The notes below the pieces were generated by a model. That model made no database searches. It was not told where the DNA came from and worked only from the letters and a program-made list of their open reading frames with translations. Source: Bacteroidales bacterium (lineage in GTDB: Bacteria; Bacteroidota; Bacteroidia; Bacteroidales; GCA-2748055). Taken from it: a stretch of 41,714 bases of DNA. Where the stretch lies: assembly GCA_029938715.1 (NCBI GenBank), contig JAOZUK010000024.1, forward strand, positions 1 to 41,714. The letters are read 5' to 3'. A program made the translations under genes and the position numbers. Below, piece after piece: positions 1-41,714 of this stretch; the first letter of the stretch is position 1, and every line of letters begins with the position of its first letter.

Positions 1-40
1 CAACGCCATATGTAACCCTAACCCATTAACCCAAATCTGT

Positions 41-136
41 AACACGGCGAAGCCGTATGTAACCCAAACCAATAACACGGCGAAGCCGTATGTAACCCAA
101 ACCAATAACACGGCGAAGCCGTATGTAACCCAATAA
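41..136. repeat. Three 33-bp tandem direct repeats, each with a short hairpin
   Basis: Units begin at 41, 74 and 107 with exactly 33-bp spacing; the first two are identical and the third diverges after about 25 bases. Each unit carries CGGC-GAA-GCCG, which can fold into a 4-bp stem with a 3-base loop. A degenerate related stretch lies at 3-30. The array ends just before the SPFH gene start at 144. On the minus strand the units read as a repetitive peptide, which I do not regard as a gene. Confidence 0.9.
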
Positions 137-143
137 CCTTATC

Positions 144-1070
144 ATGGACATAAATGCACTAACACTTGTATATGCCGGCTTAATCCTGCTGGCACTGATC
201 TTACTTCTATCCTCCATAAAAGTGGTTCCACAGAGGCGGGCCTACATTGTTGAACGACTGGGCAAATACCGTGGGACCCTGATGGCCGGATTCAATGTCA
301 TAGTTCCCTTTATTGACAGGGTCAGGTATAGGCATACTCTGAAGGAGCAGGCCATTGATGTGGCCTCACAGATCTGTATCACCCGGGACAATATATCAGT
401 AGAGGTGGATGGGATCCTCTATCTGCAGGTGATTGATCCCATGAAGGCATCCTATGGAATAGATCATTATCAGTTTGCTTCCATCCAGATTGCCCAGACC
501 ACCATGCGGAGTATTATCGGTAAGCTTGAACTTGACAAGACCTTTGAAGAGCGGGAAACCATTAATAACAGCATTGTATCAGCCGTGGATATAGCCAGTG
601 ATTCTTGGGGGGTTAAGGTTACCCGATATGAGGTTAAAAATATTATACCTCCCCAGAGTATAAAAGATGCCATGGAGAAACAGATGCGGGCAGAGCGAGA
701 AAAGCGTGCAGTAATCGCTGAGTCGGAAGGTGAGAAGCAGGCTAAAATAAACGTTGCTGAAGGATCCAAACAGGAAGCTATTAATGAGTCGGAAGGTGAA
801 ATGCAAAAGCGGATCAATGAAGCTGCTGGTCGTGCTTCAGAGATTGAGCAGGTGGCCACAGCCACAGCCAACGGAATCAGGGCCATTGCTCTTGCTATTA
901 ATGAGGAAGGTGGTAAAGATGCTGTGAATCTGAGGATTGCTGAACAGTATCTGTTGGAGTTCGGTAAGTTGGCAAAAGAGTCCAGCACAATGATTATACC
1001 CACTAACCTTGCAGATATCTCAAGTGTTATAGCTACTGCCACCAAGGTGTTTGATACTACCAAAAGGTAG
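144..1070 (+). CDS. SPFH/stomatin-like membrane protein (QmcA type)
   Basis: 308 aa. An N-terminal membrane segment (about residues 8-25) is followed by an SPFH/band-7 domain (about 25-190), recognisable from the VVPQRRAYIVERLGKY start and the VDGILYLQV and DKTFEERETIN segments. An Ala/Glu-rich coiled coil follows (about 190-250). Family members oligomerise into membrane-associated ring assemblies and are linked to protease control and membrane organisation; no enzymatic activity is expected. Stomatin genes often sit beside an NfeD gene. None is adjacent here, but an NfeD gene precedes the other SPFH gene at 21088. The start is the first ATG after an in-frame stop at 126. The Shine-Dalgarno sequence is not evident, as is usual for this phylum. 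Confidence 0.92.
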   Translation: MDINALTLVYAGLILLALILLLSSIKVVPQRRAYIVERLGKYRGTLMAGFNVIVPFIDRVRYRHTLKEQAIDVASQICITRDNISVEVDGILYLQVIDPMKASYGIDHYQFASIQIAQTTMRSIIGKLELDKTFEERETINNSIVSAVDIASDSWGVKVTRYEVKNIIPPQSIKDAMEKQMRAEREKRAVIAESEGEKQAKINVAEGSKQEAINESEGEMQKRINEAAGRASEIEQVATATANGIRAIALAINEEGGKDAVNLRIAEQYLLEFGKLAKESSTMIIPTNLADISSVIATATKVFDTTKR

Positions 1071-1157
1071 TAATGGTTAATACTTTTCCATTTTATTCCT
1101 CTATTATTATTGATATAGTTATAATTTTGTTCCCTGGAATTTATTGAGGAGGAGAAG

Positions 1158-2393
1158 TTGAAGAAATATAAGCTACGTCGCCAGAGGTTCTCCCTGTTTT
1201 TCATTTTGGTACTTGTAATTTCTACAGGTTCCATACTTTTTACTAAAGGAACTAGAACTCCTGTTACTAAAGAGAACCTTATGGCCGCTGCAAATGAAGA
1301 GCCGGATCCAGTTATTGTTATCCCTGAGGAGCGTCCACTTCCGGAACTCCCGGCTTTCAGGGAATTTATTTCATTTATGGAAAGGGAACTGGACAGCAGT
1401 CAGACTGTTGGTGCTGCCTTTACCATTGTTCATAATGGAGATGTGGCCTATACCGGGACATTCGGAGAGCGTGAATATGGAACCGATCGGGAGGTGAACA
1501 GACATACGCTCTTCAGGCTGGCTTCAGTGTCCAAGGGTTTTGCAGGTGCCCTGGCCTGTTTCCTCGAGTTGGATGGAGCGTTCTCACTGGACGACAGAGT
1601 TGTTGATCACTATCCGGGTTTTGCTCTTAAAGATTCCACCAGTACAGCTAACCTGACCATCAGGCATTTGCTGAGCCATACCTCTGGTCTTGTACCTTAT
1701 GCCTATGACAACCTGGTTGAAGCAGATCAGAAATTGAATGATATTATCGACCGGCTTGATGAGGTGGATGTATCTGCTCCTCCCGGCGAGCTATATGGAT
1801 ATCAGAATGTTCTTTTCAGTATGCTGGATCCCATTGCCAGGAGGGCCACCGGTGTGCCTTACCAGGTTTTATTGGACGAAAAAATATTTAAACCCCTTGG
1901 GATGAAGGATGCATCGGCCGGGCCGGTTGACCTGGATAAAGATCCAAATCTGGCATTCCCCCACGTAAAAACACGGGCTGGTTATGTTTCCTTAAATCCT
2001 CATGAAGGCTACTATAATGTGATGCCTGCAGCGGGGGTCAATGCCAGTATTTCAGATATGGAACAGTGGCTGTTGGCTTTGCTGGGACAAAATCCAGAAA
2101 TGATGCCTGATACAATTCTCACATCCTTAAGAACACCGGTGATCTATACACCTCTGAAATGGAGATACACCCGGTACTGGAAACCATTTCGAGAAAGGTA
2201 TTACAGCCTTGGCTGGCGAATCTACAACTACCAGGGGCGACAAATTGTCTATCATGGCGGATACATTCGCGGTTACAGGGCCGAGATAGCCTTTTGCGCT
2301 GAGGAAAACGTGGGTATTGCATTTCTTCAGAACTCTCCCAATGGCCTTGCCTCCCGTTTTGCACCCACCTTTTTTGATCTCTATTTCAAATGA
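1158..2393 (+). CDS. Beta-lactamase-family serine hydrolase (class C/PBP4*-like)
   Basis: 411 aa. The start is TTG at 1158, supported by a strong purine-rich GAGGAGGAG site at 1146-1154. Residues 11-28 form a hydrophobic signal or anchor, so the domain should be periplasmic. The catalytic motifs of the beta-lactamase/transpeptidase fold are visible: S123-V-S-K126 (nucleophile and general base), Y215-Q-N217, and H366-G-G368 in the KTG position. The LLSHTSGL segment is typical of this family. Members act as DD-peptidases, esterases or D-aminopeptidases, and the substrate cannot be told from sequence. The gene follows the SPFH gene by 87 bp and may be cotranscribed with it. Confidence 0.9.
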   Translation: MKKYKLRRQRFSLFFILVLVISTGSILFTKGTRTPVTKENLMAAANEEPDPVIVIPEERPLPELPAFREFISFMERELDSSQTVGAAFTIVHNGDVAYTGTFGEREYGTDREVNRHTLFRLASVSKGFAGALACFLELDGAFSLDDRVVDHYPGFALKDSTSTANLTIRHLLSHTSGLVPYAYDNLVEADQKLNDIIDRLDEVDVSAPPGELYGYQNVLFSMLDPIARRATGVPYQVLLDEKIFKPLGMKDASAGPVDLDKDPNLAFPHVKTRAGYVSLNPHEGYYNVMPAAGVNASISDMEQWLLALLGQNPEMMPDTILTSLRTPVIYTPLKWRYTRYWKPFRERYYSLGWRIYNYQGRQIVYHGGYIRGYRAEIAFCAEENVGIAFLQNSPNGLASRFAPTFFDLYFK

Positions 2394-2484
2394 TTCTAGT
2401 TTTATTGCTAAAAAAGTGTAAACTCTAATTCGTTTTGATTGTTATAAACACGTAAATTCGTGAAAAATCTTAAACACAACCAGA

Positions 2485-3876
2485 ATGAACTTTGATCTAT
2501 TAGTAATTGGCAGCGGACCGGGAGGATACGTAGCAGCCATCCGTGCATCCCAACTTGGATTGAAAACTGCAGTAGTTGAGCGTGAATCCCTTGGAGGAAT
2601 CTGTCTGAACTGGGGATGTATACCTACCAAATCTTTGTTGAAAAGCGCACAGGTTTATGAATATTTTCTGCATGCCGCAGACTATGGAATCACAATTGAT
2701 GGTTCTGTTAAACCCGATTTTGAAAAAGTAGTTGGAAGAAGCCGGAAGGTGGCGGAAGGGATGAGTAACGGGATCCAGTTTCTTTTCAAGAAAAACAAGA
2801 TTGAAGTGATAAATGGTACCGGGAAACTCAAATCCCCTGGGGTTGTTGTAGTTACCGATGTAGAAGGTAAAACAACTGAGGTGAAAGCCGACCATATTAT
2901 TCTTGCGACGGGTGCGCGCTCAAAGGAGCTGCCCAACCTGAAGCAGGATGGAAAGAAGATTATTGGTTACAGGCAGGCCATGACGCTATCCAAGCTTCCT
3001 AAATCCATGGTGGTTGTAGGGTCGGGAGCCATAGGCAGTGAGTTCGCAAATTTCTATAATACCATGGGTACGGAGGTTACGCTTGTGGAGTTTCTTCCCA
3101 ATGTTGTACCTGTTGAGGATGAAGAGGTGTCCAAGCAACTGGAGCGCTCCTTCAAGAAATCGAAGATGAAGGTGATGACCTCCTCATCGGTTGAGTCGGT
3201 GGATACATCAGGTGATCTTTGTAAGGTCTCCATAAAAACCCCTAAAGGAATCTCTGAGGTAGAAGCTGAAATTGTACTTTCTGCTGTAGGTATTGCACCT
3301 AATGTGGAGGGTATAGGGCTTGAAGAGCTGAGCGTGGAGATGGATAAGGGTAAAGTGAAAGTGGATTCCTATTACAGTACCAATGTGAAGGGCCTGTATG
3401 CCATTGGAGACATCGTAGGGGGACCTGCTCTGGCCCATGTAGCCTCGGCTGAAGGAATCACCTGCGTGGAAAAGATTGCTGGTCATGATCCGCAACCTGT
3501 GGATTACGGCAACATACCCGGATGTACCTATACCAATCCTGAAGTTGCCTCAGTTGGTATGACAGAGAAGGCCGCCAAAGAAGCCGGTTATGAATTGAAG
3601 GTAGGGAAGTTTCCCTTTACCGCATCGGGCAAAGCTTCAGCCGCCGGAGCCAAGGAGGGATTTGTAAAACTGATCTTTGATGCAAAATATGGTGAGTTGT
3701 TGGGAGCCCACCTGATTGGGGCCAATGTCACAGAGATGATTGCAGAGCTGGTGGTAGCCAGAAAACTGGAAACCACCGGTGAAGAGATCATTAAAGCGGT
3801 TCATCCCCATCCTACAATGTCGGAGGCAGTGATGGAAGCCGCCGCCGCCGCTTACGGGGAAGTTATTCATATATAG
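2485..3876 (+). CDS. lpdA: Dihydrolipoyl dehydrogenase (E3)
   Basis: 463 aa, full length. This FAD/NAD-dependent disulfide oxidoreductase reoxidises dihydrolipoamide in 2-oxoacid dehydrogenase complexes or the glycine cleavage system. Evidence: the N-terminal GSGPGG dinucleotide-binding motif, the redox pair C40/C45 in GGICLNWGCIPTKS, a second GSGAIGSE NAD-binding motif, the YAIGDIVGG FAD motif, and a C-terminal HPHPTMSE in which H442 and E447 form the catalytic dyad. No E1/E2 genes are in the window, so the partner complex is unknown. Its last 14 bp overlap the end of the convergent serpin gene, leaving no room for a separate terminator. Confidence 0.95.
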   Translation: MNFDLLVIGSGPGGYVAAIRASQLGLKTAVVERESLGGICLNWGCIPTKSLLKSAQVYEYFLHAADYGITIDGSVKPDFEKVVGRSRKVAEGMSNGIQFLFKKNKIEVINGTGKLKSPGVVVVTDVEGKTTEVKADHIILATGARSKELPNLKQDGKKIIGYRQAMTLSKLPKSMVVVGSGAIGSEFANFYNTMGTEVTLVEFLPNVVPVEDEEVSKQLERSFKKSKMKVMTSSSVESVDTSGDLCKVSIKTPKGISEVEAEIVLSAVGIAPNVEGIGLEELSVEMDKGKVKVDSYYSTNVKGLYAIGDIVGGPALAHVASAEGITCVEKIAGHDPQPVDYGNIPGCTYTNPEVASVGMTEKAAKEAGYELKVGKFPFTASGKASAAGAKEGFVKLIFDAKYGELLGAHLIGANVTEMIAELVVARKLETTGEEIIKAVHPHPTMSEAVMEAAAAAYGEVIHI

Positions 3877-5086
3877 GTTCCTGAACCATTCCTATGAAGA
3901 GGATTGATTTACTGCTGTTTTCGGTGATGGCAAAGAGATAGGGACGGTCGAGGCGAATCCCGTTTACTGGTCCTATGGATGTTATTCCAAATTCAATGGC
4001 TGTTACTGCAGCTGCTTCGGTACCCTCCTCGTTTACATCAATATAGGTTTTGTGGATCACATCGGATATGAGAAGGTCCACAGGACTGATTCCTGAAAAG
4101 TCAGCCCTGTCTGTAAAGGCAACCTCCAGTCCCATGGATTTCAAATCCTCGGCCAGGGATCGCTTATACTCAAATTTGAATTTGGGCATGGTAATGGTGA
4201 AATTTTTGCGCTCGGTAAACTCCTCCAAAAAAGCATTCCAGGTTTTACCATCAAGCGTTCCAGCAAGCTTTTCAACATTTGATCCCTCAGAAGGGAGGAA
4301 TAGGAACATGCTGAACTTTTTGTTTTTATAAGGCAGCTCCACAGCCTCAAAATCATCTGTAAATGCTACATTGAAGGTGTTTTCCATCTCCATCATCTCC
4401 ACCTGCCCATAGAGGCTTTTGTCTTCCCTGTAAAAGGGCCGTTTTTGGGTGTTTTCCGGATCAAACTCCACCTCCCAATCAGAGTTGAAATAGATGGCAT
4501 TAATCAGGATCATCATCATTTCAGGATCTATGGCATCGATGATTCCATCGATTTTCCCATGGGTGTTGGCACTTACCCAATCGTTGATGGTATTTACCGC
4601 GCTGGCTGTGCGGAAATCAATCTCACGCACCTCTGCATCATAATAGTTGCTGTTCAGGTCAATAAAATCCTGCTCCACTGGAAATCCCTTATCGTACCAC
4701 ATAGAGTTGGCTATTTCAAGCAGGTTGCCTGTTACATTTGTAACCAGAACATTTATTAATTCTTTAGTGATCTCGTTGATCTCTTCACGTGAGAGCCCTT
4801 CGTAATTCAAAACCTGTTCGAATGCATCCCTGGTGGTTGTTTCAGCCCCATTGTAAGCCATTCCCAGTGCGATGCTCACCGATGCAGGAGAGATCATCAA
4901 GTTGGGCGAATCATCCTGAATAATCACCCGGTTTAATAACTCAAAGCCAAAATCATTGTTGGTCTCTATTACCTTGGCCGATTTGAGGTTGTAGTCAAAA
5001 ACAGGATCATTAATATCCTGACTGCAACCTGTTCCCATTCCTGCCAGGGTCAAGATCAATATGTTCAAATAGGTAAGAGTTTTCAT
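3863..5086 (-). CDS. Serpin-family protease inhibitor, predicted lipoprotein
   Basis: 407 aa from ATG 5086. A TTG 18 bp upstream is possible, but the ATG gives a clean signal peptide ending in a loose lipobox (GTGC), so the protein should be exported and lipid-anchored. Serpin hallmarks are the NAIYFNSDWEVEFD segment, the hinge EEGTEAAAVTA with small residues needed for loop insertion, and the C-terminal DRPYLFAI...ILFIGMV. Aligning the hinge to alpha-1-antitrypsin puts the scissile P1-P1' near Thr-Ser in FGITSIGP, which would suggest a chymotrypsin-, elastase- or cysteine-protease-like target; this is approximate because the loop is about two residues longer. A likely ECF-type promoter lies at 5126-5153, divergent from the sigma-factor operon. 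Confidence 0.93.
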   Translation of the reverse strand: MKTLTYLNILILTLAGMGTGCSQDINDPVFDYNLKSAKVIETNNDFGFELLNRVIIQDDSPNLMISPASVSIALGMAYNGAETTTRDAFEQVLNYEGLSREEINEITKELINVLVTNVTGNLLEIANSMWYDKGFPVEQDFIDLNSNYYDAEVREIDFRTASAVNTINDWVSANTHGKIDGIIDAIDPEMMMILINAIYFNSDWEVEFDPENTQKRPFYREDKSLYGQVEMMEMENTFNVAFTDDFEAVELPYKNKKFSMFLFLPSEGSNVEKLAGTLDGKTWNAFLEEFTERKNFTITMPKFKFEYKRSLAEDLKSMGLEVAFTDRADFSGISPVDLLISDVIHKTYIDVNEEGTEAAAVTAIEFGITSIGPVNGIRLDRPYLFAITENSSKSILFIGMVQEPIYE

Positions 5087-5125
5087 ATTAATTAAGATTT
5101 TCAATTACATAGTCTAGTCACTAGA

Positions 5126-5153
5126 TAGACGTATGAAACCGATCATTGGTTGC
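5126..5153 (-). promoter_or_regulatory. Putative ECF-type promoter for the serpin gene
   Basis: On the minus strand GCAACC (5153-5148) is followed after 16 bases by CGTCTA (5131-5126). The start codon is about 40 bp downstream. A matching GCAACC with the same 16-base spacing lies divergently at 5185-5212. The GCAACC/CGTCTA pairing resembles ECF promoters I recall from Bacteroidota, but that recollection is not verified here. Confidence 0.55.
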
Positions 5154-5184
5154 GTTTTCCAACCCGACGAATCATACTTCTAAC

Positions 5185-5212
5185 GCAACCGTTGAGTCCT
5201 TACTTGCATCAT
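5185..5212 (+). promoter_or_regulatory. Putative ECF-type promoter for the sigma-factor operon
   Basis: GCAACC at 5185-5190 is followed after 16 bases by CATCAT at 5207-5212. It shares C.TC with the -10 element of the divergent serpin promoter. Together with the 5148-5156 copy it forms a 9-bp inverted repeat (GGTTGCGTT/AACGCAACC). The arrangement implies autoregulation by the sigma factor encoded at 5280. Confidence 0.45.
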
Positions 5213-5279
5213 AGGTTTGTATTCGAAAGATGTATTATCCTGCTAATTTGCATAAATTTGTCATTGGAGGAAAACTGGA

Positions 5280-5828
5280 TTGGCAGAAAAGCTGGATATA
5301 TTAATTAAGGGGTGTAAAAGGGGGAAACCTAAAAGCCAGGAAGAGCTTTACAAGAGGTTTGCTTCGGCCATGTATGGAGTATGCTTACAGTATGCCTCAG
5401 GTGAGGAAGATGCACAGGATATTCTCCAGGAGGGTTTCATTAAAGTATTTGGAAAACTGGATCAGGTTAAAAATCCTGCTGCTTTCCCAGGTTGGATCCG
5501 AAGGATCATGATCAACACTGCTCTGGAAAAGTACAGAAGCCAGGTGCTTCTGCAAAGGATTGATGATGCCAAAGATGGTAACCTGGAAGTTAGTGGAGAA
5601 GAAGTGTTTAATAAGCTTACATGCGAAGAGTTGGTGGCACTTATACAGACCCTCTCCCCAAAATACCGCATGGTCTTTAACCTCTATGCAATCGAGGGAT
5701 ACAACCATAAGGAAATAAGTGAGACACTGGGAATCACAGTGGGGACTTCCAAATCAAATCTCTCAAGGGCAAGGGCCATTTTACAGGAAAAGATTAAAAG
5801 TATTTATGGATCAGCAATAATAAGATGA
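5280..5828 (+). CDS. ECF (sigma-70 family, RpoE-like) sigma factor
   Basis: 182 aa. Region 2 covers about residues 10-80 (the DAQDILQEGFIKVFGKL and FPGWIRRIMINTALEKYR segments). Region 4 covers about 115-175, with the helix-turn-helix KEISETLGITVGTSKSNLSRAR. Regions 1 and 3 are absent, as expected for the ECF class. The start is TTG at 5280, chosen because GGAGGA at 5266-5271 is well placed. The stop overlaps the next gene by 4 bp, indicating translational coupling to its probable regulator. Upstream motifs suggest that it reads its own promoter and that of the divergent serpin. Confidence 0.93.
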   Translation: MAEKLDILIKGCKRGKPKSQEELYKRFASAMYGVCLQYASGEEDAQDILQEGFIKVFGKLDQVKNPAAFPGWIRRIMINTALEKYRSQVLLQRIDDAKDGNLEVSGEEVFNKLTCEELVALIQTLSPKYRMVFNLYAIEGYNHKEISETLGITVGTSKSNLSRARAILQEKIKSIYGSAIIR

Positions 5829-7189
5829 GTGATCAGCTAAATAGCGGAAAAGGATTTCTAAAGGAGAAGCTTGGGGGGTACCAGGTGGATCCACCGGAGA
5901 GCGTGTGGAATTCTATTTCTGCCTCACTGGATGGCAAGAACAGAAGGGGACTTTATATAATCGTGCTTGCTATAGCTGCTTCTGTAGCGTTGGCTATTAC
6001 ACTGGGGATTAGTTACTTTGGTGCGGATGTCCCTGTGCGCTTAAGTGATGTTAAAGAACAACTTGAATCCAAAGATGGATCAATGGCAACTGAACGGCCA
6101 GTGCCTGAGCCTCAAGTTGAACGTAATACTACACCTGGTATAACCCATGTAAAGCGGGGAGAGAATCTTGAGGATAAAGTTACTGAGGCCATGGAGATGT
6201 TGGTAGAGGAACCTCTTCCGGATAATGAAGATACAACAGGTGTTGCCGAGGTTAGGCTTGCAAATCAGGAACTTGAGGTCTTTCAAGAGTTTGATGTACC
6301 CATGGAAGATAGTTTCCAGGTCGAAAAAGCAGATACAGCACTCTTTTTAGCACTGGATGCTGGAGAGGACCTTTCCCTCGATCAGTTTCCCGATTTTGAA
6401 ACAGAAAAAAAGAGAGACCCAAGGTGGATGCTGGGTGCCGTGATGTCCCCACTTTATAGTTATCGGGATGCCGATTTGGAAGCCATGTCGGGAGGTACAG
6501 AATATGAATCCGGACTGATCTCTTACGCTGGCGGAATCAATGTAAGTTACAGGGGCAATTCCAGACTGGCCATTGAGACAGGAATCCATTTTAATAAAAT
6601 GGGCATCTCCATAGGTGCACCGGGTATTCAGCGATTTAGAAACTCCTTTGATTTTGCTCCCATGAGTGAAGTATCCAATTCGCCTGAGATAATAGCCATT
6701 ACTAATTCTGTGGGTAATATTGTTACAGAGTCGGGTCAGGTAATCGTAAATGGATATAAACTGAATGCCGAATATGGTGCTGATGCGATCTCAAATTCAG
6801 ATGTGTTAAACTTTGCCCAGGTGGCCGAACAGGGGATAGAGCAGCACCTCGACTATATTGAATTGCCTTTTAATTTGCGATATACAGTGGTGGATAGAAA
6901 ATTTGAGTTACAACTGGTGGGCGGTATGAGTACCAATTTTCTGGTGAATAATTATGTAACCATGGAGACTGACGCGGGTACAGCCGATATAGGTTATCTG
7001 ACCAACATCAGGAGTGTAAACTACTCCGGGAATGCGGGTGTCGGAATGATCTATCACCTCCATGAAAGATTCAGCCTGCTATTGGAACCCAGGTTCCGAT
7101 ATTTCCTTAACTCGGTCAATGATGCAACCCTTCCGACCACCAGACCTTACGCACTGGGAATATACACGGGGATAAGCTATACCTTTTAG
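5825..7189 (+). CDS. Putative anti-sigma-type protein: cytoplasmic head, one TM helix, periplasmic linker and outer-membrane beta-barrel
   Basis: 454 aa, overlapping the sigma-factor stop (ATGA). There is no signal peptide. Residues 1-40 form a soluble head with the segment YQVDPPESVWNSI, and 42-65 are a strongly hydrophobic single TM helix. Residues 70-195 are acidic and low in hydrophobicity, probably a periplasmic linker. From about 200 to the end the sequence has alternating amphipathic strands, Gly/aromatic-rich turns and a terminal YTGISYTF, typical of a PorT-like outer-membrane barrel. The coupling suggests that it holds or releases the sigma factor. If both ends fold as predicted, one polypeptide spans both membranes. 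The head is not a canonical zinc anti-sigma (no HxxxCxxC). Confidence 0.75.
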   Translation: MSDQLNSGKGFLKEKLGGYQVDPPESVWNSISASLDGKNRRGLYIIVLAIAASVALAITLGISYFGADVPVRLSDVKEQLESKDGSMATERPVPEPQVERNTTPGITHVKRGENLEDKVTEAMEMLVEEPLPDNEDTTGVAEVRLANQELEVFQEFDVPMEDSFQVEKADTALFLALDAGEDLSLDQFPDFETEKKRDPRWMLGAVMSPLYSYRDADLEAMSGGTEYESGLISYAGGINVSYRGNSRLAIETGIHFNKMGISIGAPGIQRFRNSFDFAPMSEVSNSPEIIAITNSVGNIVTESGQVIVNGYKLNAEYGADAISNSDVLNFAQVAEQGIEQHLDYIELPFNLRYTVVDRKFELQLVGGMSTNFLVNNYVTMETDAGTADIGYLTNIRSVNYSGNAGVGMIYHLHERFSLLLEPRFRYFLNSVNDATLPTTRPYALGIYTGISYTF

Positions 7190-7262
7190 AACCTTTCAAG
7201 GTCCATTACGTTAATTAAACAACTATCCTGTTCTCAACCATTAAAGGTTTGGAAACAAATCT

Positions 7263-7270
7263 TAATTTTG
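7263..7270 (+). promoter_or_regulatory. -7 promoter element (TAATTTTG) for the transglycosylase gene
   Basis: This is a perfect match to the Bacteroidota TAnnTTTG element, 40 bp before the ATG at 7310. No good -33 TTTG is seen at the expected distance. Confidence 0.4.
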
Positions 7271-7309
7271 TGTTTTTACCGGATGATGGTTCTTAATAAC
7301 TGAGAGATT

Positions 7310-8278
7310 ATGCAAAGTGGAGAAAACCGGAAAGGCGCAAAGCTATTCCTTTTTTTTGTGGTGTTCGTGGTTGTCAGCGGACTGGCTGTGTTTGTATCAA
7401 CAACGGGTTACTCGGGAAGCAAAGATGACCCCGTGAGTGAGACTGAGAAAGAGTTATATTCTGTACAAGGGGTGGTCATACCTGAGGAGGTCACATTTGC
7501 CGGTGAACCAATGCCTCTCGACCTGTTTGACGTAAAGGAATCTCTGGATCGGGAATTGCTATCCAATGCTTACTTCCATTCCCAAACCATCAGACTGATT
7601 AAGCTTGCCAACCGCTATTTCCCACAGATAGAACCCATACTTAAGAAAAACCTGGTTCCGGATGACTTCAAATACCTGGCAGTGGCTGAAAGCGGTCTGG
7701 CACAGGCTGTTTCCCCTGCCAAGGCAGTGGGATTCTGGCAATTGCTTAAAGGAACAGCGCTCGATTACGGTCTTACAGTAAATACGGAGGTGGATGAACG
7801 ATACCATGTGGGTAAATCCACGCAGGTAGCCTGCAGATACCTGATCGATTCGTATAAAAAATATGGAAACTGGACCATGACCGCAGCATCATACAATGTG
7901 GGAAGGAGGGGAGTGGATCGTCAGATTAATCGTCAAAAGAAGGAGAATTATTATGATCTGCTGTTAAATGAAGAGACTGCAAGGTATCTCTACAGAGTGG
8001 TGGCATTTAAAATGATATTTGAAGATCCGTCTGCTTACGGATTCAATCTTAGTGAGAATGATCTCTATCCTGAGATCCCGGTCTATTCCGTTGAGGTGGA
8101 TAGTGCCGTTGCTGATTTTGCTGATTTTGCAGCTGACCATCACACCAACTATAAAGTATTGAAATATCTGAATCCCTGGTTAAGAGACAATAAGATGACC
8201 AATTCGCGCCGAAAGAAGTATGAGATCCTATTGCCCGAAGAGGGATATCGACGGCCCGATGCATGGGAAATGAAATGA
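7310..8278 (+). CDS. Lytic transglycosylase, SLT/MltD type
   Basis: 322 aa. An N-terminal hydrophobic segment (about residues 11-30) exports or anchors it. The SLT catalytic domain spans about 85-235, with the catalytic Glu at 127 in YLAVAESGL, then AVGFWQLLKGTALDYGL and AASYNVG, all standard family signatures. Such enzymes cleave the MurNAc-GlcNAc bond of peptidoglycan, forming 1,6-anhydroMurNAc. The C-terminal 70 residues (SVEVDSAVADFADFAADHHTNYKVLKYLNPWLRDN) resemble a degenerate LysM-like peptidoglycan-binding module. It precedes uvrA by 21 bp, but a functional link is unlikely. Confidence 0.9.
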   Translation: MQSGENRKGAKLFLFFVVFVVVSGLAVFVSTTGYSGSKDDPVSETEKELYSVQGVVIPEEVTFAGEPMPLDLFDVKESLDRELLSNAYFHSQTIRLIKLANRYFPQIEPILKKNLVPDDFKYLAVAESGLAQAVSPAKAVGFWQLLKGTALDYGLTVNTEVDERYHVGKSTQVACRYLIDSYKKYGNWTMTAASYNVGRRGVDRQINRQKKENYYDLLLNEETARYLYRVVAFKMIFEDPSAYGFNLSENDLYPEIPVYSVEVDSAVADFADFAADHHTNYKVLKYLNPWLRDNKMTNSRRKKYEILLPEEGYRRPDAWEMK

Positions 8279-8299
8279 GACCTTAGCTAGGTATAAGAA

Positions 8300-11131
8300 G
8301 TGAAAAAGGAACAACAAAAGATAGAGGTCCTTGGTGCCCGTGAGCATAATCTGAAAAACATTGATGTTTCCATTCCGCGGAACAAACTCACAGTGATCAC
8401 CGGTTTAAGTGGTAGTGGTAAATCATCCCTGGCTTTTGATACCATCTATGCAGAGGGACAGCGAAGATACATTGAGACCCTCAATGCATATGCCAGGCAA
8501 TTCCTGGGAAACATGGAGCGCCCCGACGTGGATAAGATCACCGGATTAAGCCCTGTTATTTCTATTGAGCAGAAATCCACCAACAAGAATCCCAGATCTA
8601 CAGTGGGTACGATTACAGAGATTTATGATTTCCTAAGGCTCTTATATGCCCGGGCATCTGAGGCCTACTCCTATGTGACCGGTGAGAAGATGGTGAAATA
8701 TACCGAGGACCACATCCTGGAAATCATTCTGGAGAATTTTGCTGAGAAAAAAATTTATGTATTGGCTCCTGTGGTGAGAGGAAGAAAAGGACATTACCGA
8801 GAGCTCTTCGAGCAAATCAGGCGCAATGGATATATCTATGTTCGCATCGATGGTGAAATTGAAGAGGTGGTGCCCGGAATGCGTGTCGACCGGTATAAGA
8901 ATCATGATATTCAAGTGGTTATTGATCGGTTATCGGCCAGGGTAAAGGACCGGGAGAGGCTGAAAAAATCGGTCTCGACTGCCATGAAGCAGGGGAAAGG
9001 AGTGACTATGATTCTGGAGAAGGATGGCAATGAACCTCGCTTTTTCTCCAGTCAACTGATGTGCCCTACATCAGGGATTTCTTATAATGAACCTGCTCCA
9101 CACAGCTTTTCATTTAACTCACCCCAGGGGGCCTGTCCTCATTGCAATGGTCTGGGTACAATCAATGATGTGGATGTAAGTAAGATCATTCCGGACGATA
9201 CCAAAAGCATACGTAAAGGTGCGTTGCAGCCGGTGGGTATCTACCGTAATGCGCTGATATTCTGGCAGCTGGAGGCGATTTGTAAACGATATAGCTTTAC
9301 AATGGACACCCCGGTAAAGGATATTCCGGAGCAAGGCATGCATTGTATCCTGTTTGGTTCGGATGAGCCACTGAAGCTTCAGAACACCCCCCTGGGTTCC
9401 ACTTCTAATTACCTGCTTAGTTTCGAAGGGATCATCAATAACCTCCAAAACAACTCATCAGATACCAACGGACGCAATGGGAAACAGCCCCCCCGTCAGT
9501 TTATCAGGAAGGTAACCTGCCCTCACTGTAACGGAAAGCGTCTTAAATCTGAAATGCTCTATTTCCGTATCAACCAGAAGAGTATCGCAGAGCTTTCAGC
9601 AATGGATATGGGGCAGCTGGCAAAATGGTTTAAAAACATTGAGGCCAAACTAAGCGACAGACAGAACATCATTGCCCGGGATATTCTTAAGGAGATCAGA
9701 AACAGGCTTGGGTTCTTACTTGATGTGGGATTGAATTACCTTTCACTGGAACGGAGTGCCCGTTCCCTTTCGGGTGGTGAAAGTCAGCGCATCCGACTGG
9801 CCACGCAGATTGGTTCAAGACTGGTGAATGTACTTTATATCCTGGATGAGCCCAGTATTGGTCTTCATCAGAGAGATAACCGGAAATTGATTGCTTCCCT
9901 GCAGAGTTTGCGTGATCAGGGCAATACGGTTATTGTGGTTGAACACGACAGGGATATGATCCTTTCGGCCGATCACATCATTGACCTGGGCCCAGGTGCA
10001 GGCAGATTGGGTGGAAATCTCGTAGCAGAAGGTTCGCCCGGTCAGATATTAAAGGGTAATTCACTCACAGCCGCCTACCTGAACCAGACAAAGGAGATCA
10101 GGACTCCGGAGAAGAGGAGGCCCGGGAATGGAAAGCAGCTCGTGCTAAAGGGAGCTACCGGAAATAACCTGAAGGGTGTGGATGGGGTTTTCCCCCTGGG
10201 AATGTTTATCTGCATAACAGGAGTGAGTGGTAGCGGAAAGTCGAGTCTGATCAATGAAACCCTTCATCCCATATTAAGTCAGAGGCTATACAGGTCCGGT
10301 AAATCTCCGCTTCCTTATGCCTCCGTTGAGGGGCTCGAGCATATAGATAAGGTGATTGAAGTGGACCAATCTCCGCTGGGGAGAACACCAAGGTCCAATC
10401 CAGTGACCTATACCGGAGTGTTCAGTGATATCAGGAAGTTATTTGAGCAAACCCCCGATGCAAAGATCAGGGGATACAAGGCAAGCCGGTTTTCATTTAA
10501 TGTAAAAGGGGGTAGATGTGAGAGCTGTGGAGGGGCAGGTCTGCAAACCATTGAAATGAATTTTCTGCCAGATGTTTATGTGAAGTGTAAAACCTGTAAC
10601 GGGAAGCGATATAACCGGGAGACACTGGAAGTCACGTTTAAGAGCAGCAATATCAACGATGTATTGAAGATGACCATTAACGAAGCTGTGGAGTTCTTTT
10701 CCAGTGTTCCGTCCATATCCCGAAAACTGAAAACACTCCAGGATGTGGGACTGGGGTACATACGCCTTGGGCAACCATCAACCACACTGTCAGGAGGCGA
10801 ATCACAACGTGTGAAGCTATCTGCCGAACTGGCCAAGAAGGATACCGGCAAAACACTCTACATTCTCGATGAACCCACCACTGGACTCCATTTTGAAGAT
10901 GTGAGGGTTCTACTGGATGTTATTGCAAAGCTGGTGAACCGTGGGAATAGTGTAATTATGATCGAACACAACCTGGATGTAATAAAGGTAGCGGATCACA
11001 TCATTGACCTGGGTAAGGATGGAGGCAGTAAAGGTGGCTCGATTATGACCACAGGTACACCGGAGGATGTGGCCTGTGCTGCCCATAGCTATACAGGGAA
11101 ATTCCTGAAGGCAGAACTTTCTTTAGACTAA
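8300..11131 (+). CDS. uvrA: Excinuclease ABC subunit A
   Basis: 943 aa, full length. This is the damage-recognition ATPase of nucleotide-excision repair, acting with UvrB and UvrC in the cytoplasm. Two ABC halves are evident: Walker [10 protein letters not shown] near residue 35 and GVSGSGKSS near 640, each with a LSGGESQR signature and Walker B (YILDEP). The zinc module of the second half has CESCGGAG...CKTCNGKR. In the first half CPHCNGLG and CPHCNGKR are present, but the motif equivalent to the first CxxC of E. coli UvrA reads CPTS, losing one Cys. The start is GTG at 8300; no better in-frame ATG precedes the conserved [15 protein letters not shown] segment. Confidence 0.97.
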
Positions 11132-11156
11132 ATTGATTATATTAGGTTAAAATAGA

Positions 11157-11876
11157 ATGAATTATATGAGCGCAAGTGAAGATAAGATAAAAAGGGCATT
11201 CAAGCAGAAAACATGGAATGAGATAAAGGCTTCCGATTCCTGGCAGATTTTTAAGGTGATGGCCGAATTTGTGGAAGGTTTCGAAAAGATGGCTTCTATC
11301 GGTCCGTGTGTTTCGGTTTTTGGTTCTGCCAGAACCGAACCCGATAATGTATATTACAAACTGGCAGAGGAGATTGCTTTTAAGCTTACGCAGAATGGCT
11401 ATGGTGTGATTACCGGGGGAGGTCCGGGGATTATGGAGGCAGCCAATAAAGGAGCACAGCGGGGTGACGGAATCAGCGCAGGACTCAATATACAATTGCC
11501 ATTTGAACAGAGTTCAAATCCCTACATTGATGTAGATAAGCTGATCACTTTCAAACATTTCTTTGTACGTAAGGTGATGTTTCAGAAGTATTCCCAGGGA
11601 TTTATTGTATTGCCTGGAGGATTTGGGACATTCGATGAATTTTTTGAATCTGCAACTCTGATTCAGACAGGAAAGATTGGCAGATTTCCAATTGTTCTGG
11701 TTGGCAGAGATTTTTGGAAAGGGCTTGTGGAATGGATTAATGAGGTGGTTCAACAGGAGCAAAAGAACATCAGCCCTGAAGATATGGACATGTTTAAAAT
11801 TGTGGATACGGCCGATGAGGCTGTTGAGGTGATTAATGAGTTTTACTCCAAGTATTTGTTAAGCCCGAATTTCTAA
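11157..11876 (+). CDS. LOG family protein (nucleotide 5'-monophosphate phosphoribohydrolase)
   Basis: 239 aa. The Rossmann-like LOG/TIGR00730 fold is identified by GGGPGIMEAANKGA (about residues 87-100) and PGGFGTFDE (153-161), the substrate-binding and catalytic signature. Family members hydrolyse the N-glycosidic bond of nucleoside monophosphates such as AMP or cytokinin ribotides. Many bacterial members have housekeeping nucleotide roles, so no cytokinin role is implied here. A second ATG three codons in (MSAS) is an equally plausible start. It lies 25 bp after uvrA on the same strand and may share its transcript. Confidence 0.9.
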   Translation: MNYMSASEDKIKRAFKQKTWNEIKASDSWQIFKVMAEFVEGFEKMASIGPCVSVFGSARTEPDNVYYKLAEEIAFKLTQNGYGVITGGGPGIMEAANKGAQRGDGISAGLNIQLPFEQSSNPYIDVDKLITFKHFFVRKVMFQKYSQGFIVLPGGFGTFDEFFESATLIQTGKIGRFPIVLVGRDFWKGLVEWINEVVQQEQKNISPEDMDMFKIVDTADEAVEVINEFYSKYLLSPNF

Positions 11877-11924
11877 ACTTTCAGACCGTGCAAGTGTTAG
11901 TAATTCAGGAGCTTTTGTATAGAA

Positions 11925-11932
11925 TAATTTTG
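11925..11932 (+). promoter_or_regulatory. -7 promoter element (TAATTTTG) upstream of the 11963 gene
   Basis: This is a perfect TAnnTTTG match 31 bp before the start codon. A second, poorer match starts at 11933. No convincing -33 element is present. Confidence 0.35.
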
Positions 11933-11962
11933 TATTTTGTGTTAAATTATTAAGCTGTTTCA

Positions 11963-13276
11963 ATGATGAAGTATGTTATTAGTTGCCTTGTAATGATTAC
12001 GTTTTGTGTTGGGTTTACACTTAATGGGCAAAATGTGGAGATATCTATTGATCATCCAAACCAGGTAGATGCAGGTGAGGAATTTACCGTTTCGGTGACC
12101 ATCACCAAGGGGGGACTCACAGATTATTCGCGCTTTTCACAGGACCTGCCGCTTGGATTAACTGCCGTCAATGTGAGCTCACCAAATGCAGACTTCAGTT
12201 TCGATAACCAGCGAATCAGGATTATATGGCTTAAGCTGCCTGAAGGAGATGCGGTGACTGTTTCCTACAAAATCATAGTGGATGAAAGACTCAAAGGATC
12301 ATTTGTGTTGGGTGGTGTTTTTGCCTATGTGGTAGAAGATGAAAGGAAGTTTCTGAATTTTGATCAATCTGATGAGATCTCAATCATACCCAGCTCCACT
12401 CTTGATCCGGCTTTGATAGTAGATATTAAGAACTTTAAGGGCGGTAAAGCCATATCCCCGTTAACCAAAGCGCAAGAACCATATGCTATGGCGGTCAGAC
12501 AGCAACCTATCCTTCAGGCCTCAGGTGAATATTTGGTTAAGCTTATTGTAACTACTCCCCATGGAAGTAAATATCTAAAAATAGAGGAAACCATTCCCTC
12601 CGGATATCTTTTTGAAGAGGTGAACTCATACAATGGCATTGCTACACTTGCCCCATCTACCATAAAGTTTATCTGGATGACTCTTCCCGAGGATCCGGTA
12701 TTTGAGATAGCTTATAAACTGGTTCCCATAGACAGCCAGCCACAGGGAGAGATGACTCTGAAAGGACTTCTTACCCATACCATGGGCGACGAGAGTAAGA
12801 TTAGTCAAATAAAAGAGATTGATGTTGACTTTAATGACCTGGATATGGATGAAAGGACTTTCCTGCTGCAAACAGGTAAAGCTCCAAGTGATGCAGGCCG
12901 TACTGTCCAGACAGTGGTTCAGCAGAAAGCTCCCGAGCCGGTGGTGGAATCCAAGCCTGTAACCCAAACCGGTCCTGATACGTATATCCTAAACACAAGG
13001 GTGCTTGTAGCTGAACAGGGATTCTATTACAGGGTTCAGATCATTGCTGTAGAGACGGCTTTTGATGCACAGACCCAGTTCAGGAATGAAGGAGTTGACC
13101 GCGAGGTAATGGTTGAAGAGCAAGGTGGAATGTATAAATACACAGTTGGCTCCTTCAGGTCTTACAACGAAGCCAATGGATACAGGAACAGCATGGAGAG
13201 ACTTGCAACAGTGGAAGGAGCCTTTGTGGTTGCATACCGGGATGGCAGAAGGGTTCCCGTCCCCTTAACAAAATGA
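11963..13276 (+). CDS. Secreted protein with two Ig-like/DUF11-type repeats and a SPOR-like C-terminal domain
   Basis: 437 aa; not a family I can name. A signal peptide ends near residue 23 (TLNGQ). Two similar modules follow, about 24-145 and about 185-295. Each has a rising beta-sandwich pattern with an F/I-x-W-x-x-LPE strand, a YK strand and a final G-x-F/L-x-L-x-G strand. A linker rich in Pro, Val and Gln (about 310-345) leads to a C-terminal SPOR-like fold (about 355-430, FYYRVQIIAVETAFDA...YKYTVGSFRSYNEANGY). SPOR domains bind peptidoglycan lacking stem peptides. The protein at 18280 ends in a related domain. It is followed after 24 bp by an outer-membrane protein, perhaps as an operon. 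Confidence 0.8.
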   Translation: MMKYVISCLVMITFCVGFTLNGQNVEISIDHPNQVDAGEEFTVSVTITKGGLTDYSRFSQDLPLGLTAVNVSSPNADFSFDNQRIRIIWLKLPEGDAVTVSYKIIVDERLKGSFVLGGVFAYVVEDERKFLNFDQSDEISIIPSSTLDPALIVDIKNFKGGKAISPLTKAQEPYAMAVRQQPILQASGEYLVKLIVTTPHGSKYLKIEETIPSGYLFEEVNSYNGIATLAPSTIKFIWMTLPEDPVFEIAYKLVPIDSQPQGEMTLKGLLTHTMGDESKISQIKEIDVDFNDLDMDERTFLLQTGKAPSDAGRTVQTVVQQKAPEPVVESKPVTQTGPDTYILNTRVLVAEQGFYYRVQIIAVETAFDAQTQFRNEGVDREVMVEEQGGMYKYTVGSFRSYNEANGYRNSMERLATVEGAFVVAYRDGRRVPVPLTK

Positions 13277-13300
13277 GACCCTTAAACTTTTAATGCAGCC

Positions 13301-14656
13301 TTGCATCGGTCACGACCATACAGATTTTTTTTACTGGTAGCCATTCTGGTCCCAGCTCTTGTAAGTGGTCAGGAGACTGGTAGGGATTCATTGCCACAAC
13401 TCTTCGACACCATCGAACATGCGGTCTACAAACCGGTGATTTCACTTTCCTATGGAGTTTTGAATTTTCTTGGAGATGTACAGAACAGCCAAAAAACAGC
13501 CTCCATAGGGGATCAGGGTGTGATGATCGGTGTCTCTAGCTTCCTGGATCAGAAACACAATTTTGTGGCGAATTTTAATTATTTTCAGGGGCAGCTCAGC
13601 GCGAACTCATATTCATACTCGGACCTTAGCCGAAACCTGAATTTCAAAACCTCCTTATCCGCTGTAGGTTTCAATGTGGAGTACAGATTTGGTCATCTGT
13701 TCTCAGATCAGTCGCTGGTCAGGCCCTATCTTTCCCTGGGATTTGAAACCGTCATTTTCAGTCCCAAAGGGGACTTAAAGGATGCAAATGGAATGAACTA
13801 CTACTACTGGTCGGATGGCACCATAAGGGATGTGGAGGAGACAGGGGGTTCATCAAACCTATTGTACAGGGATTTCGAATATGAAAAAGACCTTCGGCTC
13901 AGGGAGAGTGAAGAGTTTGGCCTGGGTGGTTACAGCCAATGGGCACTCTCCATACCGGCCTCAGCAGGATTCCATTTTAGGATTGACGAACGGGCATTTT
14001 TCAGCCTGGGAGTATCCTATCACCATACACTAACCGATTTTATGGACAATGTGGCCTATGAAGGGACCAGCATCCAGGGAAAAAAGGGGTATGACAGCTA
14101 CCTCTTTACCCATCTTTCTGTTCATTTCGACCTTTTCTCCAGACCTGCCATTCGACAGGTGGATCTGCTTTACGCCGATGTGGATTTTGATCCCCTCTTT
14201 TTTGCTGATGAGGATGGTGATTTAGTTATGGATGTATTTGACCATTGCCCGGGAACCCCCACTGTAGCTGAGGTCGATTCCGTGGGATGTGCGATGGACA
14301 GTGACCTGGATGGAGTGGCTGATTACATGGATCAGGAACCGGAGACTAATCTAGGAGCATGGGTTGATGATGAGGGAGTTACTGTCACAGAGGAGGCATT
14401 CCTGAGCACCATGCAGCTTAGAAATTATGTCATGCCTCGCGAAGATGTGGATGCCTATATGACCCTTATCGTGAATAATTACAGGCTCGACTCGGCTTCA
14501 GAGATTCCTGATCGTTATAAACCGCTGGATACGAATGGGGACGGATACATCTCCTTTGAGGAGCTGTTGAAGACAATTGATCAGTATTTCGACTATCAAC
14601 TGGACCTGAATCTGGAAGAATTAAGGGAGGTAAATGAGTTTTTCTTCTCCCAATAG
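13301..14656 (+). CDS. Outer-membrane beta-barrel protein with thrombospondin-3-type and EF-hand calcium motifs
   Basis: 451 aa. The only usable in-frame start is TTG 13301: an in-frame stop lies at 13283, and the nearby ATG 13293 is out of frame. A signal peptide (LLVAILVPALVSGQ) is followed by a barrel-like domain to about residue 285, with alternating aromatic strands. A thrombospondin type 3-like segment comes next (DEDGDLVMDVFDHCPGTP, then DSDLDGVADYMDQEP), the linker often found before OmpA domains. Instead of OmpA, the C-terminus has an EF-hand, DTNGDGYISFEE, followed by a charged helical region. Calcium binding is inferred from the loop residues. It is probably cotranscribed with the SPOR-like gene upstream. 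The function is unknown. Confidence 0.78.
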   Translation: MHRSRPYRFFLLVAILVPALVSGQETGRDSLPQLFDTIEHAVYKPVISLSYGVLNFLGDVQNSQKTASIGDQGVMIGVSSFLDQKHNFVANFNYFQGQLSANSYSYSDLSRNLNFKTSLSAVGFNVEYRFGHLFSDQSLVRPYLSLGFETVIFSPKGDLKDANGMNYYYWSDGTIRDVEETGGSSNLLYRDFEYEKDLRLRESEEFGLGGYSQWALSIPASAGFHFRIDERAFFSLGVSYHHTLTDFMDNVAYEGTSIQGKKGYDSYLFTHLSVHFDLFSRPAIRQVDLLYADVDFDPLFFADEDGDLVMDVFDHCPGTPTVAEVDSVGCAMDSDLDGVADYMDQEPETNLGAWVDDEGVTVTEEAFLSTMQLRNYVMPREDVDAYMTLIVNNYRLDSASEIPDRYKPLDTNGDGYISFEELLKTIDQYFDYQLDLNLEELREVNEFFFSQ

Positions 14657-14682
14657 TAGTACTCAGTACTCAGTGGGTAGTT

Positions 14683-15135
14683 CTATTTGATTTTATGAAG
14701 TCTATCTAGCTGGCGCTGCGCATCTTTTCGCTTAATGGTCTCTCTCTTATCATACTCCTTCTTACCCCTGGCAAGGCCAATTTCCAGTTTGGCATAACCC
14801 GAACCGGAAATGAAAATTCGGAGAGCTGCAATGGTAAGGCCACTTTCACGGGTTTTGCGCTTAAGCTTTTTTAACTCATGTTGAGTCATAAGTAGTTTAC
14901 GGTCCCTGCCAGGCTCATGTTTGTTAAAGCTTCCCCAGGCATAATCTGAGATCTGCATACCCTTCACATAGAGTTCCTTACCTTCAAAAAGGCAGTATGC
15001 TTCCACCAGGCTCACCTTCCCCAAACGAATGGATTTAATTTCCGTTCCCAGTAATTGAAGTCCGGCCACATATTTTTCCAGGATCTCATAATCATGGAAA
15101 GCCTTTTTATTCCTTATGTTGATTTTGTAAGACAT
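14683..15135 (-). CDS. smpB: SsrA-binding protein SmpB
   Basis: 150 aa. SmpB binds tmRNA and delivers it to stalled ribosomes for trans-translation. The conserved beta-barrel core is clear: KKAFHDYEILEKYVAGLQLLGTEIKSIR, then VKGMQISDYAWGSFNKHEPGRDRKLL. The C-terminal tail is basic (RGKKEYDKRETIKRKDAQRQLDRL), as needed in the decoding centre. It is divergent from the MiaA-like gene; the two starts are 74 bp apart. A TACCTTTG element on the minus strand at 15158-15151 gives a short leader. No tmRNA gene is seen in this window. Confidence 0.96.
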   Translation of the reverse strand: MSYKINIRNKKAFHDYEILEKYVAGLQLLGTEIKSIRLGKVSLVEAYCLFEGKELYVKGMQISDYAWGSFNKHEPGRDRKLLMTQHELKKLKRKTRESGLTIAALRIFISGSGYAKLEIGLARGKKEYDKRETIKRKDAQRQLDRLHKIK

Positions 15136-15150
15136 GTTTTAATGCGTGTT

Positions 15151-15158
15151 CAAAGGTA
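15151..15158 (-). promoter_or_regulatory. -7 promoter element (TACCTTTG) for smpB
   Basis: This is a perfect TAnnTTTG match on the minus strand, 16 bp upstream of the smpB ATG. No clear -33 TTTG is present. Confidence 0.4.
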
Positions 15159-15197
15159 TAAAAAACAGCTTGTGTTTAATAATTTCAAATCTAAAGG

Positions 15198-15205
15198 TAT
15201 ATTTG
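15198..15205 (+). promoter_or_regulatory. -7 promoter element (TATATTTG) for the MiaA-like gene
   Basis: This is a perfect TAnnTTTG match ending only 5 bp before the ATG at 15210. Used normally, it would start transcription at or next to the initiation codon, giving a leaderless mRNA. Confidence 0.35.
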
Positions 15206-15209
15206 ATTC

Positions 15210-16151
15210 ATGAAGAAGAACCGGTTCGACCTGATTACGATCCTGGGACATACTGCAGCCGGGAAAACAGCATTTGCTGCAAATCTGGCCCATCGTTTGG
15301 GTGGTGAAATAATAAGTGCCGATTCCAGGCAGGTATATCGTGGAATGGATATTGGGACAGGGAAGGATTATAAAGACTATATGGTTGAGGATACCCGAAT
15401 TCCTGTTCATCTGATTGATTTGATGGAAGCTGGTTATGAGTACAATGTATACCTCTTTAAACACGACTTTACAGGGGCATTCACAGATATTTCTGACCGG
15501 GATCTGATCCCCATTCTCTGTGGCGGAACCGGACTCTACATAGACTCGGTTCTACGAAATTATAAAATGATAAATGTGCCTGTAAATGAGGTTCTAAGAT
15601 CTGAGCTGGAGGCTAAGAGTTATGAGGAGTTGAAGGGAATACTAAGGTTGTACGGACCACTGCACAATGTGACAGATACTGTGAACCGAAAACGCATGAT
15701 TCGTGCCATAGAGATAGGTATGTACCAGGCCACTCATATCGACAGTAATGAAAAAGAGAGGGAACTGAACTCCATAGTACTGGGAATCAGATTTGAACGG
15801 ACCATCAGAAGAAAAAGGATTACAGATCGCCTTATGAACCGGTTAGAAAACGGAATGGTTGAGGAAGTGGAAAGTCTGATGAAAGCGGGAGTCTCGGCAG
15901 AGAAAATGGAGTACTATGGCCTTGAATACCGATGGATCAGCAAATATATCCTTAAGGAGCTTACTTATGATGAGATGTTAAGTAAACTAAATACGGCCAT
16001 CCACCAGTTTGCCAAGCGCCAGATGACTTATTTCAGAGGGATGGAGCGCAAGGGTACGTCCATCCACTGGATTGAGGGTCAGCTTCCCATGGAGGATAAG
16101 ATTGTAGCAGCCATGGAAATCATCAACCAATATCACTCCCCCAGAACTTAG
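15210..16151 (+). CDS. miaA: tRNA dimethylallyltransferase (MiaA), divergent Bacteroidota-type paralogue
   Basis: 313 aa. MiaA adds a dimethylallyl group to A37 of UNN-decoding tRNAs. The P-loop is GHTAAGKT (13-20) in place of the usual GPTASGKT. It is followed by GGEIISADSRQVYRGMDIGTGKDYKDY, CGGTGLYIDSVL, and near the C-terminus QFAKRQMTYFRGM, all recognisable MiaA motifs. Departures include YGLEYRW where canonical enzymes have an IGYKE-like segment, and MDIGTGK rather than MDIGTAK. Bacteroidota genomes commonly carry two miaA genes, and this resembles the more divergent kind. The reaction and substrate tRNA are therefore likely but not certain. It ends 1 bp before the convergent gene at 16153. 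Confidence 0.87.
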   Translation: MKKNRFDLITILGHTAAGKTAFAANLAHRLGGEIISADSRQVYRGMDIGTGKDYKDYMVEDTRIPVHLIDLMEAGYEYNVYLFKHDFTGAFTDISDRDLIPILCGGTGLYIDSVLRNYKMINVPVNEVLRSELEAKSYEELKGILRLYGPLHNVTDTVNRKRMIRAIEIGMYQATHIDSNEKERELNSIVLGIRFERTIRRKRITDRLMNRLENGMVEEVESLMKAGVSAEKMEYYGLEYRWISKYILKELTYDEMLSKLNTAIHQFAKRQMTYFRGMERKGTSIHWIEGQLPMEDKIVAAMEIINQYHSPRT

Positions 16152-16152
16152 G

Positions 16153-16560
16153 TTATTTAAATTGCCAGGGCATATCGAGAATGAACCAAACCAGTCCCAG
16201 TGAAATCAGAATATTTAGTGCTGTTACCACATAATTGTATGTGACACGCCAGTTGGATATTCTCCTTCGGATCATAATTCCAATATTAGGGATAAAAAAT
16301 GCCAGCACGCTGAATACTGTAAGCAGGTTAAGTATCCGCTCCTCGTCCACATCTTCTGATGGATCGGTGGTCGCTGAAAAGAAGAGGATCAAATAGGCCA
16401 TGAGTAGGAAGCAGGCCAGGTAAATCAGGTAACTGGCTTTAAGAAAGATAGTGGACATGGGACGTTTTCGGTGGATCCGAAATGGTTTCAAAATAATAAT
16501 CGCAATGATATAAATCAGAAGAAACGCCGCAATAAATATGAAATGAAGCAAAAAATTCAT
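16153..16560 (-). CDS. Small integral membrane protein of unknown function
   Basis: 135 aa, not recognised. Four hydrophobic segments are visible, at about residues 3-24, 41-64, 82-102 and 112-130. Basic loops (KPFRIHRKRP and RRRISNWR) alternate with an acidic one (DPSEDVDEE), giving a plausible topology. No catalytic motif is seen. It is convergent with the MiaA-like gene and lies 61 bp downstream of recA on the same strand, so it may be read through from the bcp-recA transcript. Confidence 0.75.
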   Translation of the reverse strand: MNFLLHFIFIAAFLLIYIIAIIILKPFRIHRKRPMSTIFLKASYLIYLACFLLMAYLILFFSATTDPSEDVDEERILNLLTVFSVLAFFIPNIGIMIRRRISNWRVTYNYVVTALNILISLGLVWFILDMPWQFK

Positions 16561-16621
16561 GCTTGCTACAATCTTGGAGGTTCATCCCCAAGATACAAAA
16601 AATGAATTATATGCAGGGATT

Positions 16622-17641
16622 CTATTTTTCAGTTCCCAGTAGGGCAGCTTTAATTTTGGCTTCTATCTCTTCAGATAGCTCAGGATTATCCCTGAGCAGG
16701 TTCTTAACAGCATCCCTGCCCTGTCCTAATCTTGTTTCTCCATAACTGAACCATGAGCCACTCTTTTTCATGATATCCATCTCCACGCCAAGGTCTATTA
16801 ACTCTCCTGCTTTGGAGATGCCTTCTCCATATATTATGTCAAACTCAGTCTTACGGAAAGGTGGAGCCAGTTTATTCTTTACCACTTTTACCCGGGTACG
16901 GTTACCCTGAATTACGTCACCATCCTTGATCTGACCTATCCTTCTGATATCGACGCGAACCGATGCATAGAACTTCAAGGCATTTCCACCTGTAGTGGTC
17001 TCAGGATTGCCAAACATCACACCAATTTTTTCGCGAAGCTGATTGATGAAAAAGCAGGTGGTATTGGTCCTGTTAATATTAGCGGTAAGCTTTCTGAGAG
17101 CCTGGGACATCAACCTTGCCTGCAATCCCATTTTGGAATCACCCATTTCTCCTTCTATCTCAGCTCTGGGTGTAAGTGCCGCTACAGAGTCAATGACAAC
17201 TATATCAATGGCTCCTGACCTGATGAGGTGGTCGGCAATTTCCAGCGCCTGTTCACCATTGTCCGGCTGAGAAACATATAGGTTTTCAATATCCACTCCC
17301 AGGTTCTTGGCATAAAACCGGTCAAAAGCATGCTCAGCATCAATAAATGCTGCGATCCCTCCGCTTTTCTGGGCTTCGGCGATCGCGTGGATAGCCAGGG
17401 TGGTTTTACCTGAAGACTCAGGCCCGTAGACTTCAATGACCCTGCCTCTGGGGTAACCTCCCACTCCCAATGCCACATCAAGTCCTATTGATCCTGAGGG
17501 TATTACGGGCACATCCTCAATGGCAACATCTCCCATTTTCATAATGGTTCCCTTGCCATACCCTTTTTCTATCTTGTCCAGTGTAAGTTGAAGAGCTTTC
17601 AATTTTTCCTGTTTGTTGCTATTGGTATCTCCTTTACTCAT
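16622..17641 (-). CDS. recA: Recombinase RecA
   Basis: 339 aa, full length. RecA is the ATP-dependent strand-exchange protein and LexA coprotease activator. Walker A is GPESSGKTT from residue 73, Walker B is [12 protein letters not shown], and loop regions 1 and 2 ([51 protein letters not shown]) are intact. It lies 13 bp downstream of bcp on the same strand, an arrangement I recall as common in Bacteroidota, suggesting a bcp-recA operon. No SOS-box-like operator was recognised. Confidence 0.98.
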
Positions 17642-17654
17642 ATTACTTTAATGA

Positions 17655-18119
17655 TTAATGTGATAATTCAGTAAATATCTGCCTGCTGTGTTCTTTTGTT
17701 TTTACTTTTTCAATAATCTTTTCAACATACCCACTTTCATCGATAATGTATGTTTTTCGGAGAACCCCCATGTAAGTTTTACCATACAACTTTTTTTCAC
17801 CCCAAGCACCATAATCCTGTAACACTTTTTTATCCATGTCAGAGATCAGCCTGAAAGGCAAGTTGTATTTGGATATAAATTTTTTATGAGATTTTTCACT
17901 GTCAGCACTTACTCCAATGACCTCAAATCCCTTCTCAATAAACTGTGAATAGTTGTCCCTCAGGTCACATGCCTCAGCAGTACAACCGGGAGTGTTGTCC
18001 TTTGGATAAAAGTAGAGTACGATTTTCTTACCTCTGTATTCTTCAAGGGTGATAACTTCACCACTCTGGTCCACTGCCTTAATGGCGGGTGCCAGGTCTC
18101 CTTCTTTCAATTCCGGCAT
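17655..18119 (-). CDS. bcp: Thioredoxin-dependent thiol peroxidase (Bcp/PrxQ)
   Basis: 154 aa. This atypical 2-Cys peroxiredoxin reduces hydroperoxides with thioredoxin as donor. The peroxidatic Cys is C46 in DNTPGCTAEACDLRDNY, and a resolving Cys is present at C51, the PrxQ arrangement. FYPKDNTPGC and VIGVSADSEKSHKKFISKYNLPFRLISD are typical. It is the first gene of the probable bcp-recA unit. The 160-bp region before it is shared with the divergent gene at 18280. Confidence 0.96.
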   Translation of the reverse strand: MPELKEGDLAPAIKAVDQSGEVITLEEYRGKKIVLYFYPKDNTPGCTAEACDLRDNYSQFIEKGFEVIGVSADSEKSHKKFISKYNLPFRLISDMDKKVLQDYGAWGEKKLYGKTYMGVLRKTYIIDESGYVEKIIEKVKTKEHSRQIFTELSH

Positions 18120-18223
18120 AGCAATTTAATTTTATAAATGTACAAAGTTTGACTTAAATGAGCAGTCTTGGGACAGCCCTGTTTATTAACAATTGGGCAG
18201 ATCAGATTGCTTTGGATTATTAT

Positions 18224-18231
18224 TATTTTTG
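18224..18231 (+). promoter_or_regulatory. -7 promoter element (TATTTTTG) upstream of the 18280 gene
   Basis: This is a perfect TAnnTTTG match 49 bp before the ATG. Possible -33 TTG sequences are not at the expected spacing. Confidence 0.35.
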
Positions 18232-18279
18232 AGTATAAGAGCATACCTAAATCACTTATAAAACAGCTTTGATCGCATT

Positions 18280-20265
18280 ATGTTTACACCAACAATCAGA
18301 ACCTTTTTTTGTCTTACAGGAATCCTGATACTGATCACTGGAACCCCTCTTTTCAGTCAGGATGTAGCGCTGAACCTGCAGCAATTACAAACCGAAGCCA
18401 TGAACAACCTTGAAAAGGGTGAACTCAGATCTGCTCTTCGTGGCTTCAGGAAACTGATGGATGCTGAACCGGACAATGCTTTACATCCTTATCATGCGGG
18501 CATATGCCTTGTCGAACTGAACGAAGACCTGGATGACGCCATTGAATTTCTCTATGGGGCTTCCAATCAGGGTGTACCTGCGGATGTGAAGTACTACCTT
18601 GGAAAGGCTTATCATCGCGATTACAACTTCTCCGATGCAAGAAAATACTACGGGCATTTTGAGGTGGAGGCCAGCCGGCAGGAATCAAAGAAATACAACG
18701 TGTCTCACCTGATGGAAACCACCCGTAGTGCTTCAGAGATTACAGCCTCTTATAATCCATATGAGGTGATGAACGTTACCTTCATTGATCTTTTTGATTC
18801 TTTGCAATACTCTCAGATCAAAATGAAGGGGGGCCAGCTACAGCGCAAGCCTGAAGCCTATTTTCACGCCAATGAAGACCTCAATGGTCTAACCAGCCTT
18901 GTATTTGTCCCACGAAATGCTGTTCGGGGCGATTATATATATTATTCAGGATATGGCAGGAATCAGAAAGAGGGGGCGCAGCTGTTCAGAGTGAAAAAAG
19001 GCTCAGGAAAAACGTGGGGAGATCCTGAAGAAGTCAAACCCCTGAACAGCGAAGGAGATGAAGTATTACCCTATTATGACCCCATCGAAAGCGATCTCTA
19101 TTTTGCGTCCAATGGAAGGTTGGGAGTGGGGGGATTTGATCTCTTCAGGACACATTATGATCGTGAACGAGATCATTGGTCGGAGCCTGTTAATCTCGGG
19201 TTCCCGGTGAACTCTGCCATGGATGAGTACCTTCTGCTTCCAGGCTCAGACCTGGGGATGGTGATGTTTTTCTCCACCCGGGAGGGTACCGACAGTACAG
19301 TTACAGTTTACAGGGTGCACCTTGTTGAACCTAGAAAGAAAACGGCTCCCAATGATAATAAAATGCTAAAAGAGATTGCCACCCTTGGAGGAGCAGCTGC
19401 AGATATCCTGGCTGAGATGGAAGAGGTGAAGGAGATGGAAACTGCAGCAGAATCGGTGTCAGCAGAAGAGGAGCATGTTCCCCCGGTCATAACCGAGGTG
19501 ACTGTTCTGTCGGAAGAGAAGATCATATCGGAATACAAGTACTCACTTGTGCAGGCCCTAAGGCACCAGGCGGATTCGGATTCCCTGAATGACCTGGCTG
19601 CCAATGCACGGTTTCTGGTAATGGATTCGGACGACCCAAATGACCGTTGGATCTGGCAAAAGCAGATCATGCTTTGGGAGAAGAAAGCGCGTGATGAGGA
19701 GTTGAAGGCAGATGAGCTCTATGCCAAAATGGAGGAGGAGCGAGCTGTCCTGAATAAAATCTCTTCAGGGAAAATCCCGGAAGCAATTGAAGTTGATACG
19801 GTGATAGGAGATCTGACTCTATACAAATATAAGGATACAGATTCGTTCCCGTCCAATTTGGATCCGCCCGCAGTCAATTCAGTTCCTCACACTGTTTCTG
19901 GAAAGTCACATCCAATGGAATCTCCAATTCCCAATGGATTTGAGATACTGGATCATTCACCCTATAGTGCAAACAATCCCATTCCAATGGATGTACCATT
20001 GCCTTCGGGTGTGTTCTACAGGATTCAGATTGGATCTTTTGGTTCGGCGGTGGAGCCCGATGCTTTTCAGGGCATAAGCCCCATAACGGGTATGCATTTG
20101 AATGAATATGGAAAGGTGAAGTATTTTGCAGGGAAGTTTACTAAATATGAGGAAGCCACTTCTGCACTTTCCCTGATACAGTCGCGGGGATTTGAGGATG
20201 CATTCATTGTGGCCTGGTACAATGGAGATATTGTAACAACTCAGAAAGCAAAAGAGCTCCAGTGA
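18280..20265 (+). CDS. TPR/PD40-repeat envelope protein with a SPOR-like C-terminal domain
   Basis: 661 aa. A signal peptide ends near residue 26 (GTPLFSQ). Two or three TPR-like repeats follow (about 30-140: ALRGFRKLMDAEPDNALHPYHAG, DVKYYLGKAYHRDYNFSDARKYY). A WD40-like PD40 propeller segment comes next (about 190-345), including SDLYFASNGRLGVGGFDLFR. A charged coiled-coil-like stretch (about 360-490) and a Pro-rich linker lead to a SPOR-like end (about 575-655, FYRIQIGSFGSA...VKYFAGKFTKYEEATSAL). TPR-PD40 combinations occur in gliding and type IX secretion proteins such as PorE, but PorE ends in an OmpA domain, so I do not assign that name. It is probably periplasmic and peptidoglycan-associated. 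Confidence 0.8.
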   Translation: MFTPTIRTFFCLTGILILITGTPLFSQDVALNLQQLQTEAMNNLEKGELRSALRGFRKLMDAEPDNALHPYHAGICLVELNEDLDDAIEFLYGASNQGVPADVKYYLGKAYHRDYNFSDARKYYGHFEVEASRQESKKYNVSHLMETTRSASEITASYNPYEVMNVTFIDLFDSLQYSQIKMKGGQLQRKPEAYFHANEDLNGLTSLVFVPRNAVRGDYIYYSGYGRNQKEGAQLFRVKKGSGKTWGDPEEVKPLNSEGDEVLPYYDPIESDLYFASNGRLGVGGFDLFRTHYDRERDHWSEPVNLGFPVNSAMDEYLLLPGSDLGMVMFFSTREGTDSTVTVYRVHLVEPRKKTAPNDNKMLKEIATLGGAAADILAEMEEVKEMETAAESVSAEEEHVPPVITEVTVLSEEKIISEYKYSLVQALRHQADSDSLNDLAANARFLVMDSDDPNDRWIWQKQIMLWEKKARDEELKADELYAKMEEERAVLNKISSGKIPEAIEVDTVIGDLTLYKYKDTDSFPSNLDPPAVNSVPHTVSGKSHPMESPIPNGFEILDHSPYSANNPIPMDVPLPSGVFYRIQIGSFGSAVEPDAFQGISPITGMHLNEYGKVKYFAGKFTKYEEATSALSLIQSRGFEDAFIVAWYNGDIVTTQKAKELQ

Positions 20266-20288
20266 CGTTCATTAAAGGATAATTTTTA

Positions 20289-20296
20289 TATATTTG
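20289..20296 (+). promoter_or_regulatory. -7 promoter element (TATATTTG) for clpS-nfeD-floA
   Basis: This is a perfect TAnnTTTG match 24 bp before the clpS ATG. The -33 region is not conserved. Confidence 0.4.
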
Positions 20297-20319
20297 ATCG
20301 ATAGTGTTATCATCGCATA

Positions 20320-20604
20320 ATGGATAGTAACTTTACAAGCAGGCCGCAAAAAATAGGTTCTGAGCAAACAAATAGCCAGAGCCAGGCAAAACTTGTTCTT
20401 CATAACGACAAAATCAATACCTTTGATTATGTGATGGAAACTCTGGTTGAGGTTTGTGACCATTCAATGACTCAGGCCGAGCAATGTGCCACTATTACAC
20501 ATTATAAAGGAAAATGTGAAATCAGAACAGGTACTTTTACTGAAATGAAAGAGCTGCGTTTTCAGCTTATAACCAAAGGGCTGAAGGCATCTGTGGATAA
20601 TTAG
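20320..20604 (+). CDS. clpS: ATP-dependent Clp protease adaptor ClpS
   Basis: 94 aa. ClpS delivers N-degron substrates to ClpAP-type proteases. The core KLVLHNDKINTFDYVMETLVEVC carries the substrate-binding LHNDxxxTFDYV motif, and MTQAEQCATITHYKGKCEIRTG follows the family pattern (A.......H..G......G). The N-terminal 25 residues are polar and disordered-looking, as usual. It is followed by NfeD after 9 bp and FloA, so all three probably share one transcript. No clpA or clpC gene is in the window. Confidence 0.9.
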   Translation: MDSNFTSRPQKIGSEQTNSQSQAKLVLHNDKINTFDYVMETLVEVCDHSMTQAEQCATITHYKGKCEIRTGTFTEMKELRFQLITKGLKASVDN

Positions 20605-20613
20605 GATCCGGAT

Positions 20614-21081
20614 ATGACTGTAATCATTATACTTATTGTTCTTGGAATTCTTCTGTTTGTGATTGAATTCCTGCTGGTCCCCGGAGTTACAGTCGCAGGG
20701 ATTGGAGGGCTTGTACTTACTGTATTTGGCGTATACAAAGCATTTAATGATTTTGGATCGGCTGTTGGTGCATGGGTTTTGATCGGAACCATTTTGCTCA
20801 GTGTTTTCGTGATTGCGATGTCGCTCCGGGCCAGAACATGGAACAGGTTGATGCTGAAGACAGATATTAAAGGAACTGTAGATAAGGATTTAACCGAAGA
20901 TCAGGTCAAAAAGGGTGACCTGGGTACTGCACTTACCCGGCTGGCCCCTATGGGAAAGATTCTTGTTAACGACCTGGTCAGGGAGGCCAAATCCACAGAA
21001 GGGTATGTGGATGAGCATTCCAAAATAGAAATTGTCTCTATTAAAGGGACCAGAATCAGTGTAAAACCAGTAAAAAAATAG
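20614..21081 (+). CDS. NfeD-family membrane protein
   Basis: 155 aa. Two or three hydrophobic helices lie in the first 75 residues (VIIILIVLGILLFVIEFLLVPG; AGIGGLVLTVFGVY; VLIGTILLSVFVIAMSL). A C-terminal OB-fold-like domain follows (GTVDKDLTEDQVKKGDLGTALTRLAPMGKILVNDLVREAKSTEGYVDEHSKIEIVSIKGTRISVKPV). NfeD proteins pair with SPFH proteins, and the FloA gene follows after only 6 bp. This is the short NfeD form without the N-terminal ClpP-like protease domain. Confidence 0.93.
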   Translation: MTVIIILIVLGILLFVIEFLLVPGVTVAGIGGLVLTVFGVYKAFNDFGSAVGAWVLIGTILLSVFVIAMSLRARTWNRLMLKTDIKGTVDKDLTEDQVKKGDLGTALTRLAPMGKILVNDLVREAKSTEGYVDEHSKIEIVSIKGTRISVKPVKK

Positions 21082-21087
21082 AATACT

Positions 21088-22101
21088 ATGGAATTTACTT
21101 ACTCATGGATCGTCATTGTTGTGGCCAGTATAATTGGCCTCTGGATTATTTTGTATTTCATCCCCATCGGATTGTGGTTTACCTCATTGTTGTCGGGAGT
21201 CAAAATGTCTCTTTTACAACTGATTTTGATGCGGTGGCGGAAAGTCCCGCCAACAGTCATTGTAAGATCCATGATCGAAGCGTACAAAGCAGGGCTTGCT
21301 TATATAAAGCGGGATGAACTGGAGGCACACTTCCTGGCAGGAGGCCATGTGGAGCAGGTGATTCATTCGCTGGTATCTGCCAGCAAAGCCAATATTGATT
21401 TGACTTTCCAGATGGCCACAGCCATTGATCTGGCAGGTCGTGACGTACTTGAAGCTGTGCAAATGTCGGTGAATCCACAGGTGATTAATACGCCGCCTGT
21501 AACGGCTGTAGCCAAGGATGGAATCCAGTTGATTGCCAAAGCGCGAGTCACAGTAAGGGCCAATATTAAGCAGCTGGTGGGTGGTGCAGGAGAAGAGACC
21601 GTCCTGGCCAGGGTTGGTGAAGGAATTGTGTCTTCCATTGGTTCATCAAAGTCCCATAAGGAGGTTCTTGAAAATCCGGATAATATCTCTAAAATGGTGT
21701 TGGATAAGGGATTGGATGCAGGAACTGCATTTGAGATATTATCCATAGATGTGGCAGATATTGACATCGGGAAAAACATTGGAGCAGTCTTGCAAATGGA
21801 CCAGGCCAATGCAGATAAGAACATTGCTCAGGCCAAAGCCGAAGAGCGAAGAGCTATGGCTGTCGCTACTGAGCAGGAGATGAAAGCCAAGGCACAGGAA
21901 GCTCGGGCCAAGGTAATCGAAGCTGAAGTTGAGATTCCACTTGCGATGGCTGAAGCTTTCAGGGCAGGGAACCTGGGGATCATGGATTATTATAAGTTCA
22001 AGAATATAGAGGCGGACACAACCATGAGAGACTCCATCTCCAAGGGGACACAGCAGCCCTCTAATAGACCAGGCTCAAAGGATAAGGATAAGGATAGCTA
22101 G
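21088..22101 (+). CDS. floA: Flotillin-like protein FloA
   Basis: 337 aa. The UPF0365/FloA family scaffolds membrane microdomains. An N-terminal membrane hairpin (about residues 5-55) precedes the SPFH domain, with characteristic [38 protein letters not shown] and [31 protein letters not shown] segments. An Ala/Glu-rich coiled coil ([40 protein letters not shown]) and a polar Lys/Asp tail follow. It is the last gene of clpS-nfeD-floA and is convergent with the gene at 22109 across 7 bp. Confidence 0.96.
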
Positions 22102-22108
22102 TAGGTAA

Positions 22109-22771
22109 TTACTTTTTACGGTGGTATCCGCCGGCCGGAAATCCCCCTTTTACACCCCGGGATACCCCGCCATCTTCATCCCGGGTTTCCGGGGAAAGCC
22201 ACTGCTTAAGATCGCTCACAGATAGGTCACTTATTGGGGGTTGATCCGTAATAAGAAACCCACCCAGTAAATATGAAAAGGGATCTTGATCTTTAAATGC
22301 GAAAAGGTGATCTTCTGCGTGCTTTACAAGTGTAGATCCTTCCAGTCGGGTCATCATCAGTTGGGTGTCAATGCTGTCGCGATCAGGTTTAAGGGTATAG
22401 GTTACCATGAAGTCTTTACCCTCGCTCATCCATTTTGTTCTTGCGTTGGGAAGAATCTCCATCTTTATTACCAAAGGATGTTTAAGTTCACCATCCTCAA
22501 GTAGAAACTGAGAAATATCACTAATTGTATATGTAAACCACCCTTCTTCATCAGAAAAAGCAGAGGGTTTGACTTCATATAAAATCTCATGAACCCCTTC
22601 TTTTGAAATCTGAACTGTCAGATCAAAATCTTCATTGCAGATAGGTTTGCTTTGACTGTCGATAAGTTTTCCCACGAATTTCATCTCGTAAACCAGCTGA
22701 CCGTTGGCAGATACCAGAATAAGTAAATTTGCCATTAGTACTGTAATAATTCTGCGTTTAATCAGACTCAT
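22109..22771 (-). CDS. Secreted protein of unknown function
   Basis: 220 aa from ATG 22771. The frame is open for 29 more codons upstream, but the chosen start gives a proper signal peptide (about MSLIKRRIITVLMANLLILVSANGQ). The mature part has a beta-rich segment (LVYEMKFVGKLIDSQSKPICNEDFDLTVQI...GWFTYTISDISQFLLEDGELKHPLVIKMEIL) resembling an Ig-like or transthyretin-like fold. It ends in a low-complexity Gly/Arg/Lys-rich tail. I do not recognise a family. It is convergent with floA with almost no gap. Confidence 0.65.
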   Translation of the reverse strand: MSLIKRRIITVLMANLLILVSANGQLVYEMKFVGKLIDSQSKPICNEDFDLTVQISKEGVHEILYEVKPSAFSDEEGWFTYTISDISQFLLEDGELKHPLVIKMEILPNARTKWMSEGKDFMVTYTLKPDRDSIDTQLMMTRLEGSTLVKHAEDHLFAFKDQDPFSYLLGGFLITDQPPISDLSVSDLKQWLSPETRDEDGGVSRGVKGGFPAGGYHRKK

Positions 22772-22939
22772 GGAATGTAGTTTAGGTAAAGTAAATCTAC
22801 GAATTATTACTAATAGTTGCGGGAGTAGGTGTGAATATATCCATCTCTTTATGTTCATATAGAATTATGAACACCTGTTGATTGATCAGGTTTGTTCTTG
22901 GGGAGTACTCCGCTGTCTTGGCACAGAGGTTATTAACAA

Positions 22940-22969
22940 ATTGTTTATAACCGTTGTGCGTTATTTGTG
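22940..22969 (+). promoter_or_regulatory. Promoter for the 22976-23545 RNA
   Basis: ATTG at 22940-22943 (a -33 match) is followed after 18 bases by TATTTGTG at 22962-22969, one mismatch from TAnnTTTG. The predicted start is near 22976. Confidence 0.5.
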
Positions 22970-22975
22970 AATAGA

Positions 22976-23545
22976 GAACAGTCGTACTTTCTTGACTTGT
23001 TTTCCTCGATGGTCTATTTTTATGGGACCGAGTAAGAGATAACAGGCTGCTCGAAGTTTCGCCCGGTGTAGTGAACCATTCCGAAAGGAATTGGGTAGCG
23101 AACCGGCCAGTTAAGGAATAATCCCTAACCGGAGATTCATCCAGAGCCAGGCATATACCTCGAAACAGTGTTTCCCGGTATATTCAATCGCAGATCCCTT
23201 CTTGGAAGATCTTTTAAAGGTTGATCCGAAAGGCTGAAGAGCCAAAAAGAATCCTTGCGGGTTCCACTAAGCATTCCCACTCTGGCAGCGGACAGAACTT
23301 AAGAACCGGACGTTGCAGGGGCCTTTAGGAGCCAGTCCCGGAAATTCAGTGCTTGTCATTGGGTGAAAGGACGGTAGCAGGTCAGTGTTCTATGGAACAC
23401 AGGCTGAGAACACGGGCTTGCCGAATACAGATCCTTGGGGTCGTATCGGTAGAGCCAGCCAGAATAACTGTAGCTCGGCACTGATTGATGGCTATGGGTG
23501 TCATTCAGTGAAATGGGAGTAAACTACAAAGTTTACTCCCATTTT
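22976..23545 (+). ncRNA. Large structured non-coding RNA of unidentified family
   Basis: No credible ORF exists on either strand between 22772 and 23580, yet the stretch is dense in stable hairpins. A GAAA tetraloop closes a stem at 23076-23094. A nested hairpin spans 23053... in the 5' third only loosely, but 23153-23183 is clear (ATATACC/GGTATAT around GAAAC/GTTTC). Others are 23107-23132, 23385-23400 (GTGTTC/GAACAC) and a 12-13-bp interrupted hairpin at 23421-23449. A promoter-like pair precedes it and a perfect intrinsic terminator ends it. The GAGGAAAGTCC core of RNase P RNA, the tmRNA ends and a 6S-like closed stem were not found. GTGCG at 22956 matches group II intron 5' ends, but there is no maturase and no domain V. 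Length and terminator favour an independent transcript of about 570 nt. Confidence 0.65.
23511..23545 (+). terminator. Intrinsic terminator of the structured RNA
   Basis: A perfect 12-bp stem (23514-23525 with 23530-23541) with ACAA loop is followed by TTTT. The flanking AAA extends the pairing. On the minus strand the trailing sequence is not T-rich, so the plus direction is favoured. Confidence 0.85.
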
Positions 23546-23580
23546 GTATAGGTGTTAGTGATGATTTCTCCCCTGAAAGA

Positions 23581-24942
23581 TCATTTTCCCCGACTGGCAA
23601 TTTTCTTAATTTGCTCCACAACCAGACCGATCAGAATACCTGCCAGACAGAATGCAAATGCCCAAATCACAAGATCTTCAGATATTCCAAATATGATGGC
23701 CGGTACAATTACACCTACCAGGCAAAACAGGATCGATAGATTAACACTCAGACGATTTATCTTTGGGGCGATCCACAATACAAGGACCAGTAATCCAAGT
23801 GACATGGTGAGCGATACAAAAAAGAATGTGGCATCCACGATATCGCGCAGTACAAGGGACATGGAGATTCCAAGAATCATCAAAACCACCATGCTGTATC
23901 GCATGGTTTTTCTAAGATTTGTAGATTTGGTCAGTCCGGTCTTTTCCAGGAAATCCTGAGTTACCGAAGCTGAAGCTGTAAACATATAAGTATCGGCCGA
24001 TGACGATACTGAAGAGTAGATGATTACAACCGACAAACCTGCCAGTCCAACCGGTAGCAATCTGCTGAACCCAACAATCAGGGAGGTGTCTGGGGCAATG
24101 TCGGGTATATCGGCACGGATTACCAATCCGATAAGGAGCAGTATAAAGCCCACGATAATATAGAATATGGAGGAGAGAAATATACTGCGTTTGAAATGTT
24201 TTTTGTTCTTAATAGCATATACCCGTTGCCAGAGTTCGGGTGAAGCCATGGGAATGAAAAATCCGGCAAGGAAGAAGCTGACCAGCTGCATGACCGGGAT
24301 ATTGAAGAGGTCCATAAATACAACTTCTGGTTTGGTGCTGGTTGTGGTAAGCAGGTACATCATAAGCACAAACAGCAGGAAGATCCCAAAGGTTTGAATG
24401 ATATCGGTCTTTACTACAGCATCGAATCCTCCAGCAATCAGGTAAAGGAGGATGATGACCCCCACAATCATTACCGAGAGATCGTAGCTGATGGGTGTAT
24501 ACTCAGAAACCAGCTTTGCTCCCGCTGTAAAATTGAGCACCACCCACCCAAACATGATAATGATCGTGATAATGGTAGCCAGGTAGCCAGCAAATTTCCC
24601 CTTCATAAAAAAGAAGAAGTCAGGCATGGTATAGAACTTCTCCTTATCTGCAATCTTTTTGATTTTTAGTCCGAAAAAGTAAAAAACAAACAATCCAAAA
24701 ACAGAGCCTACAAAGTACCAGAGTGCACCCATTCCATACATATAGACCAGAGCAGTATAGGTGAGCAAAATGGCTGCTCCTATGCGGCTGGAAAAGATTG
24801 TAGCTGTAGCCTGGATCGAGGTGAGTTTTCGGCCTGAGATCAAGAACTCCTCTTTTTCCTGTTTTCGTCCAGTGAGTGCTCCAACAAGAAGTATCACAAG
24901 AAAATACGCCACAATAATGATGTAGTCAGTAAAGATTAGCAT
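23581..24942 (-). CDS. Sodium:solute symporter (SSS family)
   Basis: 453 aa with about 12-13 hydrophobic segments across its length. SSS features include the N-terminal YFLVILLVGALTGRK...EEFLISGRKL, an IGGFDAVVKTDIIQ-like segment (LIAGGFDAVVKTDIIQTFGIF), FFIPMASPELWQRVYAIKN, and the YSSVSSSADTYMFTASASVTQDF segment that corresponds to the Na+-binding and gating helix. These proteins import sugars, amino acids, carboxylates or other solutes with sodium, and the substrate cannot be predicted. It is divergent from the SusC/SusD operon across 424 bp and may import a product of that uptake system, which is inference from position only. Confidence 0.93.
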   Translation of the reverse strand: MLIFTDYIIIVAYFLVILLVGALTGRKQEKEEFLISGRKLTSIQATATIFSSRIGAAILLTYTALVYMYGMGALWYFVGSVFGLFVFYFFGLKIKKIADKEKFYTMPDFFFFMKGKFAGYLATIITIIIMFGWVVLNFTAGAKLVSEYTPISYDLSVMIVGVIILLYLIAGGFDAVVKTDIIQTFGIFLLFVLMMYLLTTTSTKPEVVFMDLFNIPVMQLVSFFLAGFFIPMASPELWQRVYAIKNKKHFKRSIFLSSIFYIIVGFILLLIGLVIRADIPDIAPDTSLIVGFSRLLPVGLAGLSVVIIYSSVSSSADTYMFTASASVTQDFLEKTGLTKSTNLRKTMRYSMVVLMILGISMSLVLRDIVDATFFFVSLTMSLGLLVLVLWIAPKINRLSVNLSILFCLVGVIVPAIIFGISEDLVIWAFAFCLAGILIGLVVEQIKKIASRGK

Positions 24943-25366
24943 GGTGGTTAGTTTTAGTATTCAGTTATGTAAATATATAAAAATCTGCATAACGCCAATA
25001 TTGTCCGGATCAGAACTACATGCACTACCCGGAAATCTGTCCTGTATGTGTTGACCCCCCTGCTGGTGTTATTTGACCCGGTGTTGAAGGTATTATTATG
25101 GGCGAATGCACCAGTTTATCAGTCAATGACAAACAAGTCACCTGTCAGTGACGGTCTAAAGCCTGTAAAAGGAGTAAAACAGATGTGAAACAACAGAATG
25201 GCCCCAACAAGCTGCCATTGCTTGATATTATTAGATAAACAGTACACTTTCGACTTTCTTCAGTTGAAATTCTACTAACGGCACGTGTTTGCGGGATAAG
25301 ATCATATACATTCTCGGGGACAGAAGTGGTAGAAGAACCTTTAATCGTCAAACTAAATCTGAATCT
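24943..25366. other. 424-bp divergent intergenic region, symporter / SusC
   Basis: No gene is seen. It contains a small hairpin (GTCAC/GTGAC at about 25136-25152). Two CCTGT pentamers lie 21 bp apart at 25141 and 25162; on the minus strand these read ACAGG, like the repeats at 34444 and 35610. A weak SusC promoter candidate is TTG at 25222-25224 followed after 18 bases by TACACTTTCG at 25243, which has one base extra compared with TAnnTTTG. Confidence 0.45.
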
Positions 25367-28300
25367 ATGAAAAGAGTACTAAGCTTTCTGCTATTTATGG
25401 CGCTGGGCACATTGTCCCTCTTCGGACAGGCCCGGGAAGTCACCGGTACGGTGGTCGGCGCCGAAGACGGAGAACTGTTACCTGGTGTCTCCGTAGCTGT
25501 AAAAGGAACCACTATCGGGACCATTACAGATCTCAATGGTAAATATGTAATCAACGTTCCACAAAATAGTGATGTGTTGATCTTTAGTTTTGTTGGACTT
25601 CTGACACAGGAAGTTGAGATTGGTAACAACCTGGTTCTTGATTTTTCCATGGAGCTAGACTTACTGGAGATTGATGAGGTGGTGGTTACCGCCATGGGAA
25701 TCCGAAAAGAGAAAAAAGCCCTGGGTTATTCGGTCCAGGAACTAGACGAATCCCAGATTTCCGGTGCCAAGAACATGGATATCTCCAAATCACTTCAGGG
25801 AAAAATTGCCGGGGTGAATGTGAAACAGTCCAGCGGAATGCCGGGAGCTACTTCCCATGTAACCATTAGAGGTAATGTCTCCCTCACCGGATCCAATCAG
25901 CCCCTCTATGTGGTGGATGGAATGCCCATTGCCTCCGAAAAAGCATTTATGGAGAATGTGGGAGAAGGGACCAATCCCTCCTCCAGGGTTGTAGACCTGA
26001 ATCCTGAAGATATCGAATCCATTTCGGTATTAAAAGGTGCCACTGCTTCAGCTCTGTATGGTTTGAGAGCTGCAAACGGCGTGATTGTAATCACCACCAA
26101 GAGTGGCTCTGCCGCCAGGGCTGCTGGCAAACAAACACTTGTGACTGTAAACAGCAGCTTTTCATCAGACAGGATAAGTCGCTTACCCGAACTTCAGTCC
26201 ACCTATGCTCAGGGCAATGGAGGGGTATTGAATCTATGGTCGTCAGGTTCATGGGGACCGCGGATTGATACCCTACAAAATTATCAGTCTCAGGAAGACA
26301 ATCTTTTCTTTGATGATCCATATGAGACTTCTGACGGAAACCCTCCTCCCCAGGTCCCAACTGTATATAACAACCAGGAGGACTTTTTTCAGCAGGGGTA
26401 TACTTTTACTAACTCAGTGGATATTTCATCTGCAACTGACAAGGCCCGTTACAGTCTTGGAATGGGCCGGACCGATCAGAAAGGGATCATTGAAACAACC
26501 GGAATGGTCAGGAACAATGCCAAGTTCAACGGGTTTTTCGACCTGAGTGATAAATGGTCAGCATCGGTTTCGGCCAATGTATCCAACGTGGATATTGATA
26601 AAATCCCTGGAGGAAGCAACCTGGCCAATCCATTGTTTACGGTCTATTTCGCACCCCGGAGTTACGATCTGACCAATAAACCCTTTGAGCGAGAGGAAAA
26701 TCCCTACCAGCAGTATCACTATAGATTTGCCATGGATAATCCTTACTGGGCTCTTAAAAACAATAATTATAATGAAATCACCAACAGGTTCTTTGGAAAT
26801 GCCTCCATCAGTTTCCAGCCGTACGATTGGATGCGTATCAACTATCGGATTGGTCTTGACCGGTTCTTAACCACGGGTCATGAGGTAATTTCACTGGGTT
26901 CAGGCGGACAGGGTAGAGGATATCCAGAGTTCGGTATGGAACCAGCTGCTGGTCAGATTGATGACTATAACTATCAGAGGCAGGAGTTGAATTCCAATGC
27001 AACAATCACATTTACTAAAGATTTTGGAGATTTTGGACTGGATGCAGTCATTGGTAATGAGTTCTATGATATTACTACCAAGACGCATTCCATGACCGGG
27101 ACCAACATAACCATTGGTGGATTTGACCATATATCCAATACCGGGGCCCAAACGATTTTCATGGAGCTCACCGAGCAGCGGGTAGTTGGATTCTTCGGAA
27201 GTGCCACAGTGGATTATGCTTCCATGCTTTTCCTCACGGTGACAGGAAGGAACGATATTGTGTCTAACATGCCTTCAGGAAACAGATCTTACTTCTATCC
27301 ATCCGTATCTGCAGGTTTTATTTTCACAGAACTTGGTTTTCTAAAGGATCAGCAAGTACTTCCTTTCGGAAAGATCCGGGCTTCTTACTCCCAGATGGGA
27401 CAAGCTGGAGCCCTTTATGCAACCCGGACTCTGTATACAGCTAAAGAGGACAACGAGGCTCTTGGCAGCGGATTCCTGGATAATGATTTTACTTTCCCAT
27501 ACCAGGGGTCCCCCGCATTCACACTGCAGTCGACCCTTCTGTCGAATGACCTGAGACCTCAAAATATTACAACCTATGAGATTGGGGCTGACCTTAGGTT
27601 TTATGAGAACAGGTTAGGGATTGACTACTCATACTACTATGTGAATGCCACCGACCAGATATTTAATGTGCCTCTGGCAGCTTCCTCAGGTTTTCGTGGG
27701 GAATACAGAAATGCCGGGGAACTGGAATCAAAAGGTCATGAAATTATATTATCTATCGTTCCCATAAGAACCAGTGGGGGATTTGAGTGGGAGATTCTGA
27801 CTAATTACTCCCAGAACCAGAACATGGTATTATCACTTGCACCCGGAGTTGAACGGGTCCAGACTGGCTGGCAGAACTTCACCAGTGTGGGAGCCTATGC
27901 CTATGAAGGACAGCCCTATCCGGTTATTTTTGGTAGTGGTTATGTGAGGGATGATAACGACCGGATCGTAGTGGATTCCAGGTCTACTGTTGCAGGAGAA
28001 CCCAACCCCTTCTATGGTATGCCTTTGCAGGGAGGAGATGAGAAGATTCTTGGAAAGGTCAATCCCGATTGGGATGCCAGCCTGACCAATACCCTGCGAT
28101 TCAAAGGTTTTACATTGACTGCCATGCTATTCTACTCTAAAGGTGGGTATATATCCAGCGGCCTGACAGGTCTTCTGAGAAACTATGGTGCAGCTAAGGA
28201 GTGTGAAGACAGGGAGACTCCTGTAGTTCTGCCAGATGCTGCCAAGGGTTACCTGGATCCAGCCACAGGGGATCTGATCCTGGAAGGAGACAATGACATT

Positions 28301-28612
28301 GAGTTCCTAAAAGGAGAGGATTACTACAGTACTGTTTTGTGGGGTATAGCAGAATCCAAAATTTTTGATAAAACCCTGCTCAGGTTGAGAGAGGTAGTAT
28401 TTAGCTATGATATGCCGCAGCGCTGGTTTACCAATACATTTATCAGTTCAATTTCGGTATATGCTAATGGCAGGAACCTTGCATTGTGGACCGACTATCC
28501 AAACTTCGACCCTGAATCCAGTACGTCAGAAGGGAATGGTATTGGAGCATTTGAATATGTTTCTCTGCCCAACACCAGGTCCTTTGGTGGTGGTCTTAAA
28601 ATAACCTTTTAA
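25367..28612 (+). CDS. SusC/RagA-family TonB-dependent outer-membrane transporter
   Basis: 1081 aa from ATG 25367. The longer frame from 25289 would precede the signal peptide (MKRVLSFLLFMALGTLSLFGQ). After cleavage there is a carboxypeptidase-D regulatory-like domain (about 25-105: VTGTVVGAEDGELLPGVSVAVKGTTIGTITDLNGKY). A plug follows, with IDEVVVTAMGIRKEKKALGYSVQ (the SusC TonB-box region) and the TIRGNVSLTGSNQPLYVVDGMPI and VLKGATASALYGLRAANGVIVITTK segments. The rest is a 22-strand barrel ending in GGGLKITF. It imports an unknown substrate with its SusD partner. No glycosidase, peptidase or regulator of the classical polysaccharide-utilisation type is adjacent. Confidence 0.97.
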   Translation: MKRVLSFLLFMALGTLSLFGQAREVTGTVVGAEDGELLPGVSVAVKGTTIGTITDLNGKYVINVPQNSDVLIFSFVGLLTQEVEIGNNLVLDFSMELDLLEIDEVVVTAMGIRKEKKALGYSVQELDESQISGAKNMDISKSLQGKIAGVNVKQSSGMPGATSHVTIRGNVSLTGSNQPLYVVDGMPIASEKAFMENVGEGTNPSSRVVDLNPEDIESISVLKGATASALYGLRAANGVIVITTKSGSAARAAGKQTLVTVNSSFSSDRISRLPELQSTYAQGNGGVLNLWSSGSWGPRIDTLQNYQSQEDNLFFDDPYETSDGNPPPQVPTVYNNQEDFFQQGYTFTNSVDISSATDKARYSLGMGRTDQKGIIETTGMVRNNAKFNGFFDLSDKWSASVSANVSNVDIDKIPGGSNLANPLFTVYFAPRSYDLTNKPFEREENPYQQYHYRFAMDNPYWALKNNNYNEITNRFFGNASISFQPYDWMRINYRIGLDRFLTTGHEVISLGSGGQGRGYPEFGMEPAAGQIDDYNYQRQELNSNATITFTKDFGDFGLDAVIGNEFYDITTKTHSMTGTNITIGGFDHISNTGAQTIFMELTEQRVVGFFGSATVDYASMLFLTVTGRNDIVSNMPSGNRSYFYPSVSAGFIFTELGFLKDQQVLPFGKIRASYSQMGQAGALYATRTLYTAKEDNEALGSGFLDNDFTFPYQGSPAFTLQSTLLSNDLRPQNITTYEIGADLRFYENRLGIDYSYYYVNATDQIFNVPLAASSGFRGEYRNAGELESKGHEIILSIVPIRTSGGFEWEILTNYSQNQNMVLSLAPGVERVQTGWQNFTSVGAYAYEGQPYPVIFGSGYVRDDNDRIVVDSRSTVAGEPNPFYGMPLQGGDEKILGKVNPDWDASLTNTLRFKGFTLTAMLFYSKGGYISSGLTGLLRNYGAAKECEDRETPVVLPDAAKGYLDPATGDLILEGDNDIEFLKGEDYYSTVLWGIAESKIFDKTLLRLREVVFSYDMPQRWFTNTFISSISVYANGRNLALWTDYPNFDPESSTSEGNGIGAFEYVSLPNTRSFGGGLKITF

Positions 28613-28624
28613 ATATACAATAAG

Positions 28625-30052
28625 ATGAAAAAATATATTTCAATATTCAGTGTACTCCTGCTCATGCTGTTCACATTATCGTGCAGTGATGAGATCATGG
28701 ATGAGATCGATACGGATCCCAACAACCCCACCGATGTGCCCATCAGCATGCTTATGTCGGGTTGTACTGCTGCTACGCCCTACTGGGTGACAGGAACCAC
28801 CCTGGCCTGGTATAGCTCTATCTTTGTTGAACATACCTGCGGTGCCCACGGCCAGATGCGTGATGCTGACAGGCGTGCTAATATTAACTCTCAGCTCAGT
28901 GAAAACAGTTGGGCATTTCAGATCTACCCAAGGTTATTACCAGACCTGAAGATTATTGTTGAAAAGGGATCGGCAGGGGGAAGCGAAGAGGGAAAATGGA
29001 TTGATGTGGGTATTGCTAAGGTACTTCAGGCTTATACTTTCCTGGCATCGACCGATACCTGGGGACGGATTCCATATTCGGAAGCTACCCTTGGGGCGGA
29101 GAACCGGAAACCGGCATATGATACGCAGGAATCAATTTATTCTGCCATAATGAATCTCCTGGATGATGCCATCTCGGATCTTCAGAAGGAGAATATTAGC
29201 ACCACAGGTGGAGAGGATTATATTTACGGTGGTGATCCGGATGCATGGATCCTTGCAGCCTATTCCCTTAAAGCCAGATATGCCAACAGGTTAAGCAACG
29301 TTGATCCAACTGGTTCGGCTGCAATTGCATTGGCAGACGCAGCCAATGGTTTTAGCTCGTCACTGGATGATTTCACATTCGACAACTGGGCCAATGACCT
29401 GGGTCACGAAAATACCTGGTTCCAGGAGGAGAATGAGCGTCGTCATCATGCCATTAGCGTGACTTTCTATAATATCCTGGATGAAGTCAATGATCCAAGG
29501 ATTCCCCTGTTTATTACACAGGTGAATGGAGAATATGTGCCGGCACAAAACGGAACTTCCGAGGAGGATCAGGCAGGTACAATCTATTCACGGATGTCGG
29601 AGCATGTGATCTTTGCAACAGCACCCTTGCCCATTATGACCTACGCCGAATTGAAGTTAATTGAGGCGGAGTGTCATTTAAGGAAAGCAGCTCCAGATGC
29701 AACTGCTGCTCTTGCAGCGTATACAGAAGGATTGGAGGCCGCATTGTTCCAGGCTGGAGTAGATTCATCTGCAGTTGAAGCATATTTTGCTCAGCCTGAA
29801 GTACTGCCTGCTGATGCAGCTAACCTGACAATGGAAATGATCTATAAGCAAAAGTATATTCATTTGTGGCCCTATGGTGCTGTTGAAGCATATGCGGAAT
29901 GGAGAAGAACAGGATATCCAACAATGACCAATCCATTCGAGACTCCCAGGAGGTTCCCTTATCCCCAGAACGAAATCTCAGGTAATGCAGAGAATGTTCC
30001 GGATGTCACTCCTTACAATGGTGTCTGGTGGGATGATGGGACAGAAGATTAA
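28625..30052 (+). CDS. SusD/RagB-family nutrient-binding lipoprotein (SusD-like_2 type)
   Basis: 475 aa, 12 bp after SusC. The lipoprotein signal peptide ends with LFTLSC (Cys near residue 20). The mature start DEIDTDPNNPTDVPISMLMSG and the segments VLQAYTFLASTDTWGRIPYSEA, LKARYANRLSNVD and LIEAECHLRKA are typical of the SusD-like_2 group, with TPR-like helices and the usual C-terminal ETPRRFPYPQNE. It forms the extracellular lid of the SusC pore and captures ligand. An intrinsic terminator follows at 30100-30136, so the operon is just susC-susD. Confidence 0.95.
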   Translation: MKKYISIFSVLLLMLFTLSCSDEIMDEIDTDPNNPTDVPISMLMSGCTAATPYWVTGTTLAWYSSIFVEHTCGAHGQMRDADRRANINSQLSENSWAFQIYPRLLPDLKIIVEKGSAGGSEEGKWIDVGIAKVLQAYTFLASTDTWGRIPYSEATLGAENRKPAYDTQESIYSAIMNLLDDAISDLQKENISTTGGEDYIYGGDPDAWILAAYSLKARYANRLSNVDPTGSAAIALADAANGFSSSLDDFTFDNWANDLGHENTWFQEENERRHHAISVTFYNILDEVNDPRIPLFITQVNGEYVPAQNGTSEEDQAGTIYSRMSEHVIFATAPLPIMTYAELKLIEAECHLRKAAPDATAALAAYTEGLEAALFQAGVDSSAVEAYFAQPEVLPADAANLTMEMIYKQKYIHLWPYGAVEAYAEWRRTGYPTMTNPFETPRRFPYPQNEISGNAENVPDVTPYNGVWWDDGTED

Positions 30053-30099
30053 ATCATAAATAAGTCTCCTATTTAACAGGTACTAGGTACTTGAATAGC

Positions 30100-30136
30100 A
30101 ATGAGGGTGTCTCTGTTGGGCACCTTCATTTTTTTT
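30100..30136 (+). terminator. Terminator of the SusC/SusD operon
   Basis: The stem AATGAGGGTGTC/GGCACCTTCATT (about 10-12 bp with two G-T pairs) is followed by eight T residues. Confidence 0.85.
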
Positions 30137-30170
30137 GTGCTATATTCTCAATTTTATTGTTCTATTCTTG

Positions 30171-30178
30171 TAAGTTTG
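30171..30178 (+). promoter_or_regulatory. -7 promoter element (TAAGTTTG) for the FISUMP lipoprotein gene
   Basis: This is a perfect TAnnTTTG match 46 bp before the ATG at 30224 and just after the SusC/SusD terminator. The -33 match is poor. Confidence 0.45.
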
Positions 30179-30223
30179 GCTCAGTTTTTGAAACCAGAAG
30201 GTTTCTTTTATCAATTGAGAATT

Positions 30224-31279
30224 ATGAAATATGTTTTACGTATAGTGCTAACTATTTCTTTGGTATTAAATCTATCCTGCAAGGAGAAAGAGAATGTAAC
30301 CCCCACCTGTGAAATCATTACTCCACTTGATGGAGATACAATTATGCAGGGGGATCTGGTTAATATCTCCGTTGCAGCTCACGATACTGACGGAACCATT
30401 GTTTGGGTTGAGTTATATATTGATGGAGATGAAATCGGACGGGCAGAAGAATCTACATATGAATATGAGTGGATTACAGATGAAGCCGAGGTTGGGGTCC
30501 ACATCATATCTGCAGTTACTGCAGATGACGAAGGCCAGGGTATTGCTGATAACATTGGCGTACTGCTGGATGTTGCCGGTGGTTTCAATCCCGATCTTAC
30601 CTATGGAAAGGTGACTGATTATGATGGCAATAACTATGCGACCATTGAGATTGGTGAACAGACGTGGATGGCAGAGAATCTAAAGGTCACCCACTATGCC
30701 GATGGAAGTTCCATCCCACAGGTTGCAGATGGATCGGAATGGGAGGGAATGGAATCCTCAGTGAAAGCATATAGCTGGTATGATAACCTAGCCGGGAATG
30801 GTGATATTTATGGAGGACTCTATACATGGGCGGCAGCTGTGAACGGAGCCTCCGGGAGTGATGAAGACCCTGGCGGTATTCAGGGGGTTTGTCCCGATGG
30901 CTGGCATATGCCGGGTGATGCAGAATGGAAAAAACTGGAAATATTTCTGGGAATGAGCCAGGACCAATCAGATAAACAGGACTGGCGTGGGACCAACGAG
31001 GGTGGTCAGATTAAAGAGAGGGGTTTTTCACACTGGGAAGCACCAAATTTGGGAGGCGATAATTCAAGTGGATTTACAGCAATTTCGGGAGGCTTTCGCA
31101 GTTCAAAGGGTGGATTCTACAGCCTTGGCATTGAGGCTACTTTCTGGACGACAGATGAGGAGGTTGAAACAGATAAGGCTTGGTATCGCATACTCAATTT
31201 TCAAAAAGAAAATGTGTACCGACACTACAATGACAAGAGTCAGGGGCTCTCGGTTCGTTGCGTGAAAAATGCTATTTGA
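30224..31279 (+). CDS. Lipoprotein with Ig-like domain and FISUMP domain
   Basis: 351 aa from ATG 30224. This start gives a lipoprotein signal ending LVLNLSC, and the open frame further upstream runs into the preceding terminator. Residues about 28-115 form an Ig-like domain (CEIITPLDGDTIMQGDLVNISVAAHDTDGTIVWVELYIDG). The rest is a Fibrobacter succinogenes major paralogous (FISUMP) domain: YATIEIGEQTWMAENLKVTHY, GLYTWAAAVN, GVCPDGWHMPGDAEWKKLE, and a C-terminal LSVRCVKN. FISUMP proteins are abundant surface lipoproteins of Bacteroidota and Fibrobacter with unknown function. It has its own promoter element, so it need not be part of the Sus pair. Confidence 0.9.
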   Translation: MKYVLRIVLTISLVLNLSCKEKENVTPTCEIITPLDGDTIMQGDLVNISVAAHDTDGTIVWVELYIDGDEIGRAEESTYEYEWITDEAEVGVHIISAVTADDEGQGIADNIGVLLDVAGGFNPDLTYGKVTDYDGNNYATIEIGEQTWMAENLKVTHYADGSSIPQVADGSEWEGMESSVKAYSWYDNLAGNGDIYGGLYTWAAAVNGASGSDEDPGGIQGVCPDGWHMPGDAEWKKLEIFLGMSQDQSDKQDWRGTNEGGQIKERGFSHWEAPNLGGDNSSGFTAISGGFRSSKGGFYSLGIEATFWTTDEEVETDKAWYRILNFQKENVYRHYNDKSQGLSVRCVKNAI

Positions 31280-31320
31280 TCACAATCTCCTTGCCGGCCC
31301 ATCGGTAGATTGTTGGCATG

Positions 31321-32040
31321 TTATATTTCCTGTCTATAATGAAGCGCACTAAAGACTTGATTCTTGTAATTGCGCCCAATTCTCAGTTTGGCGTTTTCAA
31401 GTTCGACGGTGGTGGCATTAAAGGCCCTGATCCTTGGGATTGAGATGATATAGGATTTATGGATCCTGATGAATTGCTCAGAAGGTAATTTATTCTCAAT
31501 GCTCTGCAGGCTACTCTTCACTACCACCCTCCGGTTGTCCGTATGGATTCGAATATACTCATTCAATCCTTCAATGAAATGGATCTCCTTCAGGTAGATT
31601 TTAATCACCTTCTTGTTCTCCTTTACATAGATGAAAGCATCGGAATTTACCCCGCTCCCCTTTTCCAGTTCAACACTTTCAGGGCTTCCCGACTGGAAAT
31701 ATTTATTTACCGATTTAAAAAAACGCTCAAATGTAATAGGCTTCATAATGTAATCCACTACATCCAGCTCGAATCCATCCAGAGCATACTGACTGTAAGC
31801 GGTGGTAATAATCACCTTAGGAGGTCTCTTGAGTGTTTTCAGGAAATCAATACCCGTCATCTGGGGCATTTTGATATCGAGAAACATCAGATCCACATGA
31901 TGATTGCGAAGTGCATCCATAGCCTTCATGGCGTTATCACACTCATCAACGATCTCAAAATTCTCAAGTTTCTGGATATGGCCCCTGATTAATTCTCTTG
32001 CAAGGGGTTCATCGTCAACGATCAGGCACTTTGTCTTCAT
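31321..32040 (-). CDS. LytTR-family response regulator
   Basis: 239 aa. An N-terminal receiver domain (about 1-120) has the acidic pair D9/D10, the phosphoacceptor D55 in FLDIKMP, the TTAYS switch region and the KPI lysine. A C-terminal LytTR DNA-binding domain (about 135-235) follows, with FIYVKENKKVIKIYLKEIHFIEGLNEYIRIHT and FIRIHKSYIISIPRI. LytTR proteins bind pairs of 9-bp direct repeats about 21 bp apart, and a matching repeat lies at 35610. It is divergent from the LytS-like kinase gene at 32327, and no kinase is encoded on its own strand nearby. Confidence 0.96.
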   Translation of the reverse strand: MKTKCLIVDDEPLARELIRGHIQKLENFEIVDECDNAMKAMDALRNHHVDLMFLDIKMPQMTGIDFLKTLKRPPKVIITTAYSQYALDGFELDVVDYIMKPITFERFFKSVNKYFQSGSPESVELEKGSGVNSDAFIYVKENKKVIKIYLKEIHFIEGLNEYIRIHTDNRRVVVKSSLQSIENKLPSEQFIRIHKSYIISIPRIRAFNATTVELENAKLRIGRNYKNQVFSALHYRQEI

Positions 32041-32326
32041 GTTTATTAATTATATGTTGAAATGGCCTTACCGAATAGCAAAACTGCCACATCATTGGGG
32101 TTAATTACTCACTTCACATGAAAACAGTCTTACGAACCTTGCTTCAACATAGTAAATTTAAGAGCTTTTATTAAATCATTTCAGTAAACGACTCATAAAT
32201 TCAAGCCAAATGCAATAAAATGTCAGTCAAATGTCATTTTATCAGTTTTGTGCCGGTATATGGATTCAAACCTGTTGCTGGTTGATAATAAATGGGAATA
32301 CAATTGGTCCTGATTACTTTTAGGCT
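32041..32326. promoter_or_regulatory. Divergent promoter region between the LytTR regulator and the kinases
   Basis: No gene is seen. ATGTCA occurs twice, 11 bp apart, at 32220 and 32231, inside an AAAATG...CATTTT frame; it could be an operator, but I recognise no family. No full TTTG/TAnnTTTG promoter was found for either direction. Confidence 0.3.
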
Positions 32327-33385
32327 ATGTTTAAATTGCTGGTTAGCCAAAAGTTTTTTCACAAGGTTGTCAGGCATCTCTTTTTATTCCTCTCGATGGT
32401 GCTGCTGTTCTCATGGGTAGCTTATTCGAGTTCTGATGAGCATGAGAGCTTTCTGAAAGAGGTGGCCATGGTATCTACCAATGCTCTTTTTTTCTTTGGC
32501 TATGCATACCTTACAGTGTATCTCCTTATCCCTAAATTCATGGTGAGGCGAAAAGTGATCCTGTTTATCTTATTATTCCTGGCGGCCGGTCTGGGCCTCT
32601 CTATACTTAAATTTGTTTTCTCCGACTATATCTTCTTTCAGGCCATTGCGCCAGAGAGCGCCTCCACTGTGAGTAAACTAAAACTTTCAGCATTGCTGGT
32701 AAATACAAAGGATATGACTTTTATAGTGGCCATATTCGCCCTGGTTCGATTTGCCAGGGATCATTACATTCTGGAGTCAAATATCTTAGAATTACAGAGG
32801 AAGAGTCTGGAAGCTGAGCTGAAACTAATTGAACATCAAATGGATCCGCATGTGATCTTTAACAATTTTAATAACCTCTATTCCATTTCTATTTACCGAC
32901 CCGAGTATCTTGAATCTACAGTAAAAAAACTAAAATCCCTTCTTCATTACCTGTTTGCCGACAGTAAAAGCAGTGAGATATTGCTATCCAGGGAGGTGGA
33001 AATGATTCAGAACTACATGGGAATGGAAAAACTCAGGTACGGTGAGCGGCTAAATAGTACGTTTAAAGTGGAAGGTAGGCTGGAAGGAATAACCATTGCG
33101 CCTTTGATTCTCTACTCTTTTGTGGAGAACTGCTATGTACATGGAGCAGGAGAGGATCCAAAGAACTCATGGATCAGGATTGAAGTGAAGGTGAGGGATT
33201 CGAGGCTGACATTTAAGGCAGCCAATTCTGTATCAGATCAACACGATTTAAAAAGATCCAATGGACAGAAGGGGACCAATGAAAACAGTGTGCGGAGACT
33301 CGAATTGCAGTATCCAAACAGTCACCGGTTGACCATCAGAGACAAGAGAAATGAACATATAGTAGAACTGAACCTGAGTCTTTAA
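32327..33385 (+). CDS. LytS/YehU-type membrane sensor histidine kinase with weakened ATP site
   Basis: 352 aa. Four TM segments (about 17-33, 49-68, 76-100, 127-142) are followed by a short coiled coil and the His_kinase domain. H175 in IEHQMDPHVIFNNFNNL is the expected phosphorylated His. The HATPase N-box reads YSFVENCYVHG (E267/N268). The glycine box expected near residue 315 is degenerate: GQKGTNENSVRRLELQYP has lost the GxGxGL pattern. It may therefore bind ATP poorly, while the His box is intact. Its stop is 1 bp from the next kinase-like gene, implying cotranscription and perhaps hetero-oligomers. Confidence 0.9.
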   Translation: MFKLLVSQKFFHKVVRHLFLFLSMVLLFSWVAYSSSDEHESFLKEVAMVSTNALFFFGYAYLTVYLLIPKFMVRRKVILFILLFLAAGLGLSILKFVFSDYIFFQAIAPESASTVSKLKLSALLVNTKDMTFIVAIFALVRFARDHYILESNILELQRKSLEAELKLIEHQMDPHVIFNNFNNLYSISIYRPEYLESTVKKLKSLLHYLFADSKSSEILLSREVEMIQNYMGMEKLRYGERLNSTFKVEGRLEGITIAPLILYSFVENCYVHGAGEDPKNSWIRIEVKVRDSRLTFKAANSVSDQHDLKRSNGQKGTNENSVRRLELQYPNSHRLTIRDKRNEHIVELNLSL

Positions 33386-33386
33386 T

Positions 33387-34421
33387 ATGATAAAGCAAGG
33401 ATTTTCAAAACTTGAACAAAGCAGGTCCATACGACATATCTTCTTTTGGATTTGCTGGGTGGGTGGTTTTACTTTCCTAAAGAGCTTTGGTAAACCATTT
33501 GAAGTCTATCTGGGTTGGTTCTCTTATTACCTGCTTACCCTGCCCATCTTTGTAGTTCATACCTACCTTGTGGCATATGTACTGATTCCCTATTTTTTCT
33601 CCAGAAGGTATATGCTCCTGTTCATTGCTTTATTTATTGGGCTGTTTTATGGATTTTCAGTACTAGAGTTGCTTCTTAGCAATGAGTTCATCTTTAAATG
33701 GTATCCTACAGATACCATACTGTTGGATGATTATTTGTCGCCCGGGGGTGTAATTATCAGTGGACTTGGAAACCTCTATATTATGTTGGTTTTTCTGGCA
33801 GCACGTACTGTACGGCAATGGTATATGGCCGTTAACCATAAAAAGGAGCTTCAACAAGAAGAGCTCAAGATGCAAATGGAGAGTACAGTTACCAAAATAC
33901 AACCCCTGATGCTATTGTATGCCATAGATCAAATAGACAGGATGGTGGAGAAGTCTTCGTCTGAAGTAACCCGGGCAATAGCTCTCACATCAGAACTGCT
34001 TAGTGAAGTGATGATCTATAACGAAGAAGATAAACCTCTTTTTTCGAAAGAGATAAGTCTGGTTAGAAAGCTTGTATCATTGGTATCGATTTTCAGGGAG
34101 CATAAACCAGATGTGGAATTTTTTATTTCGGGAGATCCTGGACTGATCTATCTTCCCACCATGATCCTATTCACGCTGGTGGATATGATCTTCAGGAAAT
34201 TTGCTGATGAGGATCATATCCCAGAACTTAATATCGAGGCCTCCGGATTCTCAAATATGATTTCAGTGCAGGTGCTGAACAACAATATGGTAGAGAACCA
34301 CAAAACCAGCGAGGAGTGCCTTGAAACCCTTGAACAACTCAACTTACTATATGGAGAAAAGGCGGCTATCTCTGTTGAATCTCATATATATGGTTGTTCA
34401 GTGATAATCACAAATGGGTAA
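33387..34421 (+). CDS. LytS-like membrane pseudokinase
   Basis: 344 aa, with the same architecture as its neighbour. Four TM segments (about 18-33, 47-68, 76-97, 122-140) are followed by a coiled coil and a His_kinase-like domain. The His box reads KIQPLMLLYAIDQI, with Leu174 where the phosphorylated His should be. The N-box reads LFTLVDMIFRKF, with D266/M267 replacing Glu/Asn, and no glycine box is visible. The fold seems kept while catalysis is lost, so a regulatory or dimerisation role is inferred. It lies 1 bp after the first kinase, and the transcript may end at or read into the 34553-34625 terminator. Confidence 0.85.
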   Translation: MIKQGFSKLEQSRSIRHIFFWICWVGGFTFLKSFGKPFEVYLGWFSYYLLTLPIFVVHTYLVAYVLIPYFFSRRYMLLFIALFIGLFYGFSVLELLLSNEFIFKWYPTDTILLDDYLSPGGVIISGLGNLYIMLVFLAARTVRQWYMAVNHKKELQQEELKMQMESTVTKIQPLMLLYAIDQIDRMVEKSSSEVTRAIALTSELLSEVMIYNEEDKPLFSKEISLVRKLVSLVSIFREHKPDVEFFISGDPGLIYLPTMILFTLVDMIFRKFADEDHIPELNIEASGFSNMISVQVLNNNMVENHKTSEECLETLEQLNLLYGEKAAISVESHIYGCSVIITNG

Positions 34422-34443
34422 TTAAAGCGAGGGAATGCCATTT

Positions 34444-34473
34444 ACAGGTCGCCCCATGCGGTTAACAGGGTAG
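34444..34473 (+). promoter_or_regulatory. Possible LytTR-type repeat pair (ACAGG, 21-bp period)
   Basis: ACAGG occurs at 34444-34448 and 34465-34469. The wider half-sites (TTACAGGTCG, TTAACAGGGTAG) resemble those at 35609-35639. The second half-site lies 54 bp before the TACATTTG element at 34520, one helical turn farther than in the 35708 promoter. Confidence 0.4.
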
Positions 34474-34495
34474 AAGTTGTTGTAAACTGAATAAG

Positions 34496-34527
34496 TTTTT
34501 ATCAGGGGATCTTAAGTCCTACATTTG
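34496..34527 (+). promoter_or_regulatory. Promoter within the kinase cluster (TTTT-N20-TACATTTG)
   Basis: A perfect TAnnTTTG lies at 34520-34527, and a 3-of-4 match to the -33 TTTG lies 20 bases upstream. The expected start is near 34533, about 90 bp before an intrinsic terminator. Confidence 0.5.
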
Positions 34528-34532
34528 ACCTG

Positions 34533-34625
34533 ACTCTATGCACATCAATAGCAAACTTGCCGCCAGTAGTCTTACTTCAAAGTTTTAGGTTTATTAAGTA
34601 GCTTCCCCGGCGGCAAGTTTTTTTT
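34533..34625 (+). ncRNA. Putative small RNA of about 90 nt ending in an intrinsic terminator
   Basis: It is bounded by the promoter at 34496-34527 and the terminator at 34553-34625. Most of the RNA would be one long hairpin. A 16-codon ORF (ATG at 34538, MHINSKLAASSLTSKF) overlaps it, so a small peptide is an alternative. Not assigned to any known RNA family. Confidence 0.4.
34553..34625 (+). terminator. Intrinsic terminator with a long closing stem
   Basis: A perfect 12-bp outer stem (34553-34564 with 34609-34620) is followed by an eight-T run. The 44-base interior can pair further (TTACTT/AAGTAG). It ends the short transcript above and probably also the kinase-pair mRNA. Confidence 0.85.
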
Positions 34626-34674
34626 CACATTCCAAATGATTCCTGATTTAACACTGCACTAATAGCATATTAAC

Positions 34675-34720
34675 TAAGCTATTGGCATTGGTCCATGTAA
34701 GCTATTGGCATTGGTCCATG
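34675..34720. repeat. Perfect 23-bp tandem duplication
   Basis: Two identical 23-bp units lie at 34675-34697 and 34698-34720, each containing TTGGCATTGGTCCA. They sit in the 305-bp gap between the terminator at 34625 and the soluble kinase gene. The remainder of that gap holds GTAC-rich sequence, with TGTACAATTCC near 34772 and an imperfect inverted partner GGATTGTACA near 34892. Confidence 0.85.
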
Positions 34721-34930
34721 ATTATGCGATCAACTGCGGATACTGGTGAAATCGTACTTATACGTACATCTCTGTACAATTCCGAACGGTTTTAACACAA
34801 TTCAATTTTGCAGATATTTTGGTAAGCATCACATAAACAATCTGATATGCAATATGGCACGAAACATGATATAAATCATATAAGTTAATGTGGATTGTAC
34901 AGGAACGGTACAAAATGGAGGAGGAATAAT

Positions 34931-35581
34931 ATGATTATAAATCAATATTTGGTTTCAAGAAATATTCAACGACAAACGGATAGCCGGAATAATCTGGAAC
35001 TATTCAAAAACTTGTTGCAGCCACATTTCCTCTTTAATTCACTTAATAACCTATATGCACTTTCAGTCAGGAAATCCGAGCAGACTCCCGATGCCATTGC
35101 AGGTTTATCTCATTTATTAGAAAGGGTTGTTACCTATTCCCGGCAGGAGAAGATCCTGTTGTCAGAAGAGATCGGGCTTATCGAAGATTACATTGCCCTG
35201 GAAAAGATCTGGCTGGGAGAGTGCTCTTTCTTATTGGATTTCCAGATAAAAGGTGATACAACAGGAGTATCGATACCGCCACTTACAATCTATACACTCA
35301 TCGAAAATGCTTTCAAGCATGGAATCCGGAAATGTGAGAACAACGGATGGATTACCATTCACCTGGTTGTAAAGGAAGACAAGATTCTTTTGAAGGTGAG
35401 GAATTCTGTTCGATCCTGTGAAGAAACAGGACAAATTTCTCAAGACTCTCATACCGGTCTCGGAATCGAAGCTGTACGCAAACTTCTGGACGACTCTTTC
35501 AAAAAGAAATATTACCTGAATGCCAGACCCATAGGCGATGTTTATGCTGTAGACCTGATCATAGGTCGGGTAGCAGCTTAA
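34931..35581 (+). CDS. Soluble LytS-type histidine kinase (no membrane domain)
   Basis: 216 aa from ATG 34931, chosen over TTG 34895 because GGAGGAGG at 34917-34924 is ideally placed. There is no TM segment or signal peptide. The kinase core starts almost at once. All motifs are present: H32 in LLQPHFLFNSLNNLYAL, the N-box YTLIENAFKHG (E125/N126), and the glycine box HTGLGIE (176-178). It is therefore the catalytically complete member of the cluster but lacks a sensor. It could be recruited by the two membrane relatives upstream, which lack parts of the catalytic machinery. This is inference. Confidence 0.9.
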   Translation: MIINQYLVSRNIQRQTDSRNNLELFKNLLQPHFLFNSLNNLYALSVRKSEQTPDAIAGLSHLLERVVTYSRQEKILLSEEIGLIEDYIALEKIWLGECSFLLDFQIKGDTTGVSIPPLTIYTLIENAFKHGIRKCENNGWITIHLVVKEDKILLKVRNSVRSCEETGQISQDSHTGLGIEAVRKLLDDSFKKKYYLNARPIGDVYAVDLIIGRVAA

Positions 35582-35608
35582 ACCAGGTCACTGCCATTGT
35601 CATTCATT

Positions 35609-35639
35609 TGCAGGTAGTATACATTCTCTTACAGGTAGT
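35609..35639 (+). promoter_or_regulatory. Predicted LytTR operator: direct repeats with 21-bp period
   Basis: TTGCAGGTAGT and TTACAGGTAGT share CAGGTAGT at 35611-35618 and 35632-35639, exactly 21 bp apart. ACAGGTAGT departs at one position from the LytTR half-site consensus as I know it ([TA][AC][CA]GTTN[AG][TG]). The second half-site ends 12 bp before the -33 element, a typical activator position. Confidence 0.65.
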
Positions 35640-35651
35640 TGGTTGATCATA

Positions 35652-35683
35652 TTTGAGACTTACTCTCATTTCCAATACATTTA
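35652..35683 (+). promoter_or_regulatory. Promoter of the 35708 gene (TTTG-N20-TACATTTA)
   Basis: A -33 TTTG lies at 35652-35655 and a -7 TACATTTA at 35676-35683, one mismatch from TAnnTTTG, with standard spacing. The ATG is about 20 nt beyond the expected start of transcription. Confidence 0.65.
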
Positions 35684-35707
35684 GTTTATAATCAAATAGA
35701 AATCGCT

Positions 35708-36184
35708 ATGAAGAGGGTTAGTTTATTGAGACGAGTGATGACCATGGTCATCGCACTGTGCGTATTCTCTACATTTGCATTCGCCGATGGAGAGACCACA
35801 GAAGTGTTCCTGACGGGTTCTTCAAACTCAGCCGCTGGAGATTTTGTGGTGCAAACCACCAGTGATATGTTTCACTTCCAGGGGAGAGAGTATGAAGTAT
35901 ACCGAGTATACTATGATGATCCTGAAATGAACATGAAGATTGCAGTAAATGCCGAAGGCAAGTGTACCTCATTTGTGGCCTTTAACGGTGAGTTTATGTT
36001 TTTTTACAACTGCAATAAGCATGGTTTTGGCGTAAGAAAGGTAATGTTTTCAAATCCCTGGGTTAAAGATGCATTTGACGCTCAGCAGTTTCACGACCAA
36101 ACCGTCCTGATGAAGGAGCGTAAGGTCGAAAAGAAACTGGCTGTGGGTTTGATCGCATCATATGTTCCACAGCTAAAAGGATAA
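35708..36184 (+). CDS. Small secreted protein, paralogue of the 36475 product
   Basis: 158 aa, no recognised family. The signal peptide is cleaved after FAFA (about residue 26), leaving a mature chain starting DGETTEV. The mature part shares more than half its residues with the 36475 product: AAGDFVV, YHFQG/FHFQG-EY-VY-VYYDDP, NMKIAV, GFGVRK-MF, F(H)DQT, VGLIASY-P-L-G. Two Cys (GKCTSF and FYNCNK) are conserved in both and could form a disulfide. It is likely controlled by the LytTR operator and promoter directly upstream, and it ends at its own terminator. Confidence 0.8.
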   Translation: MKRVSLLRRVMTMVIALCVFSTFAFADGETTEVFLTGSSNSAAGDFVVQTTSDMFHFQGREYEVYRVYYDDPEMNMKIAVNAEGKCTSFVAFNGEFMFFYNCNKHGFGVRKVMFSNPWVKDAFDAQQFHDQTVLMKERKVEKKLAVGLIASYVPQLKG

Positions 36185-36224
36185 CCACTTGAATTAACCT
36201 TGTATTTTACAGTACGATTTCACC

Positions 36225-36263
36225 AATAAAGGGTTGGCGGGTAACCGCTGGCCCTTTATTTTT
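36225..36263 (+). terminator. Terminator of the 35708 gene
   Basis: The stem AATAAAGGG/CCCTTTATT has an inner GGCGG/CCGC pairing and is followed by a T run. Confidence 0.85.
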
Positions 36264-36314
36264 ATAACATTCATAGCACCAGATCATTAACATGTGTTTG
36301 CTTTCATCCATATT

Positions 36315-36382
36315 CGGACATAAGTGTCCATTTCCGGGCGGAATTAACCATTTTTACATTCCCCGAAAAATGCCTGTAAAAA
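36315..36382. promoter_or_regulatory. Inverted repeats upstream of the 36475 gene
   Basis: GGACA-TAAG-TGTCC lies at 36316-36329, and TTTTTACA (36351-36358) is inverted as TGTAAAAA (36375-36382). No 21-bp direct repeat like that of the paralogue was found, and no convincing promoter could be placed between here and 36475. Confidence 0.4.
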
Positions 36383-36474
36383 TCAGTATAACAGATATAT
36401 ACATGGTTTGGCACATGAATTGTATTTAATGTTGACAGAAATCTACTATTAGTTAAACACAAAACTTTTATAAA

Positions 36475-36954
36475 ATGAAAACAACATTAAACTATCTGAA
36501 AAGATTCACAGCAGTGACTCTAGCTCTTTTATTTGTATCAGTAGCAGTATTTGCCGATGGTGAAACTACCGAAGTTTACCTCAGTGGAACCACCAATACA
36601 GCTGCCGGTGATTTTGTAGTAACCGGAACCGATGCTGTGTATCATTTCCAGGGCCAGGAGTACAATGTATACAATGTGTATTATGACGATCCTTCTCACA
36701 ATATGAAGATTGCCGTTCTGGATGAAGGAAACTGTAAGTCGTATATCGCCTATGCCAACGGATACTGGTTTATGTACAACTGCACTAGAGATGGATTTGG
36801 AGTTAGGAAGTCCATGTTTAAAAGTGCTACCATCAGAGATGGATTTGACGCAGAAGAGTTTCATGATCAAACCATCCTGGTAAAAAGCAGGAAAATTGAA
36901 AAAGATCAGGCTGTTGGCTTAATTGCCTCCTACCTGCCTAAGCTGCAAGGTTAA
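36475..36954 (+). CDS. Small secreted protein, paralogue of the 35708 product
   Basis: 159 aa, no recognised family. The signal peptide ends at VAVFA, leaving the same DGETTEV mature start as the 35708 product, and the two align end to end without large gaps. The conserved Cys pair (GNCKSY, MYNCTR) and the acidic YYDDP and FDAEEFHDQT segments are kept. The 290 bp before it holds inverted repeats but no copy of the LytTR-like direct repeat. The paralogues may therefore be regulated differently. It ends at a TTCG-loop terminator. Confidence 0.8.
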   Translation: MKTTLNYLKRFTAVTLALLFVSVAVFADGETTEVYLSGTTNTAAGDFVVTGTDAVYHFQGQEYNVYNVYYDDPSHNMKIAVLDEGNCKSYIAYANGYWFMYNCTRDGFGVRKSMFKSATIRDGFDAEEFHDQTILVKSRKIEKDQAVGLIASYLPKLQG

Positions 36955-36996
36955 AATCGAGATACATAGGATCTAAGATCCTCCGTTTAATAACAT

Positions 36997-37022
36997 ACGC
37001 TCGCTTCGGCGAGCGTTTTTTT
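36997..37022 (+). terminator. Terminator of the 36475 gene
   Basis: A perfect 8-bp stem ACGCTCGC/GCGAGCGT with TTCG tetraloop is followed by seven T residues. Confidence 0.92.
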
Positions 37023-37099
37023 AGTGTCGAAGGGATACCAGGACGATGCTTAAATCGCTTGCTTAGCAAACGATTGCCGGAGCTATTAAATAATAGTGC

Positions 37100-37130
37100 T
37101 TGTGGAAATGGGACTATTTTTTTACTTTTG
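37100..37130 (+). promoter_or_regulatory. tRNA-Ser promoter (TTG-N20-TACTTTTG)
   Basis: TTG at 37100-37102 is followed after 20 bases by a perfect TAnnTTTG at 37123-37130. The tRNA 5' end is 40 bp downstream. The stretch between 37023 and 37100 holds a 10-bp near-perfect hairpin (AATCGCTTGC/GCAAACGATT) and no gene. Confidence 0.65.
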
Positions 37131-37170
37131 TCGTGCTTTGAGCTAACCAAAGCTTGATGAGCCAAAATCC

Positions 37171-37259
<89 letters not shown>

Positions 37260-37260
37260 A

Positions 37261-37302
37261 AAGCAAAAAAAACCTCAGCGAAAGCTGGGGTTTTTTTGCT
37301 TT
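37261..37302 (+). terminator. Terminator of the tRNA-Ser gene
   Basis: AAGCAAAAAAAACC-TCAGC pairs with GCTG-GGGTTTTTTTGCTT around a GAAA tetraloop. The A-run/T-run makes the hairpin largely symmetrical. Confidence 0.85.
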
Positions 37303-37330
37303 GTTGGCCCCCCCCTTTGGGATCACGAAG

Positions 37331-37382
37331 TAATCCCCCCCCTCTCCGCAAAGCACAAAGGACCTCAGCGAAAGCTGGGGGC
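37331..37382 (+). repeat. Partial duplicate of the tRNA-Ser 3' end and terminator stem
   Basis: CCCCCCTCTCCGCAAAGCA and CCTCAGCGAAAGCTGGGG recur 90 bp after their first copies (37251 versus 37341 for CCTCTCCGCA). The rest of the tRNA body is absent from this copy and the T-run is lost. It could be the remnant of a tandem tRNA duplication or an attachment-site scar. Confidence 0.8.
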
Positions 37383-37540
37383 TTGTTGTTTCCAGGGCAC
37401 GTTGAATGCTTGCATTCAAAAGTGGATATGGAAATAAGGAGCAATTTAACATTGTCTTGCAGCTGTGCATACAGGGTGCGCAATCGAACACCGTTTATCA
37501 AGCTTATATCTTATTGGGATATGGCTGGTGGGTTCTACTC

Positions 37541-37548
37541 TAGTTTTG
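37541..37548 (+). promoter_or_regulatory. -7 promoter element (TAGTTTTG) for the 37576 operon
   Basis: This is a perfect TAnnTTTG match 28 bp before the ATG. A TTG at 37514 is about 4 bp too far for a good -33. Nothing else was recognised between 37383 and 37540. Confidence 0.45.
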
Positions 37549-37575
37549 TAAATTTAGCAGACTAATCATGATCCA

Positions 37576-38226
37576 ATGAATAAAGATAAACGTCCAATTG
37601 TTTTCCTGGCTTTAATACTTTCCTGCTCTGTTGCCATGGGACAAACAAAAATTGGAGCCCTTGCGGGACTTAACATGAGTAAGTTGTCGGGAGATGCTCC
37701 TGCCAATAGTACTTATACGAATTTGATGGGAGGTAATTTTGGGGCCATTCTTGATGTTAAACTTGGTAAAAGTTTGTATTTGAGCTTTCAACCCTCATAC
37801 AGTCAGGAAGGCACAAAAATCACCTATAATGTAAAGGGAGAGCCTGAACCTGTTGACAGTATCAAGATCCACCTGAATTATTTTTCCCTGCCCATTTTGC
37901 TAAAAGTAACCAGTACCAATCACCGGTTTTATGCCCTTACAGGATTTGAAACGGGAATGCTTCTCAACAGTTCAATTGATGTTGGAGACCAACTGGGTCA
38001 GGATATCGACTCGGATATTGCTCAAGTGAATTTTGCCATACATTTTGGTGCAGGCATCCGTATTCCTGTCGGTTTTCCCTGCTTATTTGTTGAGTTGAGA
38101 TACAGCCAGGGATTGGTGAATATCACCAACGAACCATTGAATACCAATGTTATCCCCAGGGTGAAAACTACAGGCTTTAAAATATTGGCGGGTATTGAAA
38201 TTCCCTTAAGTAAATCTAAAAATTAG
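37576..38226 (+). CDS. PorT-like outer-membrane beta-barrel protein
   Basis: 216 aa. A signal peptide ends at SVAMGQ (about residue 23). The mature part has alternating amphipathic strands of the PorT/OMP_b-brl_2 kind: KIGALAGLNMSKLSG, GGNFGAILDVKLGKSLYLSFQPSYSQEG, FSLPILLKV, FYALTGFETGMLL, INFAIHFGAGIRIP and a terminal GFKILAGIEIPL. No catalytic residues are seen. It lies 4 bp from the next outer-membrane protein, suggesting one operon that may include the FMN-binding membrane protein. Confidence 0.82.
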   Translation: MNKDKRPIVFLALILSCSVAMGQTKIGALAGLNMSKLSGDAPANSTYTNLMGGNFGAILDVKLGKSLYLSFQPSYSQEGTKITYNVKGEPEPVDSIKIHLNYFSLPILLKVTSTNHRFYALTGFETGMLLNSSIDVGDQLGQDIDSDIAQVNFAIHFGAGIRIPVGFPCLFVELRYSQGLVNITNEPLNTNVIPRVKTTGFKILAGIEIPLSKSKN

Positions 38227-38230
38227 GCAG

Positions 38231-39199
38231 ATGAGAAAATTGATATCCCTTTTTATAATTCTCACAGCCTGTTCGGGTTCTGTGTTAGCACAAGCAACTG
38301 ATTCAATTGCTGATTTATCTGCTGACTCATCCTCTGATTCAAAAACTCAGATTCTCAATGGTCACCGGTTCCCATCAACCTCTTACATGCGAAGTGCCTT
38401 TGTATCTACCTCAGTACAGGCTGACCTCGGTTTTGGAGCTACATCCATACTAACATTGCCAGGAATTCCTGTTGGAGAATATGAAATTCTGAGTTTTACG
38501 GGGCAGTTAGTATATGTGGACCTGGATGTGCAGTACCAGCAACGTTTCACGCCATGGTTAGCCATGTTTTTTTCTGCAAAAATGGCCGGTCGTGTGGGAT
38601 CTGATATGTCCACCATCCTGGCAGATGGCGTGAACACTTTAGCAGGGGGTGATATTGGTTGGCTCGTTCGGATTAAAGAAACTGAAAAGTTTATGCTTTC
38701 AGGGTCAGTTAGGATTACTAATATTAGAGGAAACTTTATTAATGTTCCAGAATATTTTGAAGAAATAATAAATAATGAGCCCTACCCGTCCGTCATCAAA
38801 CAAGTCCCTGGATTAGCCGCCGGATTTGGGCTTCGCAGTGCTTATGCATTTAATCCTACCTATGGACTTCAATTTAATCTGGGTTATCAGTTTGGAGAAA
38901 CACTCGAGCGGGGACCCTCACAAAGTTATTTTGCCGGAAGTATTTTAGGTGATATCGATTTCAATCCAAAGCAGGAGGTACCCGTTGGATTTGCATTGGG
39001 ATATGCTCTTTCAACATCTCCGGTGCTTGTAATGAATGATGGAGGAGCTGCAAACCTATTCTTGTTTAAGATAGACTATACAGGTTCAAATGATTTTGAG
39101 CTGGGGCTGCAGTTTAATATGTATAGTACCTATTTGAAAAGTATTGACGATAACGCCTTTGTTAAAAAAGTAATGTTAGGCTTCAGATTCTATTTTTAA
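38231..39199 (+). CDS. Outer-membrane beta-barrel protein of unknown function
   Basis: 322 aa. A signal peptide ends at GSVLAQ (about residue 21). A Ser/Asp-rich segment (IADLSADSSSDSKTQ) precedes about 12 predicted amphipathic strands. The C-terminal strand ends in Phe (VMLGFRFYF), the classical outer-membrane insertion signal. I do not recognise the family. It follows the PorT-like gene by 4 bp and precedes the FMN-binding protein on the same strand. Confidence 0.78.
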   Translation: MRKLISLFIILTACSGSVLAQATDSIADLSADSSSDSKTQILNGHRFPSTSYMRSAFVSTSVQADLGFGATSILTLPGIPVGEYEILSFTGQLVYVDLDVQYQQRFTPWLAMFFSAKMAGRVGSDMSTILADGVNTLAGGDIGWLVRIKETEKFMLSGSVRITNIRGNFINVPEYFEEIINNEPYPSVIKQVPGLAAGFGLRSAYAFNPTYGLQFNLGYQFGETLERGPSQSYFAGSILGDIDFNPKQEVPVGFALGYALSTSPVLVMNDGGAANLFLFKIDYTGSNDFELGLQFNMYSTYLKSIDDNAFVKKVMLGFRFYF

Positions 39200-39285
39200 G
39201 CAGAGGCTATTTGCCCCCAATTCCTCCTGCTATGGCAAGTACTCTCCCCTTATTTGATTACTTTTACCTGTCTACTTCACCTGGT

Positions 39286-40437
39286 ATGACAAACAAAAGA
39301 ACCGAGAAGATATTAGCCCTTACTGCAGCCGTAACAGTGGTAATTGCCGGTCTACTTGGATTCATAAAGGAATCAGGCCATATTGAGTATGAGATCGCCT
39401 CACTCATCACAGAGAACGAAGTTATACAGGTAAAAGGAGAGGGTCGTTTTATAATTTTCGAAAGGGAGAGTGAACATCCTCTGGCTTATATTTCCGTTGA
39501 AGTGGCTGAAGGGTATGCTGGAGAGATTAGGACAGCAGTTAGAGTAGATACCCTTGGCTATATTGATGATTTCTATATTTTCAAGCATAGTGAAACGCCC
39601 TCATTTTTTAAGAAGGTCATTCATAAGGGACTCATTCGGCAGTTGAAAGGAACATCGTATGCAGAATCTTTTAAGCCTGATCAGGGAATTGATGTTGTAT
39701 CAGGCGCAACTTATACCTCAGATGCCATTATTGAGTGCGCTAAATCAGGATCCCGGCATATTGCATTAGAAGAGCTTGGTTTTGAGGTTCCGGCAGATAT
39801 AAAACCCCCATTCTTGGTAGGGATTTCTGAAATTGCACTAGTACTGCTATATCTTGTGGCCCTGATAGGAGTTTACACAAGTTTCCCATATAAGAAGATT
39901 CTTAGATGGACTACCCTGGTTACTGGTCTGGTTATTCTGGGATTCTGGTTTTCAGTACCCCTTACACTTTCAAGGATTAACTTATTCCTGATAGGCTTCT
40001 GGCCTGATTGGCACTATAATCTTTACTGGTATATCCTTGTATTCGGATTCTTTTTGATTCTTATGGTAACCCGGAAGAATATTTATTGCTCCTGGATCTG
40101 CCCATTAGGTTGTATTCAGGATGGGATTGGACTGGTTGGAGCCGCGCGGTCCCGGTTTTCGAGAAAAGTCAATCATGTGATGAAATGGGTGCAGCGATTT
40201 GTAGCATGGCTTGCCATAGTTCTGGCCCTGTACTATCGAAATCCGGCACAGTTGAATTATGAGATTTTTGGAGTTTCCCTGAGTCTTACCGGCGCGACTT
40301 ACCTGTTTATTGCGACAGGAATTTTCTTCATAGCCTCTGCTTTTATAACCAGGCCCTGGTGTAATTATCTATGTCCAATTACACCTGTAGCAGACCATTT
40401 TCGATTACTTACGCAGAGTTTGAACAAGAAACAATAA
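39286..40437 (+). CDS. Membrane protein with FMN-binding domain and NosR/NapH-type CxxxCP iron-sulfur motifs
   Basis: 383 aa from ATG 39286. Starts at TTG 39211 and ATG 39232 are also open, but they add only a poorly hydrophobic leader. An N-terminal TM helix (about 9-26) is followed by a periplasmic FMN-binding domain with SGATYTS (139-145), where a Thr is normally flavinylated. Four more TM segments follow. Two Cys motifs, CSWICPLG and CNYLCP, near residues 268 and 360, resemble the CxxxCP motifs of NosR/NapH proteins, which pass electrons between the membrane and periplasm. Full ferredoxin CxxCxxCxxxCP clusters are absent. Its partner is unknown; the adjacent barrels are positional candidates only. 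Confidence 0.82.
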   Translation: MTNKRTEKILALTAAVTVVIAGLLGFIKESGHIEYEIASLITENEVIQVKGEGRFIIFERESEHPLAYISVEVAEGYAGEIRTAVRVDTLGYIDDFYIFKHSETPSFFKKVIHKGLIRQLKGTSYAESFKPDQGIDVVSGATYTSDAIIECAKSGSRHIALEELGFEVPADIKPPFLVGISEIALVLLYLVALIGVYTSFPYKKILRWTTLVTGLVILGFWFSVPLTLSRINLFLIGFWPDWHYNLYWYILVFGFFLILMVTRKNIYCSWICPLGCIQDGIGLVGAARSRFSRKVNHVMKWVQRFVAWLAIVLALYYRNPAQLNYEIFGVSLSLTGATYLFIATGIFFIASAFITRPWCNYLCPITPVADHFRLLTQSLNKKQ

Positions 40438-40465
40438 AACAGGTTAAATTATTAAAACACACATC

Positions 40466-40813
40466 ATGAAAATTATTTCATTATCTGAAGTTGAGAAAAA
40501 GGAAGTTCATATGGATGGCGCAGTAGGAGCCTGGAGACAACTCCCCCTGGGAAGCGATGATGGAACCCCCGTCTATTCATACCGGGTATTTACCGTTGAA
40601 CCCGGAGGACACACACCCTATCACAATCATCCTTATGAGCACATGAACTACGTGATTGAAGGTCAGGGAGCACTGGTTAATGAAGCAGGAGAGGAGACCC
40701 CATTGAAGGCTGGAGACTTTGCACTGGTTAATCCCGACGAAAAACATCAGTACCGCAATAAGGGCGACAAACCCTTCAAGATGATCTGCGGGGTGCCGAA
40801 GGAGTTTGAATGA
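40466..40813 (+). CDS. Cupin-domain protein
   Basis: 115 aa, a single cupin domain. Metal-ligand positions are visible in motif 1 (GGHTPYHNHPYEHMNYVIEGQG: His59, His61 and Glu/His nearby by the usual G(X)5HXH(X)3,4E(X)6G pattern) and in motif 2 (GDFALVNPDEKHQYRNKGDKPF, with the final His). Small cupins of this type include isomerases, dioxygenases and regulatory sensors, so the activity cannot be assigned. It follows the iron-sulfur protein by 28 bp on the same strand. Confidence 0.9.
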   Translation: MKIISLSEVEKKEVHMDGAVGAWRQLPLGSDDGTPVYSYRVFTVEPGGHTPYHNHPYEHMNYVIEGQGALVNEAGEETPLKAGDFALVNPDEKHQYRNKGDKPFKMICGVPKEFE

Positions 40814-40821
40814 GATTCAGA

Positions 40822-41714
40822 CTACTGAATTGGAAGAAACAAGCAATCCATTGTCAAACTGTTTGTTACTAGTTCAATACTGTACGAATTTTCTACAATT
40901 CCAAATGTAGTTATCGTTACCACTAAAACATTCTTTTTTGTCTTGGTGCTATCTTTGAATTGAATTAGTTTATTCCGAATGTCATTGTATTCCTTCTTAT
41001 TGATGGTAAATGGAGCATTGTAAAACTTAATTTCACAAAGGTTGATAATTCTGTCATCCCTGTCTATCAGCAGGTCAATCTGGGCTTTGTCATTACACCA
41101 GTTGGAATAGATACTGTAGATCTTGTCAACACCCAGTTCTTTCTTAATTTGTTGAATATGTTTAAGACATATTGATTCAAATGTAAATCCTGACCATGAT
41201 TTATATGTCTGTTTTTGTGATAATCTAGCCCAGGTACCGGTTCCTTGTCCCAGGTTAGGCTCCATAAATTTCAGAAAGAACAGAGAGTATTCATCTGACA
41301 ATCTGTACAGTGATTCCCGGCTCTTTTTTCCGAATGAAGTATATTGATGGACAAAGCCCGATTCAATCAGTTCATCAAGAGTACCTGAATAAGCCCCTCC
41401 ACTCCCCAAGCTGCTTTTTTCTAACAATTCATTACGTGTAATTCCTTTTCTTGTTTTAGCAAGTACCCTGGTCATTTTTTCATGAGCTTTTGAATTTGAA
41501 AACAGAGATGTGAAAACTTCATGGAATTCATTGACTAGGTCTCCATCATTTTCAAAACACAATCGATCTATATTCTGGACTACACTTTCTCCTCTTTTAA
41601 TTTTATTTAAATAAAATGGGATTCCCCCGATGGTCATGTAAAGCTGAATAATATCATAGTGGGTCAATCCTATCTTTTTTGATTTCAGGAACTTCTCAGT
41701 TTCATTCAGATTAA
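40822..41714 (-). CDS. C-terminal part of an AAA-type ATPase/PD-(D/E)XK-like protein (cut by the window end)
   Basis: The frame stays open through the last base, with NLNETEKFLKSKKI preceding the first possible start (TTG 41667), so the N-terminal P-loop part lies outside the window. The visible part resembles the DUF4143/DUF234-type ATPases of Bacteroidales: IIQLYMTIGGIPFYLNKI, a winged-helix-like segment (GITRNELLEKSSLGSGGAYSGTLDELIESGFV), then a nuclease-like core with QIDLLIDRDDRIINLCEIKFY (D...E-x-K). Such proteins are widespread, with a poorly defined DNA-related or antitoxin-like role. It is convergent with the cupin gene across 8 bp. Confidence 0.85.
   Translation of the reverse strand, partial: NLNETEKFLKSKKIGLTHYDIIQLYMTIGGIPFYLNKIKRGESVVQNIDRLCFENDGDLVNEFHEVFTSLFSNSKAHEKMTRVLAKTRKGITRNELLEKSSLGSGGAYSGTLDELIESGFVHQYTSFGKKSRESLYRLSDEYSLFFLKFMEPNLGQGTGTWARLSQKQTYKSWSGFTFESICLKHIQQIKKELGVDKIYSIYSNWCNDKAQIDLLIDRDDRIINLCEIKFYNAPFTINKKEYNDIRNKLIQFKDSTKTKKNVLVVTITTFGIVENSYSIELVTNSLTMDCLFLPIQ

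Follow-up and report, generated by a model that had tools for sequence, protein, structure and literature searches.

A structured noncoding RNA gene in a Bacteroidales bacterium as a probable member of an undescribed RNA family with conserved closed ends and a variable interior

The window analysed here, i.e. the whole stretch of 41,714 nucleotides, is contig C587 of the source assembly (6.2 Mb in 945 contigs, with a completeness of 97% and a contamination of 4.3%). Its plus strand carries a structured noncoding RNA gene of about 520 nt at positions 23025-23545, which represents the type A member of the family described below. No open reading frame (ORF) of at least 60 amino acids in the ORF list of the window overlaps positions 22859-23551, in agreement with the ORF-free stretch noted in the original prediction. 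The left neighbor is a divergent ORF of 249 amino acids (22109-22858, minus strand) without a Pfam match, and to the right follows a gene for a sodium:solute symporter in convergent orientation (23581-24942, minus strand). Genes for NfeD and FloA (flotillin-like) lie upstream (flanking gene span 20614-22101), genes for a TonB-dependent receptor, a SusD-like protein and a Fib_succ_major protein lie downstream (25289-31279), and a tRNA-Ser (GCT) gene is located at 37171-37259. The source assembly (G000) measures 6.2 Mb as compared to 2.1-4.8 Mb in congeners; contamination or strain mixture may contribute to this size.

The original prediction had announced an RNA gene of about 570 nt. An RNA gene is supported, but its length has to be corrected: the transcript start predicted from the sequence alone at about 23025-23027 results in a length of about 520 nt, the first 50 nt or so of the proposed stretch being promoter and upstream element. 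The promoter-like pair is indeed present (22992-23022, plus strand), with a -33 TTG at 22992-22994 and a -7 TAtTTTTa at 23015-23022, and conforms to the Bacteroidota type. The upstream palindrome GTTATTAACAAATTGTTTATAAC (22929-22951, without strand assignment) is regarded as a putative operator; like the two more TGTGnnTA-like boxes next to it, TGTGCGTTA and TGTGAATAG (22955-22974, plus strand), it is kept in same-genus copies. This class of boxes is enriched upstream of members of the RNA family.

The predicted RNA, all parts of which lie on the plus strand, is closed by the helix P1 (5′ arm CCGAG at 23028-23032, 3′ arm CTCGG at 23474-23478), supported by compensatory changes in 57 cores. P1 is followed by a conserved purine-rich internal loop, the 5′ side of which (TAAGAGATAACA, 23033-23044) is kept across the family, and the 3′ side of which is AGAATAACTGTAG (23461-23473). 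P2 (GGCT at 23045-23048 with AGCC at 23457-23460) is part of the consensus fold, with one double change in A2 and U/C variation across the family. P2 encloses a hypervariable interior domain (23049-23456) of about 20 helices in the source genus, unalignable across the family. Two elements of this interior had been predicted: a GAAA-capped stem at 23076-23094 is found in the sequence, its core (23080-23082 with 23087-23089) being part of the consensus fold, and an interrupted hairpin at 23421-23449 lies inside a predicted helix (23415-23420/23451-23456) and contains a further inner helix (23432-23434/23438-23440), its inner part being variable. On the 3′ side of P1, the hairpin P3 (23479-23510) carries a CUAYGG-type apical loop, here GGCUAUGGG, and displays strong covariation in sets of 29 and 57 sequences. 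We also considered a pairing between the CUACGG loop and CUGUAG but discarded it, as locus L041, which has AACAACAAC at that place, keeps CUACGG. The gene ends with an intrinsic terminator (23514-23545), the stem of which (23514-23524 with 23531-23541) is followed by T's, in line with the terminator of the original prediction.

A nucleotide search for homologues found the region in 20 of 41 genomes, including 16 of the 18 same-genus genomes (source included), some copies being cut at contig ends. The two same-genus genomes without the region, G001 and G010, have a completeness of 82% and 80%, respectively. Conservation and covariation among 13 same-genus homologues, aligned over 536 columns at 74-95% pairwise identity, support the RNA. 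RNAalifold predicts 154 pairs for these copies, 37 of them with a change on both sides, and 97.3% of the pair cells are standard. Covariation, by which the original prediction had proposed to be checked, is strong: there are 96 double-change cells versus a mean of 32.6 in shuffled alignments (reached in 0 of 500), and 8-19 in slid structures. The shuffles, here as in the family-wide counts below, do not preserve relatedness, so these figures are not to be read as a probability. For the window RNA as a single sequence, the minimum free energy corresponds to z = -4.88, and none of 100 shuffles was equally stable. This data confirms, at the level of predicted structure, that the RNA gene represents more than a chance fold.

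The exact pattern ACCRAGTRAGAGATAANNGGC was found in 49 stretches among 84,980 species genomes, 38 of which display the 3′ motif 130-575 nt downstream. A further six (L043, L051, L054, L056, L061, L064) are cut off ahead of this motif because the stored DNA or the contig ends there, and five (L035, L044, L046, L047, L069) were judged by reading to be chance matches or coding sequence. The 38 records are mostly Bacteroidales or unspecified Bacteroidetes metagenome-assembled genomes (MAGs), the others being assigned to Cyclobacteriaceae, Cytophagales, Lentimicrobiaceae, Algoriphagus and Fulvivirga, with one labelled Chlorobiota. The copy in the latter record (L039) closely resembles those in the Bacteroidales records L037, L048 and L070, and the record may be a mislabelled or misbinned MAG. 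The Algoriphagus and Fulvivirga carriers are filed under species or strain names and not as MAGs. With model R1, 25 of 40 relatives and 17 of 40 genomes of an Algoriphagus-type family (several of the latter weak) gave a positive result, and with model R2, 8 of 39 genomes of the order, including the source and one congener; 7 remain after the match in G482 was judged false by reading. In a broad sample of the phylum, 6 of 392 genomes, source included, carry the family under strict filters, and 2 of 40 under sensitive filters, one of which (G061) was likewise judged false by reading. Weak matches of the 3′ module without a recognised 5′ motif occur at L087, L088 and L131-L134. The distribution of the family is patchy, and the 6 of 392 genomes in the phylum sample indicate that it is not essential to the phylum.

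Across the family, the ends are conserved with covariation, namely P1, the nearly invariant internal loop, the 3′ hairpin and the terminator. The 3′ module comprises 19 pairs in 29 sequences, 17 of them with at least one compensatory change. In 57 sequences it displays 353 double-change cells versus a mean of 125 upon shuffling and 49-103 in slid structures; the number of pairs with a double change separates less clearly (23 versus 19.9 shuffled, with 8 of 500 shuffles reaching 23). P1 was counted in 57 cores, its arms not having been used for finding them; a 58th core (L129) was dropped as fewer than 3 of 5 pairs formed. The composition of the five pairs in order is CG46/UA6/UG5, CG54/UG2/UA1, AU41/GC13/GU1 (2 unpaired), AU56 (1 unpaired) and GC53/AU3/GU1. 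By eye, the distant members L170 and L171 read TCAGG/CCTGA and CCAGA/TCTGG at P1. A -7 promoter element of the form TAnn(T/C)T(T/A) is located within 23 nt before the RNA start in 48 of the 57 cores (without a shuffled control), and the remaining nine display AACTTT/AAATTT-like variants by eye.

The interior shows the opposite behavior. In 57 copies the loop motifs are 128 to 523 nt apart, short members having only 128-145 nt between the end motifs and a total length of about 200 nt. A rule of 8-mer sharing (12%) sorts 60 interiors into 27 clusters, one of which (L153, 803 nt) is probably spurious. The interior differs between paralogs and between lineages; within the source genus it is mostly helical and conserved by pairing. 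Two Algoriphagus-type copies contain four tandem modules of about 105 nt at a spacing of 102-112 nt. Enriched words in the interiors correspond to UUCG and GNRA-type loops (CTTCGG 20 versus 2.4, CGAAAG 26 versus 6.3), and the k-mer test, in which GGA loops were not counted specifically, revealed no enriched word common to all 27 interiors.

The upstream element is common to both paralogs and lies at a fixed position. With at most one mismatch, the box TGTGGATAA occurs in 26 of 57 upstream regions of 165 nt (31 sites), compared to a mean of 3.1 and a maximum of 9 in shuffles, and in 10 of 151 upstream regions of ORFs from the fetched loci. Allowing up to two mismatches separates less (56/57 versus 82/151 ORF upstream regions). 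The palindrome TTATTAACAAnTTGTTAATAA (up to 4 edits) precedes 43 of 72 candidates, in 40 cases with its centre at -85 to -87.5 relative to the start of the RNA; many of these candidates are congeners and several are spurious (e.g. the L154 and L164 rows; loosened core pattern). In the window, the palindrome is the only site with up to three mismatches, where 0.00 are expected. Four genomes contain 11 such sites versus 5 for the backwards pattern. All four sites with up to two mismatches precede a family RNA, i.e. both copies in G016 (G016:C9:44971-44991 and G016:C34:37289-37309) and one copy each in G000 and G003; one three-mismatch site lies upstream of the copy in G019, and the other six are not at known copies. 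The palindrome near -86 is found in Bacteroidales, and other members have phased DnaA-box-like repeats: 15 loci without the palindrome, partly related, contain 22 boxes TGTKNATAA, for which a period of 10.9 bp fits best (R = 0.82), a value matched by 0 of 5000 random placements, also after removal of three similar Algoriphagus-type copies. Both the palindrome and these boxes resemble the DnaA box; no binding protein has been shown. As for controls, an inspection by eye of rRNA promoters at 16S loci, available in 2 of 8 genomes of which neither is a known carrier of the RNA, displayed no such palindrome, and for four rnpB and four tmRNA genes the sequence upstream was likewise inspected by eye only.

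Twelve of 18 same-genus genomes contain two copies, type A as in the window and type B, and up to three family copies per genome were found. In G432, two copies are spaced by 1.35 kb (L120/L136, G432:C33), with one more copy on a different contig, and in G490 the spacing of two copies is 1.5 kb (L168/L174, G490:C55); G435:C175 (L134) shows a weak second match at a distance of 0.4 kb from the first. In G003, G013, G014, G016, G019 and G024, 16-19 kb separate type B from the gene for RNase P RNA. ORFs which appear to encode a biotin carboxylase, an SRAP-type protein and a serine hydrolase are repeatedly found in the vicinity, at 10, 9 and 6 of the compared loci, respectively; those with the presumed biotin carboxylase (L037, L039, L045, L048, L070, L074; L049, L050, L066, L080) belong to different families. 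The fixed chromosomal place of type B and the neighbors shared with other families point to vertical descent. Since type A loci lack these recurring neighbors, we interpret them as ancestral synteny, but a functional link to the RNA is not excluded. Among the loci compared, there is no protein gene that accompanies the RNA throughout all lineages. The pattern gave no exact match in viral contigs, and BLAST of the window RNA gave none in plasmids or phages, by which a phage or plasmid origin was rejected. The family is predicted to be chromosomal and apparently vertically inherited in Bacteroidales and Cytophagales-type bacteria.

Known RNA families were searched with the 4227 covariance models of Rfam 15, a match being a score at or above the gathering cut-off of the family. 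Over the whole window the sole match is a tRNA elsewhere, and none is located at the RNA. With E up to 10, 751 bases around the RNA yield only two miRNA matches far below cut-off, one coinciding with the upstream palindrome and the other with the terminator. Neither 15 homologue loci at the gathering threshold nor the short form and the type B form with E up to 1 gave any match. This supports the original prediction of a structured RNA without recognised family, for which an Infernal-type comparison had been named as a check: neither a known family nor an intron domain was matched. The absence of hallmarks of RNase P RNA, tmRNA and 6S RNA, noted in the prediction, likewise agrees with the Rfam models. 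The RNase P RNA model RF00010 matches at G000:C901:15365-15699 in the source genome and not at the RNA, and such a match elsewhere was obtained in 8 of 10 genomes tested, source included. The tmRNA model RF00023 matches elsewhere, full-length and above cut-off, in 6 of 10 genomes; the source assembly contains only sub-threshold matches, none in the RNA, and these carry little weight as archaeal control genomes also matched. ARAGORN detected no tmRNA in the window. An identity with RNase P RNA or tmRNA was thus rejected. Neither the RNA nor the short form matches the 6S model of Rfam, and OLE, ROOL and GOLLD models, presumed to be part of Rfam 15, do not match at the RNA, either at threshold or with E up to 10.

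No published report of this RNA was found in the open-access literature searched, subscription papers and preprints being outside its scope. The main texts of two surveys of structured RNAs do not contain the terms 'bacteroid', 'cytophag' or related genera (PMC11109978; PMC8632094). Given this scope of the literature search, priority of discovery is not proven. None of the curated RNA families searched, and no described RNA that our searches brought up, corresponds to the present family; structured regulatory RNAs in general are already known. The locus is almost certainly a member of an undescribed RNA family, a judgement reached without transcript data. At the level of sequence analysis, a promoter and terminator of its own, a conserved fold, closed ends, a variable interior and a position-fixed upstream element are established as its properties.

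Based on this dataset, we hypothesize that the family is an operator-controlled, trans-acting RNA which docks a shared protein and presents a variable domain. A DNA-binding regulator at the upstream element, presumably an activator, would control the RNA. The closed end (P1, internal loop, P2 and 3′ hairpin) would dock a partner protein common to the family, and the interior would act as a lineage-specific structured domain, with repeated modules in some lineages, that may provide scaffolding or sequestering capacity. The RNA may then work in trans as a regulated ribonucleoprotein or a sequestering RNA, in a logic resembling Csr/Rsm without being Csr/Rsm. Action in trans is suggested by the next genes, which differ between loci, and the lack of a word recurring in all interiors speaks against a plain sponge in which identical binding sites are repeated. 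Neither a partner protein nor a regulator was identified in this analysis. We regard this mechanism as tentative, with doubt outweighing confidence, and the statement as a whole, RNA family plus mechanism, as just short of evenly balanced.

Two other modes of action cannot be excluded. An ornate RNA particle without protein, of the OLE, ROOL or GOLLD type, the function of which would lie in its shape as monomer or homo-oligomer, is unlikely in our view; it would account for the size, the ornate fold and the enrichment of stable tetraloops, and it has a precedent in GOLLD, ROOL and OLE, which form homo-oligomers (PMC12286853). However, the 128-145 nt between the end motifs of short members are too small for a comparable cage, the interiors are unconserved whereas contact sites in OLE, ROOL and GOLLD are conserved, and phage or plasmid matches of the RNA are missing. 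Alternatively, the conserved ends might protect and present the RNA, with a variable interior that base-pairs with lineage-specific mRNAs. Differences between paralogs and lineages are what differing targets would lead to, but the helical interior of the source genus, conserved by pairing, leaves little single-stranded sequence, and we consider such a base-pairing regulator quite unlikely.

Other readings have less in their favor. A diverged housekeeping RNA of the clade, e.g. 6S-like, would be compatible with paired ends around an internal loop and with short members of about 200 nt, and the absence of another 6S RNA in carrier genomes is not excluded; this appears very unlikely in view of the missing Rfam match, RNase P RNA and tmRNA found elsewhere, a loop conserved in sequence, up to three copies per genome and absence from the majority of phylum genomes sampled. 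In 25 of 42 loci the nearest ORF downstream has the same direction as the RNA, which could speak for a cis-acting leader or riboswitch of the downstream gene; these are mechanical ORFs, and some of the loci come from the same or closely related genomes. A strong terminator ends the RNA, though, the next gene is convergent in the window and in 17 of the 42 loci, and the downstream genes are of differing kinds, so that a leader was rejected as highly improbable. Regarding a group II intron remnant or another self-splicing or self-cleaving element, an alternative already doubted in the original prediction, only the GTGCG at 22956 could be put forward. It lies in the upstream element, ahead of the promoter and outside the RNA; no intron domain of Rfam matches the RNA up to E = 10, and the copies have their own promoter and terminator. 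The identity was rejected for lack of any score and for the wrong context, and is scarcely conceivable. Y RNAs resemble the present family in their paired ends, which contain a conserved interrupted helix, and in their variable interior. The TROVE domain of their Ro partner protein (PF05731) was, however, detected in none of 20 RNA-bearing genomes and in 1 of 16 genomes without a detected copy, the search control Deinobacterium chartae being positive. A Ro/Y RNA system is thus unlikely.

The preferred reading, a regulated RNA docking a shared protein, finds its closest counterpart in the Csr/Rsm RNAs, which are paralogous, variable in size, and equipped with a dedicated upstream activating element and repeated hairpin modules. 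This likeness to CsrB, RsmX, RsmY and RsmZ is one of logic only; the present family has a conserved closed end, and the k-mer test gave no repeated binding word common to all interiors. With RNase P RNA and tmRNA it shares the size range and the character of a stable structured RNA gene, but both are matched elsewhere, tmRNA with the reservation made above for the source. OLE, ROOL and GOLLD are likewise large ornate bacterial RNAs; ROOL and GOLLD are phage-associated and of unknown function (PMC12286853). The present RNA differs from these three by the missing Rfam, phage, plasmid and viral-contig matches, and by an interior length that varies several-fold.

Few bacterial RNAs of more than 500 nt have an ornate fold that is conserved, and the family adds one in Bacteroidota. 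The upstream element should lead directly to the regulator, and the carriers filed under species or strain names (Algoriphagus, Fulvivirga) make the question look testable. Natural variants, with end motifs 128-523 nt apart, allow the constant handle to be told apart from the variable domain. The family may represent an operator-controlled, modular class of RNA in which the closed end would dock one shared partner, and one control circuit and one binding protein would serve many scaffolds by way of an expandable interior cassette of structured modules differing between lineages and paralogs, a possibility that we would sooner doubt than endorse at present.
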